Position numbers and translations under genes: made by a program
Assembly (NCBI RefSeq): GCF_026616205.1
Contig: NZ_JANHGR010000001.1
Span: forward strand, 992,001-1,056,000
Direction: 5' to 3'
Length of the DNA: 64,000 nucleotides
Source: Halolamina litorea
GTDB taxonomy: Archaea; Halobacteriota; Halobacteria; Halobacteriales; Haloferacaceae
Part shown: positions 1 through 64,000 of the stretch, piece after piece
Numbering within the stretch: the stretch's first letter is position 1
Layout: the number at the start of each line of letters is the position of its first letter
The notes under the pieces: generated by a model
Database searches by the model: none
What the model saw: the letters and a program-made list of their open reading frames with translations, nothing else
What the model was told of the DNA's origin: nothing

Positions 1-39
1 GAACGCCGGAGCTATGAGTCGCTGCCGACCAGTCCGGAC

Positions 40-357
40 ATGGCGTGGTACATCCTGATCCTTGCGGGGCTGTTCGAGGTAGCGTGGGCGATCGGACTCG
101 AGTACTCCGAGGGGTTTTCGCGACCGATCCCGACCGCCGGCACCGTGCTCGCGCTGGTGATCTCGATGCTGCTGCTCGCGAAAGCCGTCGAGGAGCTGCA
201 GGTCGGCACCGCCTACGCCGTCTGGACCGGCATCGGCGCCGTCGGGACGGCGCTGCTCGGGATCGGGCTGTTCGACGAGTCCGCAAGCCCCGAGCGGCTG
301 GCGTTCATCGGCGTGATCGTGGTGGGGATCGTCGGCCTCCACTCCGTGTCGGCCTGA
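40..357 (+). CDS. sugE: SMR-family exporter, SugE/Gdx type
   Basis: Small multidrug resistance transporter of 105 residues with four predicted membrane helices. The pattern fits the SugE/Gdx branch, whose members export guanidinium and related cations in exchange for protons. The segment LFEVAWAIGLEYSEGF carries the conserved helix-1 glutamate (Glu13), and AYAVWTGIGAVGTA is the helix-3 signature. SMR proteins act as antiparallel dimers; only one gene is visible, and a partner could lie beyond the left window edge. Its stop faces the convergent proS stop about 50 bases away. Family assignment is secure. Guanidinium versus wider quaternary-ammonium specificity is inference. Confidence 0.88.
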   Translation: MAWYILILAGLFEVAWAIGLEYSEGFSRPIPTAGTVLALVISMLLLAKAVEELQVGTAYAVWTGIGAVGTALLGIGLFDESASPERLAFIGVIVVGIVGLHSVSA

Positions 358-409
358 GAAGAACCGCGGTACGAGCGGTGGCGGCGGTCGCAGACCGCCG
401 GTCGCTCGT

Positions 410-1897
410 TCAGTAGGACTTCGCGAAGTAGGCGGTCTCGTCGGCGCCGTCGCCACAGACCGCACACTCGGCACCGCCGGCGAGGACGGCCTCGTGGTGC
501 TTCTCCTCGTCCTCGGGGAAGGGCACCATCACGATCTCGGCGGCCATCTGGTCGCCGATGGCCTCCTCACAGGCTTCGTCGCCACACCACGGCGTGCGGA
601 CGTAGCCGCCGTGCTGGCCGAGCGTGCCGAGGATGCCCGCGCGGTCGTCGGCGTCGCGGACGTTCTCCTCGATGTTCTCCTCGGCGGTGGCGAACAGCTT
701 CGCGTAGACGGTGTCGAGCTCTTCCTGCACGGCGTCGGCGACGCCCTCGCGGTCGAGGGTGACCTCCTCGCCGTCGGGCCGGTGGACCGCCGTGATCTCG
801 CCGTCCTCGACCTCGTGGGGACCGATCTCGAAGCGGACGGGGACTCCCTTCAGCTCCCACTCGTTGAACTTGAAGCCGGGGTTGCGCTCGTCCCGGTCGT
901 CGAGTTCGACGCGGACGCCGGCGTCCTCGAGGTCGTCGGCGACGCCCTCGGCGTAGTCGAGCACCTCGTCTTTGGTGTCGGACTGCCAGATGGGGACGAT
1001 CACGACCTGCTCGGGTGCGACGGTGGGGGGCAGCACGAGCCCCTGCTCGTCGGAGTGGGTCATGATCAGCGCGCCCAGCGAGCGCCACGAGAAGCCCCAG
1101 GAGGTCGTGTGGGCGACCCGCTCCTCCTCGTCCTCGTCGGAGTAGGTGATGTCGAACGCCTCCGCGAACGACTGGCCGAGGTGGTGGGAGGTCGCGCCCT
1201 GCACGGACTTTCCGTCGGGCATCAGCGCCTCGACGGTCGTCGTCGTGTCGGCGCCGGGGAACTTGTCGTGGTCGGGCTTCTGACCCCGCATCACGGGAAT
1301 GGCGAGCACGTCCTCGTAGACCTCCTCGTACTGGTCGAGCCGGGTGAGCGTCTCCTCCCACGCGTCCTCGTCGGTCTCGTGGGCGGTGTGGCCCTCCTGC
1401 CAGAGGAACTCCTTGGTGCGGAAGAACGGCTTCGTTTCGGTCGCCTCCCAGCGCACGACGGAGGCCCACTGGTTCACGCGCAGGGGGAGGTCACGGTGGC
1501 TCCGGACCCACTGGGACATGTAGGGGGCGATGATGGACTCGGAGGTGGGCCGGACCGCGAGGCGCTCCTCCAGTTCCTCGTGACCGCCGTGGGTGACCCA
1601 CGCGACCTCGGGGTCGAACCCTTCGACGATGTCCTTCTCCCGTTCGAGGTAGGACTCGGGGATGAACAGGGGGAAGTAGGCGTTCTGGACGCCCGTCTCC
1701 TTGAACCGCGCGTCGAGTTCACCCTGTACCCGCTCCCAGAGCCCGTAGGCTCGGGGTCGGGCGACGATGAACCCGGACATCCCTTCGGGGCCGTAGTTGG
1801 TGAGGCCCGCCTTCTGACAGACTTCGGCGTACCAGTCGCCGGTGGCGTACTCCTTGGACTCGGTGATCCCGAGCGTCTGACTGTCGTCGTCGCTCAT
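410..1897 (-). CDS. proS: Prolyl-tRNA synthetase, archaeal type
   Basis: Class II aminoacyl-tRNA synthetase that charges tRNA-Pro in the cytoplasm; 495 residues, the normal size for the archaeal/eukaryotic-type enzyme, which lacks the bacterial editing insertion. Visible signatures are RPTSESIIAPYMSQW, the motif-2 region around RTKEFLWQEGHTAHE, and a C-terminal zinc-type region (CGDEACEE and CAVCGDG). It ends in the conserved tail AKSY. The ATG at 1897 was chosen because the in-frame extension upstream is arginine/proline-rich non-protein-like sequence. A divergent DNA methylase gene begins about 125 bases away, so both promoters lie in 1898-2023. Confidence 0.95.
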   Translation of the reverse strand: MSDDDSQTLGITESKEYATGDWYAEVCQKAGLTNYGPEGMSGFIVARPRAYGLWERVQGELDARFKETGVQNAYFPLFIPESYLEREKDIVEGFDPEVAWVTHGGHEELEERLAVRPTSESIIAPYMSQWVRSHRDLPLRVNQWASVVRWEATETKPFFRTKEFLWQEGHTAHETDEDAWEETLTRLDQYEEVYEDVLAIPVMRGQKPDHDKFPGADTTTTVEALMPDGKSVQGATSHHLGQSFAEAFDITYSDEDEEERVAHTTSWGFSWRSLGALIMTHSDEQGLVLPPTVAPEQVVIVPIWQSDTKDEVLDYAEGVADDLEDAGVRVELDDRDERNPGFKFNEWELKGVPVRFEIGPHEVEDGEITAVHRPDGEEVTLDREGVADAVQEELDTVYAKLFATAEENIEENVRDADDRAGILGTLGQHGGYVRTPWCGDEACEEAIGDQMAAEIVMVPFPEDEEKHHEAVLAGGAECAVCGDGADETAYFAKSY

Positions 1898-2023
1898 ACG
1901 CCGAGGGAGTGTCGGTCGCGGCTTAAAACGTCCGAAGGGTCGTCCCCGTGGCAGTGGGGCTCGTCGGATCGGTCCGGGCTCGCGACCAGAAGACAGTTCA
2001 CACAGTTCTCGCTCCACACATGC

Positions 2024-2734
2024 ATGCAGACCCATCTCTCACTGGCGTACGACTACCGGACGCCGACGCCACCCGACCTCGACGACGACATCCGGACGCC
2101 CCACGCGCTGGTCGAGACGTTCCTCCGGGAGTACACCGACCCCGGCGACACAGTTTTCGACCCGTTCGCGGGCTACGGCACTACGCTTCGGGTCGCCGAA
2201 CGACTGGACCGGACACCGTACGGACTGGAGTACGAGACCGACCGTGTCGAGTACATCACCGAGCACGTCGACGCGCCGGCGAACGTCCGGCAGGGCGACG
2301 TCCGCGAGTTCGACGGCGACTGGCTCCCGCCGATCGACTGTTGTTTCACGTCGCCGCCGTTCATGGTGCGGGCCGACCACCGCAACCCGTTCCGGAACTA
2401 CACGGGCGAGAGTAGCTACGACCAGTACCTCGACGACGTCGAGGCGGCGTTCGGCCGGGTCGCCTCGGTGCTCGCGCCGGGCGGCCACGCCGTCGTCGAT
2501 ATTGTCAACATGAAGTACGAGAGGCGGGTGACGCCGCTGGCGTGGGACGTGGCCGACCGCGTCGGGAACGTCCTCGACTTCGAGGGGGAGGTCGTCGTCG
2601 CGTGGGAGTCGGTGGCCGGCGACGGTCCCCTCGATGCCGACCGCGATGCCAGCGTGGCCGACCCCACCGGCGGCGTCTACGGCTACGGCTACGACCACTC
2701 GTACTGTCTGGTGTTCAGGAACCCCGAGAACTGA
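2024..2734 (+). CDS. Orphan DNA methyltransferase (N4/N6 type)
   Basis: SAM-dependent methyltransferase of 236 residues. FDPFAGYGTT (about residues 45-54) is the SAM-binding motif I of amino-methylases and TSPPFM (about residues 107-112) is the catalytic (S)PPF motif IV. The order motif I then IV matches alpha/gamma-class amino-methylases rather than the permuted beta class. No restriction endonuclease or specificity subunit is adjacent, so it is either an orphan DNA methylase or an RNA methylase of related fold (TRM11-like), which the same motifs allow. The start at 2024 (MQTHLSLAYDY) is chosen because the long open frame upstream is only the antisense shadow of proS. Confidence 0.8.
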   Translation: MQTHLSLAYDYRTPTPPDLDDDIRTPHALVETFLREYTDPGDTVFDPFAGYGTTLRVAERLDRTPYGLEYETDRVEYITEHVDAPANVRQGDVREFDGDWLPPIDCCFTSPPFMVRADHRNPFRNYTGESSYDQYLDDVEAAFGRVASVLAPGGHAVVDIVNMKYERRVTPLAWDVADRVGNVLDFEGEVVVAWESVAGDGPLDADRDASVADPTGGVYGYGYDHSYCLVFRNPEN

Positions 2735-2758
2735 GCTGCCCCGACCCAGCAGCGCCGC

Positions 2759-3289
2759 TCAGTTGTCGCGAACGTCGACACCGAACGTCACGTCGACATC
2801 CGCCGGCTCCCCATCGCTGTAGACGAACCGCCCGCGGAACGTCCCGCCGTCGAGGACGACGGGCAGCCACTCGCGGTCGGTCTGCCACATCTCCGAGAGG
2901 GGAAGATCGTCGACGGGGAACCACGCGGGGTCGGCCTCCTCGGTCTCCTCCGGCGTGCCCGCGTACTCGGTCGCGCGGAACACGTGAACGACGGCGTCCC
3001 AGTCGTCAGAGCGGTAGACGAAGACGCCGGCCTTCTCGGGGTCGAGCACGTCGATACCGACTTCCTCGCGCACCTCGCGGACCACACACTGTCGGGGCGT
3101 CTCGCCCGGTTCGACTTTGCCGCCGGGGCCGACCCACTGTCCACTCCCGACGCCGCGTTTCTTCCGGATGAGCAGCGTCTCGTCGTGGGCCGGCCGACCG
3201 TCCTCGCCGCTCGGCTGATCGTCGTCGTCCCCGTCGACGAGGTGACACAGCGTCGCTGCGGGCAGTTCGTCGGCGTCGTCATCGAGCAC
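2759..3289 (-). CDS. NUDIX hydrolase (MutT/MTH1-like)
   Basis: NUDIX-superfamily pyrophosphohydrolase of about 176 residues. The complete NUDIX box is present in GPGGKVEPGETPRQ followed by REVREEVGID, giving G-x5-E-x7-REUxEExGU with its Mg-binding glutamates. The region LLIRKKRGVGSGQWVGPGGK resembles the 8-oxo-dGTP diphosphatase/MTH1 group, so nucleotide-pool sanitising is the likely role, but substrate cannot be read from sequence. The GTG at 3287-3289 is the preferred start because the domain begins shortly after (LPAATLCHLVDG) and the longer frame to 3421 would run into the aCPSF1 promoter region. Convergent with the methylase gene, with 24 bases between stops. Confidence 0.82.
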   Translation of the reverse strand: MLDDDADELPAATLCHLVDGDDDDQPSGEDGRPAHDETLLIRKKRGVGSGQWVGPGGKVEPGETPRQCVVREVREEVGIDVLDPEKAGVFVYRSDDWDAVVHVFRATEYAGTPEETEEADPAWFPVDDLPLSEMWQTDREWLPVVLDGGTFRGRFVYSDGEPADVDVTFGVDVRDN

Positions 3290-3482
3290 GAGGGGCCCTT
3301 CGTCGGGGGGCGAAAAAGCGTGTCGCCGGCAGAGCCCCGTAGGTTTGGGAAGGCTTTTACCACCGCGCGGGGATACCTCCGGGTAAGCGGGTTCTCGCCG
3401 TACTTTCCCGCACGGCAACACCGGAGAGAATCACCGCCACTCTCGCGTCGGGTAACGCTGCCGACGCGAGCGTCTTCGACAC

Positions 3483-5414
3483 ATGAGTCAAGTAGATACG
3501 CAACTCGAGGAGTTGAAACGTGAGATCGAGGCAGAGATCCCCAGTACGATCTCGATTACCGACGTGAAGTACGAGGGCCCGGAGCTCGTGGTCTACACCC
3601 GGGACCCGAAGGAGTTCGCCGGCGACGGCAACCTGGTGCGACAGCTCGCGTCGAAGCTGCGAAAGCGCATCACCGTCCGCCCGGACCCGCAGGTACTCTC
3701 ACGGCCCCGCGAAGCCCGTGAGAAGGTCATGGAGGTCATCCCGGAGGACGCCGGCGTCTCCGATCTTGACTTCCACGAGGACACCGGCGAGGTCGTCATC
3801 GAGGCCCAGAAGCCCGGCATGGTCATCGGCCGCCACGGCTCCACGCTCCGGGAGATCACCCGGGAAGTGGGCTGGACCCCCGAGGTCGTCCGCACGCCGC
3901 CGATCGAGTCCTCGACGGTCTCGAACGTCCGGAACTTCCTCAAACAGGAACGGCAGGAGCGCCGCGAGATCCTCGAACGGGTCGGCCGACAGATCCACCG
4001 CGAGGAGATGCAGGACGAGCAGTGGGTCCGCATCACCACGCTCGGCTGCTGTCGCGAGGTCGGCCGCGCGGCGTTCATCGTCAACACCGCGGAGACGCGC
4101 GTGCTGGTCGACTGCGGCGACAAGCCCGGCGCCGAGGGCGAGGTGCCGTACCTCCAGATCCCCGAGGCGCTGGGCGCCGGCGCCCAGAACCTCGACGCGG
4201 TCGTACTGACCCACGCCCACCTCGACCACTCCGCGCTGATCCCGCTCCTGTTCAAGTACGGCTACGACGGCCCCATCTACTGCACCGAGCCGACCCGTGA
4301 CCTGATGGGCCTGCTGACGCTCGACTACCTCGACGTGGCGTCGAAGGAGGGTCGCACGCCGCCCTACGAGTCCGCACAGGTGCGCGAGGCAATCAAGCAC
4401 TGCATCCCGCTCGAGTACGGCGACGTGACCGACATCGCGCCCGACCTCAAGCTCACCTTCCACAACGCGGGCCACATCCTCGGCTCGGCGGTGAGTCACT
4501 TCCACGTCGGCGACGGGCTCTACAACGTCTGTTTCTCGGGGGACATCCACTACGAGGACACCCGGCTGTTCAACGGCGCCGTCAACGACTTCCCCAGAGT
4601 GGAGGCGCTCGTGATGGAGTCGACCTACGGCGGGCGCAACGACTACCAGACCGACCAGGAGGACTCGGAGCGAAAGCTCATCGAAGCGATCAACGAGGTC
4701 CACGACAAGGGGGGGAAGGTGCTGATCCCCGCCTTCGCCGTGGGTCGGTCACAGGAGATCATGCTGGTCATCGAGGAGGCGATGCGGACCGGCAAGATTC
4801 CGGAGATGCCCGTCCACCTCGACGGGATGATCTGGGAGGCGACGGCGATCCACACGACCTACCCCGAGTACCTGCGTGACGACCTGCAGGACCGGATCTT
4901 CCACGAGGACGAGAACCCGTTCCTCGCCGACCAGTTCAACCACATCGACGGCGGCGAGGAGGAGCGACAGGAGGTCGCCGACGAGGGGCCGGCGATCATC
5001 CTCTCGACCTCCGGGATGGTCACCGGCGGCCCGATCATGTCGTGGCTGCGCCACCTCGGCAGCGACCCCGACTCGACGCTCACCTTCGTCGGCTACCAGG
5101 CACAGGGGACGCTCGGTCGCCGTATCCAGAACGGTTGGGACGAGATCCCGGTGTCTGACTTCGGCTCGGACCGCTCGGGCCGCGGGTCGACGCTCACCCT
5201 GGAGATGGACGTGAACACCGTCGACGGCTTCTCCGGCCACGCCGACCGTGAGGGCCTGATGAACTTCGTCCGGAACATGAGCCCGCGCCCGGAGAAGGTG
5301 CTCTGTGTCCACGGCGACGAGAGTTCGGTGCAGGACTTCTCCTCGGCGCTCTACCACGAGTTCAACATGCGCACGTTCGCGCCGAAGAACCTCGAAACGT
5401 TCCGCTTCAAGTGA
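3483..5414 (+). CDS. aCPSF1 / FttA transcription-termination ribonuclease
   Basis: Archaeal CPSF1 (also called FttA), a KH-domain plus metallo-beta-lactamase/beta-CASP ribonuclease of 643 residues that cleaves transcripts after U-rich tracts and drives termination. The N-terminal KH-type region spans about residues 1-150 (MVIGRHGSTLREIT is a KH loop). The nuclease core has THAHLDHSALIP near residue 244, GHILGSA, SGD and the beta-CASP motifs STSGMVTGG (about 508), GFSGHADREG (about 581) and CVHGDE (about 608). The start at 3483 (MSQVDTQLEELKREI) is the normal one. Just downstream lie an 11-bp-stem hairpin and a second copy of the last 35 bases of this gene, described separately. Confidence 0.96.
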   Translation: MSQVDTQLEELKREIEAEIPSTISITDVKYEGPELVVYTRDPKEFAGDGNLVRQLASKLRKRITVRPDPQVLSRPREAREKVMEVIPEDAGVSDLDFHEDTGEVVIEAQKPGMVIGRHGSTLREITREVGWTPEVVRTPPIESSTVSNVRNFLKQERQERREILERVGRQIHREEMQDEQWVRITTLGCCREVGRAAFIVNTAETRVLVDCGDKPGAEGEVPYLQIPEALGAGAQNLDAVVLTHAHLDHSALIPLLFKYGYDGPIYCTEPTRDLMGLLTLDYLDVASKEGRTPPYESAQVREAIKHCIPLEYGDVTDIAPDLKLTFHNAGHILGSAVSHFHVGDGLYNVCFSGDIHYEDTRLFNGAVNDFPRVEALVMESTYGGRNDYQTDQEDSERKLIEAINEVHDKGGKVLIPAFAVGRSQEIMLVIEEAMRTGKIPEMPVHLDGMIWEATAIHTTYPEYLRDDLQDRIFHEDENPFLADQFNHIDGGEEERQEVADEGPAIILSTSGMVTGGPIMSWLRHLGSDPDSTLTFVGYQAQGTLGRRIQNGWDEIPVSDFGSDRSGRGSTLTLEMDVNTVDGFSGHADREGLMNFVRNMSPRPEKVLCVHGDESSVQDFSSALYHEFNMRTFAPKNLETFRFK

Positions 5415-5551
5415 ACCGTTTTTGCGGGGGCATGTCCTCGGCGGCGTAACCGCCGCCTGCGGCCAGACCCCCGCAAAACCCGTTCATGCAAAATCGCTCG
5501 TCCTGCGGACTTTCTCGCGCCGAAGAACCTCGAACCGTTCCGCTTCAAGTA
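5379..5551 (+). repeat. Direct repeat of the aCPSF1 3' end
   Basis: The last codons of the aCPSF1 gene (5379-5413, beginning GCGCCGAAGAACCTCGAA) recur at 5517-5551 with a single mismatch (AACG in copy 1, ACCG in copy 2). The offset is 138 bases, exactly 46 codons, so the copy is in the same frame and also ends in a stop codon (TAG instead of TGA). The 100 bases between the copies hold a strong hairpin. The second copy is not connected to any gene and looks like a vestigial duplication of the coding 3' end. Confidence 0.85.
5420..5478. terminator. Compound hairpin between aCPSF1 and nth
   Basis: TTTTGCGGGGG (5420-5430) is perfectly complementary to CCCCCGCAAAA (5468-5478), an 11-bp outer stem. 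Inside it GGCGGCG (5440-5446) and CGCCGCC (5451-5457) form a second 7-bp stem with a TAAC loop. It starts with a T-run right after the aCPSF1 stop (5415-5424) and lies between convergent genes, so it could act as a terminator for either strand. Archaeal termination is normally driven by U-tracts rather than hairpins, so the structure may instead serve as an RNA element or an insertion remnant. Function is inference. Confidence 0.5.
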
Positions 5552-5567
5552 GCGGCGACCTTCCCTC

Positions 5568-6440
5568 TCAGTCGTCCGCGACGACGTCGGCCGGGTCCAC
5601 GACCTCGCCCGACAGTTCGTCGATGCCGACTTGGTCGCAGTACTCCACCAGCGGGCACGCCTCCGGGCCGTCGAGGCAGGCCGGCTTCCGGGCGGTACAG
5701 TACTCCCGGCCGAACTGGATCATCGCCGTGTGGCCGAAGCCGCACTTCTCCGGTGGTACCGCCGCCTCAATCGCTTCCCGTACCTCTTCGTGGTCGGCGT
5801 CCGCGGGCGCGAGCCCCATCCGGCGCGCGATGCGGTGGACGTGGGTGTCGACGGGGAAGACGCCGTTGCGGCCGCCCGCGAACAGCAGCACGCAGTCGGC
5901 GGTCTTCGGGCCGACGCCCTTCATCTCCAGCAGGGTGTTCCGAACCTCATCGGGCGCTTCGGACTTCACGAAGCGGTCGAAGGCGTCTGCACTACCGTAC
6001 TCGTCGACGACGCGCCCGGCGAGGCGGATGATCGTCTCGGACTTCTGGTTGTAGAGGCCGGCCGAGGAGATCGTCTCGGCCAGTTCGTCCTGCTCGGCGG
6101 CGGCGAGCGACTCCGCGAGGTCAGCGCCCTCTCCATACCGCGCCATCAGGCTGTCGTGGGCCGGCTGGCTCGCCTTGTCGCTCGTGTTCTGGCTCAGGAT
6201 CGTCCGCACGAGACACTCGAAGGCGGCCTGTCCGCCGTAGGCCTTCTGCCAGTACATCTCGCCGAGTTCGTCGACGACGGCCTCCGCGCGAGTCGCGGGC
6301 GCGCCGTCGTCGGTGTCGGCGTCGCCCTCCGTGGGCCGCGGGTCATCGACCTCGCCCTCGATGTGCTCGCCGCCCCCGCCCGGGCCGCCGCTGATGTTCT
6401 CCGCCGGCTCGTCGGGTCGCTCGTCGACGCCGTCGGTCAT
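5568..6440 (-). CDS. nth: Endonuclease III (base-excision DNA glycosylase)
   Basis: HhH-GPD family DNA glycosylase/AP lyase that removes oxidised pyrimidines; 290 residues. The helix-hairpin-helix is MKGVGPKTADCVLLFAGG, supplying the catalytic lysine, followed by the catalytic aspartate in PVDTHVHRIA. A C-terminal iron-sulfur cluster loop is visible as YC-x6-C-x6-C-x5-C; the middle spacing is longer than the x2 of the E. coli enzyme. The first 60 residues are a Gly/Asp/Glu-rich halophilic tail before the conserved domain (EMYWQKAYGGQAAFECLV). The start at 6440 (MTDGVDERPDEP) avoids a short unsupported extension. Confidence 0.93.
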   Translation of the reverse strand: MTDGVDERPDEPAENISGGPGGGGEHIEGEVDDPRPTEGDADTDDGAPATRAEAVVDELGEMYWQKAYGGQAAFECLVRTILSQNTSDKASQPAHDSLMARYGEGADLAESLAAAEQDELAETISSAGLYNQKSETIIRLAGRVVDEYGSADAFDRFVKSEAPDEVRNTLLEMKGVGPKTADCVLLFAGGRNGVFPVDTHVHRIARRMGLAPADADHEEVREAIEAAVPPEKCGFGHTAMIQFGREYCTARKPACLDGPEACPLVEYCDQVGIDELSGEVVDPADVVADD

Positions 6441-6494
6441 GCTCGTACGTTCGGCGGCTTCGCGCAAAAGGTGTCCGGCAGCGGCGGTCGGCAG

Positions 6495-6971
6495 TCAGTT
6501 CTCCCCCGGCTCGACGCGGAGCGTGAGCCTCAGCTCCGCCCCCTCGTCGAGTGCGTCGATCAGGTCGCGGTCCAGATCGGCGGCGGCGCCGTCGGCGCCG
6601 ACGAAGACGGTCCGGTCGTCAACGTACTCGCTCGTCCGACCGACGAGGCTTCGGTCGCCCTCGAAGGTGAGTTCCGGGTCACCGCGGGCAGTGAGGGTGT
6701 CAGTGAGCGTTCCGTCGTCGGTCTCGACGGCGAACTCGGCGGTTATCGTCGCCGACTCGGACTGACAGGCTGCGACGAACTCGTCGTCGAACTCGGCGGG
6801 CGTGGTGTCGGCCTCGATACCGACGATGCAGTCCCCGGCGGGGGTGAGCCAGTCGTCGCTGGTGAGTTCGACCGTGCTCGCGTGCTCGCCGCTGACGTGT
6901 TCGTGACCGCGTGCCCGAACCCGCTCGATACGGGCGGCGGCGCCGTCGTCCGTCGTCTCCGTCTCGCTCAT
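6495..6971 (-). CDS. DUF371 family protein
   Basis: Archaeal conserved protein of 158 residues belonging by pattern to DUF371: the signature region reads GHEHVSGEHASTVELTSDD followed by LTPAGDCIVGIEAD. No catalytic motif, membrane segment or metal site is obvious and the biochemical role is unknown. It lies 54 bases upstream of nth on the same strand and could be co-transcribed with it. The start at 6971 (MSETETTDD) is preferred to a longer, basic upstream frame that is unlike halophilic protein. Confidence 0.75.
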   Translation of the reverse strand: MSETETTDDGAAARIERVRARGHEHVSGEHASTVELTSDDWLTPAGDCIVGIEADTTPAEFDDEFVAACQSESATITAEFAVETDDGTLTDTLTARGDPELTFEGDRSLVGRTSEYVDDRTVFVGADGAAADLDRDLIDALDEGAELRLTLRVEPGEN

Positions 6972-7253
6972 ACCGCCGAGTCGGCGACGACGAGGCAAGT
7001 GCCTGCCGGACCGGAACGACCATCGGGGCAGGTGTGTGGGTGCTTGACGGGCGGTAGCGGCCGTGTGAGGCAATTACACCCTGAGCTCACCGAAGAATTT
7101 AACTACGCCAAAAGCATACGTTCGTTCACCAGAACGCCTCCGGCGCTGGTGGCACCGCACGCAGAATGATCGGGAAATCTTATTCACGTTCCGTCGCGGT
7201 TCCGCGAGCGTCCGCTGCGTCCGGAGGGCGGATGGTACAGAGGTTTGATTAGC

Positions 7254-8177
7254 ATGGTAACGAAAGAGGACGTACTCCAGAAGTACGACGTGGCAGCACT
7301 GAAAGACGAAGACAACGTTGATCTCCCCGACGAGAAGCTGGAAAGCGGTTCGAAGGGCGAGCTGATCAAGCTCGCCGGCCAGCTTCGGGATCGGCGAAAC
7401 GACCTGAACCAGCTCGCATCCGAGCGAGCCTCCAAGCGTGACGACCTGAACGCGAAGACCCGCGAGAAGGTCGACGAGGCTCAGGAGCACCGCGAGAAGC
7501 GCGACGAGCTCAACGAGCAGGTCCAGGAGCACAAGGAGAAGCGAAACGAGCTCAACGCCGAGGCGAACGAGCTGTTCGACGAGGTCGAGGATATGAAGGA
7601 GGACCTCGAACTCGACGACGGCAAGGACGCCGAGCAGCTCCGTGAGGAGATCGAGGACCTCGAGTTCCGCCAGCAGACCGAGGTGCTCTCCGCGGAGGAC
7701 GAGCGCGAACTCATCGAGGAGATCGAGGAGAAGCGCGAGCAGCTCGCCGAGCGCGAGGAGAAGGTCGACCAGAGCGGCGAGCTCGAGGAGACCGTCGAGG
7801 AGGCCGAGGAAGTCCGCTCCGAGGCGAGCCAGCACCACCAGAAGGTGACTGAGCTGGCCGACAAGGCCCAGGAGCACCACAACGAGATGATCGAGGCCTA
7901 CCGGGAGGCCGACGAGATCCGTGACGAGGCCGACGAGATGCACGAGCTGTTCGTCGAGGCCCAGGAGGCGGCCGACCGCCACCACGAGGACTTCGTCCGC
8001 GTCCAGAAGCGCCTGCGCGAACTGGACAAGGAAGAAGAGGAAGAGCGCAAGGACGAGCGCGAGCAGAAGATGGAAGAGGAGAAGGAGGAAGCCGAGGAGA
8101 TCTACCAGAAGTTCAAGGAAGGCGAGACCCTCGACACCGAGGACCTGATGAAGCTGCAGAAGACCGGCCTGCTGTAA
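7254..8177 (+). CDS. COG1340-like archaeal coiled-coil protein
   Basis: A protein of 307 residues that is almost entirely charged heptad-type helix from about residue 40 to 290 (runs of E, K, R, Q, D with few hydrophobics), ending in the short tail EDLMKLQKTGLL. It fits the uncharacterised archaeal coiled-coil family COG1340. Homologues are sometimes labelled phosphoserine phosphatase in databases; no HAD-phosphatase motif is visible here, so that name should not be used. The ATG at 7254 is preferred to a TTG three codons upstream. The 282-base region in front is lower in GC and is presumed to hold the promoter. Confidence 0.8.
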   Translation: MVTKEDVLQKYDVAALKDEDNVDLPDEKLESGSKGELIKLAGQLRDRRNDLNQLASERASKRDDLNAKTREKVDEAQEHREKRDELNEQVQEHKEKRNELNAEANELFDEVEDMKEDLELDDGKDAEQLREEIEDLEFRQQTEVLSAEDERELIEEIEEKREQLAEREEKVDQSGELEETVEEAEEVRSEASQHHQKVTELADKAQEHHNEMIEAYREADEIRDEADEMHELFVEAQEAADRHHEDFVRVQKRLRELDKEEEEERKDEREQKMEEEKEEAEEIYQKFKEGETLDTEDLMKLQKTGLL

Positions 8178-8185
8178 GCTTCGGG

Positions 8186-8205
8186 AACACGTTTTCGTTT
8201 TTCGA
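8186..8205 (+). terminator. T-rich termination tract after coiled-coil gene
   Basis: Eight bases after the stop begins a short region with two T-runs, ACGTTTTCGTTTTTCG, typical of archaeal U-tract terminators. No strong hairpin accompanies it. The next gene on the strand starts at 8319 with its own AT-rich stretch (CAACTATTTTTTG at 8282-8294), suggesting separate transcription. Confidence 0.5.
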
Positions 8206-8318
8206 CTGTACCGCGATCGGGTAGCCTCGGCGTCGTCGGTGCCGCCGGCGCCGTTCGCGCCGCCGCGTTCGGGAAACTCGGCAACTATTTTTTGTACCAC
8301 GGCGCCGCAGTACCGGCC

Positions 8319-9323
8319 ATGTCTGACACGACCGACCAGTTCGGGCGGCTGTTCGTCGTCGTCGCGGGGACGCTCCTCGCGCTCGCCGCCGGCTGGCTGC
8401 TGTTCGTCGAGTATGCGGGTGACCTCGCGGACATCCTCGGCATCCTCCTCGCGCTCACGCTCGGCGGTATCGCCCTCAGGATCGCGGCCGGGATCGCCGA
8501 GAGCCAGTTCCCGAGCTACAACGTCGCGGAAGTCGGAGTCGAGGGGCCGATCACCCGTGACGGCGGCGGGAGCCGACCGATTCCGACGGGTCCGGTCGGC
8601 GCGACCGCCGACGAGATCGCCGACCAGATCGACGCGGCCGACGACGACCCCGCCGTCGACGCGCTGTTGGTCAAACTCAACACGCCCGGCGGCGAGATCG
8701 TCCCCAGCGAGGACATCCGCAACGCCGCGGCCGACTTCGACGGCCCGACCGTCGCCTACGCGACCGACGTCTGTGCGAGCGGTGGCTACTGGATCGCCGC
8801 CGGCTGCGACGAGATATGGGCCCGCGAGCCCTCGCTGGTGGGCTCGATCGGCGTGATCGGCTCCCGGCCCAACCTCGCCGGCCTCGCCGACCGGCTCGGG
8901 GTCAGCTACGAGCAGTTCACCGCCGGCGAGTACAAGGACGCCGGCACGCCGCTGAAAGAGATCGAGGAGCACGAACGCCAGTACCTCCAGGACATGATCG
9001 ACGAGAGCTACGACCAGTTCGTCGAACGCGTCGCCGAGGGCCGCGGGCTAGCCGAGGAAGCGATCCGTGACACCGAGGCTCGGGTCTACCACGGCGAGGC
9101 CGCGCTCGAACTGGGGCTGGTCGACGAGATCGGCACCCGTGAGGACGTAACCGATCGGGTCGAGGAACGACTCGGCGAAGAAGTCTCCGTCCGGGAGTTC
9201 TCCCCCCATCGCGGCCCGCTCGCTCGGGTCGGCATGGGTGCGCGATCACTGGCCTACGCGTTCGGCGCCGGCCTCGCCAGCCGCGTCGACGCCGACGGGC
9301 TGGGGTTCGATCTGCGGACGTGA
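8319..9323 (+). CDS. sppA: Signal peptide peptidase SppA, S49 family
   Basis: Membrane-bound serine protease of 334 residues of peptidase family S49, which degrades cleaved signal peptides and other membrane fragments. Two N-terminal membrane helices (about residues 8-55) precede the protease domain. NTPGGEIVPSEDI is the first conserved block, VCASGGYWIAAG holds the catalytic serine (about residue 153), and GEYKDAGTPLKE supplies the lysine of the Ser-Lys dyad (about residue 205). LVGSIGVIGSRP is also conserved. The start at 8319 follows an AT-rich promoter-like tract. Convergent neighbours are absent; the DUF373 gene follows 70 bases downstream. Confidence 0.92.
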   Translation: MSDTTDQFGRLFVVVAGTLLALAAGWLLFVEYAGDLADILGILLALTLGGIALRIAAGIAESQFPSYNVAEVGVEGPITRDGGGSRPIPTGPVGATADEIADQIDAADDDPAVDALLVKLNTPGGEIVPSEDIRNAAADFDGPTVAYATDVCASGGYWIAAGCDEIWAREPSLVGSIGVIGSRPNLAGLADRLGVSYEQFTAGEYKDAGTPLKEIEEHERQYLQDMIDESYDQFVERVAEGRGLAEEAIRDTEARVYHGEAALELGLVDEIGTREDVTDRVEERLGEEVSVREFSPHRGPLARVGMGARSLAYAFGAGLASRVDADGLGFDLRT

Positions 9324-9393
9324 GCGCTCACGTCTGGGAACCGAGCGTGAGAGCGACCCGAAGCTTAACGTCGCGGCGCCCGTCCCCTCCCCT

Positions 9394-10536
9394 GTGACCA
9401 CGCTGGTCCTCTGTGTTGACCGCTCCAACGACGTCGGCGCCAAGTCGGGCGCGTCCATGCCCGTCGCCGGCTGGGAGGCGGTCCGCTCGCTCGTCACCGA
9501 CGTGGGGTTGGCAGACCCCGAGGATGCGAGCGTCAACTGCCTGCTCGAAGCCCTCCGCGTCGCGCGCGACCTCACCGATAGCGGCGACGACGCCACCGTC
9601 GCGGTCGTCTCGGGCGGCGGCGAGTCCCGGGTCGGTGCTGACCGCGCCATCGCCCAGCAGATCGACGACCTCATCGAACGCTACGACCCGGAGTCGGCCA
9701 TCGTCGTCGTCGACAGCGCCGAGGACGAACGGGTCGTCCCGATCGTCGAGTCCCGCGTCGGCGTCGACGGCGTCGACCGCGTCGTCGTCCGGCAGGCCCG
9801 CGACATCGAGTCCACCTACTACCTGCTCAAACAGTTCCTCGGCGACGAGGAGATGCGCCAGACCGTCCTCGTACCGCTCGGAGTCGCGCTGCTCGTGCTG
9901 CCGGCGCTCGCCATCCAGTTCTCGACGCAGGTGGCGATGGCGGGGTTGGCCTCGCTGTTGGGTGCCGTCTTACTGTACAAGGGGTTGGCCATCGACGACC
10001 GACTCGAGAACACGCCCGAACAGGTTCGTGAAGCCCTCTACTCCGGGCAGGTGTCGGTCGTCACCTACGCCGTCGCCGTCGGGCTCGCACTCGTCGGTGC
10101 GTTCCTCGGCGGGCTCTCGGCAACCGACGCCGCCAGTGAACCGGCGCTGATCCGCGTCGCCTTCTTCGCCTACGACGCGGTTCCGTGGCTCGCGCTCGCG
10201 GCGTTGACGGCGTCCGCCGGTCGGCTGGTCGACGAGCGCATCCGCGACGAACGACTCACCTCGCCGGTGTTGAACCTCCCGTTCGGCGTCGTCGCCGTCG
10301 GGCTGGTCGTGCGGGGGTTCACGGGCTACTTCCTCGAACGGCAGGCCGGCGTCGACCACCTCCGGCTCGCACTATCGGGCACGGAAATCACGTTCCAACC
10401 GGGCCAGCGGCTGTTGGGGTTCATCGTTGCCGGCGTCGTCGTCTCGCTGATCGGCGTGCGGGTGGCCGCACGCGTCACCGAGGACGTCGAAGAAGCGGAC
10501 GGTATCGAGGCCGACGCCGAGCCCGAACAGTCCTAG
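9394..10536 (+). CDS. DUF373 family membrane protein
   Basis: A 380-residue archaeal protein of the DUF373 family. The N-terminal half (about residues 1-150) is soluble, beginning TTLVLCVDRSNDVGAK and containing VAVVSGGGES; the C-terminal half has about six to seven hydrophobic helices. Function is unknown. A GTG start at 9394 gives the usual N-terminus, where the family begins directly with the hydrophobic strand. Its TAG stop overlaps the stop of the convergent membrane protein gene through a shared CTAG at 10533-10536. Confidence 0.83.
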   Translation: MTTLVLCVDRSNDVGAKSGASMPVAGWEAVRSLVTDVGLADPEDASVNCLLEALRVARDLTDSGDDATVAVVSGGGESRVGADRAIAQQIDDLIERYDPESAIVVVDSAEDERVVPIVESRVGVDGVDRVVVRQARDIESTYYLLKQFLGDEEMRQTVLVPLGVALLVLPALAIQFSTQVAMAGLASLLGAVLLYKGLAIDDRLENTPEQVREALYSGQVSVVTYAVAVGLALVGAFLGGLSATDAASEPALIRVAFFAYDAVPWLALAALTASAGRLVDERIRDERLTSPVLNLPFGVVAVGLVVRGFTGYFLERQAGVDHLRLALSGTEITFQPGQRLLGFIVAGVVVSLIGVRVAARVTEDVEEADGIEADAEPEQS

Positions 10537-11303
10537 AACTGCCCCGGCGTCCCGGACCGACTGCTCGTCTCGTCGCCTTTCGGTCGGATCACGTCCGCCA
10601 GCGCCACCACGCCGCCGAGCAGCCAGCCAAGCGGGACGGCGATGCCGAACCACATGGCGACGTACGCCGGCCCGCGGAGGGCGAAGTTGTCCCGGATGAT
10701 CTGGTTGAGTCCCCCGACCGTGAGCACGTTGTCGAGGATCCAGATGGCGAGGTTGGTGCTCCCGGTTAGGACGCCCGCCAGCGCCGGCGAGTAGAGCGCT
10801 GCGACCACCGGCGGCAAGAACAGCGCGGTCATCGCGGCGGGATACGCGAACAGGACGCTCGTGAGCCGGCCGCCCCGGCTGGAGAACACGTACGCCAAGG
10901 CCGCGGCGACGGTCGCGACGCCGCCGGCGGCGGCGACGGCGATCAAGCCGTCAGTCGAGAACTGTCTGAGCCACGCGCCGACGGTGAGCAGCCCCCACAC
11001 TACTGCCGCGAGGCCGACGACGCCGACGATGCCCAGCCGGGTCGTCGCCGAGTCGAGCTTCCCCGCGTAGTAGCGCGTAGCGAACCCGAGGAGGAGGAGC
11101 GGGTAGCCGATCACCACCAGCGGCAGCCCGAGCGCGGCCCAGCCGTAGTAGCTCACCTTCTGGGCGCCGCTCTCTGGCTGCCAGCGGCCGAGCACGCTGC
11201 TGGGGTTGAGCTGCCTGGGGAACAGCAGCTCCATCCACGTCGCGTGGAGGCGCGCGACGTCGATGCGGATGGCGTCGATCAGTCCGGTTCGTTGCCCTTG
11301 CAT
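10533..11303 (-). CDS. Yip1-like polytopic membrane protein
   Basis: A 256-residue protein with five or six hydrophobic helices after an amphipathic N-terminus (about residues 1-55, containing WMELLFPRQLNPS). The arrangement resembles haloarchaeal Yip1-like or uncharacterised integral membrane proteins, but no diagnostic motif is present and I do not assign a function. The stop is shared with the convergent DUF373 gene in the tetranucleotide CTAG. The start at 11303 lies about 130 bases from the end of the reductase gene upstream on the same strand. Confidence 0.7.
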   Translation of the reverse strand: MQGQRTGLIDAIRIDVARLHATWMELLFPRQLNPSSVLGRWQPESGAQKVSYYGWAALGLPLVVIGYPLLLLGFATRYYAGKLDSATTRLGIVGVVGLAAVVWGLLTVGAWLRQFSTDGLIAVAAAGGVATVAAALAYVFSSRGGRLTSVLFAYPAAMTALFLPPVVAALYSPALAGVLTGSTNLAIWILDNVLTVGGLNQIIRDNFALRGPAYVAMWFGIAVPLGWLLGGVVALADVIRPKGDETSSRSGTPGQF

Positions 11304-11435
11304 TGGGCGTGGAGAGTAGCCGCGCCGAAGTGAAAGTTGCGGTGCGGTGGACCCGTGCAGTTCGTCCCGTTTTCAGCCGGTAGAAGGACTCAAACGCAGG
11401 TATCAGTATCGACCTATCAACGCAGTACGGTGGTG

Positions 11436-12674
11436 CTAGCGCGACTCGGAGAAGCGTTCGCGGGCGAACCGCGCCAGCAGCGGCACGTCGCTCAGCCGAA
11501 GGAGCTTCCGCATCGCGCCGACGTTGCCGGCGTTGACCTTCGCCAGCGTCTCCTCCTCGGTCGCGTTCAGGTCCGCCATCAGCTTGTCGTAGCGGGAGTT
11601 CGGCGCGAGGTAGAGCAGTTCGGTCATCAGCAGGCGCTCGCGCATCCGCGGGGCGACTTCGCTGTGCCAGAGCTTGTTGTACACCGCCATCGCCGCCGCC
11701 GAGGTGTCGGGCTCCTCGGGCGTGAGACAGCGGTCGGCCGTCGTCGCCGCCGCGCGACCGGACTGCATTCCCTTGTGGATGCCCTCTCCCCACAGCGGGT
11801 CGATAGAGGGGACGGTGTCGCCGACAGCCATGAAGTTGTCAGTGCTGAGTTCGCCCGGCATCTGGATGTGGGCCGAGCCGCGGTGGACCTTCCCCTCCAG
11901 CCGTTCGGCGTCCTCGAAGCGCGGGTCGGTGTCCATCCAGTACTGGAGGTAGTCGTCGATCCCCATCCCGTCCTTGCCGTGGTCGCGGTGGCTCTGGTTC
12001 TGGATGTAGCAGATCCCGACCTTGGCCTCGTCGCCGCCGGTGTGGAAGATCCACGAGTAGCCGCCGGGCGCGAGGTCGTGGTCGAGTCGGAGCATCATCG
12101 AGTCGGTCAGGTCGGCGTAGTCGGGGTGGTCGATCTCGACGCCTTCGAGTTCGTACTCGACGCCGATGGCCTGCTTGCCGCGTTCGAGGTCGCTGACGCC
12201 GAGGTCCTTGGCCAGCGGCGCCGCCGGGCCGGTGGCGTCGACGATGATGTCGCCGTAGACCTCCTCGTCGCCGTTGTAGCGGACGCCGACGGCCGCGCCG
12301 TCCTCGGTGATCGGTCGGGAGACGCGGGCGTCGAACCAGACCTCGGCGCCCTTCTCGCGGGCGTCGGCGACGAGCCACTGTTTGAACTCGGCGAACTCCA
12401 AGACGGCACCGGGCTGGTTCTGGACGTAGTGGTCGTTGGGTGACTCAAGCACCACGTCGTCGGTGTAGTTCATCACCACGTCGTCGGGGACGCCGAAGGC
12501 GGCCATCATCGACGGGAACGTACCGGCGGTCGACTTGTTGCTCTGACGCGGGAACTCGTCCTCCGACTCAAGTTCCAAGAGGACGACGTCGTAGCCTCGC
12601 TGGGCGAGGTCTCGGGCACACTGTGCGCCCGCCGGACCCGCCCCCGCGACGACCACGTCAAAACGGTCGGACAT
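11436..12674 (-). CDS. Geranylgeranyl reductase family protein
   Basis: FAD-dependent reductase of 412 residues in the geranylgeranyl reductase family, which saturates isoprenoid chains of archaeal membrane lipids (digeranylgeranylglycerophospholipid reductase) or related prenyl compounds. The N-terminal dinucleotide fold is FDVVVAGAGPAGAQCARDLA, with the acidic end of strand 2 in VVLLELE. The second FAD motif is seen in FMAVGDTVPSIDPLWGEGIH. The PxxYxWxFP-like family segment appears as GGYSWIFHTGGD. Haloarchaea usually carry several paralogues, so the exact lipid substrate is uncertain. Start at 12674 (MSDRFDVVV) rather than an ATG two codons upstream. Confidence 0.87.
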   Translation of the reverse strand: MSDRFDVVVAGAGPAGAQCARDLAQRGYDVVLLELESEDEFPRQSNKSTAGTFPSMMAAFGVPDDVVMNYTDDVVLESPNDHYVQNQPGAVLEFAEFKQWLVADAREKGAEVWFDARVSRPITEDGAAVGVRYNGDEEVYGDIIVDATGPAAPLAKDLGVSDLERGKQAIGVEYELEGVEIDHPDYADLTDSMMLRLDHDLAPGGYSWIFHTGGDEAKVGICYIQNQSHRDHGKDGMGIDDYLQYWMDTDPRFEDAERLEGKVHRGSAHIQMPGELSTDNFMAVGDTVPSIDPLWGEGIHKGMQSGRAAATTADRCLTPEEPDTSAAAMAVYNKLWHSEVAPRMRERLLMTELLYLAPNSRYDKLMADLNATEEETLAKVNAGNVGAMRKLLRLSDVPLLARFARERFSESR

Positions 12675-12811
12675 GAACACACGAAGCGCGGTGCGCGTAA
12701 TGAGTGTTGCTAACTACGCGGCGACCCCTGCGAGAAGGTGGCGCACGCAGCCGTTTTCCGTCGCCGCTCGTGGGTCGGAACGTCCGTCGAAAAAAGCTCG
12801 CGCCGGCGGCC

Positions 12812-13675
12812 TCAGTAGAACTCCCGAACGAGGTCCGTGGCGTTCTCGGGGGCGCCGTCGGGGATCTCGGTCATGTCCTCGGTGACGCCGTGGGCCTCGT
12901 GGTAGGGAACCGAGTTCTCGTCCTGGTAGAGCACGCCCTGGTACTCGCTGTCGCCGTCGAGGATGCGCTCTTTGGCCTGGTCGAAGTCGCTCGCGTCGTG
13001 GTCGGTCTCCGCGAGGTCCGTGAGGTTGTCGCGGAAGTAGTCGTACGTGTCCGTGTCGTTGAACGTGACACACGGCGAGAACACGTTGACGAAGCCGAAG
13101 CCGTCGTGCTCGATGGCCTGCTGGACCAGTTCGGCGTGGCGCTGGGCGTCGGAGGCGAACGACTGGGCGATGAAGGTTCCACCCGCGGAGAGCGCCAGGG
13201 CGAGGGGGTTGACCGGCGGCTGCTTGGGCCCCTGGGGCGTCGTCGCCGTCTCGAAGTCCTCGCGGCTCGTCGGCGAGGCCTGGCCCTTGGTGAGCCCGTA
13301 GATGCGGTTGTCCATCACGACGTAGCTCATGTCGACGTTCCGGCGCACTGCGTGGATGAAGTGGCCCGACCCGATCGAGTAGCCGTCGCCGTCGCCGCCG
13401 GCGACCATCACTTCGAGGTCGGGGTTGGCCATCTTCACGCCCGTGCCGACCGGTAGCGCCCGGCCGTGAACGCCGTGGAGCGCGTAGCTGTGCATGTACG
13501 TGCCGATCTTGCCCGAACAGCCGATGCCGGCGACGACGAACGTGTTGTCGGGGTCGTTGCCCGTGTTCGCCAGCGCCTTCATCATGCCGTTCATCGTCCC
13601 GAAGTCACCGCATCCGGGACACCAGGTGGGCTGCTTGTCGGATTTGAAGTCGATGAATCGAGTCTCGCTGCTCAT
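12812..13675 (-). CDS. korB: 2-oxoacid:ferredoxin oxidoreductase, beta subunit
   Basis: Thiamine-diphosphate-binding subunit (287 residues) of a ferredoxin-dependent 2-oxoacid dehydrogenase, acting in oxidative decarboxylation of 2-oxoglutarate or another oxoacid with electrons passing to ferredoxin. WCPGCGDFG and GIGCSGKIG supply cluster-ligand cysteines, and GGDGDGYSIGSGH with the later NRIYGLTKGQ forms the ThDP/Mg motif. It overlaps the alpha-subunit gene by four bases (13672-13675), showing translational coupling. The kor name follows haloarchaeal convention; substrate is not provable from sequence. Confidence 0.93.
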   Translation of the reverse strand: MSSETRFIDFKSDKQPTWCPGCGDFGTMNGMMKALANTGNDPDNTFVVAGIGCSGKIGTYMHSYALHGVHGRALPVGTGVKMANPDLEVMVAGGDGDGYSIGSGHFIHAVRRNVDMSYVVMDNRIYGLTKGQASPTSREDFETATTPQGPKQPPVNPLALALSAGGTFIAQSFASDAQRHAELVQQAIEHDGFGFVNVFSPCVTFNDTDTYDYFRDNLTDLAETDHDASDFDQAKERILDGDSEYQGVLYQDENSVPYHEAHGVTEDMTEIPDGAPENATDLVREFY

Positions 13676-15423
13676 TGGAGCACCTCCGTGATCTCCGCGG
13701 CCAGCTCGTCGGCCTTGAAGCCGACGCCGTTGTACTTGTTCACCCGGTCCACGCGCTGGAGCGTGTCGTGTTCCAGCACGTCCGCGAACTGCCCGGTCGC
13801 GTTACACTCGACGACGACGACCTGCTCCGCGGCCTCGAACGCCTCGGTCAGGTCCGGCCGCGGGAAGAGGTACGGCACCGAGAGGAACCGGAACTCGGGG
13901 GCGTCCTCGTCCATGAGGTCCATCGCCTCGTTGATGGTGCCCTCGTTGGACCCCCACGAGACCACGAGGTTGTCGGCGTCGGGGTTGCCGAACTCCCGGG
14001 GGCTCCAGTCCTCGCGCTCCTTGGCCGTCTCGACCTTGCGCTCGCGCTTGTGGACCTGCTCCATCCGGACTTCCGTGTCCTCGGTCCGCCGGCCGAGTTC
14101 GTTGTGCTCCAGCCCCGTGGACATGTGGGCGCCGTCGGTCGTCCCCGGCTTCGCGCGGGGGCTGATGCCGTCCTCGGTGGCGGCGTGGGCGCGGAAGCGG
14201 CCCTCCTCGTCGAGCCACTCCTCGACCTCGTCCTCGTCGACGAGTTTCCCGCGGTCGATCTCGACTTCGTCCATGTCGAACGCTTCCGGCGGGAACGTCT
14301 GTTCGGTGACGGCCATCTCGAGGTCCGAGACCAGGTACACCGGCGTCTGGTACTTCTCGGCGTAGTTGAACGCCTCGACGGTCTTCCAGAAACACTCCGC
14401 GATGGTCGTCGGCGCGACGACGAAGCGAGGGATCTCGCCGTGGCCGCCGTAGAGGGTCATGTTCAGGTCGCCCTGCTCCTGTTTGGTCGGCATCCCCGTC
14501 GAGGGGCCCGAGCGCATTACGTCACAGATCACCAGCGGCGTCTCGCTCTGGGCGACCAGCCCGAACGTCTCGGTCATCAGGTCGATCCCGGGACCGGAGG
14601 TCGCGGTCATCGACCGCGCGCCGGCGCGGGCCGCACCCAGCGCCATGTTGATCGCCGAGAGTTCGTCCTCGGCCTGTACGACGTGGCCGCCGTAGCGCTC
14701 CAGCCGGCCGGTCAGGTACTCCATCACGTCCGTCGCGGGCGTGATCGGGTAGCCCGAGTAGAACCGACAGCCGGCCGCGAGCGCGCCCATCCCGATGGCC
14801 TCGTCGCCGTTGATGAGGACGTAGTTCTCGTCGGTGGTTTCGAGTTCGTACTCGAACTCCGCGCTCGCGGCCTCGTAGTTCTCCTCGACGAACTCCGCGC
14901 CGAGGTCGGCGGCGGCCTTGTTGTTCTCGACGATGGACTGGCCCTTGTCGCCGAAGCGCTTCTCCAGCGAGGAGGCGAGGTGCTCGATCGGGAAGTCCGT
15001 GACCTCACACGCGGCGCCGAGGGCGACGATGTTGCGCATGATGGCGCCGCCCGCGTCCTCCGCGAGGGACTTGAGGGGAACGTCCATCCCGACCATCCCG
15101 TCGGGGATTTCGAGGTCCTGCATCGACGTTCGCTCGCCGTCGTAGATGATGACCGATCCCTCGTGGAGCTCCTCGAGGTTCTCGTCGACGGTGCGCTGGG
15201 TCAGCGCGATCAGGACGTCGAGACGGTCCACGGTGCTCTCGACGGGGTCGATGGCGGTCCGAACCTTGTAGGCGGTGTAGCCACCCCGGATCCGTGAGGC
15301 GAAGTCCTTCGAGGTGAACACGTGTCGACCGGCTCGGGAGAGTGCTCTCGCGAAGATCTTCCCGGTCGAGTCGATGCCATCGCCGGCCTCGCCGCCGATG
15401 GCCCAATTGAAGTCCGCTGGCAT
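13672..15423 (-). CDS. korA: 2-oxoacid:ferredoxin oxidoreductase, alpha subunit
   Basis: Alpha subunit of 583 residues with the gamma domain fused at the N-terminus: NWAIGGEAGDGIDSTGK opens the gamma region (about residues 1-195) and YSGYPITPATDVMEYL (about 225) begins the pyrimidine-binding alpha region; the C-terminal third contains VVEAFNYAEKYQTPV-type and WGSNEGTINEA segments. It partners the downstream beta subunit to form an alpha2beta2 enzyme without a separate ferredoxin subunit, the usual haloarchaeal form. The ATG at 15423 is chosen; the very long open frame upstream is an antisense shadow of the flavin reductase gene. Promoter must lie in 15424-15579, shared with that divergent gene. 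Confidence 0.93.
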   Translation of the reverse strand: MPADFNWAIGGEAGDGIDSTGKIFARALSRAGRHVFTSKDFASRIRGGYTAYKVRTAIDPVESTVDRLDVLIALTQRTVDENLEELHEGSVIIYDGERTSMQDLEIPDGMVGMDVPLKSLAEDAGGAIMRNIVALGAACEVTDFPIEHLASSLEKRFGDKGQSIVENNKAAADLGAEFVEENYEAASAEFEYELETTDENYVLINGDEAIGMGALAAGCRFYSGYPITPATDVMEYLTGRLERYGGHVVQAEDELSAINMALGAARAGARSMTATSGPGIDLMTETFGLVAQSETPLVICDVMRSGPSTGMPTKQEQGDLNMTLYGGHGEIPRFVVAPTTIAECFWKTVEAFNYAEKYQTPVYLVSDLEMAVTEQTFPPEAFDMDEVEIDRGKLVDEDEVEEWLDEEGRFRAHAATEDGISPRAKPGTTDGAHMSTGLEHNELGRRTEDTEVRMEQVHKRERKVETAKEREDWSPREFGNPDADNLVVSWGSNEGTINEAMDLMDEDAPEFRFLSVPYLFPRPDLTEAFEAAEQVVVVECNATGQFADVLEHDTLQRVDRVNKYNGVGFKADELAAEITEVLQ

Positions 15424-15579
15424 GCTGCGATTGAGTTCCCACGGACGGTGCAAAAGCCTTCTGAAGCGTGTCACCATCCGGCAGATTCTCGCCACGATCT
15501 TCGCGCAGAACCGACCGTTCGTACGGGGCGGAACCGCCGGAGGCGGAAGCGGCTTTAGGGCCGAGGGAGAACCGCGTGT

Positions 15580-16236
15580 ATGGACGCAACCGATGTCGAG
15601 GTGGTCGACCGGGAGACGGTCGGCCCCGACACGTTCACGCTCACCTTCGAGACGCCGGCCGGTTTCGAGGGGCTGGCGGGACAGTTCGTCAGGCTCTCCG
15701 CGGACGTGGCCGGCGACAGCTACGCGCGCTTCTACACGCTCTCCTCGCCCGACACCGTCGACACCTTCGAGGTCACCGTCGAGGTCCACGAGGACGGCGG
15801 CCCCTTCAGTGAACACCTCGCAGACCTCACCCCCGGCGACGAACTGACGATGGCCGGCCCCTACGGCGACGACTACTACGAGGACGAGGCGCGTGCGGTC
15901 GTGCTTGCAGGCGGCCCGGGCATCGGCGCCGCCGTCGCCATCGCCGAGGCGGCACTCGCGAACGACGCCGAAGCGGCCGTCGTCTACCGCTACAGCGACG
16001 AACCGGCCCACACCGACCGACTCGACGCGCTGGTCGACGCCGGCGCCGACGTGGCGACGCTGGGCGACGACGCGGACGACGAGGCGTTCCACGCGGCCGT
16101 CGATGACGCCCTGACCAACGCCGACGGCGAGGGGCTGTTCGTCTACGGCTTCGCCGACTTCGTCGATCTGGCGACCGAAGCCATCGAGGCCGCCGGCGGC
16201 GACGCGGACGGGGCGAAAGTCGAGAGCTTCGGGTAA
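15580..16236 (+). CDS. Ferredoxin reductase-like FAD/NAD(P) oxidoreductase
   Basis: Flavoprotein of 218 residues with the ferredoxin-NADP reductase fold. The N-terminal barrel has the FAD-binding ARFYTLSSP (RxYS/T-type) near residue 48 and the NAD(P) half starts at ARAVVLAGGPGIGAAVAIA, followed by the C-terminal FVYGFADFVDLA. It moves electrons between NAD(P)H and a ferredoxin- or flavin-type partner; its position divergent from korAB suggests handling of the ferredoxin that korAB reduces, which is inference. A TATA-like GGCTTTAGGG sits about 25 bases upstream of the ATG, typical of a leaderless transcript. Confidence 0.82.
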   Translation: MDATDVEVVDRETVGPDTFTLTFETPAGFEGLAGQFVRLSADVAGDSYARFYTLSSPDTVDTFEVTVEVHEDGGPFSEHLADLTPGDELTMAGPYGDDYYEDEARAVVLAGGPGIGAAVAIAEAALANDAEAAVVYRYSDEPAHTDRLDALVDAGADVATLGDDADDEAFHAAVDDALTNADGEGLFVYGFADFVDLATEAIEAAGGDADGAKVESFG

Positions 16237-16370
16237 GCGCAGTCGCGGCGCGTGAGCAGCGAGGGAGCAGGACGCCGGAACGGGTGGATGAGGTCGTCAA
16301 CGAGCGCCGGCATCCACTGAGGTCCAGTAGGCTGTTTATACTCAGTATCGGCTGTCCGCAAACGGGACGC

Positions 16371-17006
16371 ATGGAGAACGAGTGCGCGGTCTCTCGCCGC
16401 ACGTTCCTTCGAGCGGGCACCGCGAGCGCCGCCACGACGACGGCGGCCGGGACCGCAGCGGCACAGGAGAGCACCGAGAACGGGACGGCGACCGCCGGCG
16501 GCGGTGGCGGTGGGACAACCCACACCGTCGACATGACTGATGATCTCGTCTTCGACCCCGCGGAGGTCACGGTCGCGGCCGGTGATACCGTCGTCTGGGA
16601 GAACGTCGGTACGATCGGGCACAGCGCCACCGCCTACGAGGACGAGATTCCCGAGGGAGCCGAGTTCTGGGCATCCGGCGGCTTCGACGCCGAACAGCCC
16701 GCCCGTGACGGCTACCCTGAACAGGGGGACATCCCCGGGGGCGAGAGCTACGAGCACACGTTCGAGACGGTTGGGACACACGAGTACTTCTGTATCCCCC
16801 ACGAGAGCGTGGGCATGCTCGGCACCCTCGAAGTCGTCGAAGACCTCGAACCGACGGGAGCCCCCGAGGCGGCCGGACCCGCGGTCCCCAGCGGCGCGCG
16901 GACCCTGGGCGTCGGCGTCGCGTTCGCGATGTCGGCGACGTTGGTACTCGCCTACTTCTTCCTGAAGTTCGGCGGCGACAGCCCCGGCCACGAGACCGAG
17001 GAGTAA
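16371..17006 (+). CDS. Halocyanin, Tat-exported, C-terminally anchored (copy A)
   Basis: Blue-copper protein of 211 residues. The N-terminus has a twin-arginine signal (SRRTFLRAG), followed by a Gly-rich linker and a single type-1 copper domain (about residues 48-160): ligands are the His in GHSATAY and Cys, His and Met in FCIPHESVGM. A C-terminal helix (about residues 180-200, followed by KFGGDSPGH) anchors it in the membrane with the copper domain outside. It would carry electrons between respiratory complexes. A TATA-like TTTATACT lies about 35 bases upstream. It is one of a tandem pair with the next gene. Confidence 0.93.
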   Translation: MENECAVSRRTFLRAGTASAATTTAAGTAAAQESTENGTATAGGGGGGTTHTVDMTDDLVFDPAEVTVAAGDTVVWENVGTIGHSATAYEDEIPEGAEFWASGGFDAEQPARDGYPEQGDIPGGESYEHTFETVGTHEYFCIPHESVGMLGTLEVVEDLEPTGAPEAAGPAVPSGARTLGVGVAFAMSATLVLAYFFLKFGGDSPGHETEE

Positions 17007-17620
17007 GCGGGAGCGACTCGTCGGTCCGCATCGACTCGTCGTCGACGGACGCCGAAATCGCGGCCGGAGACCCTCGGATGGGGGTTACGTCGCGTCTTCG
17101 GCGACATAGAGATGTCCACACGGGCTTCGGCGACCGCTGCTCGATCGAGTCGCCTCCGCGACCTCGCGCTCGGCCCGGAACCAAAGTATTCACTATCGGG
17201 CGTGTACAAGCCCGGTGTATGGAGAACGACGACGCCCTTTCTCGCCGCTCGTTCATTCGTGCCGGCACCGCCGGCGCCGCGGCGACGACGGCGGTCGGGA
17301 CGGCGGCGGCACAGGAGGGTACCACAACCGGGACCGCGACCGGAACCGAGTCGGGCGGTGGCGGCGGCGAGACACACGTCGTCGACATGACCGACGACCT
17401 CGTGTTCGCGCCCAAGGAGATCACGATCGCACCCGGCGACACGGTCGTCTGGGAGAACGTGGGTTCGATCGGGCACAGCGTGACCGCCTACGAGGACGAG
17501 ATTCCCGAGGGAGCCGAGTTCTGGGCATCCGGCGGCTTCGACGCCGAACAGCCCGCCCGTGACGGCTACCCCGAACAGGGGGACATCCCCGGGGGCGAGA
17601 GCTACGAGCACACGTTCGAG
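16629..17620 (+). repeat. Near-identical 138-base block shared by twin halocyanin genes
   Basis: Positions 16629-16766 and 17483-17620 (offset 854) match over 138 bases with one difference (a synonymous T/C at the proline codon of GYPEQGD). Sequence on both sides diverges clearly, for example in the linkers and the stretch around the copper-ligand cysteine. The second match, at the C-terminal anchor (TTCCTGAAGTTCGGCGGCGA region), is shorter. The pattern points to gene conversion or strong constraint on this block. Confidence 0.85.
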
Positions 17621-17860
17621 GTCGAAGGGGAGCACGGCTACTTCTGTATCCCCCACGAGCAGGTCGGCATGGTCGGGACCGTCATCGTCAGCGCCGACGC
17701 GGGCGGTGAGGGCGAGGGCGAGGCCGCTGGCCCCGCAGTGCCCGACAGCGCGAAGACGCTCGGCGTCGGCGCCACCTTCGCGATGGCGGCGACGCTGCTG
17801 ATCGCCTTCTTCTTCCTGAAGTTCGGCGGCGACAGCCCGGGCCACGAAGCCCAGGAGTAG
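17219..17860 (+). CDS. Halocyanin, Tat-exported, C-terminally anchored (copy B)
   Basis: Second tandem halocyanin, 213 residues, with the same layout as its upstream neighbour: Tat signal (SRRSFIRAG), Gly/Thr-rich linker, one type-1 copper domain with GHSVTAY and FCIPHEQVGM ligand motifs, and a C-terminal membrane helix ending KFGGDSPGHEAQE. The paralogues differ in linker and in the acidic region after the copper site. It has its own AT-rich promoter-like region (CAAAGTATTCACTATC, 17182-17197), so the two may be expressed independently. Its stop is separated by a single base from the convergent glycosyltransferase stop. Confidence 0.93.
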   Translation: MENDDALSRRSFIRAGTAGAAATTAVGTAAAQEGTTTGTATGTESGGGGGETHVVDMTDDLVFAPKEITIAPGDTVVWENVGSIGHSVTAYEDEIPEGAEFWASGGFDAEQPARDGYPEQGDIPGGESYEHTFEVEGEHGYFCIPHEQVGMVGTVIVSADAGGEGEGEAAGPAVPDSAKTLGVGATFAMAATLLIAFFFLKFGGDSPGHEAQE

Positions 17861-17861
17861 C

Positions 17862-18920
17862 TCAGAACAGTCCGCGTTCCGCGCGGATCTCCTCGTAGCA
17901 GTCGAGATACGTCCGTAGGACCGCGCCGTGGTCGAACGACTCGTAGCGCTCGTTGTACTCGCGGTGGGCGACGGCCCCCGCCTCGGTGATGACCCGCGCC
18001 ATCTCCTCCGGGCTGGTGACCCGCCGCCCGCGCTCCCGGCCCTCGACCAGTTCGTGTGCGCTGGAGCCCGCTTGGTACTCGACGACGCCGAGACAGCCAC
18101 AAGCCAGCGCGCGGAGTAGTGCCGTGGCGAACGGCTCCGAGGAGGCGGTCTGGGCGAACACGTGGGCGCCCTTGTAGATGCTCGCACGCTCCCGTTCGGA
18201 CAGCGCGCCGGTGAACGTGATCCGGTCGTCGATGCGGAGCTCCCGCGCGGCCGTCTCCACGGCCTCGCGCTCGGGGCCGTCACCGATGATCGCCGCCGAC
18301 CAGTCCCGCTGTCGGCGTTCAGCCAGCGCAAGCAGGAGCGTCCCGACGTTCGCGTGTTCGTCGAGCCGTCGGGCGTACACCACGTCGAAGCGGTCGTCGA
18401 CCGGCGCCTCCTGAATCAACTCCACGTCGATGCTCTCGGGGACGACCCGAACCGCGCCGTCGTCGACGCCGCGCTCGCGGACCCGCGTGCGGATCAACTC
18501 CGAGGGCGTCGTCACGATGTCGGCGCCGGCGGCCGCCCGCCGCTCGCTGCCCGGCTCGCTCGATCCGTCGCCGAACCAGTCGACGAGGACCGGCGTCCGC
18601 AGGAGCGTCGCGACCGTCTCGGTGACGGAGACGTGTCGGGGGACTCCCTGCACGGCGTGGATCACGTCGGCGCCGGCGCGCCACAGCGCCGCCGGCAGTT
18701 TCGCGGCGAACGCGCGGCTGGTCGGCTCGGTCGTCACACGACGGTACTGGATCCCCTCGTGTTCGAACGACGGGACGGCGTCGCCGCCCCACCACTGGGC
18801 ACAGAGGAAGGTGACTTCGTGGCCCCGGTCGGCCAGCAGGCGCGCGGTCCGTTGCGCTCGCTCCAGTCCCCGCCGGTCGCGGTGATGGGCGGTCTCCATG
18901 GAGACGAACGCGACGTGCAC
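17862..18920 (-). CDS. Glycosyltransferase family 4
   Basis: GT-B fold glycosyltransferase of 352 residues, probably transferring a nucleotide-activated sugar to a lipid or glycan acceptor. The N-terminal half begins HVAFVSMETAHHRDRRGLERAQR; the C-terminal donor-binding half has VVYARRLDEHANVGTL, AIIGDGPEREAVE and the E-x7-E-type region SSEPFATALLRALACG. No membrane helix is visible. The GTG at 18918-18920 is preferred because it gives the compact N-terminus expected for GT4 proteins. No other glycan genes are adjacent, so the pathway is unknown. Confidence 0.84.
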   Translation of the reverse strand: MHVAFVSMETAHHRDRRGLERAQRTARLLADRGHEVTFLCAQWWGGDAVPSFEHEGIQYRRVTTEPTSRAFAAKLPAALWRAGADVIHAVQGVPRHVSVTETVATLLRTPVLVDWFGDGSSEPGSERRAAAGADIVTTPSELIRTRVRERGVDDGAVRVVPESIDVELIQEAPVDDRFDVVYARRLDEHANVGTLLLALAERRQRDWSAAIIGDGPEREAVETAARELRIDDRITFTGALSERERASIYKGAHVFAQTASSEPFATALLRALACGCLGVVEYQAGSSAHELVEGRERGRRVTSPEEMARVITEAGAVAHREYNERYESFDHGAVLRTYLDCYEEIRAERGLF

Positions 18921-19040
18921 GTGGCGTGGTAGCTTCCCGGGGGGTAAAAACTGCCCCGACTCGGGGCGACTCTGCCACGGCCGACCCACTACCCGGGAGC
19001 GACCGGTACATAGGTAAGGGTCGAACGCTTAGCGTCGGCA

Positions 19041-19157
19041 ATGGCAAACTCACCGACCGATATCGACCAACAGTATGCCAAGCGACTGTTCATCCTCACC
19101 GTGCTCTGGCTCGTGCTCGTGCTGGGCGCTGGTGGGGTGATGGTGTACTTCCTGTAG
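19041..19157 (+). CDS. 38-residue single-pass membrane protein
   Basis: Short gene encoding a 38-residue protein: a polar N-terminus (MANSPTDIDQQYAKR), then one hydrophobic helix (LFILTVLWLVLVLG to VMVYFL) that runs to the end. It stands alone between the divergent glycosyltransferase promoter and the convergent MTH865-like gene. Upstream TACATAGGTAAGGG (19009-19022) could serve as promoter. Halophilic-type acidic/polar head, typical codon use and a clean start and stop make it credible, but there is no recognisable family. Possibilities include a small subunit of a respiratory or transport complex. Confidence 0.6.
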   Translation: MANSPTDIDQQYAKRLFILTVLWLVLVLGAGGVMVYFL

Positions 19158-19209
19158 AACTGCGGTCCGCCGGAGCACGGCGGCTCCGGCCGGGTGTCAC
19201 CGTCGCGGT

Positions 19210-19473
19210 TTAGAGCATCCCTTCGGCTTCCAGCCCGTCCATCACGTCGTCGACGAGCGACTCCACGTCGCTGTAGGGGAACTCCTGTTGCCCGCCCAGC
19301 TTTGCGGCGAGCTCCATCGCGGTGAACGACACGTCGCCAGCCTCGAAGCGCGTGCTCGGCCCCTGCGGGAGCGCGGGCACGAGGTCCATCTGGCTGCCGA
19401 CCGGGAAGTCAGCGCCCTCGAAGGCTTCGGTGAGCTGTGCACGGAGTTCGCGTTCGGTTTCCTCGTCGACCAT
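19210..19473 (-). CDS. MTH865-like family protein
   Basis: Small soluble protein of 87 residues matching the MTH865-like family pattern: FEGADFPVGSQMDLVPALPQG, then FEAGDVSFTAMELAAKLGG and PYSDVESLVDDV. The family is known structurally from a methanogen but has no assigned function. Gene is monocistronic here, with upstream AT-rich sequence near 19490-19505 and the divergent M42 peptidase gene beyond. Confidence 0.8.
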   Translation of the reverse strand: MVDEETERELRAQLTEAFEGADFPVGSQMDLVPALPQGPSTRFEAGDVSFTAMELAAKLGGQQEFPYSDVESLVDDVMDGLEAEGML

Positions 19474-19615
19474 ACCCCCTTATGCCGCCGAACGTCGGAT
19501 AAGCGTTTCCGAAACGGTGCAGAACCCGCCGCGGGTTCCCACTCCCCGCCCACGGAACCCCGGCCGATTGACCGGAACCGTCCCCCTTTAGACCGGTGCG
19601 CCCGGTGTTACGAGC

Positions 19616-20662
19616 ATGGCGTTCGACTTCGATTTCGACCTGCTGCAGGACCTCACAGAGACCAGCGGCGTCCCCGGCTACGAGGACCGCGTGCGTGACC
19701 TCGTTCGCGAGGAACTCGAAGCCAGCACCGACAGCGTCACCACGGACGCGATGGGCAACGTCGTCGGCACCATCGAGGGCGAGGGCGACTACGAGGTCGC
19801 CGTCGCCGCCCACATGGACGAGATCGGCTTCATGGTCAAACACATCGACGACGACGGCTTCCTCAAGATCGACGCCCTCGGCGGCTGGGACGCCCGCGTG
19901 CTGCGGGCCCAGCGCGTCGTCGTCCACGGCGAGGAGGACATCACCGGCGTCTTCGGCTCGGTCCCGCCCCACACGCTCGACGAGGCGCCCGACGGCGAGG
20001 AGGAGGTCGGCGACCGCGTCGTCGACCTGGGCCGCGACGCCGAGGAGGTCGAGGAACTGGTCAGCGTCGGCGACATCGTCACGATGGAGCAGTCGACGAT
20101 CCAGATGGGCGACTCGGTGACGGGCAAGGCCCTCGACGACCGCGTCTGCCTGTTCGCGATGCTCGAAGCCGCCCGTGAGATCGAGAGCCCCGACGCGACG
20201 ATCCACTTCTGTGCGACGGTGCAGGAGGAGGTCGGCATCCGCGGCGCGACGGCGCTGGGCGTCGACGTGGCCCCGGACCTCGCCATCGCCCTGGACGTGA
20301 CCATCGCGAGCGACATCCCCGGCGTCAGCGAGGACAAGCACGTCACCGCGCTCGGCGACGGCGCCGCGATCAAGCTGAAGGACAGCTCCGTCATCACGAC
20401 GCCGAAGGTCCACAAGCGCCTCCGGAGCGTCGCCGAGGGCGAGGAGATCGACTACCAGCTCGAAGTGCTCCCCGCCGGCGGTACCGACACGGCCGGCTTC
20501 CAGAACACCAACGGCGCCATCCCCGTCGGCGCGCTCTCGATCCCGACGCGCTACCTCCACACCGTCACGGAGACCGCCAACGGCGACGACATCCGGTCGA
20601 CCATCGACCTGCTGACGGCGTTCCTCGAGAGCGAGGACGGCCAGCACGACTACTCGCTGTAA
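19616..20662 (+). CDS. M42 family metallo-aminopeptidase
   Basis: Di-metal aminopeptidase of 348 residues in peptidase family M42 (tetrahedral aminopeptidase/glutamyl aminopeptidase group), sometimes annotated as endoglucanase. It trims peptides released by the proteasome in the cytoplasm. Visible metal/catalytic motifs are VAAHMDEIGFMV (His and Asp near residues 63-65), LDDRVCLFAML (bridging Asp), VQEEVGIRGA (catalytic Glu, about 203), IALDVT, and the final His in TRYLHTVTE. A TATA-like CCCCTTTAGACC occurs about 30 bases before the ATG. Confidence 0.93.
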   Translation: MAFDFDFDLLQDLTETSGVPGYEDRVRDLVREELEASTDSVTTDAMGNVVGTIEGEGDYEVAVAAHMDEIGFMVKHIDDDGFLKIDALGGWDARVLRAQRVVVHGEEDITGVFGSVPPHTLDEAPDGEEEVGDRVVDLGRDAEEVEELVSVGDIVTMEQSTIQMGDSVTGKALDDRVCLFAMLEAAREIESPDATIHFCATVQEEVGIRGATALGVDVAPDLAIALDVTIASDIPGVSEDKHVTALGDGAAIKLKDSSVITTPKVHKRLRSVAEGEEIDYQLEVLPAGGTDTAGFQNTNGAIPVGALSIPTRYLHTVTETANGDDIRSTIDLLTAFLESEDGQHDYSL

Positions 20663-20870
20663 CCGACCGCGCCGAGGAGAAACACAGTTTTCGCCTGCGC
20701 GCCGCGGTCGTCGATGATCTGTGGCCGCGCGTCCCCGACCACGGCTCCCGGTCGGCGACGACGCGGGCGGCCGTTCCCGCGGTGTAGGAACGGCCGACAG
20801 GGACTCACAAGTGGAAACCCCTTTCTCGGTCAGGGGCGAACCACCCACGACCCCGCCGAGTGACTGACCG

Positions 20871-21002
20871 ATGAAGGAGCACGAGTTCGTCTGCCAGGAC
20901 TGTGGCCAGCACATCGAGGTCAACGAGCCGATGCATCAGGCCATCCTGCAGAACGGCTGTCCGGTCTGTTCTGCGTCCGCCGAGCCGGCGGATTTCGAGT
21001 AG
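20871..21002 (+). CDS. Small zinc-ribbon protein (43 residues)
   Basis: Short gene for a 43-residue protein with two CxxC knuckles: VCQDCGQHIE and GCPVCSAS, about 19 residues apart, which together make a four-cysteine zinc ribbon. The type is common in haloarchaea, probably as a small nucleic-acid or protein-binding factor; no specific function is known. Its TAG stop directly abuts the stop of the convergent PPOX gene. In front lie 208 bases (20663-20870) without another gene. Confidence 0.72.
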   Translation: MKEHEFVCQDCGQHIEVNEPMHQAILQNGCPVCSASAEPADFE

Positions 21003-21455
21003 CTACTCCCTGTCGAATTCGGTTCGGCGACCCGTGAGTTCGGTCGTCTCGAACTCGTAGAGTCGGATGTCGAGTTCGGCCTTCGGCTCGCCCCAGATCT
21101 CGAACAGCGGGCGCTTGGCCTCGCCGTACTGCTGGATCTGTTCGACCGACAGCTCCGCCGGATCGATCTCGTGGAGCCTCCCCGCGGCGACGACGCTCCG
21201 GTACTCTCCCTCGCCGTCGTCGTCGTAGACGGCGAAGCGCGCGGACGTGTCGGGCCGGAGGAAGCGGCGCTTCTCGCTCTCGGGCGTCGAGACCAGCCTG
21301 AAGTAGAACGTCCGACGCTCGGGGTCGTAGCCGTACGAGACCGGCGCGGCGTAGGGGTCGTCCGCTTCGGCGAGTGAGAGCACTCCCGTCTCCTTCTCAC
21401 CGAGGAACGCGTCCGTCTCCTCCCGCGTCATCTCGGTCTCTCGGGCGAGTGGCAT
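21003..21455 (-). CDS. Pyridoxamine 5'-phosphate oxidase-family protein
   Basis: A 150-residue split-barrel flavoprotein-like protein of the PNPOx/PPOX family. Family features are the N-terminal helix MTREETDAFLGEKETGVLSLAE, PYAAPVSYGYD, and the FYFRLVSTPESEKRRFL flavin-phosphate region. These small members bind FMN, F420 or heme and their substrates vary, so no reaction is assigned. It lies downstream of the bat-like regulator on the opposite side of a short gap (36 bases to 21492) and could be in the same transcript. Confidence 0.8.
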   Translation of the reverse strand: MPLARETEMTREETDAFLGEKETGVLSLAEADDPYAAPVSYGYDPERRTFYFRLVSTPESEKRRFLRPDTSARFAVYDDDGEGEYRSVVAAGRLHEIDPAELSVEQIQQYGEAKRPLFEIWGEPKAELDIRLYEFETTELTGRRTEFDRE

Positions 21456-21491
21456 GGCTATCCGGACTCAACAGAGCTTGGTGCTAAGCCG

Positions 21492-22130
21492 TTACGGTTG
21501 CGTCGGCGGCCCCTCGTCGAACACGTCGGCGAACAGCTTCCGCTGGGCGGCGACGAGATGCTCGGTGAACGTCGAGCGGGATATCCCCAACTGCTCGGCG
21601 AGTTCGGTCGCGTTCGCCCCTTTCGGCCGTTCGAAGTAGCCCTCGTGGTAGGCCGTCCGGAGGACCTCCGACTGCCGGTCGGTGAGCTTCCCGCGGTTGA
21701 CGAAGCGCCTGTCGTCGGGGCTCCCCGACAGCGGCGGCTGGAGGAGCCGCTGGACGTTCGCCGAGGGGAACCGGTCCCGGAGCGCACCGATCACCGTCTG
21801 TAGCTGTTCGAAGGACTCGGCGTGGAACACGAGGGTGAGTTCGCCGCCCTCGGCGAGATAGCGGTGGATCGGGCACTCGAACTCCCCCAGACAGGCACAG
21901 GGGCAGTCGGCGTCGTGTTCGACACGGTATACGTCGGCCGCACCGTAGGAGAACATCGGCTCGGCGTCGACGGTGTCCGGCGACCGGTCGAGCAGGAACT
22001 CCGTGACCGGCTGGCCGTCGGTCGTGACGCTCGTGGCGACGCTGTCGACGACACCACCCGCGGCGACCCGAGCCACCGGGCAGCCTGCAGGCGCGTCGAA
22101 CCCCACCGTCGCACGGATTCCCGATCCCAT
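21492..22130 (-). CDS. Bat-like transcription regulator with HTH_10 domain
   Basis: Haloarchaeal regulator of 212 residues. The N-terminal part (about residues 1-145) is a sensor-like region with a cysteine group (DCPCACLGEFECPIH) that could bind metal or respond to redox. The C-terminal HTH_10 domain of the bacterio-opsin activator family is clear: LTDRQSEVLRTAYHEGYFE, then ATELAEQLGISRSTFTEHL. A TATA-like CTAAAGT on the minus strand (about 22161-22167) lies about 30 bases before the ATG. It is divergent from a winged-helix regulator. Confidence 0.88.
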   Translation of the reverse strand: MGSGIRATVGFDAPAGCPVARVAAGGVVDSVATSVTTDGQPVTEFLLDRSPDTVDAEPMFSYGAADVYRVEHDADCPCACLGEFECPIHRYLAEGGELTLVFHAESFEQLQTVIGALRDRFPSANVQRLLQPPLSGSPDDRRFVNRGKLTDRQSEVLRTAYHEGYFERPKGANATELAEQLGISRSTFTEHLVAAQRKLFADVFDEGPPTQP

Positions 22131-22242
22131 CGTTGCGAGTTGATGATGAATGCCCGCTGACTTTAGTTCGGCGGTCGCTGCGTGGATTGGTGACAGCCAA
22201 CACTAGCACTTAAACCACCCACGATATGCGTGCCCTACCCTT

Positions 22243-22261
22243 GTGGGGTATCGTCCCCCAC
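22243..22261. promoter_or_regulatory. Inverted repeat before winged-helix regulator
   Basis: GTGGGG (22243-22248) and CCCCAC (22256-22261) form a perfect 6-base inverted repeat with a 7-base centre, ending 8 bases before the ATG at 22270. A TATA-like CACTTAAACC is about 35 bases upstream (22207-22216). The position over the expected transcription start suggests an operator, perhaps for autoregulation by the encoded protein. This is inference from position and symmetry. Confidence 0.45.
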
Positions 22262-22269
22262 CCAGAAGT

Positions 22270-22647
22270 ATGAGCTACGCCGTCCCGGTCACTGAGAACC
22301 GCGGCCAGAACGCGTCGGGCGAGGAACGGGTCCACGGGGAGGGAAAGATCACCGACCTCCTCGACGCACTGGACGACCCGGACTGCCGGGCGGTACTCGA
22401 AGCAACCGGCGAGCGGCCCCTCTCGGCGAAGGAGATAGTCGAACGCTGTGAGATACCCACCTCGACCGCCTACCGAAAGATCGAGCGACTCGTCGAACTC
22501 GACCTGCTCCGCGAGGGTATCAGGGTCCGGAGCACCGGGAACCACGCCAAGGAGTACAGTCGCCGCGTCGAGCAGGTCGCGCTCTCTATCGACGACGGCG
22601 GGACGGAGGTCCGCATCGTCGAACGCGACGCCGCACCGGCACCGTAG
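22270..22647 (+). CDS. Winged helix-turn-helix regulator
   Basis: DNA-binding protein of 125 residues with an ArsR-like winged helix: ITDLLDALDDPDCRAVLEA, then the HTH PLSAKEIVERCEIPTSTAYR and KIERLVELDLLREG, followed by a beta-wing (IRVRSTGNHAKEYSR). The C-terminus has a short beta segment (VALSIDDGGTEVRIV). No metal-binding cysteine pair is evident. Flanked on both sides by bat-like HTH_10 regulators, forming a three-gene regulatory cluster; the target is unknown. Confidence 0.85.
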   Translation: MSYAVPVTENRGQNASGEERVHGEGKITDLLDALDDPDCRAVLEATGERPLSAKEIVERCEIPTSTAYRKIERLVELDLLREGIRVRSTGNHAKEYSRRVEQVALSIDDGGTEVRIVERDAAPAP

Positions 22648-22656
22648 CCCGCGGCG

Positions 22657-23322
22657 TCACTCCGGGGCGTCGACGGCGCTTCGGACCAACGCGGCCTCCG
22701 CTTTTCGCAGGTGTTCCGCGGCCGTGCTCGCGCCGCAGTCCAACTGCTCGCTCACGTCGTCGAGCGTCGCCTCGCGTGGCTCCTCGTAGTAGCCGACCGC
22801 CAGCGCGGCGCTGAGGACTTCCCGTTGCCGGTCTGTCAGCCCCGTCTCGCCGCGTGCCACCGCGCTCGCCCCGCTCCGGATTCGCCGGACCGACACGGTG
22901 GCGCCGTCCGGCGTCCGGTCGAGGCAGCGCTGGATCGCCCCCGAACGCCCGACGACGGTCAGCCGCATCGACCGGTCGGTGTCGTAGACGATGGGCGGAA
23001 CGACGACGAGGTCGCCGTCGGTGAAGCTCTCGACCAGCGCGCGGTCGCCGCCGTCGAGTCGCTCCTTCACGAAGAGGTAGAACCCGTCCTCCCCGGCCGT
23101 CGTCGACGGCTCGACGGCCTGAGCGCTCGGCACGTCGGCGATGGCCTCGGCGAACGGCTCGCGCGGGCCGTCGACGTAGAACAGCAACACGTTCGCCTCG
23201 AAGCCGTGGGGGTTCCACTGGAGCAGCCGCGTCGGCCCGTACGCCGGGTGGTCGGCCACAAAGGCGTGCATCGGGTGCACCAACGCCTCGTCGATGCCGA
23301 GTTCCAGCACCACCGTCTTCAT
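22657..23322 (-). CDS. Bat-like HTH_10 transcription regulator
   Basis: Second HTH_10 regulator, 221 residues from MKTVVLELGIDEALVHPMHAF. The N-terminal domain (about 1-150) is of the type seen in Bat-family sensors; the C-terminal HTH_10 region reads GLTDRQREVLSAALAVGYY and LDDVSEQLDCGASTAAEHLRK. The ATG at 23322 is preferred over one at 23334 because a TATA-like TTTAAGT on the minus strand (about 23346-23352) is then at the distance expected for a leaderless mRNA. The divergent NuoCD gene starts 125 bases away. Confidence 0.88.
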   Translation of the reverse strand: MKTVVLELGIDEALVHPMHAFVADHPAYGPTRLLQWNPHGFEANVLLFYVDGPREPFAEAIADVPSAQAVEPSTTAGEDGFYLFVKERLDGGDRALVESFTDGDLVVVPPIVYDTDRSMRLTVVGRSGAIQRCLDRTPDGATVSVRRIRSGASAVARGETGLTDRQREVLSAALAVGYYEEPREATLDDVSEQLDCGASTAAEHLRKAEAALVRSAVDAPE

Positions 23323-23447
23323 CGCCGGCACCATTCGGGCCGACTCACTTAAAGAGTGGCAGATGTGGGGCAGAACGCGCACCTCCGAACGGGACGGATG
23401 GGAACGTGCGGGCCGGGCCCTCATTCCCATCCGGCCCGTTCGCCACT

Positions 23448-25088
23448 ATGAGTTTACAGCGCCCCCGGCCGGACGCCGACGCCGCGTCGCTCGGAGACCG
23501 TCTCGCCCCGTACGTCGTCGACCGTGACGACCACCGGAACGCGCCCGCGTTCGTCGTCCGGCCCGACGAGGTGCAGGCCGTGCTCGAGGTCCTCCGGGCC
23601 GAGGCCGGCTTCGACCACTGTGCCTGCGTCACCGCACAGGAGTACCCCGACCGCTACGAGACCATCTACCACCTGCGCAAGTACGACGACCCGACAGACG
23701 AGGTCAGCGTCGTCGTCCCGACGGACCACGAGCGCCCGGTCTCGGAGAGTGCGTCTCCGGTGTACGAGACGGCGGCGTGGCACGAACGGGAGGCCTACGA
23801 CCTCGTGGGGATCGAGTACGGCGACCATCCGGACCTGCGTCGGATCCTCCTGCCCGAGACGTGGCAGGGCCACCCCCTCTCCCGTGACTACGAACAGGAC
23901 CGGTCACAGATCGTTCCCCTCGCCGAGAACGCGAACCCCATCGAGGACGACCAGCGCGAGGGCGACACGATGTTCCTCAACATCGGTCCACACCACCCGG
24001 CGACCCACGGCGTACTCCACGTCGAGACGGTCCTCGACGGCGAGCAGGTCGTCGACGTGAACCCCGACATCGGCTACATCCACCGGTGTGAGGAACAGAT
24101 GGCCCAGAACGGCACCTACCGCCACCAGATCATGCCCTACACCGACCGCTGGGACTGGAGCGGCGCCGGCCTCTGCAACGAGTGGGCGTACGCCCGCGTC
24201 GCCGAGACGTTCTTCGACATCGAGGTGCCCGAGTACGCACAGACGATCCGGACGATGGCGGCCGAACTCTCGCGGATCCTCGGCCACATGCTCGCGGTCG
24301 GCACCTACGCCCTCGACGTGATCAGCGAGTTCACGGCGACGTTCATGTACGCCATCGAGGAGCGCGAGCGGGTCCAAAGTCTGCTCGAGGACCTCACGGG
24401 CCAGCGGCTGATGTTCAACTACTTCCGGGTGGGCGGACTGGTCTGGGACCTGCCCGAACCACGGGAGGCGTTCCTCGACGACGTTCGTGAGTACGTCGAC
24501 GGCGTGAGCCGCCGTATCGGTGAGTTCTACGACCTGCTGACGGCCAACGAGATCATCCAGCTCCGGACCGTCGGGACGGGCGTCCTCGATCCGGAGACCG
24601 CCAAAGCGTACGGCTGTACCGGCCCAGTCGCTCGCGCCTCCGGCGTCGATTACGACCTGCGCCGGGACGACCCCTACGGCGCCTACGACGACCTCGACTG
24701 GGACGTGATCACCGAGGAGGACGGCGACAACTTCGCCAGACTGCTCGTCCGGATGCGCGAGGTCGAGGAGTCCGCCCGCATCGTCGGCCAGTGTGCCGAC
24801 CGACTCGCCGACTGGCCCGAGGCCGAGCGCAACATCCAGGCGAACGTCCCCCGCACGCTCCGGCCCGACGACGACGCCGAAATCTACACCGCCGTCGAGG
24901 CGGCGAAGGGTGAACTCGGCATCTACATGCGTTCGGACGGCACGGACTCCCCCGCCCGGTTCAAGATCCGGGGTCCCTCGTTCTCGCACCTTCAGGCGCT
25001 CCCGTCGATGGCCGAGGGCGAGTACCTCCCCGACCTGATCGCCACGCTCGGGAGCCTCGACCCGATCATGGGCGAGGTCGACCGGTAG
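23448..25088 (+). CDS. nuoCD: NADH-quinone oxidoreductase-type subunit C/D fusion
   Basis: Fusion of complex I 30-kDa (NuoC) and 49-kDa (NuoD) subunits, 546 residues. The NuoC part is about residues 1-175, ending in HEREAYDLVGIEYGDHPDLRRILL and GHPLSRDYE. The NuoD part begins FLNIGPHHPATHGVL and continues with GYIHRCEEQMAQNGTY, ELSRILGHML, GCTGPVARASGVDYDLR and the terminal IATLGSLDPIMGEVDR. No other complex I gene lies within the window on either side, unlike the usual long nuo operon. It may be a paralogue serving a different redox module or the only copy displaced from its operon. Confidence 0.92.
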   Translation: MSLQRPRPDADAASLGDRLAPYVVDRDDHRNAPAFVVRPDEVQAVLEVLRAEAGFDHCACVTAQEYPDRYETIYHLRKYDDPTDEVSVVVPTDHERPVSESASPVYETAAWHEREAYDLVGIEYGDHPDLRRILLPETWQGHPLSRDYEQDRSQIVPLAENANPIEDDQREGDTMFLNIGPHHPATHGVLHVETVLDGEQVVDVNPDIGYIHRCEEQMAQNGTYRHQIMPYTDRWDWSGAGLCNEWAYARVAETFFDIEVPEYAQTIRTMAAELSRILGHMLAVGTYALDVISEFTATFMYAIEERERVQSLLEDLTGQRLMFNYFRVGGLVWDLPEPREAFLDDVREYVDGVSRRIGEFYDLLTANEIIQLRTVGTGVLDPETAKAYGCTGPVARASGVDYDLRRDDPYGAYDDLDWDVITEEDGDNFARLLVRMREVEESARIVGQCADRLADWPEAERNIQANVPRTLRPDDDAEIYTAVEAAKGELGIYMRSDGTDSPARFKIRGPSFSHLQALPSMAEGEYLPDLIATLGSLDPIMGEVDR

Positions 25089-25197
25089 CTCCCGCCCGAC
25101 CACGCGGTTCGCTATCGTACGTTACGGTGTACGGTCCCCCGTCGACGCCGCCGCGATACCCGAACCCTTCATAATCGTTCCGGCGGAACAGGGGGCT

Positions 25198-26898
25198 ATG
25201 TACGACGAGGAGGACCTCGCGGAGATACGCGAGTCCCGCGAGGAGTGGGAAGACGAGACGCTCGACCCGACCCTCGACGCCTACGGCGAACGGAAGGACC
25301 GCTTCGCCACGGTCTCGAACCTCGAGATCGACGGGCTCTACGACCCGAGCGACGTGGCCGACCTGGACTACGAGGAGGACCTCGGCAACCCCGGGGAGTT
25401 CCCCTACACCCGCGGCCCGTACCCGACGATGTACCGCGGGCGGACGTGGACGATGCGGCAGTTCGCCGGCTTCGGCTCCGCCGAGGACACCAACGAGCGG
25501 TTCCACTACCTGATCGACGAGGGCCAGACCGGCCTCTCGACGGCGTTCGACATGCCCTCGCTCATGGGGATCGATTCGGACGACCCGATGGCGCTCGGCG
25601 AGGTGGGCAAGGAGGGCGTCGCCGTCGACACGCTGCGGGACATGGAGATCCTCTTCGACGGCATCGACATCGGCGAGGTCTCGACCTCCTTCACGATCAA
25701 CCCCTCGGCGTCGGTCATCTACGCGATGTACCTCGCGCTGGCCGACCAGCAGGACGTGCCCCGCGAACAGGTGCGGGGGACCCTCCAGAACGACATGCTG
25801 AAGGAGTTCATCGCCCAGAAGGAGTGGGTGATCCCGCCGGAGCCGAGCCTCGACATCGTCACCGACACCATCGAGTTCGCGGCCCAGGAGACGCCGAAGT
25901 TCAGCCCGGTCTCCATCTCGGGCTACCACATCCGGGAGGCCGGGTCCACGGCGGTGCAGGAGCTCGCCTTCACCCTCGCCGACGGCTTCGCCTACGTCGA
26001 GGACGCGATGGACCGCGGGATGGACGTCGACGAGTTCGCCCCACAGCTGAGCTTCTTCTTCAACAGCCACAACTCCATCTTCGAGGAGGTGGCGAAGTTC
26101 CGCGCCGCCCGGCGCATCTACGCCCGCGTGATGGACGACTGGTACGACGCCGAGGCCGAGCAGTCCAAACAGCTGAAGTTCCACACACAGACGGCCGGCC
26201 AGTCCCTGACCGCCCAGCAGCCCCTGAACAACATCGTCCGGGTGACGATCCAGGCGCTCGCGGGCGTCTTCGGCGGCACCCAGAGCCTGCACACCAACTC
26301 CTACGACGAGGCGCTGGCGCTGCCTAGCGAGGAGGCCGTTCGCGTGGCCCTTCGGACCCAGCAGATCATCGCCGAGGAGTCCGGCGCCGCCGACAGCGCC
26401 GACCCGCTGGCGGGCTCGTTCATGGTCGAGAGCCTCACCGACGAGATCGAGGAGGAGGCCATGGAGTACATCGAGACGATCAAAGAGATGGGCGACGGCT
26501 CGGTCCGGGACGGCGTGCTCGCGGGGATCGACGAGGGCTTCTTCCACCGCGAGATCCAGGAGTCCTCCTACGAGTACCAGGAGCGCGTCGAGGACGAGGA
26601 GGAGGTCGTCGTCGGGGTCAACAAGTACGTCTCCGAGGAGGACACCTCCCCCGAGGTGCTCCACGTCGACGAGGAAGTCGCCGAACACCAGCGTGAGCGC
26701 CTCGCCGCGGTCAAGGCGGAGCGCGACGACGACGCCGTCGAGGCGGCCCTCGACGACCTGCGCGAGGCGACCGAGAACGGCGAGAACGTCATGCCCCACG
26801 TCGTCACCGCGGTGAAAGCCTACGCGACGATGGGCGAGATCATGGACGTGTTCGAGGCCGAACACGGCCAGTACCGCGAGAAGATCGGGCTGGCCTGA
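25198..26898 (+). CDS. Methylmalonyl-CoA mutase, large (substrate-binding) subunit
   Basis: Catalytic TIM-barrel subunit (566 residues) of adenosylcobalamin-dependent methylmalonyl-CoA mutase, which interconverts succinyl-CoA and methylmalonyl-CoA. Conserved family stretches include YTRGPYPTMYRGRTWTMRQ, GFGSAEDTNERFHYLI, GLSTAFDMPSLMGIDSDDP, SVSTSFTIN-type (EVSTSFTINPSASVI) and FGGTQSLHTNSYDEALALP. The C-terminal B12-binding domain is absent, so a separate small subunit elsewhere in the genome is required, the normal archaeal arrangement. Start at 25198 follows a TTCATAATCG AT-rich element. Confidence 0.94.
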   Translation: MYDEEDLAEIRESREEWEDETLDPTLDAYGERKDRFATVSNLEIDGLYDPSDVADLDYEEDLGNPGEFPYTRGPYPTMYRGRTWTMRQFAGFGSAEDTNERFHYLIDEGQTGLSTAFDMPSLMGIDSDDPMALGEVGKEGVAVDTLRDMEILFDGIDIGEVSTSFTINPSASVIYAMYLALADQQDVPREQVRGTLQNDMLKEFIAQKEWVIPPEPSLDIVTDTIEFAAQETPKFSPVSISGYHIREAGSTAVQELAFTLADGFAYVEDAMDRGMDVDEFAPQLSFFFNSHNSIFEEVAKFRAARRIYARVMDDWYDAEAEQSKQLKFHTQTAGQSLTAQQPLNNIVRVTIQALAGVFGGTQSLHTNSYDEALALPSEEAVRVALRTQQIIAEESGAADSADPLAGSFMVESLTDEIEEEAMEYIETIKEMGDGSVRDGVLAGIDEGFFHREIQESSYEYQERVEDEEEVVVGVNKYVSEEDTSPEVLHVDEEVAEHQRERLAAVKAERDDDAVEAALDDLREATENGENVMPHVVTAVKAYATMGEIMDVFEAEHGQYREKIGLA

Positions 26899-27039
26899 TC
26901 GGTGATCGGTGTCGACGCCGGCCGACGGCGACGGCCGCCGTCGACACCCTACCGCCCCACCGACGCCGCGCAGTTTTTCGACGCGCCCCCTCTCCCGGGG
27001 GTGGGTTTATGGTTTCGCCGGCACACGGTAGCGGTGACT

Positions 27040-29028
27040 ATGTCGAACGATGACACGGAACTCGAAGCGCGACTCGAAGCACAGGACAGCTTCGAGCCGC
27101 CCGAGTCGTTCGTCGAGCAGGCCAACGTCTCGGACCCCGGCGTCTACGAGGCGTTCGAGGAGAACTGGCCGGAGTGTTGGAACGACGCCGCCGACATGCT
27201 CGACTGGCAGTCCGACTACGAGCAGACGTTCGATGGCTCGAACCCACCCTTCTTCGAGTGGTTCACCGGCGGCGAACTCAACGCCTCCGCGAACTGTCTC
27301 GACCGCCACCTCGACGAGCGCGGCGACGAGGTCGCCATCGAGTGGATCGGTGAGCCGACCGAGGAGGCGAACCGCACGTACACCTACGAGGACCTCCACC
27401 GCGAGGTGAACGAGGCCGCCGCCGCGCTGCGCGAGATGGGCGTCGGCGAGGACGACGTGGTGACGATGTACATGCCGATGATCCCGGAACTCGCGGTGGC
27501 GATGCTCGCGTGTGCCCGCATCGGCGCGCCCCACTCGGTCGTGTTCGCGGGCTTCTCCGCGGACGCGCTGGCGACCCGGATGAACGCCGCCGACTCGGAG
27601 TACCTCGTCACCGCCGACGGCTACTACCGGCGCGGCGACCCGCTCGACCACCTCTCGAAGGCCAACGAGGGTCTCGACGCCGTCGAGCACGACACCGAGA
27701 CCGTCGTCGTCGAGCGACTCCCCGAGGCGGACTCGTTCGGACACGACCTGCGCGAGGACCAGCGGCTCTGGGTCGACGCCGTCCACGCCCAGAAGGGCGC
27801 CGAGGTCGACCCGGTCGCCCGCGACGCCGAGGACATGCTGTTCCTGATGTACACCTCCGGTACGACCGGCCAGCCGAAGGGGGTGAAGCACACCACGGGC
27901 GGCTACCTCTCGTGGGCCGCGTGGACCTCCCACGCCGTACTGGACATCAAGCCCGAGGACACCTACTTCTGCTCGGCAGACATCGGCTGGATCACCGGCC
28001 ACTCCTACATCGTCTACGGGCCGCTCGCGCTCGGGACGACGACGATGATGTACGAGGGGACGCCCGACTACCCCGACCGGGACCGCCTCTGGGAGATCAT
28101 CGAGGAGTACGAGGCGACCCAACTGTACACCGCTCCGACGGCGATCCGGGCGTTCATGAAGTGGGGGTCGCAGTACCCCGATTCACACGACCTCTCCAGC
28201 CTGCGGCTGCTCGGCACCGTCGGGGAACCGATCAACCCCCGCGCGTGGAAGTGGTACTACACCCACATCGGCGACGAGGCGTGCCCGATCGTCGACACGT
28301 GGTGGCAGACCGAGACCGGCGGGCAGATGATCACCACTCTCCCCGGCGTTGGTGAGATGAAGCCCGGCTCGGCGGGGCCGCCGCTTCCCGGCGTCGACGC
28401 CGAGATCGTCGATACCCGTGGCGAATCGGTCGAGGCCGGCCGCGCGGGCTACCTGACAGTAAACAAGCCGTGGCCCGGGATGCTCCGGACGCTCTACCGC
28501 AACGACGACCGGTTCGTCGACGAGTACTGGCGGGAGTACTCCGACACCGACAGCGACGACTGGCGCGACTGGGTCTACTTCCCGGAGGACGGCGCGAAGA
28601 TCGACGAGGACGGCTACATCACCGTCCTCGGTCGCGTCGACGACGTGATCAACGTCTCGGGCCACCGCCTCGGGACCATGGAGATCGAGTCGGCCATCGT
28701 CGGCGTCGAGGGCGTCGCCGAGGCTGCCGTCGTCGGCGGCGACCACGACGTGAAGGGCGAAGCCGTCTACGCCTACGTCATCACCGAGGACGGCTACGAC
28801 GAGAACGAGGAACTCCGTGAGGCCATCGTCGCCGGCGTCGAGTCGGCCATCGGCCCGATCGCCCGGCCCGAAGCAGTGATCTTCACCCCCGAACTCCCGA
28901 AGACCCGCTCGGGAAAGATCATGCGCCGCCTGCTCGAGGACATCGCCAACGGCGACGACCTCGGGAACACTTCGACGCTGCGCAACCCCGAGGTCGTCTC
29001 GGCCATTCAGGAACAGGTCGGGGAGTGA
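27040..29028 (+). CDS. acs: Acetyl-CoA synthetase, AMP-forming
   Basis: Adenylate-forming enzyme of 662 residues converting acetate (or propionate), ATP and CoA to acyl-CoA. Signature motifs are the P-loop-like YTSGTTGQPKGVKHTTGG (about residue 270), FCSADIGWITGHSYIVYGPL, WWQTETGGQMITTLPG, the hinge region VLGRVDDVINVSGHRLG and the catalytic lysine in KTRSGKIMRRLLE, where acetylation controls activity in many relatives. The N-terminal region (FESCW-like NWPECWNDAADML) is also typical. A TATA-like GGGTTTATGG is about 30 bases before the chosen ATG. With the adjacent mutase gene it suggests a propionate/acetate assimilation context. Confidence 0.93.
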   Translation: MSNDDTELEARLEAQDSFEPPESFVEQANVSDPGVYEAFEENWPECWNDAADMLDWQSDYEQTFDGSNPPFFEWFTGGELNASANCLDRHLDERGDEVAIEWIGEPTEEANRTYTYEDLHREVNEAAAALREMGVGEDDVVTMYMPMIPELAVAMLACARIGAPHSVVFAGFSADALATRMNAADSEYLVTADGYYRRGDPLDHLSKANEGLDAVEHDTETVVVERLPEADSFGHDLREDQRLWVDAVHAQKGAEVDPVARDAEDMLFLMYTSGTTGQPKGVKHTTGGYLSWAAWTSHAVLDIKPEDTYFCSADIGWITGHSYIVYGPLALGTTTMMYEGTPDYPDRDRLWEIIEEYEATQLYTAPTAIRAFMKWGSQYPDSHDLSSLRLLGTVGEPINPRAWKWYYTHIGDEACPIVDTWWQTETGGQMITTLPGVGEMKPGSAGPPLPGVDAEIVDTRGESVEAGRAGYLTVNKPWPGMLRTLYRNDDRFVDEYWREYSDTDSDDWRDWVYFPEDGAKIDEDGYITVLGRVDDVINVSGHRLGTMEIESAIVGVEGVAEAAVVGGDHDVKGEAVYAYVITEDGYDENEELREAIVAGVESAIGPIARPEAVIFTPELPKTRSGKIMRRLLEDIANGDDLGNTSTLRNPEVVSAIQEQVGE

Positions 29029-29125
29029 GCCCCGCTCGCTGACGAGTGATCGCCGACCGCGGCTCCCGCCCGTCGATCGCCCACCCGCTTTCGGCCGGCC
29101 TAAGGACCGGAACTGTTTTCATCGT

Positions 29126-29139
29126 TTAGGCTGGCCTAA
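29126..29139. promoter_or_regulatory. DtxR/SirR-type iron operator before reductase-SBP operon
   Basis: TTAGGCTGGCCTAA is an inverted repeat with TTAGGC and GCCTAA arms and a two-base centre, lying 5 bases before the ATG at 29145 and so over the transcription start. The half-site GCCTAA recurs at 29098-29103. The TTAGG...CCTAA arms match the palindrome recognised by DtxR-family iron regulators, which haloarchaea possess. The downstream genes (a flavoprotein and an iron-type binding protein) fit iron control. Binding is inference. Confidence 0.6.
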
Positions 29140-29144
29140 TTCCC

Positions 29145-30062
29145 ATGGCGACGGACACCGGCGAGGACGAGTACGACTACGACGTGGCCGTCGTCGGCGG
29201 CGGGCCGGCGGGGTCGGCGGTCGGTGTGTTCAGCGCCCGGTACGGGCTGGGAACGCTGATCTTCGACCGCGGCCGATCGTCGATCGGACAGTGTGCCCAC
29301 CTCGAGAACTACCTCGGCTTCCCCGGCGGCGTCGACGCCGAGACGTTCTACGAGTTGATGCACGACCACGCCGAGGAGGTGGGCGCGACGATCGAGTCCG
29401 ACCTCGTCGAGTCCGTCGAACCCGCCGACGCCGGCGAGGGGTTCGTCGTCCGACCGCAGACCGGCGACCCGGTCACGGCCCGCCGCGTCGTTGCCGCGAC
29501 CCGATACGGCGGCGAGTACCTCCGTGGGCTCGACGACGGGACGATGTACCAGACCCACGAGTACGACGGCGAGACCCACGAGGAGTTCGACAAGGAGTAC
29601 GCGAACGCCGACGGCACTACCCCCATCGAGGGGCTGTACATCGCCTCGCCGTACGCAGAGACCAGCCCGCAGGCACTCATGGCCGCCGGCCACGGCGCCC
29701 GCGTCGGCGTGAGCGTCGTCGAGGCGGTCCGGCGCGAGCGCGGCTACCCCGACTCCATCGCGGACTACTACGACTGGGTCCGGCGCGAGGCCGAACGGAC
29801 CGAGGAGTGGAGCGACCGCGACCGCTGGCGCGACCTGTTCGATAGCCAGTTCCCGGACGACCACGACCTCCCCGACCAGCGCGTCGACGAACTCCGGGAG
29901 CGCGAGGTCGACCGCCGACTCGACGCCTACATCCCCCGCGAAGACGCCGACCAGCGGGCCGAAGCCGGGCAACGGCGGCTGCTCTCCCACATCGACGACG
30001 ACCTCATTCTGGACGCGGCCGCGGAGATCGACGCCGAGCGAGCGGCGCGGACCGACGACTGA
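29145..30062 (+). CDS. Thioredoxin reductase-like FAD oxidoreductase without CxxC
   Basis: Flavoprotein of 305 residues with an N-terminal FAD fold (YDVAVVGGGPAGSAVGVFSARYG) and the conserved C-terminal FAD block LYIASPYAETSPQALMAAGHG, as in thioredoxin reductase-like proteins. The redox-active CxxC of true thioredoxin reductases is missing; only a lone cysteine in IGQCAHLENYLGFPGG near the flavin is seen. The last 85 residues are a charged helical extension. It is the first gene of an operon behind a DtxR-type palindrome, six bases ahead of an iron-type binding protein, suggesting a role such as ferric-siderophore reduction. That role is inference. Confidence 0.8.
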   Translation: MATDTGEDEYDYDVAVVGGGPAGSAVGVFSARYGLGTLIFDRGRSSIGQCAHLENYLGFPGGVDAETFYELMHDHAEEVGATIESDLVESVEPADAGEGFVVRPQTGDPVTARRVVAATRYGGEYLRGLDDGTMYQTHEYDGETHEEFDKEYANADGTTPIEGLYIASPYAETSPQALMAAGHGARVGVSVVEAVRRERGYPDSIADYYDWVRREAERTEEWSDRDRWRDLFDSQFPDDHDLPDQRVDELREREVDRRLDAYIPREDADQRAEAGQRRLLSHIDDDLILDAAAEIDAERAARTDD

Positions 30063-30068
30063 TCAACC

Positions 30069-31316
30069 ATGACCGACGACTCCCACCCGACACGACGCGA
30101 GTATCTCACCTACGGAAGCGCCCTCGCCGGGGCCGGCCTGCTCGCCGGCTGTACCGGCGGCGACGGCACCGACACGCCAGCCGGCGACGACGGAACACCC
30201 GTGGACGGGACGCCCGCCGACGGAACCGACCAGCCCACCGACGACAACACCGCGACGCCGAGCAGCTACACGGCGTCGATGGCACCGGCCGGCGAGGTCG
30301 AGTTCTCGGCGGTCCCCGAGAGCGTGATGGTGTACAGCCTCATCTACGCCGACATGGCCGTCGCCTACGGCCACGGCGACGCCGTGAACTCCCTCGGATT
30401 CAGCGCTGAAGCCGGCGGGAACACCCTCGACGCCTACTACGAGCGCCTGCCGGGCGTCTCGTTCGACCACGAGGGGATCGAACAGCTAAACAGCGGCAAC
30501 AGCGGCGTCACGATCGACAAGGAACTGGTCTACGAACTTGACTCGGACCTCCACCTCGTCGACCCGTGTCTGGTGATGAGCTTCGACGGCTGGGAGGAAG
30601 CGGACATCGAGGAGACCGAAAGCGTCGCGCCGTGGTTCGGCAACACCCTCAGTCGGCGCAACACCGAGCCGCCCGAGGCGTGTGCCGACGACTACGAGTA
30701 CTACACGCTCTGGGAGATCGCGGACAGCGTCGCCGACGTGTTCCGTGCGGGCTCGACCTACGAGGAACTCGCCACCGTCCACGCCGACCTCACGGCGACG
30801 ATCGAGGCCGACCTGCCCCCCGAGAGCGAGCGCCCGACGGTCGCCTCGGTCATCTTCATGAGCGACACGTTCTACCCCTCGAAGATCAACACCGCGGGGT
30901 TCAGCAACGCCCACGTCCGGCCCCTCGGCGCCACCGACGCCCTCGCTGGCGGCGACGTGAGCTACCAGACGGCCTACGACTACGAGCAGCTACTGGAGAT
31001 CGACCCCGACGTGATTCTCCACCGCTACGGGATCAACTCCTACTACGACGTGGGCGACATCCGGCAGACTATCGCTGACCACCCCGTCGGCGGCGACCTC
31101 ACCGCGTCACAGAACGGCCGGATCTACGCCGGCGGCCACCCCGTGCAGGGGCCGCTGATGAACCTCTTCCAGTTGGAGATGACTGCCAAACAGCTCTACC
31201 CCGAGCAGTTCGGCGAGTGGCCGGGATACACGCAGGGCGAGTCGTACCCGGAGATCCCCGAGGGCGAGCGCCTGTTCGACCGCCAGCGTGTCGCGGACAT
31301 CGTCGGCGGCGAGTAG
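30069..31316 (+). CDS. Iron/siderophore-type ABC substrate-binding lipoprotein
   Basis: Secreted solute-binding protein of 415 residues. The N-terminus combines a twin-arginine motif (TRREYLTYG) with a lipobox (LLAGC), so it is exported folded and lipid-anchored. A Thr/Asp/Pro linker (about residues 25-65) precedes a FepB/BtuF-like helical-backbone domain (PESVMVYSLIYADMAVAYG, ELVYELDSDLHLVDPCLV, LLEIDPDVILHRYG, IYAGGHPVQGPLMN). No permease or ATPase gene follows: the next genes are on the other strand. It must therefore work with a transporter encoded elsewhere. Likely ligand is an iron chelate, given the operator upstream. Confidence 0.85.
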   Translation: MTDDSHPTRREYLTYGSALAGAGLLAGCTGGDGTDTPAGDDGTPVDGTPADGTDQPTDDNTATPSSYTASMAPAGEVEFSAVPESVMVYSLIYADMAVAYGHGDAVNSLGFSAEAGGNTLDAYYERLPGVSFDHEGIEQLNSGNSGVTIDKELVYELDSDLHLVDPCLVMSFDGWEEADIEETESVAPWFGNTLSRRNTEPPEACADDYEYYTLWEIADSVADVFRAGSTYEELATVHADLTATIEADLPPESERPTVASVIFMSDTFYPSKINTAGFSNAHVRPLGATDALAGGDVSYQTAYDYEQLLEIDPDVILHRYGINSYYDVGDIRQTIADHPVGGDLTASQNGRIYAGGHPVQGPLMNLFQLEMTAKQLYPEQFGEWPGYTQGESYPEIPEGERLFDRQRVADIVGGE

Positions 31317-31341
31317 ATCGGCCGACAGACAGCCGTTTTTC

Positions 31342-32691
31342 CTACCTGTACGCTTCGAACTCCTCGCCGAACGCGAGGAAGTACGCCGTCCCGGCGACGC
31401 CGACGACGGCGGCGACGGCGAACGCCAGTTCGGGGCTGACGAACTCCCAGAGCGCGCCGCCGACCGCCGCGCTGGGGATGACGACCGTGTTCCTGAGGAG
31501 GTAGTACGTCCCCGTCACGCGCCCGCCGGCGTCCTGCTTGGCCGGGCCGACGATCAGTGCCTTGTGCGAGGGCAGGCCCGCGAAGCGCAGCCCCGAGAAC
31601 GCGAACAGCGCCACCATCGCCCACTGGAGCGACATCGCCGGCGCGAGTACCTCGGGACCGTAGATCAGCACCACGGGGAACGCGCCGTACACGAGGAAGC
31701 CGAACGCGACGACGGGCTTCAACCCGACCCGCTCGGCCAGTTTCGCGGCCGGCACCATCGTCGCCAGCGCGACGAGCATCTCGACGCCGAGCAGGTAGCC
31801 GAAGAAGGCCGCCGGCGAGAGGGAAACCGCATAGGAGGCGCCGAAAACGGCGAGCGTCGCGTCGAACCCCACCTCGTAGAACTGCGTAACCACGAGCACG
31901 AAGAAGACGTACACCATCCCGTTGGCGAAGCGGACGAGCGTGTCGCCGATCAGCAGCGGCCGGAGTTCGTCGGGCATCTCCCGAAGGTCGGCGCGGACCT
32001 GTGAGACCCCGCCGAAGGAGTCGCCGATGGTGTCGCCGCTCGGGTCGTAGAGGAGATGCTGCACGACGGTTCCCACCGCGCCGCCGCCGACGCCGACGGC
32101 GAGCACGTAGCGGAAGCTGACGGTGAAGTCGGGGTGGAGGCCGATGAGTGCCGCCGCGAGCACGGGACCGATGAAGAAGGCCGTCCGGCGGAACGTCTCC
32201 GTGCTCGCGAAGCCCGCGGCGAGCTTCGAGGGCGCGGTTGCCTGCTTGACGACGGCGAACGTGGCGCCGAGCCCGAAGGACTTCCACGCCTGAGCGAACA
32301 GCAGTCCGACGAAGACCCAGAGCCACGGGTCGAGGGTGAGGCTCCCGACGGCGATCGGCCCGATAGCGGGGGCGACCAGCCAGATCCCGAATCCGAGCGT
32401 CGAGACGAGCCCGAACAGCGTCAGCGCGTAGCGCGACCCGAGCCTGTCGGAGATCGCGCCACCGGGGTAGGGGTAGACTGCGGAGATCACGTTGCCGAGC
32501 GTCCCGTAGAGGCCGACGAGGAACCCCGAGGCGCCGAGCGCGACGAGGTACTCGGGGAGGTAGCGGTTGGTCATCTGGAAGCCGAGGCTGAACGCGAACA
32601 TCGCCAGCGAGAGCACGAGCACGTCCCGTTCCAGCGCGAAGAACTGCCGGAACTGGTCCCGAACCGTTGGCTCGCGCTCGTCGGTGGTCAT
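31342..32691 (-). CDS. Major facilitator superfamily transporter
   Basis: Twelve-helix MFS permease of 449 residues. A cytoplasmic loop signature is seen in SAVYPYPGGAISDRLGSRYALT between helices 2 and 3, and the second half repeats the pattern with AKLAERVGLKPVVAFGF. The substrate is unknown; it does not carry the drug-antiporter motif C clearly. Its gene lies convergent to the iron-type binding protein (25 bases between stops), so siderophore export or import is possible, but there is no direct evidence. Start at 32691 (MTTDEREPTVRDQ) follows directly upstream YeiH-type gene by about 40 bases on the same strand. Confidence 0.85.
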   Translation of the reverse strand: MTTDEREPTVRDQFRQFFALERDVLVLSLAMFAFSLGFQMTNRYLPEYLVALGASGFLVGLYGTLGNVISAVYPYPGGAISDRLGSRYALTLFGLVSTLGFGIWLVAPAIGPIAVGSLTLDPWLWVFVGLLFAQAWKSFGLGATFAVVKQATAPSKLAAGFASTETFRRTAFFIGPVLAAALIGLHPDFTVSFRYVLAVGVGGGAVGTVVQHLLYDPSGDTIGDSFGGVSQVRADLREMPDELRPLLIGDTLVRFANGMVYVFFVLVVTQFYEVGFDATLAVFGASYAVSLSPAAFFGYLLGVEMLVALATMVPAAKLAERVGLKPVVAFGFLVYGAFPVVLIYGPEVLAPAMSLQWAMVALFAFSGLRFAGLPSHKALIVGPAKQDAGGRVTGTYYLLRNTVVIPSAAVGGALWEFVSPELAFAVAAVVGVAGTAYFLAFGEEFEAYR

Positions 32692-32730
32692 CGGGTGGCC
32701 GTTCTTGCGAGGGCGACGAATAGCTACTGG

Positions 32731-33732
32731 TTAGAACACCGCCTGCACCACCGCCAGTCCGAGCGACGAGACCGCGAGCAGCGCCACGAGCACGACCAGG
32801 ACCGGCCGGTAGCCCGTCTCCCGGAGGTCGTCGAGTCGGATCTCCATGCCGAGCCCGGCGAACGCGAGCAGGAACAGCCAGTCGGCAGCGTTCCCGAGCG
32901 ACGTGATCCCCGCCTCGCTCAGCAGGCCGAGGTTGGCGACGGCGACGACGGCGACGAAGCCGACGACGAACTTCGGGAACGGCTCCCAGACGCGGACGAG
33001 CAGGCCCCTATCGGTGCTGTCGTCGCCGTGCTCCCGACGGCGTGCGTAGAGCACCGCGTAGCCCACGGCGACGACGCCGATGGCGGCGTTCCGCGTCAGT
33101 TTCACGAGGACCGCCCACTCGCCGGCGGTCTCGGACACCGCGAAGCCCGCGGCCGCCACCGGCCCGGTGCTGAACATCGTGAGGCCGGCCCAGACCCCGA
33201 AGACGCGGTCGGGGAGGGCGAGGGCGGCGCCGACGAGCGGGTAGGCGACGAGCGTGAGCGCGTCGAACAGCAGGATCGTCGTCGCCGCGTAGGCGACCGC
33301 CGCCTCGTCGGCCTCGATGCTCTCGGCGACGGCGACGACTGCCGAGACGCCACAGACGCCGGAGCCGGCGGCCAGCAACGACCCCGTCTCGTCGTCGATC
33401 CGGAACGCGACCCGGGCCAGCCCCTCGACGAGGAGGATCGTTGCCGTCACGGCGCCGGCAACGAGCAACAGGACCTGCGGGCCCGCGGCGGCGACGCGGT
33501 CCAGCGCGACGCTCGCGCCGGTGAGCACGATCCCGGTTTTGAGCCAGAGCTTGTGCGTGCCCACGCCCGCGCGGACGATTCCCGGAACGCCGACCGTGTT
33601 GCCGACGACGAGGCCGAGCAGAATCGCCAGCACGAGGTGGTTCGCGGGGGTGACGCTTCCGAGCAGCCGCGCGGCGAGGCCGAGACCGAGCAGGAGCGCC
33701 AGTCCGGGGAGGAGCGACCGGCGCACGCTCAC
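32731..33732 (-). CDS. YeiH-family (UPF0324) membrane exporter
   Basis: Polytopic membrane protein of 333 residues in the YeiH/UPF0324 family, putative sulfate or sulfonate exporters. Family features include AILLGLVVGNT, LKTGIVLTGASVAL, the conserved GSGVCGVSAVVAVAESIEAD and a late AFAGLGMEIRLDDLRETGYRP. The start is a GTG at 33730-33732 which overlaps the TGA of the 39-codon gene upstream in a GTGA tetranucleotide, a standard translational-coupling overlap; this decides the start. The chemistry transported is not demonstrated for the family in archaea. Confidence 0.85.
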   Translation of the reverse strand: MSVRRSLLPGLALLLGLGLAARLLGSVTPANHLVLAILLGLVVGNTVGVPGIVRAGVGTHKLWLKTGIVLTGASVALDRVAAAGPQVLLLVAGAVTATILLVEGLARVAFRIDDETGSLLAAGSGVCGVSAVVAVAESIEADEAAVAYAATTILLFDALTLVAYPLVGAALALPDRVFGVWAGLTMFSTGPVAAAGFAVSETAGEWAVLVKLTRNAAIGVVAVGYAVLYARRREHGDDSTDRGLLVRVWEPFPKFVVGFVAVVAVANLGLLSEAGITSLGNAADWLFLLAFAGLGMEIRLDDLRETGYRPVLVVLVALLAVSSLGLAVVQAVF

Positions 33733-33848
33733 CACGGGATCGTGAGTCCGAGCCGGACGGCGAGCACGAACAGCAGGCCCAGGAGGACGGCCTGCCAGCC
33801 CTCGCCCAGCTCCATCCATCGGCGCGCTACGTCGTCGGCGTCAGTCAC
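33729..33848 (-). CDS. 39-residue membrane peptide coupled to YeiH-type gene
   Basis: Small gene with a GTG start at 33846-33848, coding for 39 residues: an acidic head (TDADDVARRWMELGEG) and one hydrophobic helix (WQAVLLGLLFVLAVRLGLTI) ending PW. Its stop overlaps the YeiH-type start by four bases, so the two are probably translated together and the peptide may be an accessory subunit. A longer upstream ATG frame exists but is arginine-rich and overlaps the acetyltransferase spacer. No family recognised. Confidence 0.6.
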   Translation of the reverse strand: MTDADDVARRWMELGEGWQAVLLGLLFVLAVRLGLTIPW

Positions 33849-33924
33849 GACTGGAAGGTCGGTGGTCCCGGTAAAACGGCTTGCGCTGTCGGTACGGTCG
33901 TCGCCACGACCGACCCGAACACGC

Positions 33925-34683
33925 TCACCCGCCGTAGGCGGCGTCCCAGCGTCGCGGCCGGCGCTGGTTCCCGCAGTTGCCACAGACGATCTCGCCCATC
34001 GTCCCCATGTTCACGTTGAGGCTGTCGCAAGCGCCACAGTGCCACCCGAGGCGCTGTTCGCGGGCCTCGTCGACGTAGGTGGGGTGGAACGGCCCCTTCG
34101 TCCCGTGTTCGCTCTCGTCGGTGGCGATCACGACCACGCGGCCCTCGTCGGTACCCTGCCGTTCGGTGCCCGCAGGGACGGTCTCGGTGGTCGCGACCAG
34201 CGTGAGTTCGGCGACGTCATCGTCACCGATCCGTACGTCCCGGCTGTCGTGGAGTTCGTAGCCGTGTTCCTCGTAGAACGCGCGGCCCTCCTCGTTGGCT
34301 TCGATCACGCGCGCTTCGATCCGCTTGGCCCCCGCGTCGACCAGCACGCTCTCGACGCGCGCGAGCAGGTCGTCGCCGATCCCGGCGTCGCGGTGCTCGG
34401 GATGGACGTGGATCCACTCGATTCGGCCCACGTCGCCCGAGCGGTACGCTTGGGCGAAGCCGACGATCCCGTCCCCGTTCTCGGCGACGAGCATGACGGT
34501 CCGCTCGTCGTCCACCTCCTCCTCGAGCGGGGTCGGTGGGCCGTCCTCGGTTCCGTACCACGACTCGATCGCCTGTTTCCGGGCGTCGGCGTCGATCACG
34601 TCGGCGTACGAGGCGGCCAACGAGCGGTCCGCCACGTCCCTGATGCCGGGGAAATCGCTCCGGGTGCCTGCGCGGATGTCCAT
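33925..34683 (-). CDS. GNAT acetyltransferase with C-terminal zinc ribbon
   Basis: Protein of 252 residues fusing two modules. Residues about 1-155 are a GCN5-related N-acetyltransferase: WIHVHPEHRDAGIGDDLLARV is the acetyl-CoA-binding motif A and EEGRAFYEEHGYEL is motif B. Residues about 215-252 form a zinc ribbon (WHCGACDSLN and IVCGNCGN, two CxxC pairs), which could recruit nucleic acid or protein. Acceptor substrate unknown. Start at 34683 (MDIRAGTRSDF) corresponds to the first GNAT strand. Confidence 0.85.
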   Translation of the reverse strand: MDIRAGTRSDFPGIRDVADRSLAASYADVIDADARKQAIESWYGTEDGPPTPLEEEVDDERTVMLVAENGDGIVGFAQAYRSGDVGRIEWIHVHPEHRDAGIGDDLLARVESVLVDAGAKRIEARVIEANEEGRAFYEEHGYELHDSRDVRIGDDDVAELTLVATTETVPAGTERQGTDEGRVVVIATDESEHGTKGPFHPTYVDEAREQRLGWHCGACDSLNVNMGTMGEIVCGNCGNQRRPRRWDAAYGG

Positions 34684-34859
34684 GCGTGGTACTGGGACCC
34701 ACACGTGTTGAAGCTTTGCCGCGTCTGGGCTTGTCGTGAGGGGCAGTCATAGGGGGTGAATAGACCAGGATCCCCGCCGTGTACGGCGTTGAGAAACCCC
34801 TAATCACGTTCGTCCACTAGGCGCTCTGTAGGCAAGTGCAAATCAGACAAATAGCGGAC
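34684..34859. other. Intergenic DNA before TnpB relic
   Basis: Between the acetyltransferase start and the TnpB relic there is no convincing gene. The first part must hold the acetyltransferase promoter on the minus strand. From about 34740 the base composition drops (for example GCAAATCAGACAAATAGCGG near 34837-34856), consistent with foreign DNA continuing into the relic. Confidence 0.5.
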
Positions 34860-35040
34860 GAACCAGCCGCTTTGGGGTTGTGCGAATTCTCTCGTCGACT
34901 ATACGACCATGACCGGCACACAACGTCTGTACGAAGGGCGAGTCAAGTACTTCCGCGAGATAACGCAAGAAGCCGTCCGGCTGCAGTCACTCGTTGACCA
35001 GGCGTAGTACAACAGCCCCCGGATAGGTTCGTTGTACTGA
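34860..35040 (+). pseudogene. TnpB (IS1341-type) relic, RuvC-I region
   Basis: The plus-strand frame through 34909 reads NSLVDYTTMTGTQRLYEG, then YFREITQEAVRLQSLVDQA, a stop at 35005-35007, then YNSPRIGSLY and another stop. This lines up with the stretch of haloarchaeal TnpB that follows the first RuvC aspartate (typically NNL..TTTTG.Q.LYEG, then the arginine-rich helix ahead of RIRRLY). Upstream the frame must shift to give DEPAALG, matching the DLG region. In-frame stops, a frameshift and loss of all the rest make it a dead fragment of at most 60 codons. It lies immediately 3' of the DRG GTPase gene. Confidence 0.65.
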
Positions 35041-35061
35041 TGCCGGACAGTCGGCCAGGCG

Positions 35062-36174
35062 TCATTTCCGAACGATGATCCGCAGTTCGTCCTCATCGGC
35101 GAGTTCGTGCTGTAGCCCCACCTGCTGGTCGTTGTGTTTCGCGGACGGCCCACTCACCCGCGCGAACCGGAAGCGGTTCAGGAACTCGTCGCCGCCGATG
35201 TCCAGACAGGCGTCCTCGACGGTCGACTCCGGCGGGAGCACCAACGGCTCCTCGTAGTCGACGCCGCGGCCGGGCTTGTCCATGTAGACCCGTATCAGGC
35301 CGAGTTCCTCCCAGATCCGCTCTTTGAGCCCTTCGAGACCGCGCTCCTCCACGGCCGAGATGAAGATGGCCGTCTCGGGGTCGATGTCGTGGCTCCGGAG
35401 GTCCTCCTTCACCGTCGGCAGGTAGTCGGGGTCGATCAGGTCGGCCTTGTTGACCGAGACGATCGACGGCAGGTAGACGCGGTTGTCCATGATCGCGTCG
35501 ATCAGTTCGTCGATCGAAGGGTCGCCCCGGACCGTCACCTCGGCGTTGACGTAGCCGTGCTCGCGCAGCACGTCCTTGATCGTCTGGTGCTCCATGCTCA
35601 CCGAGTCGCTCGTGGTGACCCGGAGGCCGCCGGTGTGGCTCTTGGTGATCGACACGCTCGCCGGCTCGGTATCGAGCCGGATCTTGTTCTGGTAGAGTTC
35701 CTCCGAGAGGCGCTCGTACTGGTCGATCTCGAACACCGAGAGCACGAACACCACCAGATCGGCGGTTCGGACGACCGAGAGCACCTCCTGTCCGCCCCCG
35801 CGGCCGCTGGCAGCACCCTCGATCAGCCCCGGCACGTCGAGGATCTGTATGTTCGCCCCGCGGTGTTTGAGCATCCCCGGGTTCACGTCCAGCGTGGTGA
35901 ACTCGTACTCGCCGGTCTCGCTCTCGGCGTTGGTGAGCGCGTTGATCAGCGTCGACTTGCCGACGCTGGGAAAGCCCACCAGCGCGACCGTGGCGTCGCC
36001 GGTCTTCTCGACGGCGTAGCCGTGGCCGCCGCCGGAGGAGGACTGGTTCTGTAGTTTCTCCTTTTTCTCCGCGAGCTTAGCCTTCAGACGCCCGATGTGG
36101 CTCTCCGTGGACTTGTTGTAGGGCGTGTTGGCGATCTCCTCGCGGAGTTCCTCGATCTCCTCCTCCAGTCCCAT
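35062..36174 (-). CDS. DRG-family GTP-binding protein
   Basis: Developmentally regulated GTP-binding (Obg/DRG superfamily) protein of 370 residues, associated with ribosomes or RNA in archaea and eukaryotes. An N-terminal basic helix (about residues 1-50, EEIEELREEIANTPYNKST) precedes the G domain: G1 VGFPSVGKSTLINAL, G3 LDVPGLIEGAASGRGGG, G4 VNKADL; the C-terminal TGS domain (about 290-370) begins IRVYMDKPGRGVDYEEPL. Monocistronic in this context. Start at 36174 fits the family. Confidence 0.94.
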   Translation of the reverse strand: MGLEEEIEELREEIANTPYNKSTESHIGRLKAKLAEKKEKLQNQSSSGGGHGYAVEKTGDATVALVGFPSVGKSTLINALTNAESETGEYEFTTLDVNPGMLKHRGANIQILDVPGLIEGAASGRGGGQEVLSVVRTADLVVFVLSVFEIDQYERLSEELYQNKIRLDTEPASVSITKSHTGGLRVTTSDSVSMEHQTIKDVLREHGYVNAEVTVRGDPSIDELIDAIMDNRVYLPSIVSVNKADLIDPDYLPTVKEDLRSHDIDPETAIFISAVEERGLEGLKERIWEELGLIRVYMDKPGRGVDYEEPLVLPPESTVEDACLDIGGDEFLNRFRFARVSGPSAKHNDQQVGLQHELADEDELRIIVRK

Positions 36175-36360
36175 CGGTCGGAAATCCGCCGTCGGCGTCG
36201 TTAAAGTTGTTCTTTCCCATCAGCCACGACGAGGGCTCGCCGGGGCGCAATGCTGGCCGTCGGCGCCGGGAGCGTCGTCCGTCCTCACCCCATCACGTCG
36301 TCGCCGCGACCGACCGTCCCCACCAACGGACTCTTTGCGGCCGCTTCTGAAACGGACCCC

Positions 36361-37392
36361 ATGTCGGACGATCCCACGATTCCCGGCCCTCGCCCCGGGC
36401 TGACGGCACTCGCGTTGGCGAGCGCGGTGATCGGTCTCCTCGTGATCCTCCCGTACCTCCAGTACGTCCTCTTCGGCGTCGTCTTCGCGTACATGCTGTA
36501 CCCGGTCCAGAAGCGTGTCGAGGAGCACGTCGAGCCGACGACGGGGGCCATCGCCGTCGTGGCCGGGACCGTCGTGGTCGTGCTCGCGCCGCTGGTGTAC
36601 GTCGTCACGGTCGCCACACGACAGCTCATCGACATCGTCCGGGTGTTCCGAGCCGGCGAGTTCGATCTCCGAGCGATCGAGTCGATCCTCGAGACCAACG
36701 GCTACGAGGTCGATCTGGTGAGGCTGTTCGAGGCCAACCAGGACCGGATCGTCGATGGCCTCAGACAGCTCCTCACGGGCGCGTTCGACCTCGCCGGCAC
36801 GGTTCCGAGCCTCTTCATCGGCATCACCGTCTCGCTGTTCGTGCTGTTCGCGCTGCTCCGTGATGGCGAGTCCCTCATGGCGTGGGGGCGGTGGGTGGTC
36901 CCGGTCGGCGACGACGTGCTCGACGACCTCGTCGAGGGCGTCGACGAACTCATGTGGGCGTCAGTCGTCGGCAACGTCGCCGTCGCTGCCATCCAGTCGG
37001 TGATGCTCGGCGTGGGGCTGTTCGTCGCGGGCGTGCCCGCGATCGTCTTCCTCACCGTGATGGCGTTCGTCCTCACGCTCCTCCCGCTCGTGGGGCTGTT
37101 CATGGTGTGGGTGCCCGCGTCGGGCTACCTGATCGTCGTCGGGCGCCCGACCGCCGCCGCCGCGGTCGCCGTCTACGGGCTGTTGATCATGTTCTCCGAC
37201 TCCTACCTCCGGCCCGCGACGATCGGTCACACGAAGGCGTACAACTCCGCGACCGTCATCGTCGGCATCTTCGGCGGACTGGTGCTGTTCGGCGCGGTCG
37301 GACTGTTCATCGGCCCGGTCGTACTCGGGGCCGCGAAGCTCGCCCTCGACTGCTTCGCCCGCGAGCGCTCCCACCCCGAGGGGGCGACGTAG
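36361..37392 (+). CDS. AI-2E family transporter (PF01594-like)
   Basis: Membrane protein of 343 residues with seven to eight helices in the AI-2E/PerM family. Family features are YMLYPVQKRVEEH after the second helix, the long amphipathic segment containing DLVRLFEANQDRI, and the C-terminal VIVGIFGGLVLFGAVGLFIGPVV. Members export small molecules or act as ion antiporters; AI-2 export is shown for few and should not be assumed here. The start at 36361 is preferred over an upstream frame covering the divergent promoter of the DRG gene. Confidence 0.87.
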   Translation: MSDDPTIPGPRPGLTALALASAVIGLLVILPYLQYVLFGVVFAYMLYPVQKRVEEHVEPTTGAIAVVAGTVVVVLAPLVYVVTVATRQLIDIVRVFRAGEFDLRAIESILETNGYEVDLVRLFEANQDRIVDGLRQLLTGAFDLAGTVPSLFIGITVSLFVLFALLRDGESLMAWGRWVVPVGDDVLDDLVEGVDELMWASVVGNVAVAAIQSVMLGVGLFVAGVPAIVFLTVMAFVLTLLPLVGLFMVWVPASGYLIVVGRPTAAAAVAVYGLLIMFSDSYLRPATIGHTKAYNSATVIVGIFGGLVLFGAVGLFIGPVVLGAAKLALDCFARERSHPEGAT

Positions 37393-37440
37393 CCGTCCAC
37401 GAAGCGGCAGTTTCCTCACTCCCCGTCGCCAACGACCGAT

Positions 37441-37749
37441 GTGGCGACCAACTCGACGCCGTGGCCGCTCGCGCTCGCGCTCGGGCTGGCGATGGCTGAA
37501 CTCGGCGTCTTCCTCGGCTTCGCGGCGATCGCGGCGCCCGGCGTCGTCTTCTTCACCGTCAGCCTCGCCGGCGCCATCGACGAGGCGGGCTACGGCCGAT
37601 CACGCCCGTTCTTACTGGCCGTCGTCGCCGCGGCCGTCGCGCTGCTCGGCGTCGTCGCCGCGGCCGTCGCGCTGCCGATCCGTGGCTACTCGATGGTCAT
37701 CGGCGCCGTCGCGGTGCTCCCGCTCGCAGTCCTCGACCATCGGCGCTGA
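37441..37749 (+). CDS. Small membrane protein, three helices
   Basis: A 102-residue membrane protein with a GTG start (an ATG two bases earlier is in another frame). Hydrophobic helices cover about residues 8-45 and 58-98 with a short polar loop (DEAGYGRSRP) between. It ends LDHRR. No family is recognised with confidence. It starts 48 bases after the AI-2E gene on the same strand and could be part of that transcript. Confidence 0.6.
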   Translation: MATNSTPWPLALALGLAMAELGVFLGFAAIAAPGVVFFTVSLAGAIDEAGYGRSRPFLLAVVAAAVALLGVVAAAVALPIRGYSMVIGAVAVLPLAVLDHRR

Positions 37750-37817
37750 ACCGGGCCCGAGCGGACCGAACCGGCACCGACCCCAACCCTCATGCCCGGG
37801 GAGTGAGTGGCTCGGCC

Positions 37818-38054
37818 ATGGCTCGGGGCCTGGACAAACACACGCTGGCTGACCTGACAGTCAACTTCGTGCCGCTGGTGATCATGGCGCTGTTCGGCGG
37901 CCTGTTCCTGCTGTACAGCCCGTGGGGCCGACTCGGGCTGGCGTCGGCCATCCAGTTCGGTCTCCTCGTCGTCCTCGGCGTGCTCCTGTTGTGGGTCTCG
38001 CTCAAGAGCGGCGCCGCAGTCGCCGACGGCGACCCCGACGCTGACGCGGAATGA
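37818..38054 (+). CDS. Small membrane protein, DUF6684-like
   Basis: A 78-residue protein with two hydrophobic helices. The N-terminal pattern LADLTVNFVPLVIMALFGGLFLLYSPWG resembles DUF6684 proteins, which in haloarchaea often sit beside terminal-oxidase genes; here no oxidase gene is adjacent. The C-terminal tail is acidic (DGDPDADAE). The gene ends just before a mobile-element remnant. Confidence 0.55.
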   Translation: MARGLDKHTLADLTVNFVPLVIMALFGGLFLLYSPWGRLGLASAIQFGLLVVLGVLLLWVSLKSGAAVADGDPDADAE

Positions 38055-38080
38055 CCGCCTCAGCATGCGGTAACGCAGAG

Positions 38081-38530
38081 CCTCCGTCCTCAAGGGCGAG
38101 CGAAGCGAGCGTTAGGGCGGAGAGGAAACGCGTTCAGAGAGATTTAACAGCACCCATGGGGTATCTCGTAATACTGCCGTCCTCGCACACGTCGGGGTCG
38201 GGAAGTGCCACCAGTAAACTGGCACCCGTGGTGCGGAAGTACCGCATCCTGAACTCGGGAACGACGACCGCGAACGGGTTGAACTCCCGTTCCCAGCTTG
38301 GGGATAGAGCGCGAGGACACCGGGAATTAAATCGGCGGGACAATCCTCGTCGTCGGTCGAAGTGGGAGGCGTCAAAAACGCGCCCACGCCAACGGGAGGA
38401 CGGTAAGAGGAAGCCGGACCGCGTCCTTGCATGGGGTCGCGGGGCACAATGTCGTTGCGGTAAAGCCCCGTCCTCAAGGAGTGACCGACCGTCGCAAGGC
38501 GGGAGAGAGCGAGTAGGGCGGGGTAGTTTA
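38081..38530 (+). mobile_element. IS1341-type end remnant with two omega-RNA-like hairpins
   Basis: Two related hairpins in direct orientation bound this 450-base stretch. The right one (38464-38530) opens CCCCGTCCTCAAGG and closes GAGTAGGGCGGGGTAGTTTA, the form found at the right end of haloarchaeal tnpB elements, where the guide RNA (omega RNA/sotRNA) is encoded. The left one (38081-38125) opens CTCCGTCCTCAAGG and closes TTAGGGCGGAG. The DNA between has no intact reading frame; one frame contains GSATSKLAP and SGTTTANG, which resemble the C-terminal tail of haloarchaeal TnpB. The transposase gene itself is missing. Confidence 0.55.
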
Positions 38531-38611
38531 CAGCACCAGAACCACCGTCGTTGCCGCCATCAGCAGCGCGACGACCCCCAGCAACAGCCCCAACAACTCC
38601 GTCTCGCTCAT
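38528..38611 (-). CDS. 27-residue membrane peptide
   Basis: Short minus-strand gene: MSETELLG followed by one hydrophobic helix to the end. The stop codon (TTA on the plus strand, 38528-38530) lies exactly inside the terminal GTAGTTTAC of the mobile-element end, so the element either supplied the stop or inserted at the 3' end of a once longer gene. No homologue is recognised. The Ser/Glu start with a Leu/Val helix is typical of tiny haloarchaeal membrane proteins, but a chance reading frame cannot be excluded. Confidence 0.4.
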   Translation of the reverse strand: MSETELLGLLLGVVALLMAATTVVLVL

Positions 38612-38691
38612 ACCGCCCGGTTCGCACCGGACCGGCAAAACCTCACGGGGGCGTGCGCGCCAGCGTACTCGAGGGTCCCGACCCACCACGG

Positions 38692-38925
38692 ATGATCCGC
38701 GGTCGCCGGGTCGTGCTGACGATCGTCGCCACCGTCGTCGCCATCAGCGCCGGGGTCGGGGCGACCGTTCCACTCCTCCTACCCGAGATCAGGGGGCCAC
38801 AGCTGGTCAGCGTCCTCGCGCTCCCGCCGACGCCCCTCGGCTACGCCCTCTACGGCGGCCTGACCACGGGAGCGCTGCTCGGGGTCGGGCTGGTGGCAGT
38901 GGAGGCGGCGTCGCGCGCCGAATGA
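38692..38925 (+). CDS. Small two-helix membrane protein
   Basis: A 77-residue membrane protein starting MIRGRRVVLTIVATVVAI. Helix 1 covers about residues 7-28 and helix 2 about 50-71, with a Pro-rich loop (LALPPTPLGYALYGG) between. Resembles the small haloarchaeal DUF7520-type proteins, but I cannot place it firmly. Its TGA stop borders the end of a second TnpB-type remnant (a hairpin at 38933-38952), which may serve as its terminator. Confidence 0.6.
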   Translation: MIRGRRVVLTIVATVVAISAGVGATVPLLLPEIRGPQLVSVLALPPTPLGYALYGGLTTGALLGVGLVAVEAASRAE

Positions 38926-39075
38926 CATCCACCCTGGCGTGAACGCCGGGGATTCCTCGCGCTGGGGATATCCACTACTGGCCCACGGAGGCAACTTGCC
39001 GGTCGTTGTTGTACAGGCGATGTGGTTGTTCGAACCGATATCCAGAGAGGCCATTCCATTGGCCAGTGGCTGTGG
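38926..39075 (-). pseudogene. Second TnpB relic: RuvC-I fragment fused to element end
   Basis: On the minus strand the frame reads PLANGMASLDIGSNNHIACTTT then TGK, matching the first RuvC motif of haloarchaeal TnpB (xxxDLGxNNxAxCTTTTG, with the catalytic aspartate). After about 25 codons it runs directly into GGAATCCCCGGCGTTCACGC and a complementary arm (hairpin 38933-38952), a second known type of right-end sequence for these elements. Everything between RuvC-I and the end is deleted. This fragment is of a different end subtype from the remnant at 38081-38530. Confidence 0.6.
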
Positions 39076-39774
39076 CAGTCGAGAATTATCGATAATTAAT
39101 AGCCTTAACCACTGATCGCTATTTCAGTAGAAGCGTTCCGTCGAGATATTCATCAACAAAAACGCTAGCAACGAACCGATTATGACTGTCTCCAAGCACG
39201 GCTTCCGGTCGAACGAGCCCTCATAATCGGCCGAAATCCCCGCAAGTACAGCAATATGTGGCCCACTATCTGTGGGTATGACCCGGCCCGGGAAATCGAG
39301 AACCCTCCGGTATTAGCAGGTCTGGACGTCGAAGGCCTCGTTCTGGTCCTCTTCGGGTGGCGTCGATGCATACTGAGAAGGGCTGATTTCCGTTCATAAT
39401 CGGTTGCCCGCTATCGATTACGTTCTTCTCCCCCGGATTCCCTCAACTACCGGTTTGCCGTATAGACACGCTATCGCGGCCGCTGACGCCCGATCTCTTG
39501 ATCGACACTCCCCCCATCGTGGATATCTCCCCTGATTGGATCCTGCAAACGTCCCAGGTACACCCCTTGCGGAGGCCGAATCCGATTATGAAGCGCGTAG
39601 ATGCCGACGGCAAGGCGCTACTCCGCAATATCGGCACAACGCTGACTATGAACCACAGGCCGTCCCACCGTGACATCCATCGGCGCCCCCATCCGGACCA
39701 TCAGCCAAGCTTATGTCTCGGCTCTCCACCGCCTTCGGTACGCTTTTCGCTCTTACGGCCCCAGTTTCGCCCGC
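39076..39774. other. Lower-GC intergenic region, no gene recognised
   Basis: About 700 bases with visibly lower GC than the neighbours and no reading frame with acidic halophilic composition. It contains the perfect palindrome AATTATCGATAATT (39084-39097). Short frames exist on both strands but none resembles a protein. The last 60 bases should contain the promoter of the VOC-fold gene. The region may be decayed insertion DNA continuous with the TnpB relic, or hold an RNA gene I cannot recognise. Confidence 0.5.
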
Positions 39775-40530
39775 ATGAGCCACACGCTGGACCACGTCAT
39801 GATGCGGGTCGAGGACCTAGAGGAGACGCTCGACTGGTACACCACACATCTGGGCTACGAGGAGAAGGGTCGATGGGAGGCGGACACGTTCACCAACGTC
39901 TATCTCGGCCCGGAGGACGTCCACGAGGAGGGCGCCGTCCTCGAACTCACCTACAACCACGACGGCCGCTCCTACGAGATGGGCGACGCGTGGGGCCACA
40001 TCGCCGTCCGCGTCAAGGACGTCGAGGAAGCCTACGAGGAGCTGATGGACGGCGGCGTCGAGGACTACCGCCCGCCCGCGGAGAACCCCGGCTACGCGTT
40101 CGTCAAAGACCTCGACGGCCACGAGATCGAGATCGTCGAACGGGACCACGGCGCCCGCTACAGCATCGACCACACGATGATCCGCGTCGAGGACGCCGAC
40201 GCCGCCATCGGCTGGTGGACCCGGAAGATGGGCTACCAGGCCGACGGCCGCTGGGAGGCCGACAGCTTCTCGAATTACTTCCTCACACCCGAGGGTGCCG
40301 CCGAGGAGGCGATGACGGTGGAACTCACGTACAACTACGACGGGCGCACGTACGACATGGGCGACGCGTGGGGGCACCTCGCCGTCGAGTGTGACGACCT
40401 GGAGGAGTTCTGGGGCACGCTGATGACCCGCGAGGCCGAGGACTACCGCGATCCGGAGTCGTGTGACTACAACTACGCCTTCACGAAGACGTTCGGCGGC
40501 CACGAAGTCGAAGTGATCACGCGGGAGTAG
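39775..40530 (+). CDS. Tandem VOC/glyoxalase-fold protein
   Basis: Protein of 251 residues made of two VOC (glyoxalase I-like) repeats, about residues 1-125 and 130-251. Each starts with a DHVMMRVEDLEE / DHTMIRVEDADA strand (metal His), includes LELTYNHDGRSYEMGDAWGHIAV / VELTYNYDGRTYDMGDAWGHLAV, and ends GHEIEIVER / GHEVEVITR with the Glu ligand. The halves are close to lactoylglutathione lyase in pattern; the single-chain duplication supplies what a glyoxalase dimer would. Haloarchaea use gamma-glutamylcysteine rather than glutathione, so methylglyoxal detoxification with another thiol is a reasonable guess. Confidence 0.85.
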   Translation: MSHTLDHVMMRVEDLEETLDWYTTHLGYEEKGRWEADTFTNVYLGPEDVHEEGAVLELTYNHDGRSYEMGDAWGHIAVRVKDVEEAYEELMDGGVEDYRPPAENPGYAFVKDLDGHEIEIVERDHGARYSIDHTMIRVEDADAAIGWWTRKMGYQADGRWEADSFSNYFLTPEGAAEEAMTVELTYNYDGRTYDMGDAWGHLAVECDDLEEFWGTLMTREAEDYRDPESCDYNYAFTKTFGGHEVEVITRE

Positions 40531-40714
40531 GGCCGGTTGTCGCTTTTCCGCGGTTTCTCGGCGGTAGTGTCGGTGCGTAGTACGGTCAGCGAACGAAACG
40601 ACCCTGCTGAGCACCGCGATCACCCTCAGTCGGCGCCGATGCTCACACCGCGGGCGAGGCGTCGACGCTGGTCGGTGACGTCGACGGCAATAAAGCCCCC
40701 CTACTGGCACACAA
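40531..40714. other. Intergenic DNA upstream of S-layer promoters
   Basis: No gene seen. The region leads from the VOC gene stop to the first TATA-like element of the S-layer gene. It contains AGCGAACGAAACG-type unstructured sequence and no marked repeat. Confidence 0.4.
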
Positions 40715-40813
40715 GATACTTAAGCAACCCATCGCCTGAGTCGGCCGCTCGCGGGCAATATAGGGGTTGTGACGGTGTAACACGCCACTTGGTTCACCAC
40801 AAGACATTTATAA
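40715..40813 (+). promoter_or_regulatory. Multiple TATA-like elements of the S-layer gene
   Basis: Three AT-rich TATA candidates are spaced about 45 bases apart: GATACTTAAGC (40715-40725), GCAATATAGG (40755-40764) and CATTTATAACG (40805-40815). The last would start transcription near 40838, giving a leader of about 100 bases, unusual in this largely leaderless gene set but known for haloarchaeal S-layer genes. Several promoters in series suit a gene of very high expression. Confidence 0.55.
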
Positions 40814-40844
40814 CGAGCTACGCTTGTTTCGAACACCCCTACCC

Positions 40845-40928
40845 ATGGTGGCAACAGTGAGTATCGCCGTACGATCCGATTCGTTCGGCGGGGAAGTTGG
40901 CGCCGCCGCTTGCAGTGCGGAACCCTAA
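40845..40928 (+). CDS. Upstream ORF in the S-layer leader (27 codons)
   Basis: ATG at 40845 opens a 27-codon frame (MVATVSIAVRSDSFGG and on to CSAEP) with stop TAA at 40926-40928, only seven bases before the S-layer ATG at 40936. It begins just after the expected transcription start of the proximal promoter. If translated, terminating ribosomes would be delivered to the S-layer start codon. The peptide itself has no recognisable family, and it may be a chance frame. Confidence 0.3.
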   Translation: MVATVSIAVRSDSFGGEVGAAACSAEP

Positions 40929-40935
40929 TACAACA

Positions 40936-43749
40936 ATGACAGACAACTCAGACAAGATTCGCAGCATCGTTCTGGCTGCGCTGATGGTTTTCTCCGTCTT
41001 CGCGGGGACCGTCGCGCTGACCGGGACTGCGGCTGCGGCTGACTCACCGACCCTCAACGAGTTCACCAATACAACGGTGGATGAGGGCACTACGGTGGAT
41101 CATACAGTGAACTTCACAGTATCGAATATTAGTGACGACGGAAACACCGACTCGTTCGAGGTGACTCTGCCGACCGAAGCAGAGATATCTGCTGCACCGA
41201 GTGGCGGCGACTTCTCCATTGTGAACGAGAGTGGTGATACTGTTAGTACCACCAGTGGTCCGTCACTCGCGGACGCCAATGGCGGCACTAATAACCAGAT
41301 CACCTTCTCGGTTTCTCCCGACACGAGCGCTACCAACCAGACTCTGACGGTCAACTTTACCGCTCAGGTCAACTGGGGCAACGTTGACGGAGAAACCACT
41401 AAGGACGCCACCCTTACGGTGACGGATAGCGGTAACTCCGACATCAGTGAGGCAGCGGTCCAGACAATCACCATCCAGGAGACGAGCGGATCCCAGACTG
41501 GTGCACCTTCGGTCCGTAAGGCTACCCACTATGTCGACAACGACGATGGTGCCATCATCGAACTTGCTTTCGACGAAAGCATCTCGACGGCACCCTCGGA
41601 GGTCACTGTCAACCTTGCGGACGGTAGCACCGCGACGGCCTCGGTCGAGGACGATGACGGTGACGCCCGCATCGTTCTCAACACGTCCGGTAATGTTTAC
41701 AGCAACGTCCAGAACGTGACGATCGCTGAGGACGCGTTCCAGGACGACGGTGGCAACGCCGTTGCCGCGGACGATTACGAGGTCCGCTTCGCTCCTGTCA
41801 CGGTTGAGCAGCAGAGTGGCGGCACCACTGAAGGTTACATCGGCTCGAACGTCGCGTTCGAGGCTAACAATGTTGAGACCAGTGTCCGTTTCGACGGCCC
41901 GGGTATCAACAGCTACACGCGTGGTACTGGCACTGGTAGTCAGGTCTACGTCGTCGACACGGACGACTGGGGCGAGACGGGGAACTACTCCGCCCGCTTC
42001 GGTGGCTCCGGTGGTGACACGACCTACCTTGAGCTGAACGACCTCGGGCTGTCCGTCTCGGCTGACAACGTCACGACAGAGGAGAACGTGACTGCGACTG
42101 TCTCGGCCGACGACATCGACCGCGAAGTTGTGGTCGAACTTCTCAACAGCGACGACGAAGTTGAGGAAACGACCACGCGTACAATCGACTCGGACGGTGA
42201 GATCTCCGTTGAGTTTGACCAGTACGCTACTGGTGACTACTCGGTCGTCGTGACCGACACGGCCACCGGTGTCGAAGCAAGCGACTCCCTGACGGTCACC
42301 GAGGCTGCAGTCGGCGCAGTCGAGTTCGCACAGGGCTCCTACTCGGTCGACCAGGGAGACATCGCGGAGATCGACGTTGAACTGACTGGCGGTGCCTCTG
42401 AGGGTACCCTCGTCATCGGTCGCGAGGCCCAGTCGGGTTACAACGCGAACGTTACGTTCTACGACAACGACTCCGACGGTCAGGTCACGATTCAGTTCAA
42501 CACGTACCTGGCTGGCGACACGGACACCGAGTTCGTCACCGCCGCTGGTGACGACACCGCCTACGCTCAGAACGGTAACACGAGCCTGAACGGCGGCGAG
42601 GACCTGCTCGCACAGAGCGGGTACGACCTCGCAGTCCGAACGGGTGCAGACCTCAATACGACAGAGGTCTTCGAGAGCAGCGCCTCAGACTTCAGCTCGC
42701 TGGGCATCAACGCCGGCTCCGTCGAGGGCTTCCAGCTCTGGACGGCGCCCCGCTCGGCGGCCCCGGCTGACGTCTTCGACGCAACGCTGACGCAGGACAC
42801 GACGATCGCGAGCGACGACTGGGTTGTCCACCAGCTCAGCGCGACCGGCATCGAAGGTCTGGTCGCCGCGAACGACAACCTCTCGGCTACAATTGGTAGC
42901 GGCCTGAACGTCACGGTCGAGCAGACCGAGGAGACGACGCGGGCCAACCGCAACACGAAGGTGCTGAACATTTCCGAGTCCGGAGACGCAGTGCAGCTGC
43001 TGGCTGACTCGGACAATTCCTCCTACTACATCGCTGTGAATACCGAGGACGCAATGTTCGACCGCGGCTCGCAGAACGCCGTGGACCAGGGTGTTCGCGA
43101 CGGTGAAGCCTACGAGGCAACGGTGACCATCGACGACGAGAAGCTCGTCGGTGACGACCCGATGTCCATCAACGGTACGTTCGAGATCGTCGAGCGTACG
43201 TACAGTCTCGACAGCACGCCGGTGACCGTCGAGGCAGCTGAGGGCCAGAACATCACGGGTCAGAGCTCGGTCGCACCGGGCACTGAGATCCGGATGACGA
43301 TCCGCAGTGGCGCGGACGTGAGCCCCGGCTTCTACAAGAACCCGTCCACGACCGTGAACGCTGACGGTACGTTCACGTTCACGGCTGACTTCTCGGACAC
43401 CTCCGACGGTGACACGTTCACCATGACTGGTGCCGAGGATCAGATCGACGCGGAGGGTCAGGTTGGCGCAATGGAGACCGCAGAGCCGACCGCGACGGCA
43501 ACTGCAGAGCCGACCGCGACGGCAACCGCGACGGCAACGGCCACCGCGGAGCCGACCGCGACGGCAACTGCAGAGCCGACCGCGACGATGACCGCAGAGC
43601 CGACGGACGAGCCGACGGCTGAGCCGACGGACGAGCCGACGGACGAGCCGACGGATGAACCCACGACGACGACGACGCCCGGCTTCGGCGTCGCTGTCGC
43701 CCTCGTGGCCCTGCTCGCCGCCGCTCTGCTGGCCGGTCGACGAGAGTAA
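40936..43749 (+). CDS. S-layer glycoprotein with PGF-CTERM anchor
   Basis: Main cell-surface protein, 937 residues. A Sec signal peptide (KIRSIVLAALMVFSVFAGTVAL to GTAAAA, about residues 7-35) precedes a long Thr/Ser/Asp-rich beta-sandwich ectodomain with about twenty N-glycosylation sequons (for example NTTV, NFTV, NISD, NQTL, NVTT, NNSS-like NSSY). A Thr-rich AEPTATAT / EPTDEPTDEP region (43471-43672) would be O-glycosylated and span the periplasm-like space. The C-terminus is TPGFGVAVALVALLAAALLAGRRE: the PGF-CTERM tripartite signal cut by archaeosortase A and replaced by a lipid. The coding sequence uses more A/T at third positions than its neighbours, as expected of a very highly expressed gene. 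archaeosortase A is the next gene. Confidence 0.92.
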   Translation: MTDNSDKIRSIVLAALMVFSVFAGTVALTGTAAAADSPTLNEFTNTTVDEGTTVDHTVNFTVSNISDDGNTDSFEVTLPTEAEISAAPSGGDFSIVNESGDTVSTTSGPSLADANGGTNNQITFSVSPDTSATNQTLTVNFTAQVNWGNVDGETTKDATLTVTDSGNSDISEAAVQTITIQETSGSQTGAPSVRKATHYVDNDDGAIIELAFDESISTAPSEVTVNLADGSTATASVEDDDGDARIVLNTSGNVYSNVQNVTIAEDAFQDDGGNAVAADDYEVRFAPVTVEQQSGGTTEGYIGSNVAFEANNVETSVRFDGPGINSYTRGTGTGSQVYVVDTDDWGETGNYSARFGGSGGDTTYLELNDLGLSVSADNVTTEENVTATVSADDIDREVVVELLNSDDEVEETTTRTIDSDGEISVEFDQYATGDYSVVVTDTATGVEASDSLTVTEAAVGAVEFAQGSYSVDQGDIAEIDVELTGGASEGTLVIGREAQSGYNANVTFYDNDSDGQVTIQFNTYLAGDTDTEFVTAAGDDTAYAQNGNTSLNGGEDLLAQSGYDLAVRTGADLNTTEVFESSASDFSSLGINAGSVEGFQLWTAPRSAAPADVFDATLTQDTTIASDDWVVHQLSATGIEGLVAANDNLSATIGSGLNVTVEQTEETTRANRNTKVLNISESGDAVQLLADSDNSSYYIAVNTEDAMFDRGSQNAVDQGVRDGEAYEATVTIDDEKLVGDDPMSINGTFEIVERTYSLDSTPVTVEAAEGQNITGQSSVAPGTEIRMTIRSGADVSPGFYKNPSTTVNADGTFTFTADFSDTSDGDTFTMTGAEDQIDAEGQVGAMETAEPTATATAEPTATATATATATAEPTATATAEPTATMTAEPTDEPTAEPTDEPTDEPTDEPTTTTTPGFGVAVALVALLAAALLAGRRE
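43471..43672 (+). repeat. Short tandem repeat coding the Thr/Pro-rich stalk
   Basis: Within the S-layer gene, units of GAGCCGACCGCGACGGCAAC and GAGCCGACGGACGAGCCGAC repeat with small variations, encoding AEPTATAT- and DEPTDEPT-type peptide. Such stalk repeats vary in number among strains through slippage or recombination. Confidence 0.8.
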
Positions 43750-43777
43750 CTGACTCTCCCGACCCGCCGTAACTAAC

Positions 43778-43815
43778 ACCGGCTTCACGCCGGTCTTCCC
43801 GTTTTCACTTCTTTC
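43778..43815 (+). terminator. Hairpin and T-rich tract after the S-layer gene
   Basis: ACCGGC (43778-43783) and GCCGGT (43789-43794) form a perfect six-base stem with a TTCAC loop, followed by CTTCCCGTTTTCACTTCTTT. It lies about 30 bases after the S-layer stop and 105 bases before the artA ATG. A strong terminator here would keep S-layer transcription from flooding into artA; function is inference. Confidence 0.5.
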
Positions 43816-43900
43816 GACGCGCCACACCCGATAGCGACAGCCGTGTGCGCTCGATCCGCACAACGGTAAGGGATTTACCCGCGGGATTCGTTCTTCAGGT

Positions 43901-44950
43901 ATGGCCGGTATCGCGGGTAGCGTTCCGCCGTGGCTCCTCGACGTGACCGACGTGCTGGCGTGGATCGTCATCGGGGCGTTCACGCTCGGAGCGGTGCTCG
44001 AAATCACTGCGCGCCGCCGGGACCGAAACGCCCAGCGCGGCTCGCTTCAAGCAGCGATCGGCGCCGGACGCCACCAGCTCCGTCACGCCCGAACCGCGGC
44101 GACGGCGGGGTGGGGATTGTTCGCCGTCTTCTGGCTGCTGTTGTTCCCGCACTTCGCGTTCGTCCACAAGAGCTACGTCGAGGGTGTCCTCGCCCTCCTC
44201 GCCGTTCCCGCCAGTCTCTACGCGGGCTACCTCCTGTGGCAGGGCCGGGACACGCTGTTCCTGCTCTCGCGGTCGACGGCGATCATGGGGCTGGTCTACC
44301 TCCCCTTCGAGACCATCCCCGCGATCAACCTCGGCGGCGTCCGCATCCCCTCGCCCCGTGAGGTGCTGATCGAGACCGTCGCCGCCCAGACGGGGTTCAT
44401 GATCCGCCTGTTCGGCTCCGATCCCGAACTGATCGCCGGACCGCAGGGCTACATGAACACCTACGAGTTCATCGCCGCCGACGGGCATGTCCTCCAGTTC
44501 TCGGTCGTCCTCGCGTGTACTGGACTGGGGAGCATCGCCATCTTCGCCGGGCTCATCGGCGCCGTGCGGGCGCCGCTGCGCCGGAAGCTGCGCGGGCTCG
44601 CCGTCGCCGTCCCCGTCATCTACGGACTGAACCTGCTCCGGACGACGTTCATCGGGATCACCTTCGGCGAGCAGTTGCTCCAGGTCTTCCCGAACCTCGT
44701 GTTGACGATGTTCGGCGGCACCGATCCCTACCGGGTCTCGTGGTACGTCTCCGACCGGATCATCAGTCAGGTCCTGGCCGTGGTGGCGCTGGTCGGCGTC
44801 ACCTACCTCGTCGTCCGGGAACTACCGGAGATCCTGACGATCATCGAGGACGTGCTGTTCATGGTGACCGGCGACGAGTACGACCTCTCCGAGGCACTGG
44901 AACTGCCCCGGACGGCGACTGACGCACAGCTCCCCGAGACTGGCGACTAA
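43901..44950 (+). CDS. artA: Archaeosortase A
   Basis: Polytopic membrane protein of 349 residues with about eight helices, the transpeptidase-like enzyme that processes PGF-CTERM proteins and attaches them to membrane lipid. The exosortase/archaeosortase catalytic residues are visible: Cys in VVLACTGLGSIAIF, and conserved Arg in GLNLLRTTFIGI; a further late His/Arg-type position is not clear. It lies 150 bases downstream of the S-layer gene, its expected main substrate, and would also serve the cohesin/PGF-CTERM protein at 61.5-62.6 kb. Its stop overlaps the convergent dphB stop by four bases. Confidence 0.93.
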   Translation: MAGIAGSVPPWLLDVTDVLAWIVIGAFTLGAVLEITARRRDRNAQRGSLQAAIGAGRHQLRHARTAATAGWGLFAVFWLLLFPHFAFVHKSYVEGVLALLAVPASLYAGYLLWQGRDTLFLLSRSTAIMGLVYLPFETIPAINLGGVRIPSPREVLIETVAAQTGFMIRLFGSDPELIAGPQGYMNTYEFIAADGHVLQFSVVLACTGLGSIAIFAGLIGAVRAPLRRKLRGLAVAVPVIYGLNLLRTTFIGITFGEQLLQVFPNLVLTMFGGTDPYRVSWYVSDRIISQVLAVVALVGVTYLVVRELPEILTIIEDVLFMVTGDEYDLSEALELPRTATDAQLPETGD

Positions 44951-45744
44951 AAGAGCGACGACGGGGCGCCGGCGAGCGCTTCGAGCGCTTCTTCCTCCAG
45001 ATGGTGTGGCGCTGCGGGCACGACGAGCAGGTGTAGCGGACCACCGAACTCCCGCGTTGCCAACTCCGAGAGCCGATCGGCCGCGACCACCGGCTCCGGA
45101 CTCCCCGCGCGGGCGACGACGACGGCGAGTTCGTCCGTCCACTCCTCGGCGAGCAGCCCTGCAGCGTAGTCGGCGGTCATGTAGCGTTCGTCCTCGCCCA
45201 GCCCCGCGGCGTCGGCGGTCGGGTCGTCGACCTTGATGTCGAGGTAGACCAGCGTGTGGAGCCCCCGCTCTCGGTTCCCCTCGATGGTGTCGATCACGCT
45301 GTCGGGCACGTCGCCGCCGCCGTGGGCGCCCGGGAACGGCAGCGTCGTCGCCTTCCCGAAGCGGTAGTTCTGGAGGCCGGTCAGCCCGGAGGCGGCCGAC
45401 TGGGCGGAGACACCGTGGATCACTCGGGTCTCGATCCCGCGCTCGTGGGCGCGCAGGCGGAGGTCGACGTGTGTCGTCGAGATCATCGTGTCCCCGGCGG
45501 TCAGGAACGCCACGTCCTCGGTTTCGGCGGCATCGAGGATCGGCTCGGGGTCGCGTTCGACGCCCGCCCGGTCGCGCACCTCGATGTCGATGTCGTGGAA
45601 CGCTTCGAGCTCCTCGACGGTCGTCCCAACGAGCCGGCTGGTGTAGAACTCCGCGAACGCGCGGTCGGCGGCTGCGAGGGCTTCCCGCCCCTCGACGGTG
45701 ATCGACCGCTCGTCGTAGAGCCCGAGTCCGACGAAAGTGAGCAT
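44947..45744 (-). CDS. dphB: Diphthine synthase
   Basis: SAM-dependent methyltransferase of 265 residues (DphB/Dph5, tetrapyrrole-methylase fold) that methylates the modified histidine of elongation factor 2 on the way to diphthamide. The start MLTFVGLGLYDERSITVEG is diagnostic, followed by VAFLTAGDTMISTTHVDL and VIHGVSAQSAASGLTGLQNYRFG. Normal length for the archaeal family. Divergent from the PrsW-like gene, with only 79 bases between starts. Confidence 0.95.
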   Translation of the reverse strand: MLTFVGLGLYDERSITVEGREALAAADRAFAEFYTSRLVGTTVEELEAFHDIDIEVRDRAGVERDPEPILDAAETEDVAFLTAGDTMISTTHVDLRLRAHERGIETRVIHGVSAQSAASGLTGLQNYRFGKATTLPFPGAHGGGDVPDSVIDTIEGNRERGLHTLVYLDIKVDDPTADAAGLGEDERYMTADYAAGLLAEEWTDELAVVVARAGSPEPVVAADRLSELATREFGGPLHLLVVPAAPHHLEEEALEALAGAPSSLF

Positions 45745-45823
45745 ACCCGAGTTCGTCGGTGCGGGCCCAAAGCCGTGTTCATCGGCGGCAAGGAATACGT
45801 GGCTCGGGTTCGCAGGGGGTTGT

Positions 45824-47125
45824 ATGACTGATACTGACCCGGTCGAGTCGGCGACGACCGACGGCCGGGACCTCTACGACATCGCGACGTGGGAGCCCCG
45901 AACGGTCCTCGACCGGGCGGCCGTGGGGCTCCACAGCGCGCTCGCGGGAGGGGCTCGCCTGTTCGTCGTCCTGCTGGCCGCGTTCGTGTTCCTCGCACAG
46001 ATCGGGGGTGTCGTCTGGCTGGCGAGCCGGCGGCCGACGCTGGGGGCGGTGGCGTTGCTGTCCGCGTTGCCGGCGTTCCTGCTCGTGGCGTTCGTCTGGC
46101 GGCAGGACGTCGTCGAGAAGGAGCCACTCGACACGCTTGCGATCACGTTCGTGCTCTCGGTGCTGTTCGCCAGCTTCGCGGCGACGGCCAACACCTACCT
46201 CCAGCAGTGGTTCGGCCTCATCCCCGTCGTGGGGATGACGCTGTTTTTCTTCCTCGTCGTCGCCCCCGTCGAGGAGACCGTCAAGTGGCTCGCGATCCGG
46301 CTCCACGCCTACCGGCGCCCGGAGTTCGACGCGGTGATCGACGGCGCGGTGTACGGCGCCGTCGCCGGGTTGGGGTTCGCGACCATCGAGAACACCCTCT
46401 ACGTCGTCCGCGGGTTCATCGAGGCCCAAGAGGCGGGCGTGACCCAGGCCATTGGCGCCGCGCTCGGCACCGCCACCTCGCGGGCGCTCGCGGGACCGGG
46501 ACACGTCATCTACTCGGCGTGGGCGGGCTACTACCTCGGGCTGGCGAAGTTCAACCGCGATAACCGCGGACCCATCGTCGTCAAGGGGCTGTTGATCGCC
46601 GCACTGATCCACGGCACCTACAACACCGTCGTCACCTACGCTCCCCTCTCGATCCTGCCCGGTTGGGGGTACGTCGTCTTCGTCATCGCCTTCGACGGGT
46701 TCTTCTTCTACCTACTCTACCGGAAGCTCAAGCGCTACCGGCTGACCTACCTCGATACCGTCGACGAGGGCAGCGAGAACGACGGCACTCCCGAGGTGGA
46801 GACGGCTACTGAGTCCCAGGACCCGGAGTCGTCCAGTGACCCTGGCCCCGTCTGGGACGCTCCGAACCGAACGGACGGTGAGAGCAGTGACGACCGACGC
46901 GACGGCGAATTCGGTAATGGAGAGTCCGCCGGCGGCGAGCCCGGCGGCGACGGTACCACCGATAGCGAACCGGCTGACGTGGCTGGTCCTGCCGACGACG
47001 GTACTACCGACGACGAGAGCGATGTCTCGGCGGCGGACGACACAGGAGCGGGCGAGGCGTCGCCCGACGACGGCGGTGAGACGGCCGACCGGGCCGGGGA
47101 GGAGGACGGAGCGGGGCCTAACTGA
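45824..47125 (+). CDS. PrsW-family intramembrane protease
   Basis: Membrane protein of 433 residues. About residues 40-310 contain seven to eight helices with the PrsW catalytic motifs: APVEETVKW (EExxK), GAVAGLGFATIENT, HVIYSAWAGYY and LIHGTYNTVV. PrsW-type proteases clip membrane substrates to release signals, as with anti-sigma factors in bacteria; archaeal substrates are unknown. The C-terminal 110 residues are a Gly/Asp/Ser/Thr-rich disordered tail, unusual for PrsW itself but common in halophiles. The stop overlaps the convergent permease end by eight bases. Confidence 0.86.
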   Translation: MTDTDPVESATTDGRDLYDIATWEPRTVLDRAAVGLHSALAGGARLFVVLLAAFVFLAQIGGVVWLASRRPTLGAVALLSALPAFLLVAFVWRQDVVEKEPLDTLAITFVLSVLFASFAATANTYLQQWFGLIPVVGMTLFFFLVVAPVEETVKWLAIRLHAYRRPEFDAVIDGAVYGAVAGLGFATIENTLYVVRGFIEAQEAGVTQAIGAALGTATSRALAGPGHVIYSAWAGYYLGLAKFNRDNRGPIVVKGLLIAALIHGTYNTVVTYAPLSILPGWGYVVFVIAFDGFFFYLLYRKLKRYRLTYLDTVDEGSENDGTPEVETATESQDPESSSDPGPVWDAPNRTDGESSDDRRDGEFGNGESAGGEPGGDGTTDSEPADVAGPADDGTTDDESDVSAADDTGAGEASPDDGGETADRAGEEDGAGPN

Positions 47126-48092
47126 CCGGATCGACACGCGGGTCGATCAGGTCGTAGTAGGCGTCCTGCAGGAAGTTCATCGACACGATCAGCCCGACCG
47201 GGAGCAACACCACGCCGAAGATGAGGCCCGGATGCCGGCTCCCGACCGCGTCGATAGTGAGCGTCCCGAAGCCGGGGGTTTTGGTCACCCACTCGACGGC
47301 GTAGAGGCCGACGAGGACGATCCCGAGCATCTCCGAGGAGAGCACGGTGAGCAGTCGGGCCGCCGAGTGGGGGAAGACGTGCCGGCAGATCCCGAGGATG
47401 CCGACGCCCTTCGCCCGGGCGGTCTTCACGAACGGTTCGCCGGCGTACTGCTCTAAGTCCGTCCCCGCCGCCCGGAGTTGGATGGCAAAGAGGTAGACCG
47501 TCATCGTGAGGAACGGCCAGATCAGCGCCCGGAGGTTCTGTATGGTGAGCGGACTCGACTGGGCGTCGTAGCCGAGCTTCACGATCGACCCGGAGAGCCG
47601 GAACACGACCACCGGCAGGTAGATGTGGACCAGGTAGGCAAAGAGGAACACCGGAGTGGCCACCGCGGCCGCGCCGAGGAGCGTGGTCTTGGTGGTCAGG
47701 TCCCGCCGTTCGAGGGCGACGGCGAGTAGTTGGATCAGGGTCCCGGCGGTCACCGCGATGATCGCAGCCGGGATCAGGTACAGTAGCGTCACGGACAACG
47801 AGTCCACCAACACCGCCGTGATCGGCTTCACGCCGGCGGCCGTTTTGATGGTCCCGAGGTCGAGGGTCAGCAGGCGGCCAGCCCACTCGACGAACTGGCT
47901 CAGGAGCGGTTCGTTCTGGTCGACGAACCGTGGCTCGGGGTAGGTGTTGACGAACGACCGGGGGACGTACCCGCGCGGGCCGGTGTTCGGGTTCGGGGTG
48001 TACGCCATCGCCACGAACGAGATGACGAACGCGATACACAGCGAGACGACCGCCCGTCCCGTTCGTGCGAGGAGCGATCCGGCGCCGCTCAT
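47118..48092 (-). CDS. Peptide-type ABC transporter permease (DppB-like)
   Basis: Integral membrane permease of 324 residues with an N-terminal helix, a large extracellular loop and five further helices. The binding-protein-dependent transport signature EAA loop is visible around EPFVKTARAKGVGILGICRHVFPHSA. It resembles DppB/OppB-type permeases of peptide/nickel importers. No ATPase or binding protein is adjacent: the only partner is the divergent DppC-like gene. Start at 48092 (MSGAGSLLARTGRAVV) is preferred to longer basic extensions up to 48239 that would overlap the intergenic palindrome. Confidence 0.82.
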   Translation of the reverse strand: MSGAGSLLARTGRAVVSLCIAFVISFVAMAYTPNPNTGPRGYVPRSFVNTYPEPRFVDQNEPLLSQFVEWAGRLLTLDLGTIKTAAGVKPITAVLVDSLSVTLLYLIPAAIIAVTAGTLIQLLAVALERRDLTTKTTLLGAAAVATPVFLFAYLVHIYLPVVVFRLSGSIVKLGYDAQSSPLTIQNLRALIWPFLTMTVYLFAIQLRAAGTDLEQYAGEPFVKTARAKGVGILGICRHVFPHSAARLLTVLSSEMLGIVLVGLYAVEWVTKTPGFGTLTIDAVGSRHPGLIFGVVLLPVGLIVSMNFLQDAYYDLIDPRVDPVS

Positions 48093-48185
48093 CGGCGTCC
48101 GGTGTGGCGACTCCGTTCGTCGGCGACGCATCGACGTGTGCACGGTCGCTCCGTGGAGGGCTGCGTACGGGGCAACATACGTGTC

Positions 48186-48202
48186 TGTGTGACGAACACA
48201 CA
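48186..48202. promoter_or_regulatory. Palindrome between divergent permease genes
   Basis: TGTGTG ACGAA CACACA is a perfect six-base inverted repeat with a five-base centre, midway between the divergent permease starts (48092 and 48247). AATCTATTAGTCG just downstream (48203-48215) could be a TATA element for the plus-strand gene. The position suits an operator controlling both genes; the regulator is unknown. Confidence 0.5.
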
Positions 48203-48246
48203 ATCTATTAGTCGTGTCGGCTCCGTCCGAATGGCACACGTCCCCG

Positions 48247-49431
48247 ATGAATCGAGAGTTCTCCCCCGATTCCGGCCGCTTCGAGGCGGTCGACTGGAAC
48301 GAGTACGACTCGAGTGACGCCGCCGTCTCGCTCCCACGGTGGCTCCCGGCAACGGCGGTCCTGTTGGTCGCCGCGTTCGGCTACGACTACCTCTCCGCGG
48401 GGCTCCCCGTGGCGATGGACGGCCTCGACTGGCTCCTGATCGCCGGCCTGTTCGTCGTCGGCACGCTAGTGGCCCTCCCGGTGAGTCAGAACCCCGAACA
48501 GATCGGTACCTACTGGACCCAGTTCCGCACCAACCGGCTGGCGGTTGCCTGTCTGGCGTTCCTGACTGCCTTCTTCCTCGTCGGCCTGCTCGGCCCGCTC
48601 TACTTCCAGGAACCGCGGCTCAACGTCCTCTACTCCTCACAGCCGCCGGTCTGGGGCAGCATCGACACGATGTACGTCCCGCAGTGTTACGGCCCCGTCG
48701 TCGACGGGCGCTGTCAGGGCACGTGGACGTTCCCGCTCGGGACGAACGCCATCGCGGGCAAGGACATGGTGCCGTTGCTCGTCCTCGGCACCCGGACCAG
48801 CCTGAGTGTCGTCCTCGGGGCGACGGCAATCGTCGTTCCCGCCGGCATCGGTGCCGGCGTCGCCGCCGCCGAGATCGGTGGCCACGTCGAGACGGCCCTG
48901 ATGTGGCTGGCCGAACAGCTCCAGACGTTCCCCGCGATCCTGATCTACTTCCTGCTGTTCTTCTGGATGGTCGAGGGCCGACTCCGCCTGCTGATCGCCG
49001 TCCTCGGGTTCGTCAGTTGGGGCGGGCTGGCCCGACTGGTCAGAAACGAGATCCGCGTCCGCCGGAACGAACAGTACGTCCAAGCGGCCGAACTCGGCGG
49101 CGTCGGCTCGGCGCGGCTGCTGGGTCGGCACCTGCTCCCCAACATCGCGCCCTCGGTCCTGACCAACGTCGCCCTGCAGGTACCGCTGTTCGTCCTCGTC
49201 GAGGTGTCCGTCTCGTTCATCGTCATCGCCATCTCGGGCGGGACGACGACGCTCGGGGACCCGACGAACTTCTCGTGGGGGGAACTGATCTACAACGCCC
49301 TGTTCTCCGTCGGACCGCCCGCGGCGTGGTGGCTGGCTGGGTTCCCGCTGGTGTTGCTGTTCCTGACGGTGTTCTCGTTCAACGTCGTCGGCGACGCGCT
49401 CGTCGACGCCCTGGAGCCCCGGAGCGACTGA
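48247..49431 (+). CDS. Peptide-type ABC transporter permease (DppC-like)
   Basis: Membrane permease of 394 residues. The N-terminal 55 residues are soluble, followed by two helices and a second conserved permease region starting LGTRTSLSVVLGATAIVV; the EAA-type loop is EQYVQAAELGGVGSARLLGRHLLPNIAP. The mid-loop contains a cysteine pair (PQCYGPVVDGRC) outside the membrane. DppC-like permeases pair with DppB-like ones; here the partner is encoded divergently rather than in the same operon, and neither the ATPases nor a binding protein is in the window. Confidence 0.82.
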   Translation: MNREFSPDSGRFEAVDWNEYDSSDAAVSLPRWLPATAVLLVAAFGYDYLSAGLPVAMDGLDWLLIAGLFVVGTLVALPVSQNPEQIGTYWTQFRTNRLAVACLAFLTAFFLVGLLGPLYFQEPRLNVLYSSQPPVWGSIDTMYVPQCYGPVVDGRCQGTWTFPLGTNAIAGKDMVPLLVLGTRTSLSVVLGATAIVVPAGIGAGVAAAEIGGHVETALMWLAEQLQTFPAILIYFLLFFWMVEGRLRLLIAVLGFVSWGGLARLVRNEIRVRRNEQYVQAAELGGVGSARLLGRHLLPNIAPSVLTNVALQVPLFVLVEVSVSFIVIAISGGTTTLGDPTNFSWGELIYNALFSVGPPAAWWLAGFPLVLLFLTVFSFNVVGDALVDALEPRSD

Positions 49432-49502
49432 CGCCGGCGCTGTCGCCGCACACCCCGGGAAGCGAACGCAACGCTTTCCGGCGCCGTCGGCCCACCTCGA
49501 CC

Positions 49503-50438
49503 GTGGAGCGTCACCGACTCCCCGGCTACGCGGGGCTCGCCCTCACCGCGTTCGTCCTCCTCGCCGCCAGCACGGCCGCCGCCGAGGGGTTTGCCCCGCG
49601 ACTCCCGCTGTTGGCCGGAACCATCATCGCCGGCGGCATCACTGCCGGAACGGAGTTCACCGCCCTCCGGCGTACGAACACGCTCGCGTTGGACCGGGGC
49701 GACCTCGGCGACGGCTTCGCCGTCGTCGGCGGCGCGGCGCTGACGTACGTCCTCAGCGTCGACGCCGGACTCGGCCCCGTCGTCGCGTCCGCGGCCGTCG
49801 GCCTCGCCGCCGGGGTCGCACTCCCACGGGTCGACAGCGCGGCCTACTGTGGCTCGTTCGTCGGGATGGTCTCCCCGGCCGTGTTCTCCGACCTCGACCT
49901 CGTGGTCGCCGCCGGACTCGCCGCCGGCGCGCTGTTCGTCGCCGGCCGCGGGGCGTTCGACGGCTTCGGCGGGAAACTCGGAACGACCGCCCTGTTCGGT
50001 TGTCTCGTCGTCGCCGCCGGCTCCGGTGTGAGCTTCGCCGCCGGCTCAGTCCCACCCTGGGGCGAGGCAGTCCTGGTGGTGCCCGTCGCCGCCGTCGCCG
50101 CCGCCGCGACGGTGGCACTCGGCGTGCGCTACGGGCTGGGTGCCGTCATCGCCTCCGCCGTGGTCGGACTGGCCGGCGGCCTCGTGCTCCCGCCGATCCA
50201 CCCCCGCGGTGAACTGCTGGCGACCGCAGCCTTCTGTGCCAGCTTCGTCGGGATGGTCGCCCCGGCCCGTATCGACGGCGAACGCCGGGTCGGCGCGGCC
50301 GGCGCGCTCTCGGGGGTGCTGTTGCTCGCTGTCTCGCCGGTCCTCGCGGGCGCCGGCGGCAAACTGGGGACGACCGCTTTCGTCGCCTGCCTCGCGCTCG
50401 TCGGCGCCGACGAGGCGGCCGATCGGCTGGCGAACTGA
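49503..50438 (+). CDS. Internally repeated polytopic membrane protein
   Basis: Protein of 311 residues, about ten hydrophobic helices, not assigned to a known family. It contains two copies of a motif pair: YCGSFVGMVSP (about residue 117) with GGKLGTTALFGCLV (about 158), then FCASFVGMVAP (about 243) with GGKLGTTAFVACLA (about 286). The spacing between motifs is about 41 residues in each copy and the repeat is about 127 residues, so the protein arose by duplication. The conserved glycine/threonine and cysteine positions hint at a channel or transporter core. GTG start at 49503 chosen to begin at the first helix. Confidence 0.75.
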   Translation: MERHRLPGYAGLALTAFVLLAASTAAAEGFAPRLPLLAGTIIAGGITAGTEFTALRRTNTLALDRGDLGDGFAVVGGAALTYVLSVDAGLGPVVASAAVGLAAGVALPRVDSAAYCGSFVGMVSPAVFSDLDLVVAAGLAAGALFVAGRGAFDGFGGKLGTTALFGCLVVAAGSGVSFAAGSVPPWGEAVLVVPVAAVAAAATVALGVRYGLGAVIASAVVGLAGGLVLPPIHPRGELLATAAFCASFVGMVAPARIDGERRVGAAGALSGVLLLAVSPVLAGAGGKLGTTAFVACLALVGADEAADRLAN

Positions 50439-50480
50439 CGGTTCCGACACGGCCTTTCGGCTCGGGCCCGAGGACCGAGT

Positions 50481-50762
50481 ATGAGCGAGCGAATCGAGGC
50501 CGAAGTGATCCACGCGGTGCCGCCGAGCGAACAGGGGGACCACGACCTCGAACCCGACCTGCAGGAGTTGGCTGGCTCCGGGCACGTGTTGGTCTGTCGG
50601 CGCGGCGGCCACCCGTCGATCTTCGAACTCGTGTGGGCGATGCTCCGCCGGAAACCGATCGAACCGGTGACCGTCATCAGCGAGACGGGGGCGGTGGAGG
50701 GCGAGACGATCGACGCAGTCGTCGAGGAAACCGCTATCGCGGGCGTCTACCGCGTGGTGTAA
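50481..50762 (+). CDS. Conserved small soluble protein, function unknown
   Basis: A 93-residue protein without membrane helix: acidic N-terminus (MSERIEAEVIHAVPPSEQGD), a central segment GHVLVCRRGGHPSIFELVWAMLRRKPIEPV and a short C-terminal beta-rich part. No family recognised. Starts 42 bases after the repeated membrane protein on the same strand, so may share its transcript. Its end overlaps the convergent copper-operon gene by 16 bases. Confidence 0.6.
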   Translation: MSERIEAEVIHAVPPSEQGDHDLEPDLQELAGSGHVLVCRRGGHPSIFELVWAMLRRKPIEPVTVISETGAVEGETIDAVVEETAIAGVYRVV

Positions 50763-51430
50763 CGGTCGAGCGGCCGCGCGGCGAGCACCCAGGCCGCGAG
50801 AACGTACGCAAGCGTCCCGAACAGGTATGTCCCGCCCGCGACGCTGGGAACCGCGCCGAGGCCGATGCCGGCCCCGCCGAGCGCGCCGACGGCGCTCGTG
50901 ACCAGCGGCAGCGCACAGCTCGCACACGAGCCGAGCGCCACGACCCCGCCGATTCCTGCCGAGAGACCGTTCCCGATCACGTCCCGCGCCGAGAGCGACA
51001 CGAGGTAGCCGAGCGCCGCGACGCCGACCGCACGGTACGGGAGCAGCGAGACGGCGAGTTCGGCGCCACGGTAGCGAACCACCGGCCCCCAGCCCGGTGG
51101 GAGCAACACCACGTCGAGACCCGTCGGCACGCCCATCGCCGGCCCCAGCGCGCCGGTCAGCCACGCGAGACCGACCGCGTAGGCGACGCCGATGGCACCG
51201 GAGACGATGGCCCCCGATCGACCGACTGCCGGGCGCTCGGCGTGCCGAACGGCGACGACGGCGACGGTGACCCAGACCACGGGCACCGCCAGCGTGCGCG
51301 GCGCCGCAAGCCCGGCGTCGGTCAGCGTGAGGTAGAGCAACGCCAGCGCCGACTGGACGCCGAGTGCGGTGATCCCGGTCCTGACCGGTGCCGGCAGCGA
51401 CCACGCGGGCGCACGGACGGTACGGGTCAC
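50747..51430 (-). CDS. Membrane protein with in-membrane CxxC, DUF7546-like
   Basis: Polytopic membrane protein of 227 residues, six to seven helices. The notable feature is GSCASCALPLV (about residue 162), a CxxC at the start of a hydrophobic segment that could bind copper or act in thiol exchange. It is the last gene of the minus-strand operon with a copper ATPase and a SafE/DsbD-like protein, overlapping the ATPase gene by four bases. A role in oxidase copper-centre assembly is inferred from context. The pattern resembles haloarchaeal DUF7546 proteins. Confidence 0.7.
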   Translation of the reverse strand: MTRTVRAPAWSLPAPVRTGITALGVQSALALLYLTLTDAGLAAPRTLAVPVVWVTVAVVAVRHAERPAVGRSGAIVSGAIGVAYAVGLAWLTGALGPAMGVPTGLDVVLLPPGWGPVVRYRGAELAVSLLPYRAVGVAALGYLVSLSARDVIGNGLSAGIGGVVALGSCASCALPLVTSAVGALGGAGIGLGAVPSVAGGTYLFGTLAYVLAAWVLAARPLDRYTTR

Positions 51431-53940
51431 GCCCGCTCACCCCCGTCGGCGACTGCGGGCTCCCGCGTCGATCCGGCCGGTTCGATCGTGGGGTCCCGCC
51501 CGTTCTCGCCGTCCCGATCCGTCGACGCGCGCTCGTCCGGGCCGAGCGAGCGAGTCGTGTTGCCGACGACGAGCAGGCTGGAGGCCGCCATCGCGAACGC
51601 GGCGATCAGCGGCGTGATGACCCCCAACGCCGCCGCGGGTACGGCGACCGCGTTGTAGAGGAACGCCCACGCGAGGTTCTCGCGGACGCGCCGCCGCGTC
51701 GCCGAAAGCGTATCGAGGGCGCGGTCGACCGCGGCGAGGTCCTTCCCCACCAACACCGCGTCGGCGGCGTCGGCGGCCAGTTCCGTGCCGGTGGCCACCG
51801 CGATACCGAGGTCGGCGGCCGCCAGCGCGGGCGCGTCGTTGCTCCCGTCGCCGACCATCGCCACCGTCCCCTCCGCACGGAGCCGTCGAACCGTCTCGGT
51901 CTTGCCCGCCGGCGGGAGGCCGGCGTACACGTCGTCGATCCCCGGCACGTCCCGGAAGCGATCCGCCGCCGGCCCCTCGTCGCCGGTGAGGACGACCACG
52001 CGGCGATCCTCACCCAATCGCTCGACGGCCTCCCGCCAGCCGGGGCGGGGGTCGTCGCCGGCGACCAGCACGCCACGGACGGTGCCGTCCCAGCCGACGT
52101 AGGCGGCCAGGTTTCCGGACCCCTCGGCGTCCGCGTAGCGGCTCCGGAGGTCGTCGGGGACCGTCGCGTCGGCGAACAGCGATTCGTCCCCGACCGTCAC
52201 TCGCGGGCCGTCGGCGACGCGTCCCGAGACGCCGCGGCCGGGATGGCTCTCGAAGCCAGCGACCGACGATTCGGGGCCGACAGCCCCCGACGAACGGCTC
52301 GCGGCGTCGACGACGGCGGCCGCGACCGGGTGGTCCGAACGGGCTTCCACCGCCGCGGCCCGGCCGAGCACCGTCCCCTCGTCGACGCCGTCGGCGGTCT
52401 CGACCGCGTGCAGCGCCATCTCCCCGGTGGTGAGGGTGCCGGTCTTGTCGAGGGCGACCACATCGACCTGTCGGGCCGTCTCGACGGCGCTCCCGTCGGT
52501 GAGCACGACGCCGTCCGCGAGGAGCGAGCGCGTGCCGGCGGCGATGGCCAACGGCGTCGCCAACCCCAGCGCGCAGGGACAGGAGACCACGAGCACCGCC
52601 AGCCCCGTCAGCAGCGCCTCGGTCAGCGGCGCGCCGAGCAGCAGGTGGACGGCGAACGCGAGCGTCCCCAACACGAGCACGACGGGGACGAACACCGTCG
52701 CCAGCGCGTCGGCCAGCCGCTGGGGTGCGCCCTCGCCCCGCACGTCCCAGAGCAGCGAGACCACGCGGTCGAGCGTGCGCTCGGCGCCGTCGGCGGCACG
52801 AACGACGAGGCGGCCGTCCGAGACGACCGTGCCGCCCCGAACCGCGTCACCCCGGCCGCGTCGGACGGGGAGCGACTCGCCCGTGATGAGCGACTCGTCG
52901 ACCGCGGCAGTGCCGTCGATCACCTCGCCGTCGACCGGAACGCGCTCGCCCGGGCGGACGATCAGTTCGTCGCCGCCGTCGACGGCCTCGATCGGAACTG
53001 ACTCGCTCCCGTCGGCGGTCCGGAGCCGCGCCGTCGAGACGCGCTCGCGGGTGAGGTCGGTCAGTTCGCTCAGCGCGCGTTCGGTGATCCGGCCCTCGTA
53101 GTAGCTCCCGACGGTCACCGCCAGCACGACGACGATGGTCACGTCGAAGTACACCTCGACCCGACCCGAGAGCACCGCGAGCGCGCTGTAGCAGTAGGCG
53201 GTCGTCGCCGCCAGCGCGACGAGCAGGTCCATGTTGGGCTGGCGGGTCCGAACGGCGACGTACGCCCCGCGGAGCAGCGGCGCGCCGGTGTAGCCGAGCA
53301 CGACCGTCGCCGAGAGCCAGACGTTCGCCAGCAGGAACCTCCCGGCACCGTCCCCGAGGTCGAACAGCAGCGCCTCCGGCGGGAGCCCGAAGTAGACCGG
53401 GTAGAGAAAGAGGACGTACCACATCATCGCCATCATCCCGAAGAACCCCCCGACGAGCAGTCGCCCGACCGTCGCGTCCTCGCCGTCGTCGTGGGGTTCG
53501 TCGGTCGTCGGGCCGGCGGTGTAGCCGACACCCGAGACGGCCTCGGCGATAGCGGCCGGGTCGGTGTCGTCCGGGTCGTAGTGGACCCGCATCGCGTTCG
53601 CTGGGGAGTTCGCGTCGGCGGCCGCGACGCCGTCGCCGTCGGTCGCCCGCCGTTCGAGGAACGCCTCACAGCTGGCACAGTGCATCCCGTCGACCCGGAG
53701 GTACGCGGTCTCGGCGTCCTCCGGGACCGGGTCGGACTCCGTCGACCCCCGGACTGCCTCGCGGGCGTCCTGGGCGGCCATCGCCGACGGGTCGTCGAGG
53801 CTCCGGGCGACTTCGAGACAGCCCCGACAGCAGAACACCCCCTCGACCTCGCCGGCCTCGTCCGGGCTCCCCCGGAGGTCCTCGGCGGTCAGGGGCTGGT
53901 CGGGTGTCGGCAGCCCACACAGGGTGCAGCCGTCGCTCAT
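51427..53940 (-). CDS. Copper-transporting P1B-type ATPase, CcoI/FixI-like
   Basis: Heavy-metal P-type ATPase of 837 residues. The N-terminus has a cysteine-rich metal-binding domain (CTLCGLP at about 5-11 and VFCCRGCLEV at about 35-44), characteristic of the CcoI/FixI class that supplies copper to terminal oxidases, followed by an HMA domain (VDGMHCASC, about 83-91). Then come the membrane CPC motif (VVSCPCALGLATPL), the phosphorylation site DKTGTLT, ARSDHPVA and GDGSNDAPAL. The start at 53940 is preferred because the longer frame is an antisense shadow of the upstream gene. Overlaps the genes on both sides by four bases, forming a tight operon divergent from the oxidase genes. Confidence 0.93.
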   Translation of the reverse strand: MSDGCTLCGLPTPDQPLTAEDLRGSPDEAGEVEGVFCCRGCLEVARSLDDPSAMAAQDAREAVRGSTESDPVPEDAETAYLRVDGMHCASCEAFLERRATDGDGVAAADANSPANAMRVHYDPDDTDPAAIAEAVSGVGYTAGPTTDEPHDDGEDATVGRLLVGGFFGMMAMMWYVLFLYPVYFGLPPEALLFDLGDGAGRFLLANVWLSATVVLGYTGAPLLRGAYVAVRTRQPNMDLLVALAATTAYCYSALAVLSGRVEVYFDVTIVVVLAVTVGSYYEGRITERALSELTDLTRERVSTARLRTADGSESVPIEAVDGGDELIVRPGERVPVDGEVIDGTAAVDESLITGESLPVRRGRGDAVRGGTVVSDGRLVVRAADGAERTLDRVVSLLWDVRGEGAPQRLADALATVFVPVVLVLGTLAFAVHLLLGAPLTEALLTGLAVLVVSCPCALGLATPLAIAAGTRSLLADGVVLTDGSAVETARQVDVVALDKTGTLTTGEMALHAVETADGVDEGTVLGRAAAVEARSDHPVAAAVVDAASRSSGAVGPESSVAGFESHPGRGVSGRVADGPRVTVGDESLFADATVPDDLRSRYADAEGSGNLAAYVGWDGTVRGVLVAGDDPRPGWREAVERLGEDRRVVVLTGDEGPAADRFRDVPGIDDVYAGLPPAGKTETVRRLRAEGTVAMVGDGSNDAPALAAADLGIAVATGTELAADAADAVLVGKDLAAVDRALDTLSATRRRVRENLAWAFLYNAVAVPAAALGVITPLIAAFAMAASSLLVVGNTTRSLGPDERASTDRDGENGRDPTIEPAGSTREPAVADGGERA

Positions 53941-54707
53941 GGCGTCGGCACCTCCGCGTAGTGGGGCAGTTGGAGGTGTGGCACCGGGACCCCGAGCAGC
54001 GCGAGCCCGTGCAACAGCGGCAGCAGGCCGAGCGCGAGGAACGCGACGCCGAGGACGCGGTGGAGCCGTGAGCGGACCGGAGCCGGCACGGCGCCGAGCA
54101 CCGTCGCGTAGCCGACCATCGCCGGCGCCGTGCCGACGCCGAGCGTACCGAGCGCGAGCGCACCCGCGAGCGGCGATCCGCGGGCGAACGCGTAGAGGTA
54201 CGCCGGGTACAGCAGCGGACACGGCAACAGCGCGTGGATCGACCCCAACAGCGCGATCCGGGGGCCTCGTGCCCACGTCTCCGCGCGGTCGCGTGCCAGC
54301 GTCGCGAGCCTCGCGAACGCCCCCGAACTGCCGGGGATCGGGAGCCGGCCCGGATCGATCGGCCGGCCGCGGACGTAGCCCGCGCCGACGACGAGCACGA
54401 CGGCGCCGGCGGCGACGCCGACGAGGCCGCGGACCAGATCGACCCCGGCGAAGAGCCCCCCGCCGGCGACCGTTGCGCCCCCGAGTGCGCCCAGCACGGC
54501 GCCCACGAGCGCGTAGGTACCCACGCGACCGACGGTCAGCAGCCCCTGCTGTCGGACGTCACGGAGGGTGACTCGGCCCTGCCGGCCGCCGGCGTCGCCG
54601 GCGTACGCCGTCACGAGGGGGCCACACATCCCCAGACAGTGGGCGCCGCCGAGCAGGCCGACCAGCAGGAACGCCCCCAACTCGACGGCGCCGCCGACCC
54701 CGGTCAT
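53937..54707 (-). CDS. SafE/DsbD-like sulfite-exporter-fold membrane protein
   Basis: Membrane protein of 256 residues with six or seven helices, of the UreH/SafE/DsbD-transmembrane type. The typical first-helix motif is GLLGGAHCLGMCGPLVTAYAG, and SIHALLPCPLLYPAYLYAFA is the second-half counterpart with a further Cys-Pro. Relatives sit beside ccoI in bacterial oxidase-assembly operons and are thought to pass copper or reducing power across the membrane. Here it lies between the 60-residue protein and the copper ATPase, three bases after one and overlapping the other by four. Confidence 0.85.
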   Translation of the reverse strand: MTGVGGAVELGAFLLVGLLGGAHCLGMCGPLVTAYAGDAGGRQGRVTLRDVRQQGLLTVGRVGTYALVGAVLGALGGATVAGGGLFAGVDLVRGLVGVAAGAVVLVVGAGYVRGRPIDPGRLPIPGSSGAFARLATLARDRAETWARGPRIALLGSIHALLPCPLLYPAYLYAFARGSPLAGALALGTLGVGTAPAMVGYATVLGAVPAPVRSRLHRVLGVAFLALGLLPLLHGLALLGVPVPHLQLPHYAEVPTP

Positions 54708-54710
54708 GGC

Positions 54711-54893
54711 TCAGTGCCCGCCGGCGTCGGGGGTCTCGTGGGGTCCGAACATCATGTAGAGGCCACCGACGATCAGCAGCACACACGCCGTCGAGGCCAG
54801 CCCGACGCCGACGCCGCCGCTGACGCCGAGGGCGTACACCCACACCGGGACGAGCGAGGCGAGCGAGATCCCGATCAGTTTTCGTGCAGACAT
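54711..54893 (-). CDS. 60-residue two-helix membrane protein
   Basis: First gene of the copper-supply operon: 60 residues, with two hydrophobic helices (about 5-24 and 27-46) and a His-containing tail (MMFGPHETPDAGGH) that could contact metal. Resembles in size the small CcoS/CcoQ-type accessory proteins of cbb3 oxidases, but no family match is certain. ATG at 54891-54893 chosen; the longer upstream frame would run into the divergent regulatory region. Stop lies three bases before the SafE-like start. Confidence 0.6.
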   Translation of the reverse strand: MSARKLIGISLASLVPVWVYALGVSGGVGVGLASTACVLLIVGGLYMMFGPHETPDAGGH

Positions 54894-54928
54894 AGGAGTC
54901 AGTAGGGGTTCCCCGTGGTACTCCCCTG

Positions 54929-54976
54929 CGGCGGTTCCTACGCCGTGGGAACCGCCGGGGTCGGTTAATGAACCGA
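54929..54976. promoter_or_regulatory. Twin inverted repeats between copper and oxidase operons
   Basis: Two inverted repeats occupy the divergent intergenic region (54894-54992). CGGCGGTTCC (54929-54938) and GGAACCGCCG (54948-54957) are perfect ten-base arms with a nine-base centre. TCGGTT (54961-54966) and AACCGA (54971-54976) are six-base arms around AATG and end 16 bases before the oxidase-operon ATG at 54993. GGGGTTCCCC at 54905-54914 adds another GGTTCC. The shared GGTTCC/GGAACC core suggests one regulator controlling both operons, perhaps copper- or oxygen-responsive. This is inference. Confidence 0.6.
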
Positions 54977-54992
54977 GGTACAAGGCGGCGAC

Positions 54993-56210
54993 ATGGAACA
55001 GAACGGCGACAGACAACCACGGCCGACACGGCGACGGTTCCTCGCCGCCGGCGGCGTCGCGGCGACCGGGGCGCTGCTGGGCGCGACCGCCCCCGCGGCG
55101 GCCCAGTCGTCGACGTTCGACGGCTGGTTCGACGACGTCGACAACTACGACGGCGTCGTCGACCGCACCGGGCAGGACGAGGTGACCGTCGAGGTCGGCG
55201 TGGACAACGGCGGCCAGCCCTACGGGTTCGGGCCGGCAGCGGTCCGGATCGACCCCGGGGCGACCGTCGTCTGGGAATGGACCGGACGGGGAAGTTCACA
55301 CAACGTCGTCGCGGAGGACGGCTCCTTCGAGTCCGACCTCTCGGCGGAGGAGGGATACACGTTCAGCCACACCTTCGAGAGCGAGGGGACGTTCAAGTAC
55401 GTCTGCACGCCCCACCAGTCACTCGGGATGAAGGGGGCGGTCGTCGTCGGCGGTTCGGACGGCGGCAGCGTCTCCGAGCCCGACTACGGCGGCTGGTTCG
55501 ACGACGTGAGCAACTACGACGGCACCGTCGACCAGCGGGGCCAATCGGAGGTGACCGTCGAGGTCGGCGTGGACAACGGCGGCCAACCCTACGGGTTCGG
55601 GCCGGCGGCGGTCCGGATCGACCCCGGCGCCACGGTCGTCTGGGAGTGGACCGGGCGGGGGAGCTCACACAACGTCGTCGCGGAGGACGGCTCCTTCGAA
55701 TCCGACCTCTCGGCGGAGGAGGGCTACACGTTCAGCCACACCTTCGAGAACGAGGGCGTCTTCGAGTACGTCTGTACGCCCCACCAGTCCCTCGGGATGA
55801 AGGGGGCAATCGTCGTCGGCGCCGTCGGCGGTGGCGGCGGTGGCGGCGGTGACGGCGGCGGCGAGGCCGAGACGGAAGCGGCCGGGAACGACGGCTTCTC
55901 GGTTCCCATGCCCTCGGACTTCGTCGGCTGGCTGGCGACGCTGTTCGGCGGCGGCACTGCTCTCGCAGTGGGGAGCGTCCTCGGTGCCGAGTCCTACACC
56001 GCCTACCGCGAGCACCAGCGAAACGAGCGGGCCTACACTGGCGAGCAGGCCACGGAGGCGGTCGGGGCCGAGCCAGTCGAAGAGATCGACGGCGACTACG
56101 ACCCGGTCGGCACGGCGGCGCTGGTCGCGGGCTACTTCGTCCTGATCGCGCTGCTGTGGGTCTTCATGTACTTCGTCGAGTTCGTCGGCGGTCCCACTAT
56201 CACTGGCTAA
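54993..56210 (+). CDS. Membrane-anchored double halocyanin of the oxidase operon
   Basis: Protein of 405 residues: Tat signal (TRRRFLAAGG), two type-1 copper domains (about residues 40-150 and 163-272), a Gly-rich linker, and two C-terminal helices (about 308-330 and 372-398). Each copper domain has SSHNVVAEDG (His) and YVCTPHQSLGMKG (Cys, His, Met). The domains are nearly identical. The gene is directly ahead of CuA subunit II (three bases), so it probably passes electrons to the oxidase from the membrane side, replacing a soluble halocyanin or cytochrome c. Confidence 0.92.
   Translation: MEQNGDRQPRPTRRRFLAAGGVAATGALLGATAPAAAQSSTFDGWFDDVDNYDGVVDRTGQDEVTVEVGVDNGGQPYGFGPAAVRIDPGATVVWEWTGRGSSHNVVAEDGSFESDLSAEEGYTFSHTFESEGTFKYVCTPHQSLGMKGAVVVGGSDGGSVSEPDYGGWFDDVSNYDGTVDQRGQSEVTVEVGVDNGGQPYGFGPAAVRIDPGATVVWEWTGRGSSHNVVAEDGSFESDLSAEEGYTFSHTFENEGVFEYVCTPHQSLGMKGAIVVGAVGGGGGGGGDGGGEAETEAAGNDGFSVPMPSDFVGWLATLFGGGTALAVGSVLGAESYTAYREHQRNERAYTGEQATEAVGAEPVEEIDGDYDPVGTAALVAGYFVLIALLWVFMYFVEFVGGPTITG
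55122..55860 (+). repeat. Tandem copper-domain repeat, period 369 bases
   Basis: The two halocyanin domains repeat every 369 bases (GGCTGGTTCGACGACGT at 55122 and 55491). Over 55179-55379 versus 55548-55748 (67 codons) the protein is identical, while I count eleven base differences, all synonymous. The domains are thus kept the same by selection on protein, not simply by recent copying. Confidence 0.85.
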
Positions 56211-56213
56211 TCT

Positions 56214-56735
56214 ATGCACGTTCACCGATTCGAGAGACTTTGGTTCGGCGCATCGCTCGTCCTGGTCGTCGCGTTCATCGGGACCATCATCTACGGCGCG
56301 GTCGGCCCCGGGATCGCCATGGTCGACGACAGCGGCGGCACGGTCGACCCGTCGGTCATCGCCGACGGCGACTACGAGTCCGTCGATAACTTCCGTGAAC
56401 CGGGCGTTTACGACACCGAGGACGGCGTCGACGTCTACGTCGTCGCTCGGCAGTACCTCTTCCAGCCGGGCACCTCGGAGGCGATCAGGGTTCCAGCGGG
56501 CGAACCGGTGACGTTCCACGTCACCACGCCCGACGTGACACACGGGTTCAACCTCGCGGGGACGAACGTGAACTCGATGGTGATTCCCGGTCAGATCGCG
56601 GAGTTCACCGTCACGTTCGACGAGACGGGCAAGTACGGCATCGTCTGCCACGAGTACTGCGGCAGCGGCCACCACACGATGGAGGGCCAGGTGGTCGTCG
56701 TCGAGGAGTCGGCGTTCGATGGAGGTGAGAACTGA
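56214..56735 (+). CDS. Cytochrome c oxidase subunit II, ba3 type
   Basis: CuA-bearing subunit of 173 residues, with one N-terminal helix (about 9-30), the short form found in family B (ba3) oxidases. The complete CuA site is visible: His in DVTHGFNLAG and the loop VCHEYCGSGHHTMEG (two Cys, His, Met). Electrons from the halocyanin domains would enter here. Its stop overlaps the start of subunit I by one base (TGATG), showing tight coupling. Confidence 0.94.
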   Translation: MHVHRFERLWFGASLVLVVAFIGTIIYGAVGPGIAMVDDSGGTVDPSVIADGDYESVDNFREPGVYDTEDGVDVYVVARQYLFQPGTSEAIRVPAGEPVTFHVTTPDVTHGFNLAGTNVNSMVIPGQIAEFTVTFDETGKYGIVCHEYCGSGHHTMEGQVVVVEESAFDGGEN

Positions 56736-58492
56736 TGGCTACTGAACACGGCGGCGACAGCGGCTTCGGTACCGAACAGGCCTACGTCGAGAGCGCCGAC
56801 GGCACGCGCCGACGGCTCGCGTTCGTCGACCAGTACCCCGCGGCGGCCCGGACCGCCCGGATCTGCCTGTGGATCGCGTTCGCGGCGTTCGGCGTCGGCG
56901 CGCTCTTCGGACTGATCCAGGCGCTCCACCGGACGAACACGCTGCGGATCATCCCCTCCGCGGACTACTACACCATCCTGACGGGCCACGGCGTCTTGCT
57001 CGCGCTGGTGTTCACCACGTTCGGCATCGCGGGGCTGTTCCACTGGGCCAACACCCGGAGTTTGGGGGTGGCACCGACGAGCAAGCGCCTCACCCAGGGC
57101 TGGCTCTGGACGATGTCGATCGGTACTGCGCTGGCGACGTTCACCATCCTCTCCGGGCTGTTCGACCAGATCCCGGCGAGTGCGGACGTGCTCTACACGT
57201 TCTACGCGCCGCTCGAGGCTCACCCGCTGTTCTACGTCGGCGCCGCGCTGCTCGTCGTCGGGTCGTGGGGTGCGGGCCTCGACTGGTTCCTCCAGTACCG
57301 CGAGTGGCGGCAGTCGAACCCGAACGAGCGCATCCCGCTGCAGTCGTTCATGGTCATGACGACCATGCTGATGTGGTACCTCTCCTCGGTCGGCGTCGCC
57401 ATCGAGGTGGTGGTGTTCCTCATCCCGTGGTCGCTCGGCCTGATCAGTCAGGTCGACCCGCTGCTGACACGGACGCTGTTCTGGTACTTCGGCCACCCGG
57501 TCGTGTACTTCTGGCTGCTGCCGGCGTACGTCGTCTGGTACACCGTGCTGCCGAAACTGGCCGGCGGTCGGCTGTTCAGCGACCCGCTCGCTCGGGTGAC
57601 GTTCGTGCTGTTCCTGCTGCTGTCGACGCCGGTCGGGTTCCACCACCAGTACACCGACCCCGGGATCGCCTCGGGCTACAAGCTGGTGGCGATGACCAAC
57701 ACGTTCTTCCTGCTGTTACCGTCGCTGCTCACCCTGTTCACCGTCGTCGCCAGCATGGAACACGGCGCGCGCCAGCAGGGGGCGACGGGCAGGCTGGCGT
57801 GGCTGAAAGACCTCCCGTGGGAGCGCCCGGCGTTCTCCGGCATCGCGCTCGCGGGGATCATGTTCGCCGCCGGGGGGTTCTCCGGGATGATCAACGCGGG
57901 GATGAACATCAACTACCTCATCCACAACACCATCTGGGTGCCCGGCCACTTCCACCTCACCGTCGGCACGGCGTACGCGCTGACGCTGATGGCCATCTCC
58001 TACTGGCTGGTCCCGCAGCTCACGGGGAAGCGCCTGCAGCTTCGGGGGATCGCGGCGGTCCAGCCGTTCGTCTGGTTCGTCGGGATGGTGCTGATGTCGA
58101 ACGCGATGCACCGCGGCGGCCTCGCGGGCATCCCCCGGCGCACCGCCGAGCCCCAGTACGATCAGGTCAGCTTCGACGCCGTCGTCGGCACGGTCGGCGA
58201 GATGCGGATCCAGATCGCCATCGGCGGCACCCTCCTGTTCATCGGGGCGGTCATGTTCCTCGCGGTGATGGCCGGGACGTGGCTGCTCGGGAAGCCCAAC
58301 AGTCAGCTCCGGGTCAACGGTGCGATTCCCGAGCCGCTGTCGGGCCCCGAGGAGTCGCCGCGGGTGCTCGACAACCTCAAACTCTGGACCGCGATCGCGA
58401 TCGCGCTGGTGCTGCTGGCCTACGGCGTCCCGCTCTACGATATGCTCGCCGACGGCCTACTCTCGCCGGGGAGCCCGGTGTTCCCGGTCTAA
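56735..58492 (+). CDS. Cytochrome c oxidase subunit I, ba3 type
   Basis: Heme-copper oxidase catalytic subunit, 585 residues, about thirteen helices; reduces oxygen to water and pumps protons. Ligand-bearing motifs: TGHGVLLALVFTTFGIAG (low-spin heme His), FGHPVVYFWLLPAYV (CuB His and cross-linked Tyr region), GFHHQYTDPG (CuB His pair), GHFHLTVGTAYAL (heme a3 and low-spin heme His). The overall pattern, with a short helix-1 region and lack of the D-channel NxxxxxN motif, fits family B (ba3). Forms one operon with the genes on either side. Confidence 0.95.
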   Translation: MATEHGGDSGFGTEQAYVESADGTRRRLAFVDQYPAAARTARICLWIAFAAFGVGALFGLIQALHRTNTLRIIPSADYYTILTGHGVLLALVFTTFGIAGLFHWANTRSLGVAPTSKRLTQGWLWTMSIGTALATFTILSGLFDQIPASADVLYTFYAPLEAHPLFYVGAALLVVGSWGAGLDWFLQYREWRQSNPNERIPLQSFMVMTTMLMWYLSSVGVAIEVVVFLIPWSLGLISQVDPLLTRTLFWYFGHPVVYFWLLPAYVVWYTVLPKLAGGRLFSDPLARVTFVLFLLLSTPVGFHHQYTDPGIASGYKLVAMTNTFFLLLPSLLTLFTVVASMEHGARQQGATGRLAWLKDLPWERPAFSGIALAGIMFAAGGFSGMINAGMNINYLIHNTIWVPGHFHLTVGTAYALTLMAISYWLVPQLTGKRLQLRGIAAVQPFVWFVGMVLMSNAMHRGGLAGIPRRTAEPQYDQVSFDAVVGTVGEMRIQIAIGGTLLFIGAVMFLAVMAGTWLLGKPNSQLRVNGAIPEPLSGPEESPRVLDNLKLWTAIAIALVLLAYGVPLYDMLADGLLSPGSPVFPV

Positions 58493-58504
58493 CACGCTAC
58501 CCAC

Positions 58505-59089
58505 ATGCCCGACTCACCGACGGAGACCGACAGACCGGAGCCGCCGAGCGAGGACGAGGAGATCGATCGCCGGCGGCTGATCCGGTGGATCGCCGTGCTC
58601 GCGTTCGGCGTCCCGATCGTCGTCGAGCTACTGACGTTCGGCGGGCTACTCAGCAGCGAACTGCTTCCCGGCGGCGAGGACGACGACGCGGCCGGCGACA
58701 CCGACACCGCGACGGCGACGGACCGCCCCGACGCGGTCGGCGTCGGCGACGAACTCCTGCCCGACACGGCAGCGGCCGAGACCATCGAGACCTCGGAACT
58801 GCAACAGCGCGAGGGCGGCCGGACCTACGTCCTCCGCGTCGCCGTGCAGAACGGCACGGACTCGCCCGTCGAACTCCGGACGCGCCGCCTCCGTCTGCGT
58901 GACGGCGACACGGTCGACGGCGTGTCGAGCACGGGTTCGATCGAACCCGGCACTTCACGGAGCGTGACGGCCGCGTGGGCGGTCTCGGACGAGGCGACTC
59001 CCGACGCCGTCGAAGTCGTCGCGACGCGGGACGGCGAGACGGTCGCCGACCGGTTCGTCCCCGTCGAGCGGCCGCCGATCGTCGGCTGA
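58505..59089 (+). CDS. Membrane-anchored extracytoplasmic protein of oxidase operon
   Basis: Protein of 194 residues: a charged cytoplasmic head (about 1-26), one helix (about 28-48, WIAVLAFGVPIVVELLTFGGLL), an acidic Asp/Thr linker and a C-terminal beta-rich domain (VLRVAVQNGTDSPVELRTRRLRLRDGD) outside. It starts 12 bases after subunit I in the same operon. No copper ligand set is obvious. Small extra subunits of haloarchaeal ba3 oxidases exist, so an accessory subunit or assembly factor is likely; I do not recognise the family. Confidence 0.7.
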   Translation: MPDSPTETDRPEPPSEDEEIDRRRLIRWIAVLAFGVPIVVELLTFGGLLSSELLPGGEDDDAAGDTDTATATDRPDAVGVGDELLPDTAAAETIETSELQQREGGRTYVLRVAVQNGTDSPVELRTRRLRLRDGDTVDGVSSTGSIEPGTSRSVTAAWAVSDEATPDAVEVVATRDGETVADRFVPVERPPIVG

Positions 59090-59090
59090 T

Positions 59091-59127
59091 CGCTGGGCGG
59101 TCCGGGCGCGCGCTGGGCGGTCCGGGC
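59091..59127. repeat. Short tandem repeat after the oxidase operon
   Basis: CGCTGGGCGGTCCGGGC occurs at 59091-59107 and again at 59111-59127, a 20-base period directly after the last oxidase-operon stop. No function is apparent; it could form part of the termination region. Confidence 0.6.
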
Positions 59128-59202
59128 ACGACACCACCCGCACGCGCCGGAACGTGTCACCCGCGGTCCCTTTATGCGGTCGGCAACCGAACCTGCCGAG
59201 CG

Positions 59203-60429
59203 ATGGCCGAACTCGAACGGGAGTTAGGACTGTTCGGTGCCACGGTGTACGGCGTCGGCCTCATCCTCGGCGCCGGAATCTACGCGATCCTCGGGGAGGC
59301 CGCCGGACAGGCCGGTCCCTCGGTCGTGCTCTCGTTCGTACTGGCGGCGATCATCGCCAGCCTGACCGGCCTGAGCTACGCCGAACTCGCCTCGCTCTAC
59401 CCCAAAGGCGAGGGCGACTACATCTACGTCCGGGCGGCCTTCGGCAGCAAGCGCCTCTCGGAGCTAACCGCGCTGCTCCGGGTGCTCGTCGGCGTCGTCT
59501 CGGCGGCCGCCGTCGCCCTGGCGTTCGCCGGCTACCTCTCCTCGTTCGTCCCGACGCTCCCGACGACCCTCGTGGCGATCGGACTCGTCGCCGCGACGGC
59601 CGCGGTGAACTTCTGGGGGATCGACACCTCCGCGCGGCTGAACGTGCTGTTCACGGCGGTCGAGGTGGTCGGCCTCCTCGTCATCGTCGCCGTCGGGTTC
59701 GGCGAGTGGGGCACCGTCGACCCGCTCGACGCCCCCCACGGCGGCGTCGGCACCGTGCAGGCGGCGTTCCTGGTCTTCTTCGCCTACGTCGGCTTCGGGT
59801 CGCTCGTGAACATCGCCGAGGAGACGCGGGACGCGACCACGCGGATCCCCCAAGCGATCCTGCTCTCGATCGGGATCACGACCGTCCTCTACGTCGCCGT
59901 CGCGCTGTCGGCCGTCGGCGTCGTGGACCCGGAGACCCTCGGTGCCTCGGCCTCGCCGCTGGCGCTCGTCGCCGAGCAGGGCTGGGGTGCCGCCGCCGGC
60001 GTCGCCCTGGCGGTCATCGCGCTGTTCTCGACGACGAACACGGTGTTGATCCTCCAGATATCCACCTCGCGGATGCTCTACGGCGTCTCGAAGGCGGAGT
60101 ACAACTCGTTCCCCACGGTGTTCTCGCAGGTCCACCCCGAACGGCGGACGCCCCACTACGCCGTCGTCCTCGTCGGCGCCATCACGGCCGGCGTCTCGCT
60201 GCTCGGCGACGTGGGGACCGTCGCGGGGCTGGCGAACCTGCTCCTGCTGGTGGTGTTCGTCCTGATCAACGCCGCGCTGTTGGCGCTTCGCTACCGGGAA
60301 CCCGACCGCGAGCGGGGGTTCAGAGCGCCGGGGAACGTCGGCCGGTTCTCGCTGACCGCCGCCGCCGGCGTGGTGACGAGTCTCGGCTTCGCCGCGTTCT
60401 ACCTCGGTGAGGCGGTCGGGCTCCTCTGA
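59203..60429 (+). CDS. APC-family amino acid permease
   Basis: Amino acid-polyamine-organocation transporter of 408 residues with eleven or twelve helices. The first-helix motif GATVYGVGLILGAGIYAILG and SFVLAAIIASLTGLSYAELASLYPKGEGDYIYV are characteristic, as is VGFGSLVNIAEETRDATTRIPQAI in the middle. Substrate undetermined. Start at 59203 (MAELERELGL); a TATA-like CCTTTATGCG (59168-59177) sits about 30 bases ahead, so the gene has its own promoter apart from the oxidase operon. Confidence 0.9.
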   Translation: MAELERELGLFGATVYGVGLILGAGIYAILGEAAGQAGPSVVLSFVLAAIIASLTGLSYAELASLYPKGEGDYIYVRAAFGSKRLSELTALLRVLVGVVSAAAVALAFAGYLSSFVPTLPTTLVAIGLVAATAAVNFWGIDTSARLNVLFTAVEVVGLLVIVAVGFGEWGTVDPLDAPHGGVGTVQAAFLVFFAYVGFGSLVNIAEETRDATTRIPQAILLSIGITTVLYVAVALSAVGVVDPETLGASASPLALVAEQGWGAAAGVALAVIALFSTTNTVLILQISTSRMLYGVSKAEYNSFPTVFSQVHPERRTPHYAVVLVGAITAGVSLLGDVGTVAGLANLLLLVVFVLINAALLALRYREPDRERGFRAPGNVGRFSLTAAAGVVTSLGFAAFYLGEAVGLL

Positions 60430-60448
60430 GGGAACCCTCCCGCGCCGA

Positions 60449-61456
60449 TCAGGCGAACTCGAGCAGATTGACGAAGAACACCACGTAGAGGACGAGCAGC
60501 ACGCCCCCCTCCCAGCGGGTGATCTCGCGGTCCTGCGTGATGAAGTAGTAGAGCAGCGTCGCCAGCACCATCACCGGGATGGCGAACGTCCGGACGTTGG
60601 TCGGAATCACGAGCGGCGTGAGCAGGCTGGGAAGCCCGATCACCGCGAGGCCGTTGAACACGTTCGAGCCGAGGACGTTCCCGACGGCGATTTCGGGTTC
60701 CCCGCTCCGGACCGCGGCGACGCTGACGGCGATTTCGGGCACCGAGGTGCCGACGCCGACGGCGGTGATCGCGACGATCTCGGTGCCGATGCCGAAGCTT
60801 GCGGCCAGCCCGATGATCGACCGGACGAGGCCGTCCGCCGAGAGGAAGACGAACACCAGACTGAGTAGGAGCAGGACGTAGGTCCGCGGGCCAGCACGGG
60901 TGCCGGAGGCCGCCTCCTCGATCTCGGTTGGTGGTGCCTCGTCGGCGTCGAGGCTCTCGCCGGTGTGTTCCTCGACGAGTTCCTCGACCGTGTCGTCGAG
61001 GCGCGCCGGGCGCGATAGTGTCGAGTGGATGTAGACCGCCAGCAGCGCAAGGCCGAGTAGCCCCTCGTACCAGACGAACGGCGAGTCCCAGACGGCGATC
61101 AGGACGAACACTGTCGAGGCGACCAGTATCGGGAGATCGACCCGGACGAGTTCGCGCTCGATCCAGATGCGCTCGCCGACGACGGCGGCGATCCCGAGGA
61201 CGATGAAGATGTTGGCGACGTTGGAGCCGACGGCGTTGCCGACGACGATGGCCGGCGCGCCCCGGACGACCGCGATCACGGAGGAGACGAGTTCGGGGAG
61301 GGAGGTCCCGCCGGCGACGACGGTGGCGCCGATGATGAACGGCGAGACCCCGAAGGAGAGGCCGATCTGTGCGGTGGCGGCGGTGAACGTGTCCGACGCC
61401 TTCAGCAACACCAGGAGGGCGACGACGAACACCAGCGCGTCGACGAGGACCGGCAT
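60449..61456 (-). CDS. Sodium/calcium exchanger family (CaCA) antiporter
   Basis: Membrane antiporter of 335 residues built of two inverted halves. The alpha-repeats are VVAGGTSLPELVSSVIAVVRG with AVGSNVANI, and VGVGTSVPEIAVSVAAVRSG with VLGSNVFN; the glutamates in SLPE and SVPE are the cation-binding residues. A cytoplasmic acidic loop (about 150-190) separates the halves. Probably exchanges Ca for Na or H. Its stop lies 20 bases from the convergent permease stop. Confidence 0.93.
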   Translation of the reverse strand: MPVLVDALVFVVALLVLLKASDTFTAATAQIGLSFGVSPFIIGATVVAGGTSLPELVSSVIAVVRGAPAIVVGNAVGSNVANIFIVLGIAAVVGERIWIERELVRVDLPILVASTVFVLIAVWDSPFVWYEGLLGLALLAVYIHSTLSRPARLDDTVEELVEEHTGESLDADEAPPTEIEEAASGTRAGPRTYVLLLLSLVFVFLSADGLVRSIIGLAASFGIGTEIVAITAVGVGTSVPEIAVSVAAVRSGEPEIAVGNVLGSNVFNGLAVIGLPSLLTPLVIPTNVRTFAIPVMVLATLLYYFITQDREITRWEGGVLLVLYVVFFVNLLEFA

Positions 61457-61545
61457 CGTGTCAAGATACAGTAGAACCGAGTAAAGAGCTACCGGTGGTG
61501 ACGCCCTCGGCGGGACGGCCGACCCACCGAGGAAGGGGTGGGGAG

Positions 61546-62568
61546 TTACCCCCCGCGCCGGAGCACCAGTGCAGCCGTGAGCAGCGCGAGGAGGGCGACG
61601 AAGACGCCGAAGCCGGGTGTGCTGGCGGTCGTCTCCAGCCGGTCCACCGCCTCGGTCGCCGTCTCCGGAGTCGCCGTCGAAGCGGCGCTACTCCGCGTCG
61701 CCGTTTCGGTCGTCGCTGTCTGGCTCGCTGTCGACGCGGCGCTGGTGGCAGTCGCCGCTTCCGTCGAGGCTGCTGGCGTGGGAGTCGAAGCCGTCCGGGT
61801 CGGCGTCGCCGACGACTCGCCGGTCGGCGTCGTCTCGGGGTCGTCCACCGCGGTAGTCTCGGTGGGCTCTACGTCCCCGTCGGCGGCGCCGCCGTCTCGG
61901 TTTTCGCTGGAGTCACCGTCACCGGCCGCCGGTGAACTGCCGGTGCCGTCGTCGCCGTCGTCACCGCCAGCGCCGTCGTCACCGCCAGCGCCATCGTCAC
62001 CGCCAGCGCCGTCGTCACCGCCAGCGCCGTCGTCACCGCCGCTGTCGCCACTCTCGTCCCCGTCGTTCCCAACGACGGTTAGCTCGGTCCCCCGAGCGTC
62101 CGTCGTGTAGCTGTGCCCCTGCTCGTCGCCGAGCGCGGTCACGGTCAGGTCGAGGTCGGTCGATCCGGCCTCGGCGCCGCGGAGCGTGACCGTCGCGATG
62201 GATACGCTGCCACTGTCCTCGGTGTCGGCCAGCGCTGCGACTGCCGTCACCGACGAGCCGTCGGGCGCGACGGCCACGCGGGAGGTCTCGTCGGCCGGAT
62301 CACCGTGGAGTTCGACGCCGACGATCTCCGCCGTCGCCGCGTCCGCCACGGCGACGGTGACGTTGTAGGCACCGACGCCGCCCTCGCTGGTCCCGACGAC
62401 GATGTCGACCGTCGTCGTCTCCGAGACGGTGACCTGCTCTGCGGTGGCCAATCGAACGGTCGTCTCCCCTGCCCCGGCTGCAGTCGTCACTGTCGCCAGG
62501 ACCAGCAGGACGGCGACGAGTGTGAACCCCATCGACGCGAGCGTGCTCCGAACTGTCTCTCGTTTCAT
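61546..62568 (-). CDS. Secreted cohesin-like domain protein with PGF-CTERM anchor
   Basis: Surface protein of 340 residues: Sec signal (about 1-33), one cohesin-like beta-sandwich (about 34-167, with GGVGAYNVTVAVAD and GSVSIATVTLRG), a GGDDGA repeat (about 178-206), a Thr/Ala/Ser-rich stalk (about 235-315) and a C-terminal STPGFG signal followed by a hydrophobic helix and RRGG. The PGF-CTERM marks it as an archaeosortase A substrate, so the cohesin-like domain would be displayed on the envelope. It follows the dockerin-bearing gene by 58 bases on the same strand and may bind it. Confidence 0.85.
   Translation of the reverse strand: MKRETVRSTLASMGFTLVAVLLVLATVTTAAGAGETTVRLATAEQVTVSETTTVDIVVGTSEGGVGAYNVTVAVADAATAEIVGVELHGDPADETSRVAVAPDGSSVTAVAALADTEDSGSVSIATVTLRGAEAGSTDLDLTVTALGDEQGHSYTTDARGTELTVVGNDGDESGDSGGDDGAGGDDGAGGDDGAGGDDGAGGDDGDDGTGSSPAAGDGDSSENRDGGAADGDVEPTETTAVDDPETTPTGESSATPTRTASTPTPAASTEAATATSAASTASQTATTETATRSSAASTATPETATEAVDRLETTASTPGFGVFVALLALLTAALVLRRGG
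61955..62040 (-). repeat. 18-base tandem repeat coding Gly-Gly-Asp-Asp-Gly-Ala
   Basis: The plus strand shows four to five copies of TCGTCACCGCCAGCGCCG (18 bases), with one variant CGCCATCG. On the coding strand this is the GGDDGA linker repeat of the PGF-CTERM protein. Copy number is likely to vary between strains. Confidence 0.85.
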
Positions 62569-62626
62569 GTATCGTGGTATGGTTTTCGAGGGATGGTTTG
62601 TCGAATCGAAAAACGGGTTGGGCGGC

Positions 62627-64000
62627 TTAGCTGGCCGAGACCAACTCGTAGAACAGCGCTTGCACGTCGACGATGTCGACCGTGCCGTCGTCGTTGAAGT
62701 CGAACTTCTCGACGTTGTTCTCCACGGCGTCGTCGTCGAGGTTCGCGAACAGCGCCTGTACGTCGACGATGTCGAGCGTGCCGTCGCCGTTGATGTCCTC
62801 GTACTGGCCGTCGCCGTCGGTGTCGGTCACCGGGTTCGCGAAGTCGCCGACCGTCACCTCGGTGACGGTGAGCGAGGCGCCGTTGGTGCCAGTGATGCCG
62901 TAGTTGTTGCCGTCCTCGTCGCCAAGGGCGCTGGCGGCGACGGAGAGGTCGGTCGACCCGGCGTTCTCGGCCTCCACCGTGATGGTCGCGATGACCACGC
63001 TCCCGGTGTCGGCCGTGTCCATCAGCGCGGCGTCGATGGTCACCGAGGAGCCGTCCGCGGCGATGTCGACGTTGGTCGTCTGTTCGGCCGGGTTCCCTTC
63101 GAGGTCGACGCCGGTGATGGCCGCCACGCTCGCGTCGTCCAGCGAGACCGTCGCGGTGTAGGCACCGACACCGCCGTCGGCGGTGTCGACGACCAGATCG
63201 TACGTGGTCGTGTCGTCGACCGATATCTCGTCGCTCGTCGGCGAGAGGCTCAGCGACGTGGACTTCTCGGTCACGGTGAGCGACGCGCCGCTCGTGTCGG
63301 TGACCGTGTAGCTGGCACCCTGCTCGTTCCCGAGCGCGTCGACGGTCGTCGAGAGGTCGGTCGACCCGGCGCTCACGCCCTGCACGGTGACGGTTGCGAC
63401 GGTGACGCTCCCGGTGTCGGAGGTGTTCATCAGCGCGGCGTCGATGCTCACCGAGGAGCCGTCCGCGGCGATGTCGATGTCCGTCGTCTGGCCGGCCGGG
63501 CTCCCCAGCAGGTCCACGTTCGTGATCGACCCGACGCTCGCGTCGTCGAGCGAGACCGTCGCCGAGTAGGCGCCGACGCCGCCGTCGGCGCTGTCGATCA
63601 CGAGGTCGAACGTCGTCGTGCCGCCGACGGACGTCTCACCGTCCACCGGGGAGAGGCTCACCGATGTCTCGAGCGCCGGCGGCTCCTCGGTATCGGTGTC
63701 CTGTACGGTGACGGTCGTCGTGTCGGTGCTGGTCGCGCCGTCGTCGTCCGTGACCGCGAGTTCGAAGGTGAGCGCGGTCTCCGCGTCCACGTCGGGCGCC
63801 GTGAACTCCGGTGTCGCCGACGAGGCGTCCGAGAGCGTCACGTCGGGGCCGCCGGTCTGGGTCCACGCGTAGCTCTCGATGGTGCCGTCGGCGTCCGAGG
63901 ACGCGTCCCCGGACAGCACCACGGTCGTCGACTCGTCGACGGTCTGGTCGGCGCCAGCGTCGGCGGTCGGCGCCACGTTCTCGGGCTCATCCGGGACGTT
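62627..64000 (-). CDS. Secreted PKD-cohesin-cohesin-dockerin protein (5' end beyond window)
   Basis: Partial gene: the frame is open to the window edge at 64000, so the N-terminus is missing. Visible domains in order: PKD (from APTADAGADQTVDESTTVVLSG, 63976 down to about 63700), cohesin-like A (about 63673-63266), cohesin-like B (about 63262-62855, 137-residue period) and a C-terminal dockerin (about 62827-62638) with the calcium-loop duplicates DINGDGTLDIVDVQALF and DFNDDGTVDIVDVQALF. Archaeal proteins with both module types suggest multi-protein assemblies on the surface. What the missing N-terminal part does (enzyme, binding module) cannot be seen. Confidence 0.85.
   Translation of the reverse strand, partial: NVPDEPENVAPTADAGADQTVDESTTVVLSGDASSDADGTIESYAWTQTGGPDVTLSDASSATPEFTAPDVDAETALTFELAVTDDDGATSTDTTTVTVQDTDTEEPPALETSVSLSPVDGETSVGGTTTFDLVIDSADGGVGAYSATVSLDDASVGSITNVDLLGSPAGQTTDIDIAADGSSVSIDAALMNTSDTGSVTVATVTVQGVSAGSTDLSTTVDALGNEQGASYTVTDTSGASLTVTEKSTSLSLSPTSDEISVDDTTTYDLVVDTADGGVGAYTATVSLDDASVAAITGVDLEGNPAEQTTNVDIAADGSSVTIDAALMDTADTGSVVIATITVEAENAGSTDLSVAASALGDEDGNNYGITGTNGASLTVTEVTVGDFANPVTDTDGDGQYEDINGDGTLDIVDVQALFANLDDDAVENNVEKFDFNDDGTVDIVDVQALFYELVSAS

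Follow-up and report, generated by a model that had tools for sequence, protein, structure and literature searches.

The 468-bp sequence described here is a tnpB-less mobile element of the IS200/IS605 type, a palindrome-associated transposable element (PATE), and it probably carries as its cargo a solo gene for a TnpB omega-RNA whose product would be used by TnpB in trans. It lies within the window, i.e. the whole 64-kb stretch of DNA analysed (C1:992001-1056000 of genome G000, 3.02 Mb in four contigs), and its features are collected in Table 1. A first-pass annotation had described two omega-RNA-like hairpins in direct order without a transposase gene. The hairpins are indeed there, with CCGTCCTCAAGG found exactly at 38084 and 38468, in the same direction and 384 bases apart; allowing at most one mismatch, this string occurs three times against 0.67 expected in 64 kb, two of the three being exact. 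Folding gives -21.4 kcal/mol (z -2.8) for the left hairpin and -32.9 kcal/mol (z -4.3) for the right one, where 0 of 200 shuffles are as good. The window lacks a transposase gene, as had been noted: it has no PF07282 match, and the four in the genome all lie outside it. The right hairpin was correctly recognised as an end like those of tnpB elements, the same hairpin being found 3′ of tnpB genes. The left hairpin is not an omega-RNA but the left end of the transposon; the scaffold of the putative omega-RNA occupies the ~300 nt that separate the two hairpins, a stretch passed over in the annotation. The reported span of 38081-38530 holds both hairpins and falls slightly short of the true element.

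Table 1. Anatomy of the element and its immediate surroundings, with the evidence for each feature
Feature	Position	Strand	Evidence
TCAG insertion target, left of the element	38060..38063	+	flank counts; related tnpB elements with the same left target
Whole tnpB-less mobile element, 468 bp	38064..38531	+	copy alignments, differing flanks
Left-end (LE) hairpin of the transposon	38082..38122	+	fold; same left end before tnpB genes; covarying helix 1
TTTAA, TATA-box-like, putative archaeal promoter	38143..38147	+	A+T peak in 19 copies; promoter activity inferred
Omega-RNA scaffold core: P1, P2, P3, T-loop-like arm, P4, conserved ACCGGGAATTAAAYCGGCGGGACAATCC	38173..38349	+	covariation; R1 204.6 bits; R2 51.7 bits
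Extra RNA domain, core to terminal hairpin	38350..38459	+	alignments A1 and A3
Right-end (RE) hairpin = omega-RNA 3′ hairpin, terminal GTTTAC	38460..38531	+	fold z -4.3; covarying helix 16; same hairpin after tnpB genes
Presumed guide AGCACCAGAACCACCGTCGT, first 16-20 nt of the right flank	38532..38551	+	position by analogy with reRNA
27-codon ORF MSETELLGLLLGVVALLMAATTVVLVL, stop TAA from the element	38528..38611	-	read from sequence

The stretch 38075-38545 has a second copy in its own genome at C1:155363-155814 (blast, 80% identity), and its left end partly matches beside a tnpB gene on C3. Among 40 genomes (own included), full-length or nearly full-length copies were found in G005 (two), G009 and G023 (two), along with numerous short matches to one end or the other, some of them in pairs ~1.4 kb apart that are the ends of tnpB elements. 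The interior only (38135-38460) matched in 31 of 391 genomes of the class, own included. A 22-base core motif recovered 39 stretches in named genomes, and the relatives found in this way are all haloarchaeal by title. Carriage by a phage or virus was rejected, as the exact core motif is absent from viral_contigs and the phage collection gave no match to the element. Nine weak DNA matches (L056, L058-L065) showed no element ends by eye and look like ordinary genomic sequence.

In 21 aligned copies, conservation sets in directly behind TCA(G) and stops at GTTTAC, and the flanks are unrelated. Haladaptatus halobius has several copies. Saliphagus infecundisoli has at least nine near-identical stretches from TCAG to GTTTAC with differing flanks (one of them is cut by the end of its contig and starts within the element), a sign of recent movement. 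One of these copies, L130, sits inside a tnpB gene, and joining ...TGTCAG to AAGTGC... across it restores the reading frame, which fixes the edges of the element and places the window copy behind its TCAG as listed in Table 1. Among 37 distinct left flanks, TCAG was found in 34 and TCAC in 3, with T enriched one base further out (21/37), in a count whose pattern itself required T[CT]A[GC] and left out 17 copies that did not fit it. The empty site was not recovered from the flanks in the seven genomes of the genus (own included), so that the edges rest on the copy alignments and the L130 insertion. The element thus shows what defines a PATE: near-terminal palindromes common to tnpB/tnpA elements, a length too short to encode the transposase gene that it lacks, and multiple copies with sharp ends, different flanks and no target duplication (TCAG on the left only). 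Its left end and TCAG target agree with those of the tnpB elements L012, L022 and L035, and its right-end hairpin is the one that terminates tnpB elements such as these; TCAG would be the expected TAM of a matching TnpB. The same core also occurs between a different pair of end palindromes (L111, L114, L136 and L078). The ends of the window element thus belong to one IS group.

The structure of the interior was derived from alignment A1, which comprises 19 of the 21 aligned copies (L077, rearranged, and L084, with an arm deleted, were left out) and also excludes contig-end, N-containing, degenerate or different-end loci. RNAalifold predicted 98 pairs in this alignment, 27 of them with compensatory double changes. 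Over 82 of these pairs, two long-range helices being excluded, 96.3% of the cells are paired compared to 37.6-50.4% with slid partners, and 88 cells are changed on both sides compared to 7-14 with slid partners and 24.7 in shuffles; none of 500 shuffles reached any observed measure. On the + strand, the interior helices contain 112 G-U against 12 A-C appositions, a count made on a structure that had been chosen with G-U allowed, and this excess favours an RNA read from left to right. Upstream of a conserved ACTG, the A+T fraction in the 19 copies peaks at 0.74-0.95 at -30 to -26, which in the window is the TTTAA of Table 1. An archaeal TATA box lies at this distance before the RNA start, and the peak fits the spacing rule. 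Over the ~360 nt behind the TATA-like box, base pairs covary strongly on the + strand.

Could the interior structure serve single-stranded DNA transposition and not an RNA? The end hairpins of such elements are palindromes of a single-stranded DNA transposon (PMC3119063, available text), and in our alignment the end helices covary as well (LE helix 1, RE helix 16). We consider this very improbable: most covarying helices are interior, G-U prevails over A-C on one strand (with the reservation on G-U given above), the homology is to omega-RNA (model R2, below), and the core recurs in L111, L114, L136 and L078, whose end palindromes are quite different.

Homology to TnpB omega-RNA was examined with covariance models in both directions. 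R1 was built from 32 element cores only (alignment A2, 32 of 46 distinct cores), and R2 from 18 tnpB-overlapping RNAs and no element (alignment A3, 18 of 26 tnpB-associated matches). Against 391 genomes of the class, R1 gave 27 matches of at least 97 bits, which are the element family with its closest relatives; below a gap, a long tail begins at 52.7 bits. At E ≤0.01, 139 genomes match, although the tool itself describes the E-values of both models as rough. The window copy has the top R1 score (204.6 bits) and is also among the sequences from which R1 was built. We examined 32 tail matches, 13 of them extracted as loci and 19 chosen by hand. In 26 of them the match starts 35 or 44 nt after the DYNAA(K/R)N codons and crosses the tnpB 3′ end towards the right end; the 3′ end of the tnpB gene is where omega-RNA (reRNA) is encoded (PMC8612924). 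The remaining six are without tnpB: L155 and L161, which are tnpB-less elements with other ends, and L173, L178, L182 and L184.

In the reverse direction, R2 matches the window at 38173-38345 on the + strand with 51.7 bits (E 1.1e-12, likewise rough), the next best match in the 64 kb having 8.6 bits. R2 also matches each of the 26 tnpB-less elements given to it, that of the window among them, and in this genome it matches three out of four TnpB loci (L003, 132.8 bits; L004, 75.6 bits; L002, 52.6 bits; none at L001). On both models, the element scaffold is homologous to TnpB omega-RNA. We therefore read the element as a solo omega-RNA gene with a putative promoter, scaffold, extra domain, terminal hairpin and a guide from 38532 on, and an RNA reading into AGCACCAGAACC, as proposed earlier, would be its natural product. 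Because the element has no tnpB, and its RNA thus does not come from a tnpB 3′ end, we call it a solo omega-RNA homologue and not a canonical tnpB-linked omega-RNA.

Further tnpB-less omega-RNA elements have other end palindromes (L111, L114, L136, L078, L155 and L161) or a rebuilt 5′ domain (L090), and all match R2; they suggest several lineages of solo omega-RNA elements. Rfam gave no gathering match in the window. At E ≤10, eight element loci gave only sub-threshold DUF3800-X matches, at the right end of six of the eight; the omega-type families did not match the core, and matches to sot0042 and HgcC (L033:1079-1235) lie outside the element. A group I or II intron or an IStron was rejected on the lack of an Rfam match in the window and in the element interiors of the eight loci, and on the many copies that are antisense to the neighbouring gene. 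A tRNA-derived interior, suggested by the T-loop-like GGTTCRANTCC, was also rejected, as ARAGORN found no tRNA in the eight element loci; on eleven weak-match loci it reported one unrelated tRNA-Lys only.

The element RNA differs from the TnpB omega-RNA in several respects. It is encoded without tnpB behind a separate TATA-like box, and would measure about 360 nt plus guide compared to about 150 nt. In the tnpB-linked omega-RNAs the core leads almost directly to the right-end hairpin, whereas about 110 nt or more lie between them in the element copies. Hairpin P3, inside the core of the window element, is absent from the tnpB-linked omega-RNAs and from elements L111, L114 and L136. As neither the extra ~110-nt domain nor P3 is found in the tnpB-linked omega-RNAs, binding by TnpB is not assured. 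These departures would also suit a decoy or sponge, an RNA that binds TnpB and inhibits it through the extra domain, protecting host or element from cleavage; a multi-copy RNA could outcompete the resident omega-RNAs, and circular omega-RNAs have been suggested to act as decoys (PMC12558985, available text). We find this improbable, as both the right-end hairpin beside the guide and the TCAG target are preserved without change and a pure decoy would have no use for them, although TnpA-mediated movement also needs the ends. At one and the same place of the extra domain, copies L074, L076, L080 and L082, from different genomes, contain an insertion made up of small, perfect hairpins in a row (TCGTTCGAAAGGCGC...GCGCCTTTCGTG and others); these may be small mobile repeats that lie within the element.

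The C-terminus of TnpB has also left a fossil in the interior. The window element reads, in a single frame, SHTSGSGSATSKLAP...LNSGTTTANG compared to WHKSGSGGATSHLALKSGTLNVNG in TnpB L158, and copy L072 reads SHKSGSVGATSKLAP...YSGTTTANG; we do not read this as a gene because several copies have interruptions or shifts in that frame. A PATE-like element of Halanaerobium hydrogeniformans has a left-end hairpin, the last 58 nt of tnpB, the whole right end and no genes (PMC7290912). It was described as one copy of 271 nt, with RNA function not discussed in the available text of that paper, and may perhaps show a deletion of this kind at an early point. The fossil, the Halanaerobium sequence and the lack of TnpA in G000 would fit a dead remnant, an internally deleted tnpB element that has omega-RNA sequence by descent only and makes no useful product. 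This is unlikely in our judgement: the 88 doubly changed cells indicate a structure under selection across diverged copies, near-identical copies in Saliphagus are recent, the position of the TATA-like box is conserved, and the window copy has the highest R1 score (though also used to build that model). The earlier description of the locus as a remnant does not hold, as the element is an intact member of a family recently mobile in other species.

If the element is a solo omega-RNA gene, its guide should come from the adjoining DNA, since the last ~16 nt of a reRNA derive from flanking DNA (PMC8612924). The anatomy fits the 3′ end of an omega-RNA, with the right-end hairpin adjoining the putative guide and TCAG left of the element. 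TCAG followed by the guide has no other site in the genome within three mismatches, so a role as a regulator is unsupported. The guide alone has 11 other sites in the genome, all with three mismatches, compared to seven for the reversed control pattern.

The element also tends to lie where an antisense gene has its stop codon. Read backwards, the right end is GTAAAC, and among 45 distinct right flanks screened, 13 had a coding signature pointing at the element; in 12 of these 13 copies the frame of the antisense gene gives TAA. The empty site would give TGA from CTGA (12/13 compared to one third, p = 1.7e-5). In the window, the antisense gene is the 27-codon ORF of Table 1, whose stop is supplied by the element. 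Surviving insertions thus appear to be those at opposing stop codons. Elsewhere in the window, at 40897-44950, an S-layer-like surface protein of the ArtA-dependent type is encoded next to an archaeosortase A gene; its PGF-CTERM match stays below the equivalog cut-off, and its C-terminal part repeats TATAEPT.

TnpB proteins are present elsewhere in the genome, as the first-pass annotation had supposed they might be: PF07282 matches lie at C1:366657, C1:838706, C1:881058 and C3:147326, and all four proteins pass the NCBIfam guided_TnpB cut-off. Three of these loci carry omega-RNAs homologous to that of the element (R2). The tnpB element at C3:147326 (L002) has its target, left end and right end in common with the window element, and its protein keeps GIDLGVNSLA, IVFEDL and ADYNGAKN, which we take to be the RuvC catalytic motifs; from these sequence features, L002 is the likely partner of the element. 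TnpB L001 (C1:838706) has none of the three RuvC-type motif strings, reads VVGDL where the others have [IV][AV]FE.L and shows no R2 match downstream; it is a different TnpB clade. TnpB was found in all 18 carrier genomes (own included), which is weak evidence because TnpB is common in haloarchaea. No PF01797 match, i.e. no TnpA, was found anywhere in the own genome; among the 18 carriers, TnpA is present in 12 and absent from six. Transposition in the own genome and in the other carriers without TnpA is therefore not currently possible by the known route.

A working model of the solo omega-RNA gene can be drawn from these features. RNA polymerase would start near 38170 behind the TATA-like box on the + strand, and the transcript would run through the right-end hairpin into the flank. 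TnpB made elsewhere would bind and trim this RNA, with the flank (AGCACCAGAACCACCG) as guide, and the loaded TnpB would cut TCAG plus the right flank, i.e. this site where the element is missing. If the break is repaired from a copy that has the element, the element would be restored or spread. The element-bearing locus itself would be spared, as TTAC and not TCAG precedes the guide there, and movement to new sites would need TnpA in trans. The most likely working of the element would accordingly to this model be retention and homing, a mode proposed for TnpB itself (PMC8612924). A broader reading is that these are selfish elements made of a guide RNA only: haloarchaeal tnpB-less lineages would have kept, re-promoted and enlarged the omega-RNA, each insertion acquiring its own homing guide and parasitising the TnpB (and TnpA) of other elements, which would amount to an RNA-guided gene drive in a protein-free mobile unit, in several lineages with different end palindromes. 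We regard the case for this broader reading as evenly balanced.

The element resembles the PATEs of Haloquadratum walsbyi in its near-terminal IS605-like palindromes, the lack of a transposase gene, the occurrence in several copies and the absence, in the available text, of a reported target duplication (PMC3119063). It differs in that the same text does not describe a conserved RNA, whereas the window element has in its interior an omega-RNA homologue that shows covariation and is preceded by a separate TATA-like box. With the TnpB omega-RNA or reRNA (PMC8612924) and the haloarchaeal sotRNAs (PMC12558985) it would have in common a homologous scaffold and a guide expected directly after the right end; haloarchaea are described as expressing omega-RNAs together with circular forms (PMC12558985). 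A 489-bp PATE of the Halorubrum tailed virus DL1 gives strong, almost one-directional RNA over its terminal ~300 bp (PMC10544981, OP630574). Its expression speaks for the solo omega-RNA reading, although this PATE (L138:600-1090, OP630574) has no R1 match and its ends differ by eye from those of the window element. A search of the open-licence PMC literature turned up no account of PATEs that carry a conserved solo omega-RNA, and a subscription paper could hold one.

In the available text, PATEs are listed as protein-free repeats with no function stated. If many of them are solo omega-RNA genes, the 300-400 bp that such elements keep would be explained. The extra RNA domain is also a natural scaffold variant on which the tolerance of TnpB for changes in its RNA could be studied. 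For culturable haloarchaea, some of which have near-identical copies, the prediction would be that the RNA is present and bound by TnpB and that the empty site is cut. In bacteria, TnpB has been reported to drive insertion sequences among plasmid copies in the manner of a gene drive (PMC11870625). In polyploid archaea, a guide of this kind could carry an insertion into every genome copy, with no transposase needed. In summary, if many PATEs are solo omega-RNA genes, TnpB would have a clientele acting in trans, made up of elements that supply a guide only and spread or persist by it.

Follow-up and report, generated by a model that had tools for sequence, protein, structure and literature searches.

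Cohesin-dockerin pairs are commonly seen as the tools of anaerobic cellulose degraders. The bacterial cellulosome (Acetivibrio, Clostridium thermocellum) connects cargo to an adaptor made of cohesins and a terminal dockerin, and the adaptor to a cell-bound cohesin, using distinct specificity types for distinct tiers. The haloarchaeal cassette described here resembles it in both the order and the typing of its tiers, but it differs in that no glycoside hydrolase was found in it, in its small number of modules, in its archaeosortase or transmembrane anchor and, in the host, in a cargo that lacks a dockerin. Whereas the scaffoldin of a cellulosome holds several glycoside hydrolases that have dockerins, the sole dockerin of the host genome sits on the adaptor, and the host system is non-cellulosomal.

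Cohesin-dockerin pairs are also known from Archaeoglobus fulgidus and ANME archaea, and binding has been reported for the archaeal versions (PMC9012536). The host shares with these organisms an archaeal cohesin fold (the AlphaFold2 model discussed below matches the archaeal cohesin 2xdh with Z 14.3 at 3.2 Å) and the presence of dockerins. The ANME dockerins, however, are found on binding proteins and S-layer proteins (PMC9012536) and that of the host on an adaptor, and the literature searched describes no ordered cargo-adaptor-anchor chain with PGF-CTERM for Archaeoglobus or ANME. In haloarchaea, type I dockerins have been described on polysaccharide-degrading enzymes, in Natronoglomus (PMC10963439) and on a GAG lyase (PMC13260240); both papers propose substrate binding for them and make no mention of cohesins. 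The host dockerin belongs to the same family, and it is in the present cassette that cohesin partners are found. The literature searched, which covers few subscription journals, yielded no paper that describes cohesin-dockerin chains in haloarchaea.

The locus described here lies at the right edge of the 64,000-nucleotide stretch of DNA that was analysed (the window) and consists of a cargo candidate (gene 1), an adaptor (gene 2) and an anchor protein (gene 3), with the coordinates given in Table 1. A preliminary description of the window had recognized a PKD domain, two cohesin-like domains and a duplicated dockerin loop in gene 2, as well as a single cohesin-like domain, a repeat linker, a Thr-rich stalk and a PGF-CTERM in gene 3, and all of these parts were recovered by the present analysis. 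Reading beyond position 64000 completed gene 2 and added an N-terminal beta-sandwich (NTD, residues 38-154) and a first PKD domain, so that the full protein runs from a signal peptide through NTD, two PKD domains (K319L-like PKD match, 3.7e-39) and two cohesins (C1 and C2) to one two-loop dockerin. Gene 3 is built of a signal peptide, one cohesin-fold module (C3), the linker, the stalk and the PGF-CTERM. It had also been suggested that cargo might be encoded just past the right edge, and a large candidate was indeed found there: gene 1, which is upstream of gene 2 on the same strand, contains three malectin domains, a choice-of-anchor D domain, a PKD domain, a propeller-like region and a 60-aa module that we call HEL, recognizable in gene 1 and its counterparts by the pattern IQxAINWW...VPNTGGxTI...IQxLINxW. 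One region of gene 1 has a homologue in L058 that resembles glucose/sorbosone dehydrogenase with a score under the cut-off. No dockerin was found in the 2268 residues of gene 1. The gaps between the genes, 48 bases between genes 1 and 2 and 58 between genes 2 and 3, suggest that the three form one operon.

Table 1. Coordinates of the three genes, their modules and related surface genes (window positions unless marked as genome positions).
Feature	Position	Strand	Basis or remark
Gene 1, cargo candidate, 2268 aa	C1:1056802-1063608 (genome; C1 is the contig)	-	just past right window edge
Gene 2, adaptor	62627..64000 in window	-	5' end outside, at 64753; full protein 708 aa
Second PKD domain of gene 2	63704..63958	-	PF22352
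Gene 2 cohesin module C1	63272..63667	-	relatives' profile and AlphaFold2 fold
Gene 2 cohesin module C2	62864..63259	-	relatives' profile and AlphaFold2 fold
Gene 2 dockerin, F-hand loops DINGDGTLDIVD and DFNDDGTVDIVD	62645..62842	-	Dockerin_1 (PF00404)
Gene 3, anchor protein, 340 aa	61546..62568	-	translation, domain searches
Anchor cohesin module C3 (gene 3)	62074..62463	-	profile of 23 relatives, 137.9 bits
Gene 3 acidic glycine-rich repeat linker (GGDDGA)n	61930..62052	-	translation
Gene 3 Thr/Ser/Ala-rich stalk	61639..61881	-	translation
Gene 3 PGF-CTERM archaeosortase signal	61555..61632	-	NCBIfam and Pfam matches
Archaeosortase A	43901..44950	+	TIGR04125, 331 bits
S-layer-type surface glycoprotein with its own PGF-CTERM	40897..43749	+	translation

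The identity of the cohesin modules had to be established by structure and by profiles of relatives. Even at E<=10, the Pfam Cohesin model (PF00963) missed the cohesin-like domains, as it did everything else in the genome, and it matched one of 23 relatives of these domains, at 0.011; Pfam and NCBIfam offered no usable family for them. This miss reflects the reach of the Pfam model rather than the fold. When a profile of the relatives was compared with the PDB, its top three matches were cohesins (E 0.012-0.46), and an AlphaFold2 model of the C1-C2-dockerin stretch of gene 2 (349 aa, mean pLDDT 90.9) could be superposed along about 130 residues on solved cohesins with Z 14-15.8, the deviation being mostly 2.0-2.6 Å, as against Z 12.2 or below for the best non-cohesin structures. 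As modelled, the gene 2 modules have the nine-stranded jelly-roll fold of cohesins. The dockerin conforms to the type I pattern, with two Dx[ND]xDG...D loops and a helix after each, and exceeds the PF00404 cut-off of 22.9 bits both as an isolated domain (27.5) and in the genome search (28.6), the whole gene 2 protein falling slightly under it (22.8); the Dockerin_1 family is also matched by 19 of 20 relatives.

The gene 3 C-terminus has the full set of PGF-CTERM features, a PGF motif, a transmembrane helix and a basic tail preceded by the Thr-rich stalk, and scores above the cut-offs of both NCBIfam (TIGR04126 PGF_CTERM, 30.5 bits against 24.5) and Pfam (PGF-CTERM, 22.6 against 18.8). The archaeosortase-type anchor proposed earlier gains weight from an archaeosortase A gene inside the window, whose product is the enzyme expected to process this signal. 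In most relatives the anchor ends in a C-terminal hydrophobic or transmembrane helix and a basic tail, with a PGF motif in some only, and PGF-CTERM is one variant of the cassette anchor.

Relatives of the cassette were found in 72 of the 170 genomes searched from the host's family, so that the gene 2/gene 3 arrangement is not a product of chance. We mapped modules in 40 stretches of relatives, with genes called by a simple script, and later added further stretches, including those of Halorubrum salsamenti, Haloarcula pellucida, Halomicroarcula rubra and several Haloferax. About 20 haloarchaeal loci keep the order cargo-adaptor-anchor, and the cassette is widespread in haloarchaea, with up to five tiers; in Haloarcula pellucida, for example, two cohesin-cohesin-dockerin adaptors and then a last gene with three cohesins come after a dockerin-bearing cargo. 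Cohesins and dockerins occur together in 68 of the 170 genomes, dockerins only in 4, cohesins only in 7 and neither in 91, a comparison whose p-values, like those for the other module pair below, ignore the shared ancestry of the genomes.

The modules also appear to obey a type code. After the calcium loop, dockerins of these loci carry either an [IV]xDVQ-like motif or GDAQ, and one clade (support 100/98) of a tree built from 108 cohesins draws its members from L058, L066, L068 and L074 only. The loci whose dockerins have two GDAQ motifs (L058, L066, L068, L074, L096, L105 and L113) are exactly those with cohesins of this clade, a match in 7/7 loci of which L096, L105 and L113 were out of sample, having been scored after the clade was defined. 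The sole other locus with clade-type cohesins, L102, is at the opposite end of the contig that holds L068, and the two probably form one cassette. Within each chain, the dockerin type of a tier is the cohesin type of the next, the last dockerin being non-GDAQ and the anchor cohesin likewise lying outside the GDAQ clade, in the common type. We regard this matching, read from sequence, as the strongest evidence that these cohesins and dockerins are likely to pair. L068 and L102 are the two ends of contig C3 of genome G169, which the cassette seems to span, so a circular replicon is probable, as is a chain of about five tiers.

From these features we propose, with confidence only somewhat above even, that the products of genes 1, 2 and 3 make up a surface chain of three parts with cohesin-dockerin and HEL-NTD joints. 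Gene 3 would be exported and fixed to the membrane via archaeosortase A, its linker and stalk presenting C3 outward. Gene 2 would act as a soluble adaptor that inserts its C-terminal calcium-loop dockerin into the gene 3 cohesin and holds the gene 1 cargo by receiving HEL in its NTD, leaving C1 and C2 as spare sockets or spacers. Such a chain would likely serve to retain on the cell surface a large protein that binds carbohydrates or acts on sugars; we infer binding, calcium dependence, export of all parts, operon transcription and sugar capture alike. The compact docking system of the preliminary description thus stands as to its cohesin-dockerin modules and anchor; its cargo, by contrast, has no dockerin and probably joins gene 2 through HEL and NTD.

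The association of HEL with NTD is close. Because a looser iteration drew unrelated cargo domains into the NTD profile, we used strict inclusion, and called a match strong at E below 1e-15, a threshold picked after viewing the match list. With this threshold, HEL and strong NTD occur together in 28 of the 170 genomes, HEL only in 1, NTD only in 1 and neither in 140; in the NTD-only exception, G144, the cassette is on a short contig that ends within the cargo gene. At a threshold of 1e-5, 44 genomes match, among them 28 of the 29 HEL genomes. NTD was at the N-terminus of the dockerin-bearing partner in all of the first 20 HEL cassettes examined. In the host's family 30/36 HEL genes, and outside it 9/19, have as their immediate downstream neighbour a gene with an N-terminal NTD (6/36 and 10/19 having none there), and the same test on other genes gave 1/469 and 0/160; since the profile was trained on loci of the host's family, those of other families are the fairer test. 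Like dockerins, HEL is found on varied secreted cargo, including CBM6/CBM35, CBM96-phosphoesterase, trypsin, laminin-G/NPCBM and cupredoxin proteins.

Kinship between the two kinds of joint is another matter. HEL belongs to no Pfam or NCBIfam family that we could find; a candidate assignment to DUF3717 was rejected, its weak matches being ascribed to chance resemblance of a short helix. The HEL and dockerin profiles fail to align with small or large alignments (hhalign probability 0.3%), and a fold search with a HEL model of modest confidence gave no match; the idea that HEL is a degenerate dockerin gained no support from these comparisons, though it may still be true. No HEL was found in viral contigs. 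Among the PDB matches of the NTD profile a Ruminococcus cohesin ranks first (E 1.5e-5), but it is closely followed by WW domains (8.7e-5), and the profile aligns with CARDB at 96% probability, better than with the cohesins of this analysis, so that we do not accept NTD as a proven cohesin. Given the lack of detectable HEL-dockerin kinship and the nearness of NTD to CARDB, we keep HEL and NTD apart from cohesin-dockerin, and to call them a variant of that pair would go beyond the evidence. NTD differs from CARDB or NEW3-like beta-sandwich domains in its N-terminal place on anchored or adaptor proteins and in tracking HEL.

The foremost alternative is that HEL and NTD do not bind and are merely co-inherited, the cargo being held otherwise or free and the link between dockerin and anchor cohesin alone being real. 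We consider this a credible reading, if one we would not bet on: co-inheritance of one operon alone can generate a strong association, HEL shows no detectable dockerin homology and the cohesin homology of NTD is unsure, and some HEL proteins show no signal peptide in the frame read, which fits poorly with an extracellular module where they occur outside the cassette. It accounts less well for the recurrence of HEL-NTD neighbourhoods in operons otherwise unlike the cassette (L084-L088, L178-L182). Several of these have neither cohesin nor dockerin, and in L084-L088 a protein with a C-terminal HEL abuts an NTD protein that bears a PGF-CTERM. Nor does it readily explain the joint replacement of HEL and NTD at L058, L096 and L066, in three genera. 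There, cargos 39-63% identical to HEL cargos over long stretches carry a C-terminal GDAQ dockerin in place of HEL, and adaptors lack NTD and have a GDAQ-type cohesin near the N-terminus, their C-terminal cohesin-dockerin part (in L066, the dockerin part) remaining 60-72% identical to HEL-type relatives. Such a change on both sides of the joint in three genera is as expected if HEL-NTD and the GDAQ dockerin-cohesin share a job. We therefore entertain, tentatively and at slightly less than even confidence, the idea that HEL-NTD may be a second plug-and-socket pair of the archaeal surface, unrelated or very distantly related to cohesin-dockerin and exchanged part for part with it. HEL would then be a helical plug without recognisable calcium loops, and its socket would be NTD, a beta-sandwich carried by anchored or adaptor proteins; such a pair is apparently undescribed.

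For the other joint, the host genome offers few choices. The search for further dockerins recommended by the preliminary description found none beyond that of gene 2, one of two findings that together would count against the pair; type matching across relatives favours the pairing nonetheless. With a single dockerin and three cohesin modules in the genome, the gene 2 dockerin most likely plugs into the gene 3 cohesin. It might instead enter C1 or C2 of the next adaptor, so that the adaptor polymerises into a filament on the surface whose cell-proximal end is the gene 3 cohesin. C3 is 49-51% identical to the adaptor cohesins, all three modules are of the non-GDAQ type, and C1 and C2 have no dockerin partner in the host genome except gene 2's own. 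Polymerisation is nevertheless unlikely and cannot be general, as L067 and L106 encode adaptors in which NTD and a dockerin occur with zero cohesins, and the adaptors of many relatives have just the cohesin adjoining the dockerin. That no docking occurs, with the cohesin-like domains as structural spacers and the dockerin as a calcium-stabilised end cap, would suit the failure of PF00963 and the frequency of beta-sandwich spacers on haloarchaeal surfaces, yet is very improbable in view of the cohesin fold (Z up to 15.8), the co-occurrence with dockerins and the exact type matching along multi-tier chains, three loci of it out of sample.

In this cassette, cohesins and dockerins appear on halophilic archaea in chains that are ordered, typed and multi-tier, with archaeosortase or a transmembrane tail providing the anchor, and their matching types yield immediately testable binding predictions. 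Should HEL and NTD bind, they would constitute a new module pair, possibly calcium-free and functional in saturated salt. Such a pair would be of value in protein engineering, and many haloarchaeal surface proteins at present labelled hypothetical would acquire a function.

Several further observations concern HEL and NTD elsewhere. The host genome has a second HEL at L095 (G000:C1:2066850-2069635), as the C-terminal module of a 705-aa propeller/PKD protein and directly followed by a gene for a 222-aa, weakly NTD-like PGF-CTERM protein, possibly a second, simpler HEL surface pair. HEL proteins of a 335-aa class (L084-L088, L089, L091, L182) adjoin secreted PKD or PQQ proteins and mostly an anchored NTD protein; those of L084, L085, L089 and L091 have a helical N-terminal half and no signal peptide in the frame read. 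Stand-alone HEL proteins at L172, L174, L177 and L186 have no NTD nearby, and if HEL docks, their partners would be encoded elsewhere. A bacterial HEL occurs at residues 665-722 of an 827-aa protein of Candidatus Fraserbacteria (L127), where the first loop, DTSNNGFLEDTEV, looks like a calcium loop; this HEL might link the module to EF-hand-like ones.

Other observations relate to the anchors and to the surroundings of the locus. The long cohesin-only anchors of L046, L049, L052, L071, L074, L101 and L105 end in a conserved acidic tail like DRYGYDFDEVSRETRIEIQNDYDAQF rather than in a membrane helix, and the NTD proteins of L178 and L179 have a tail of similar kind; the tail may be a cytoplasmic domain that follows a membrane helix inside the protein. 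The archaeosortase A gene directly follows that of the S-layer-type glycoprotein (40897-44950), a substrate-enzyme neighbourhood. The gene that directly follows gene 3 (60449-61456, minus strand) encodes a membrane protein resembling sodium/calcium exchangers, and its closeness to a dockerin system with calcium loops may be coincidental. To the right of the window (L006:16478-18836) there is a gene for an ABC importer-like permease and a divergent substrate-binding protein with its own PGF-CTERM.
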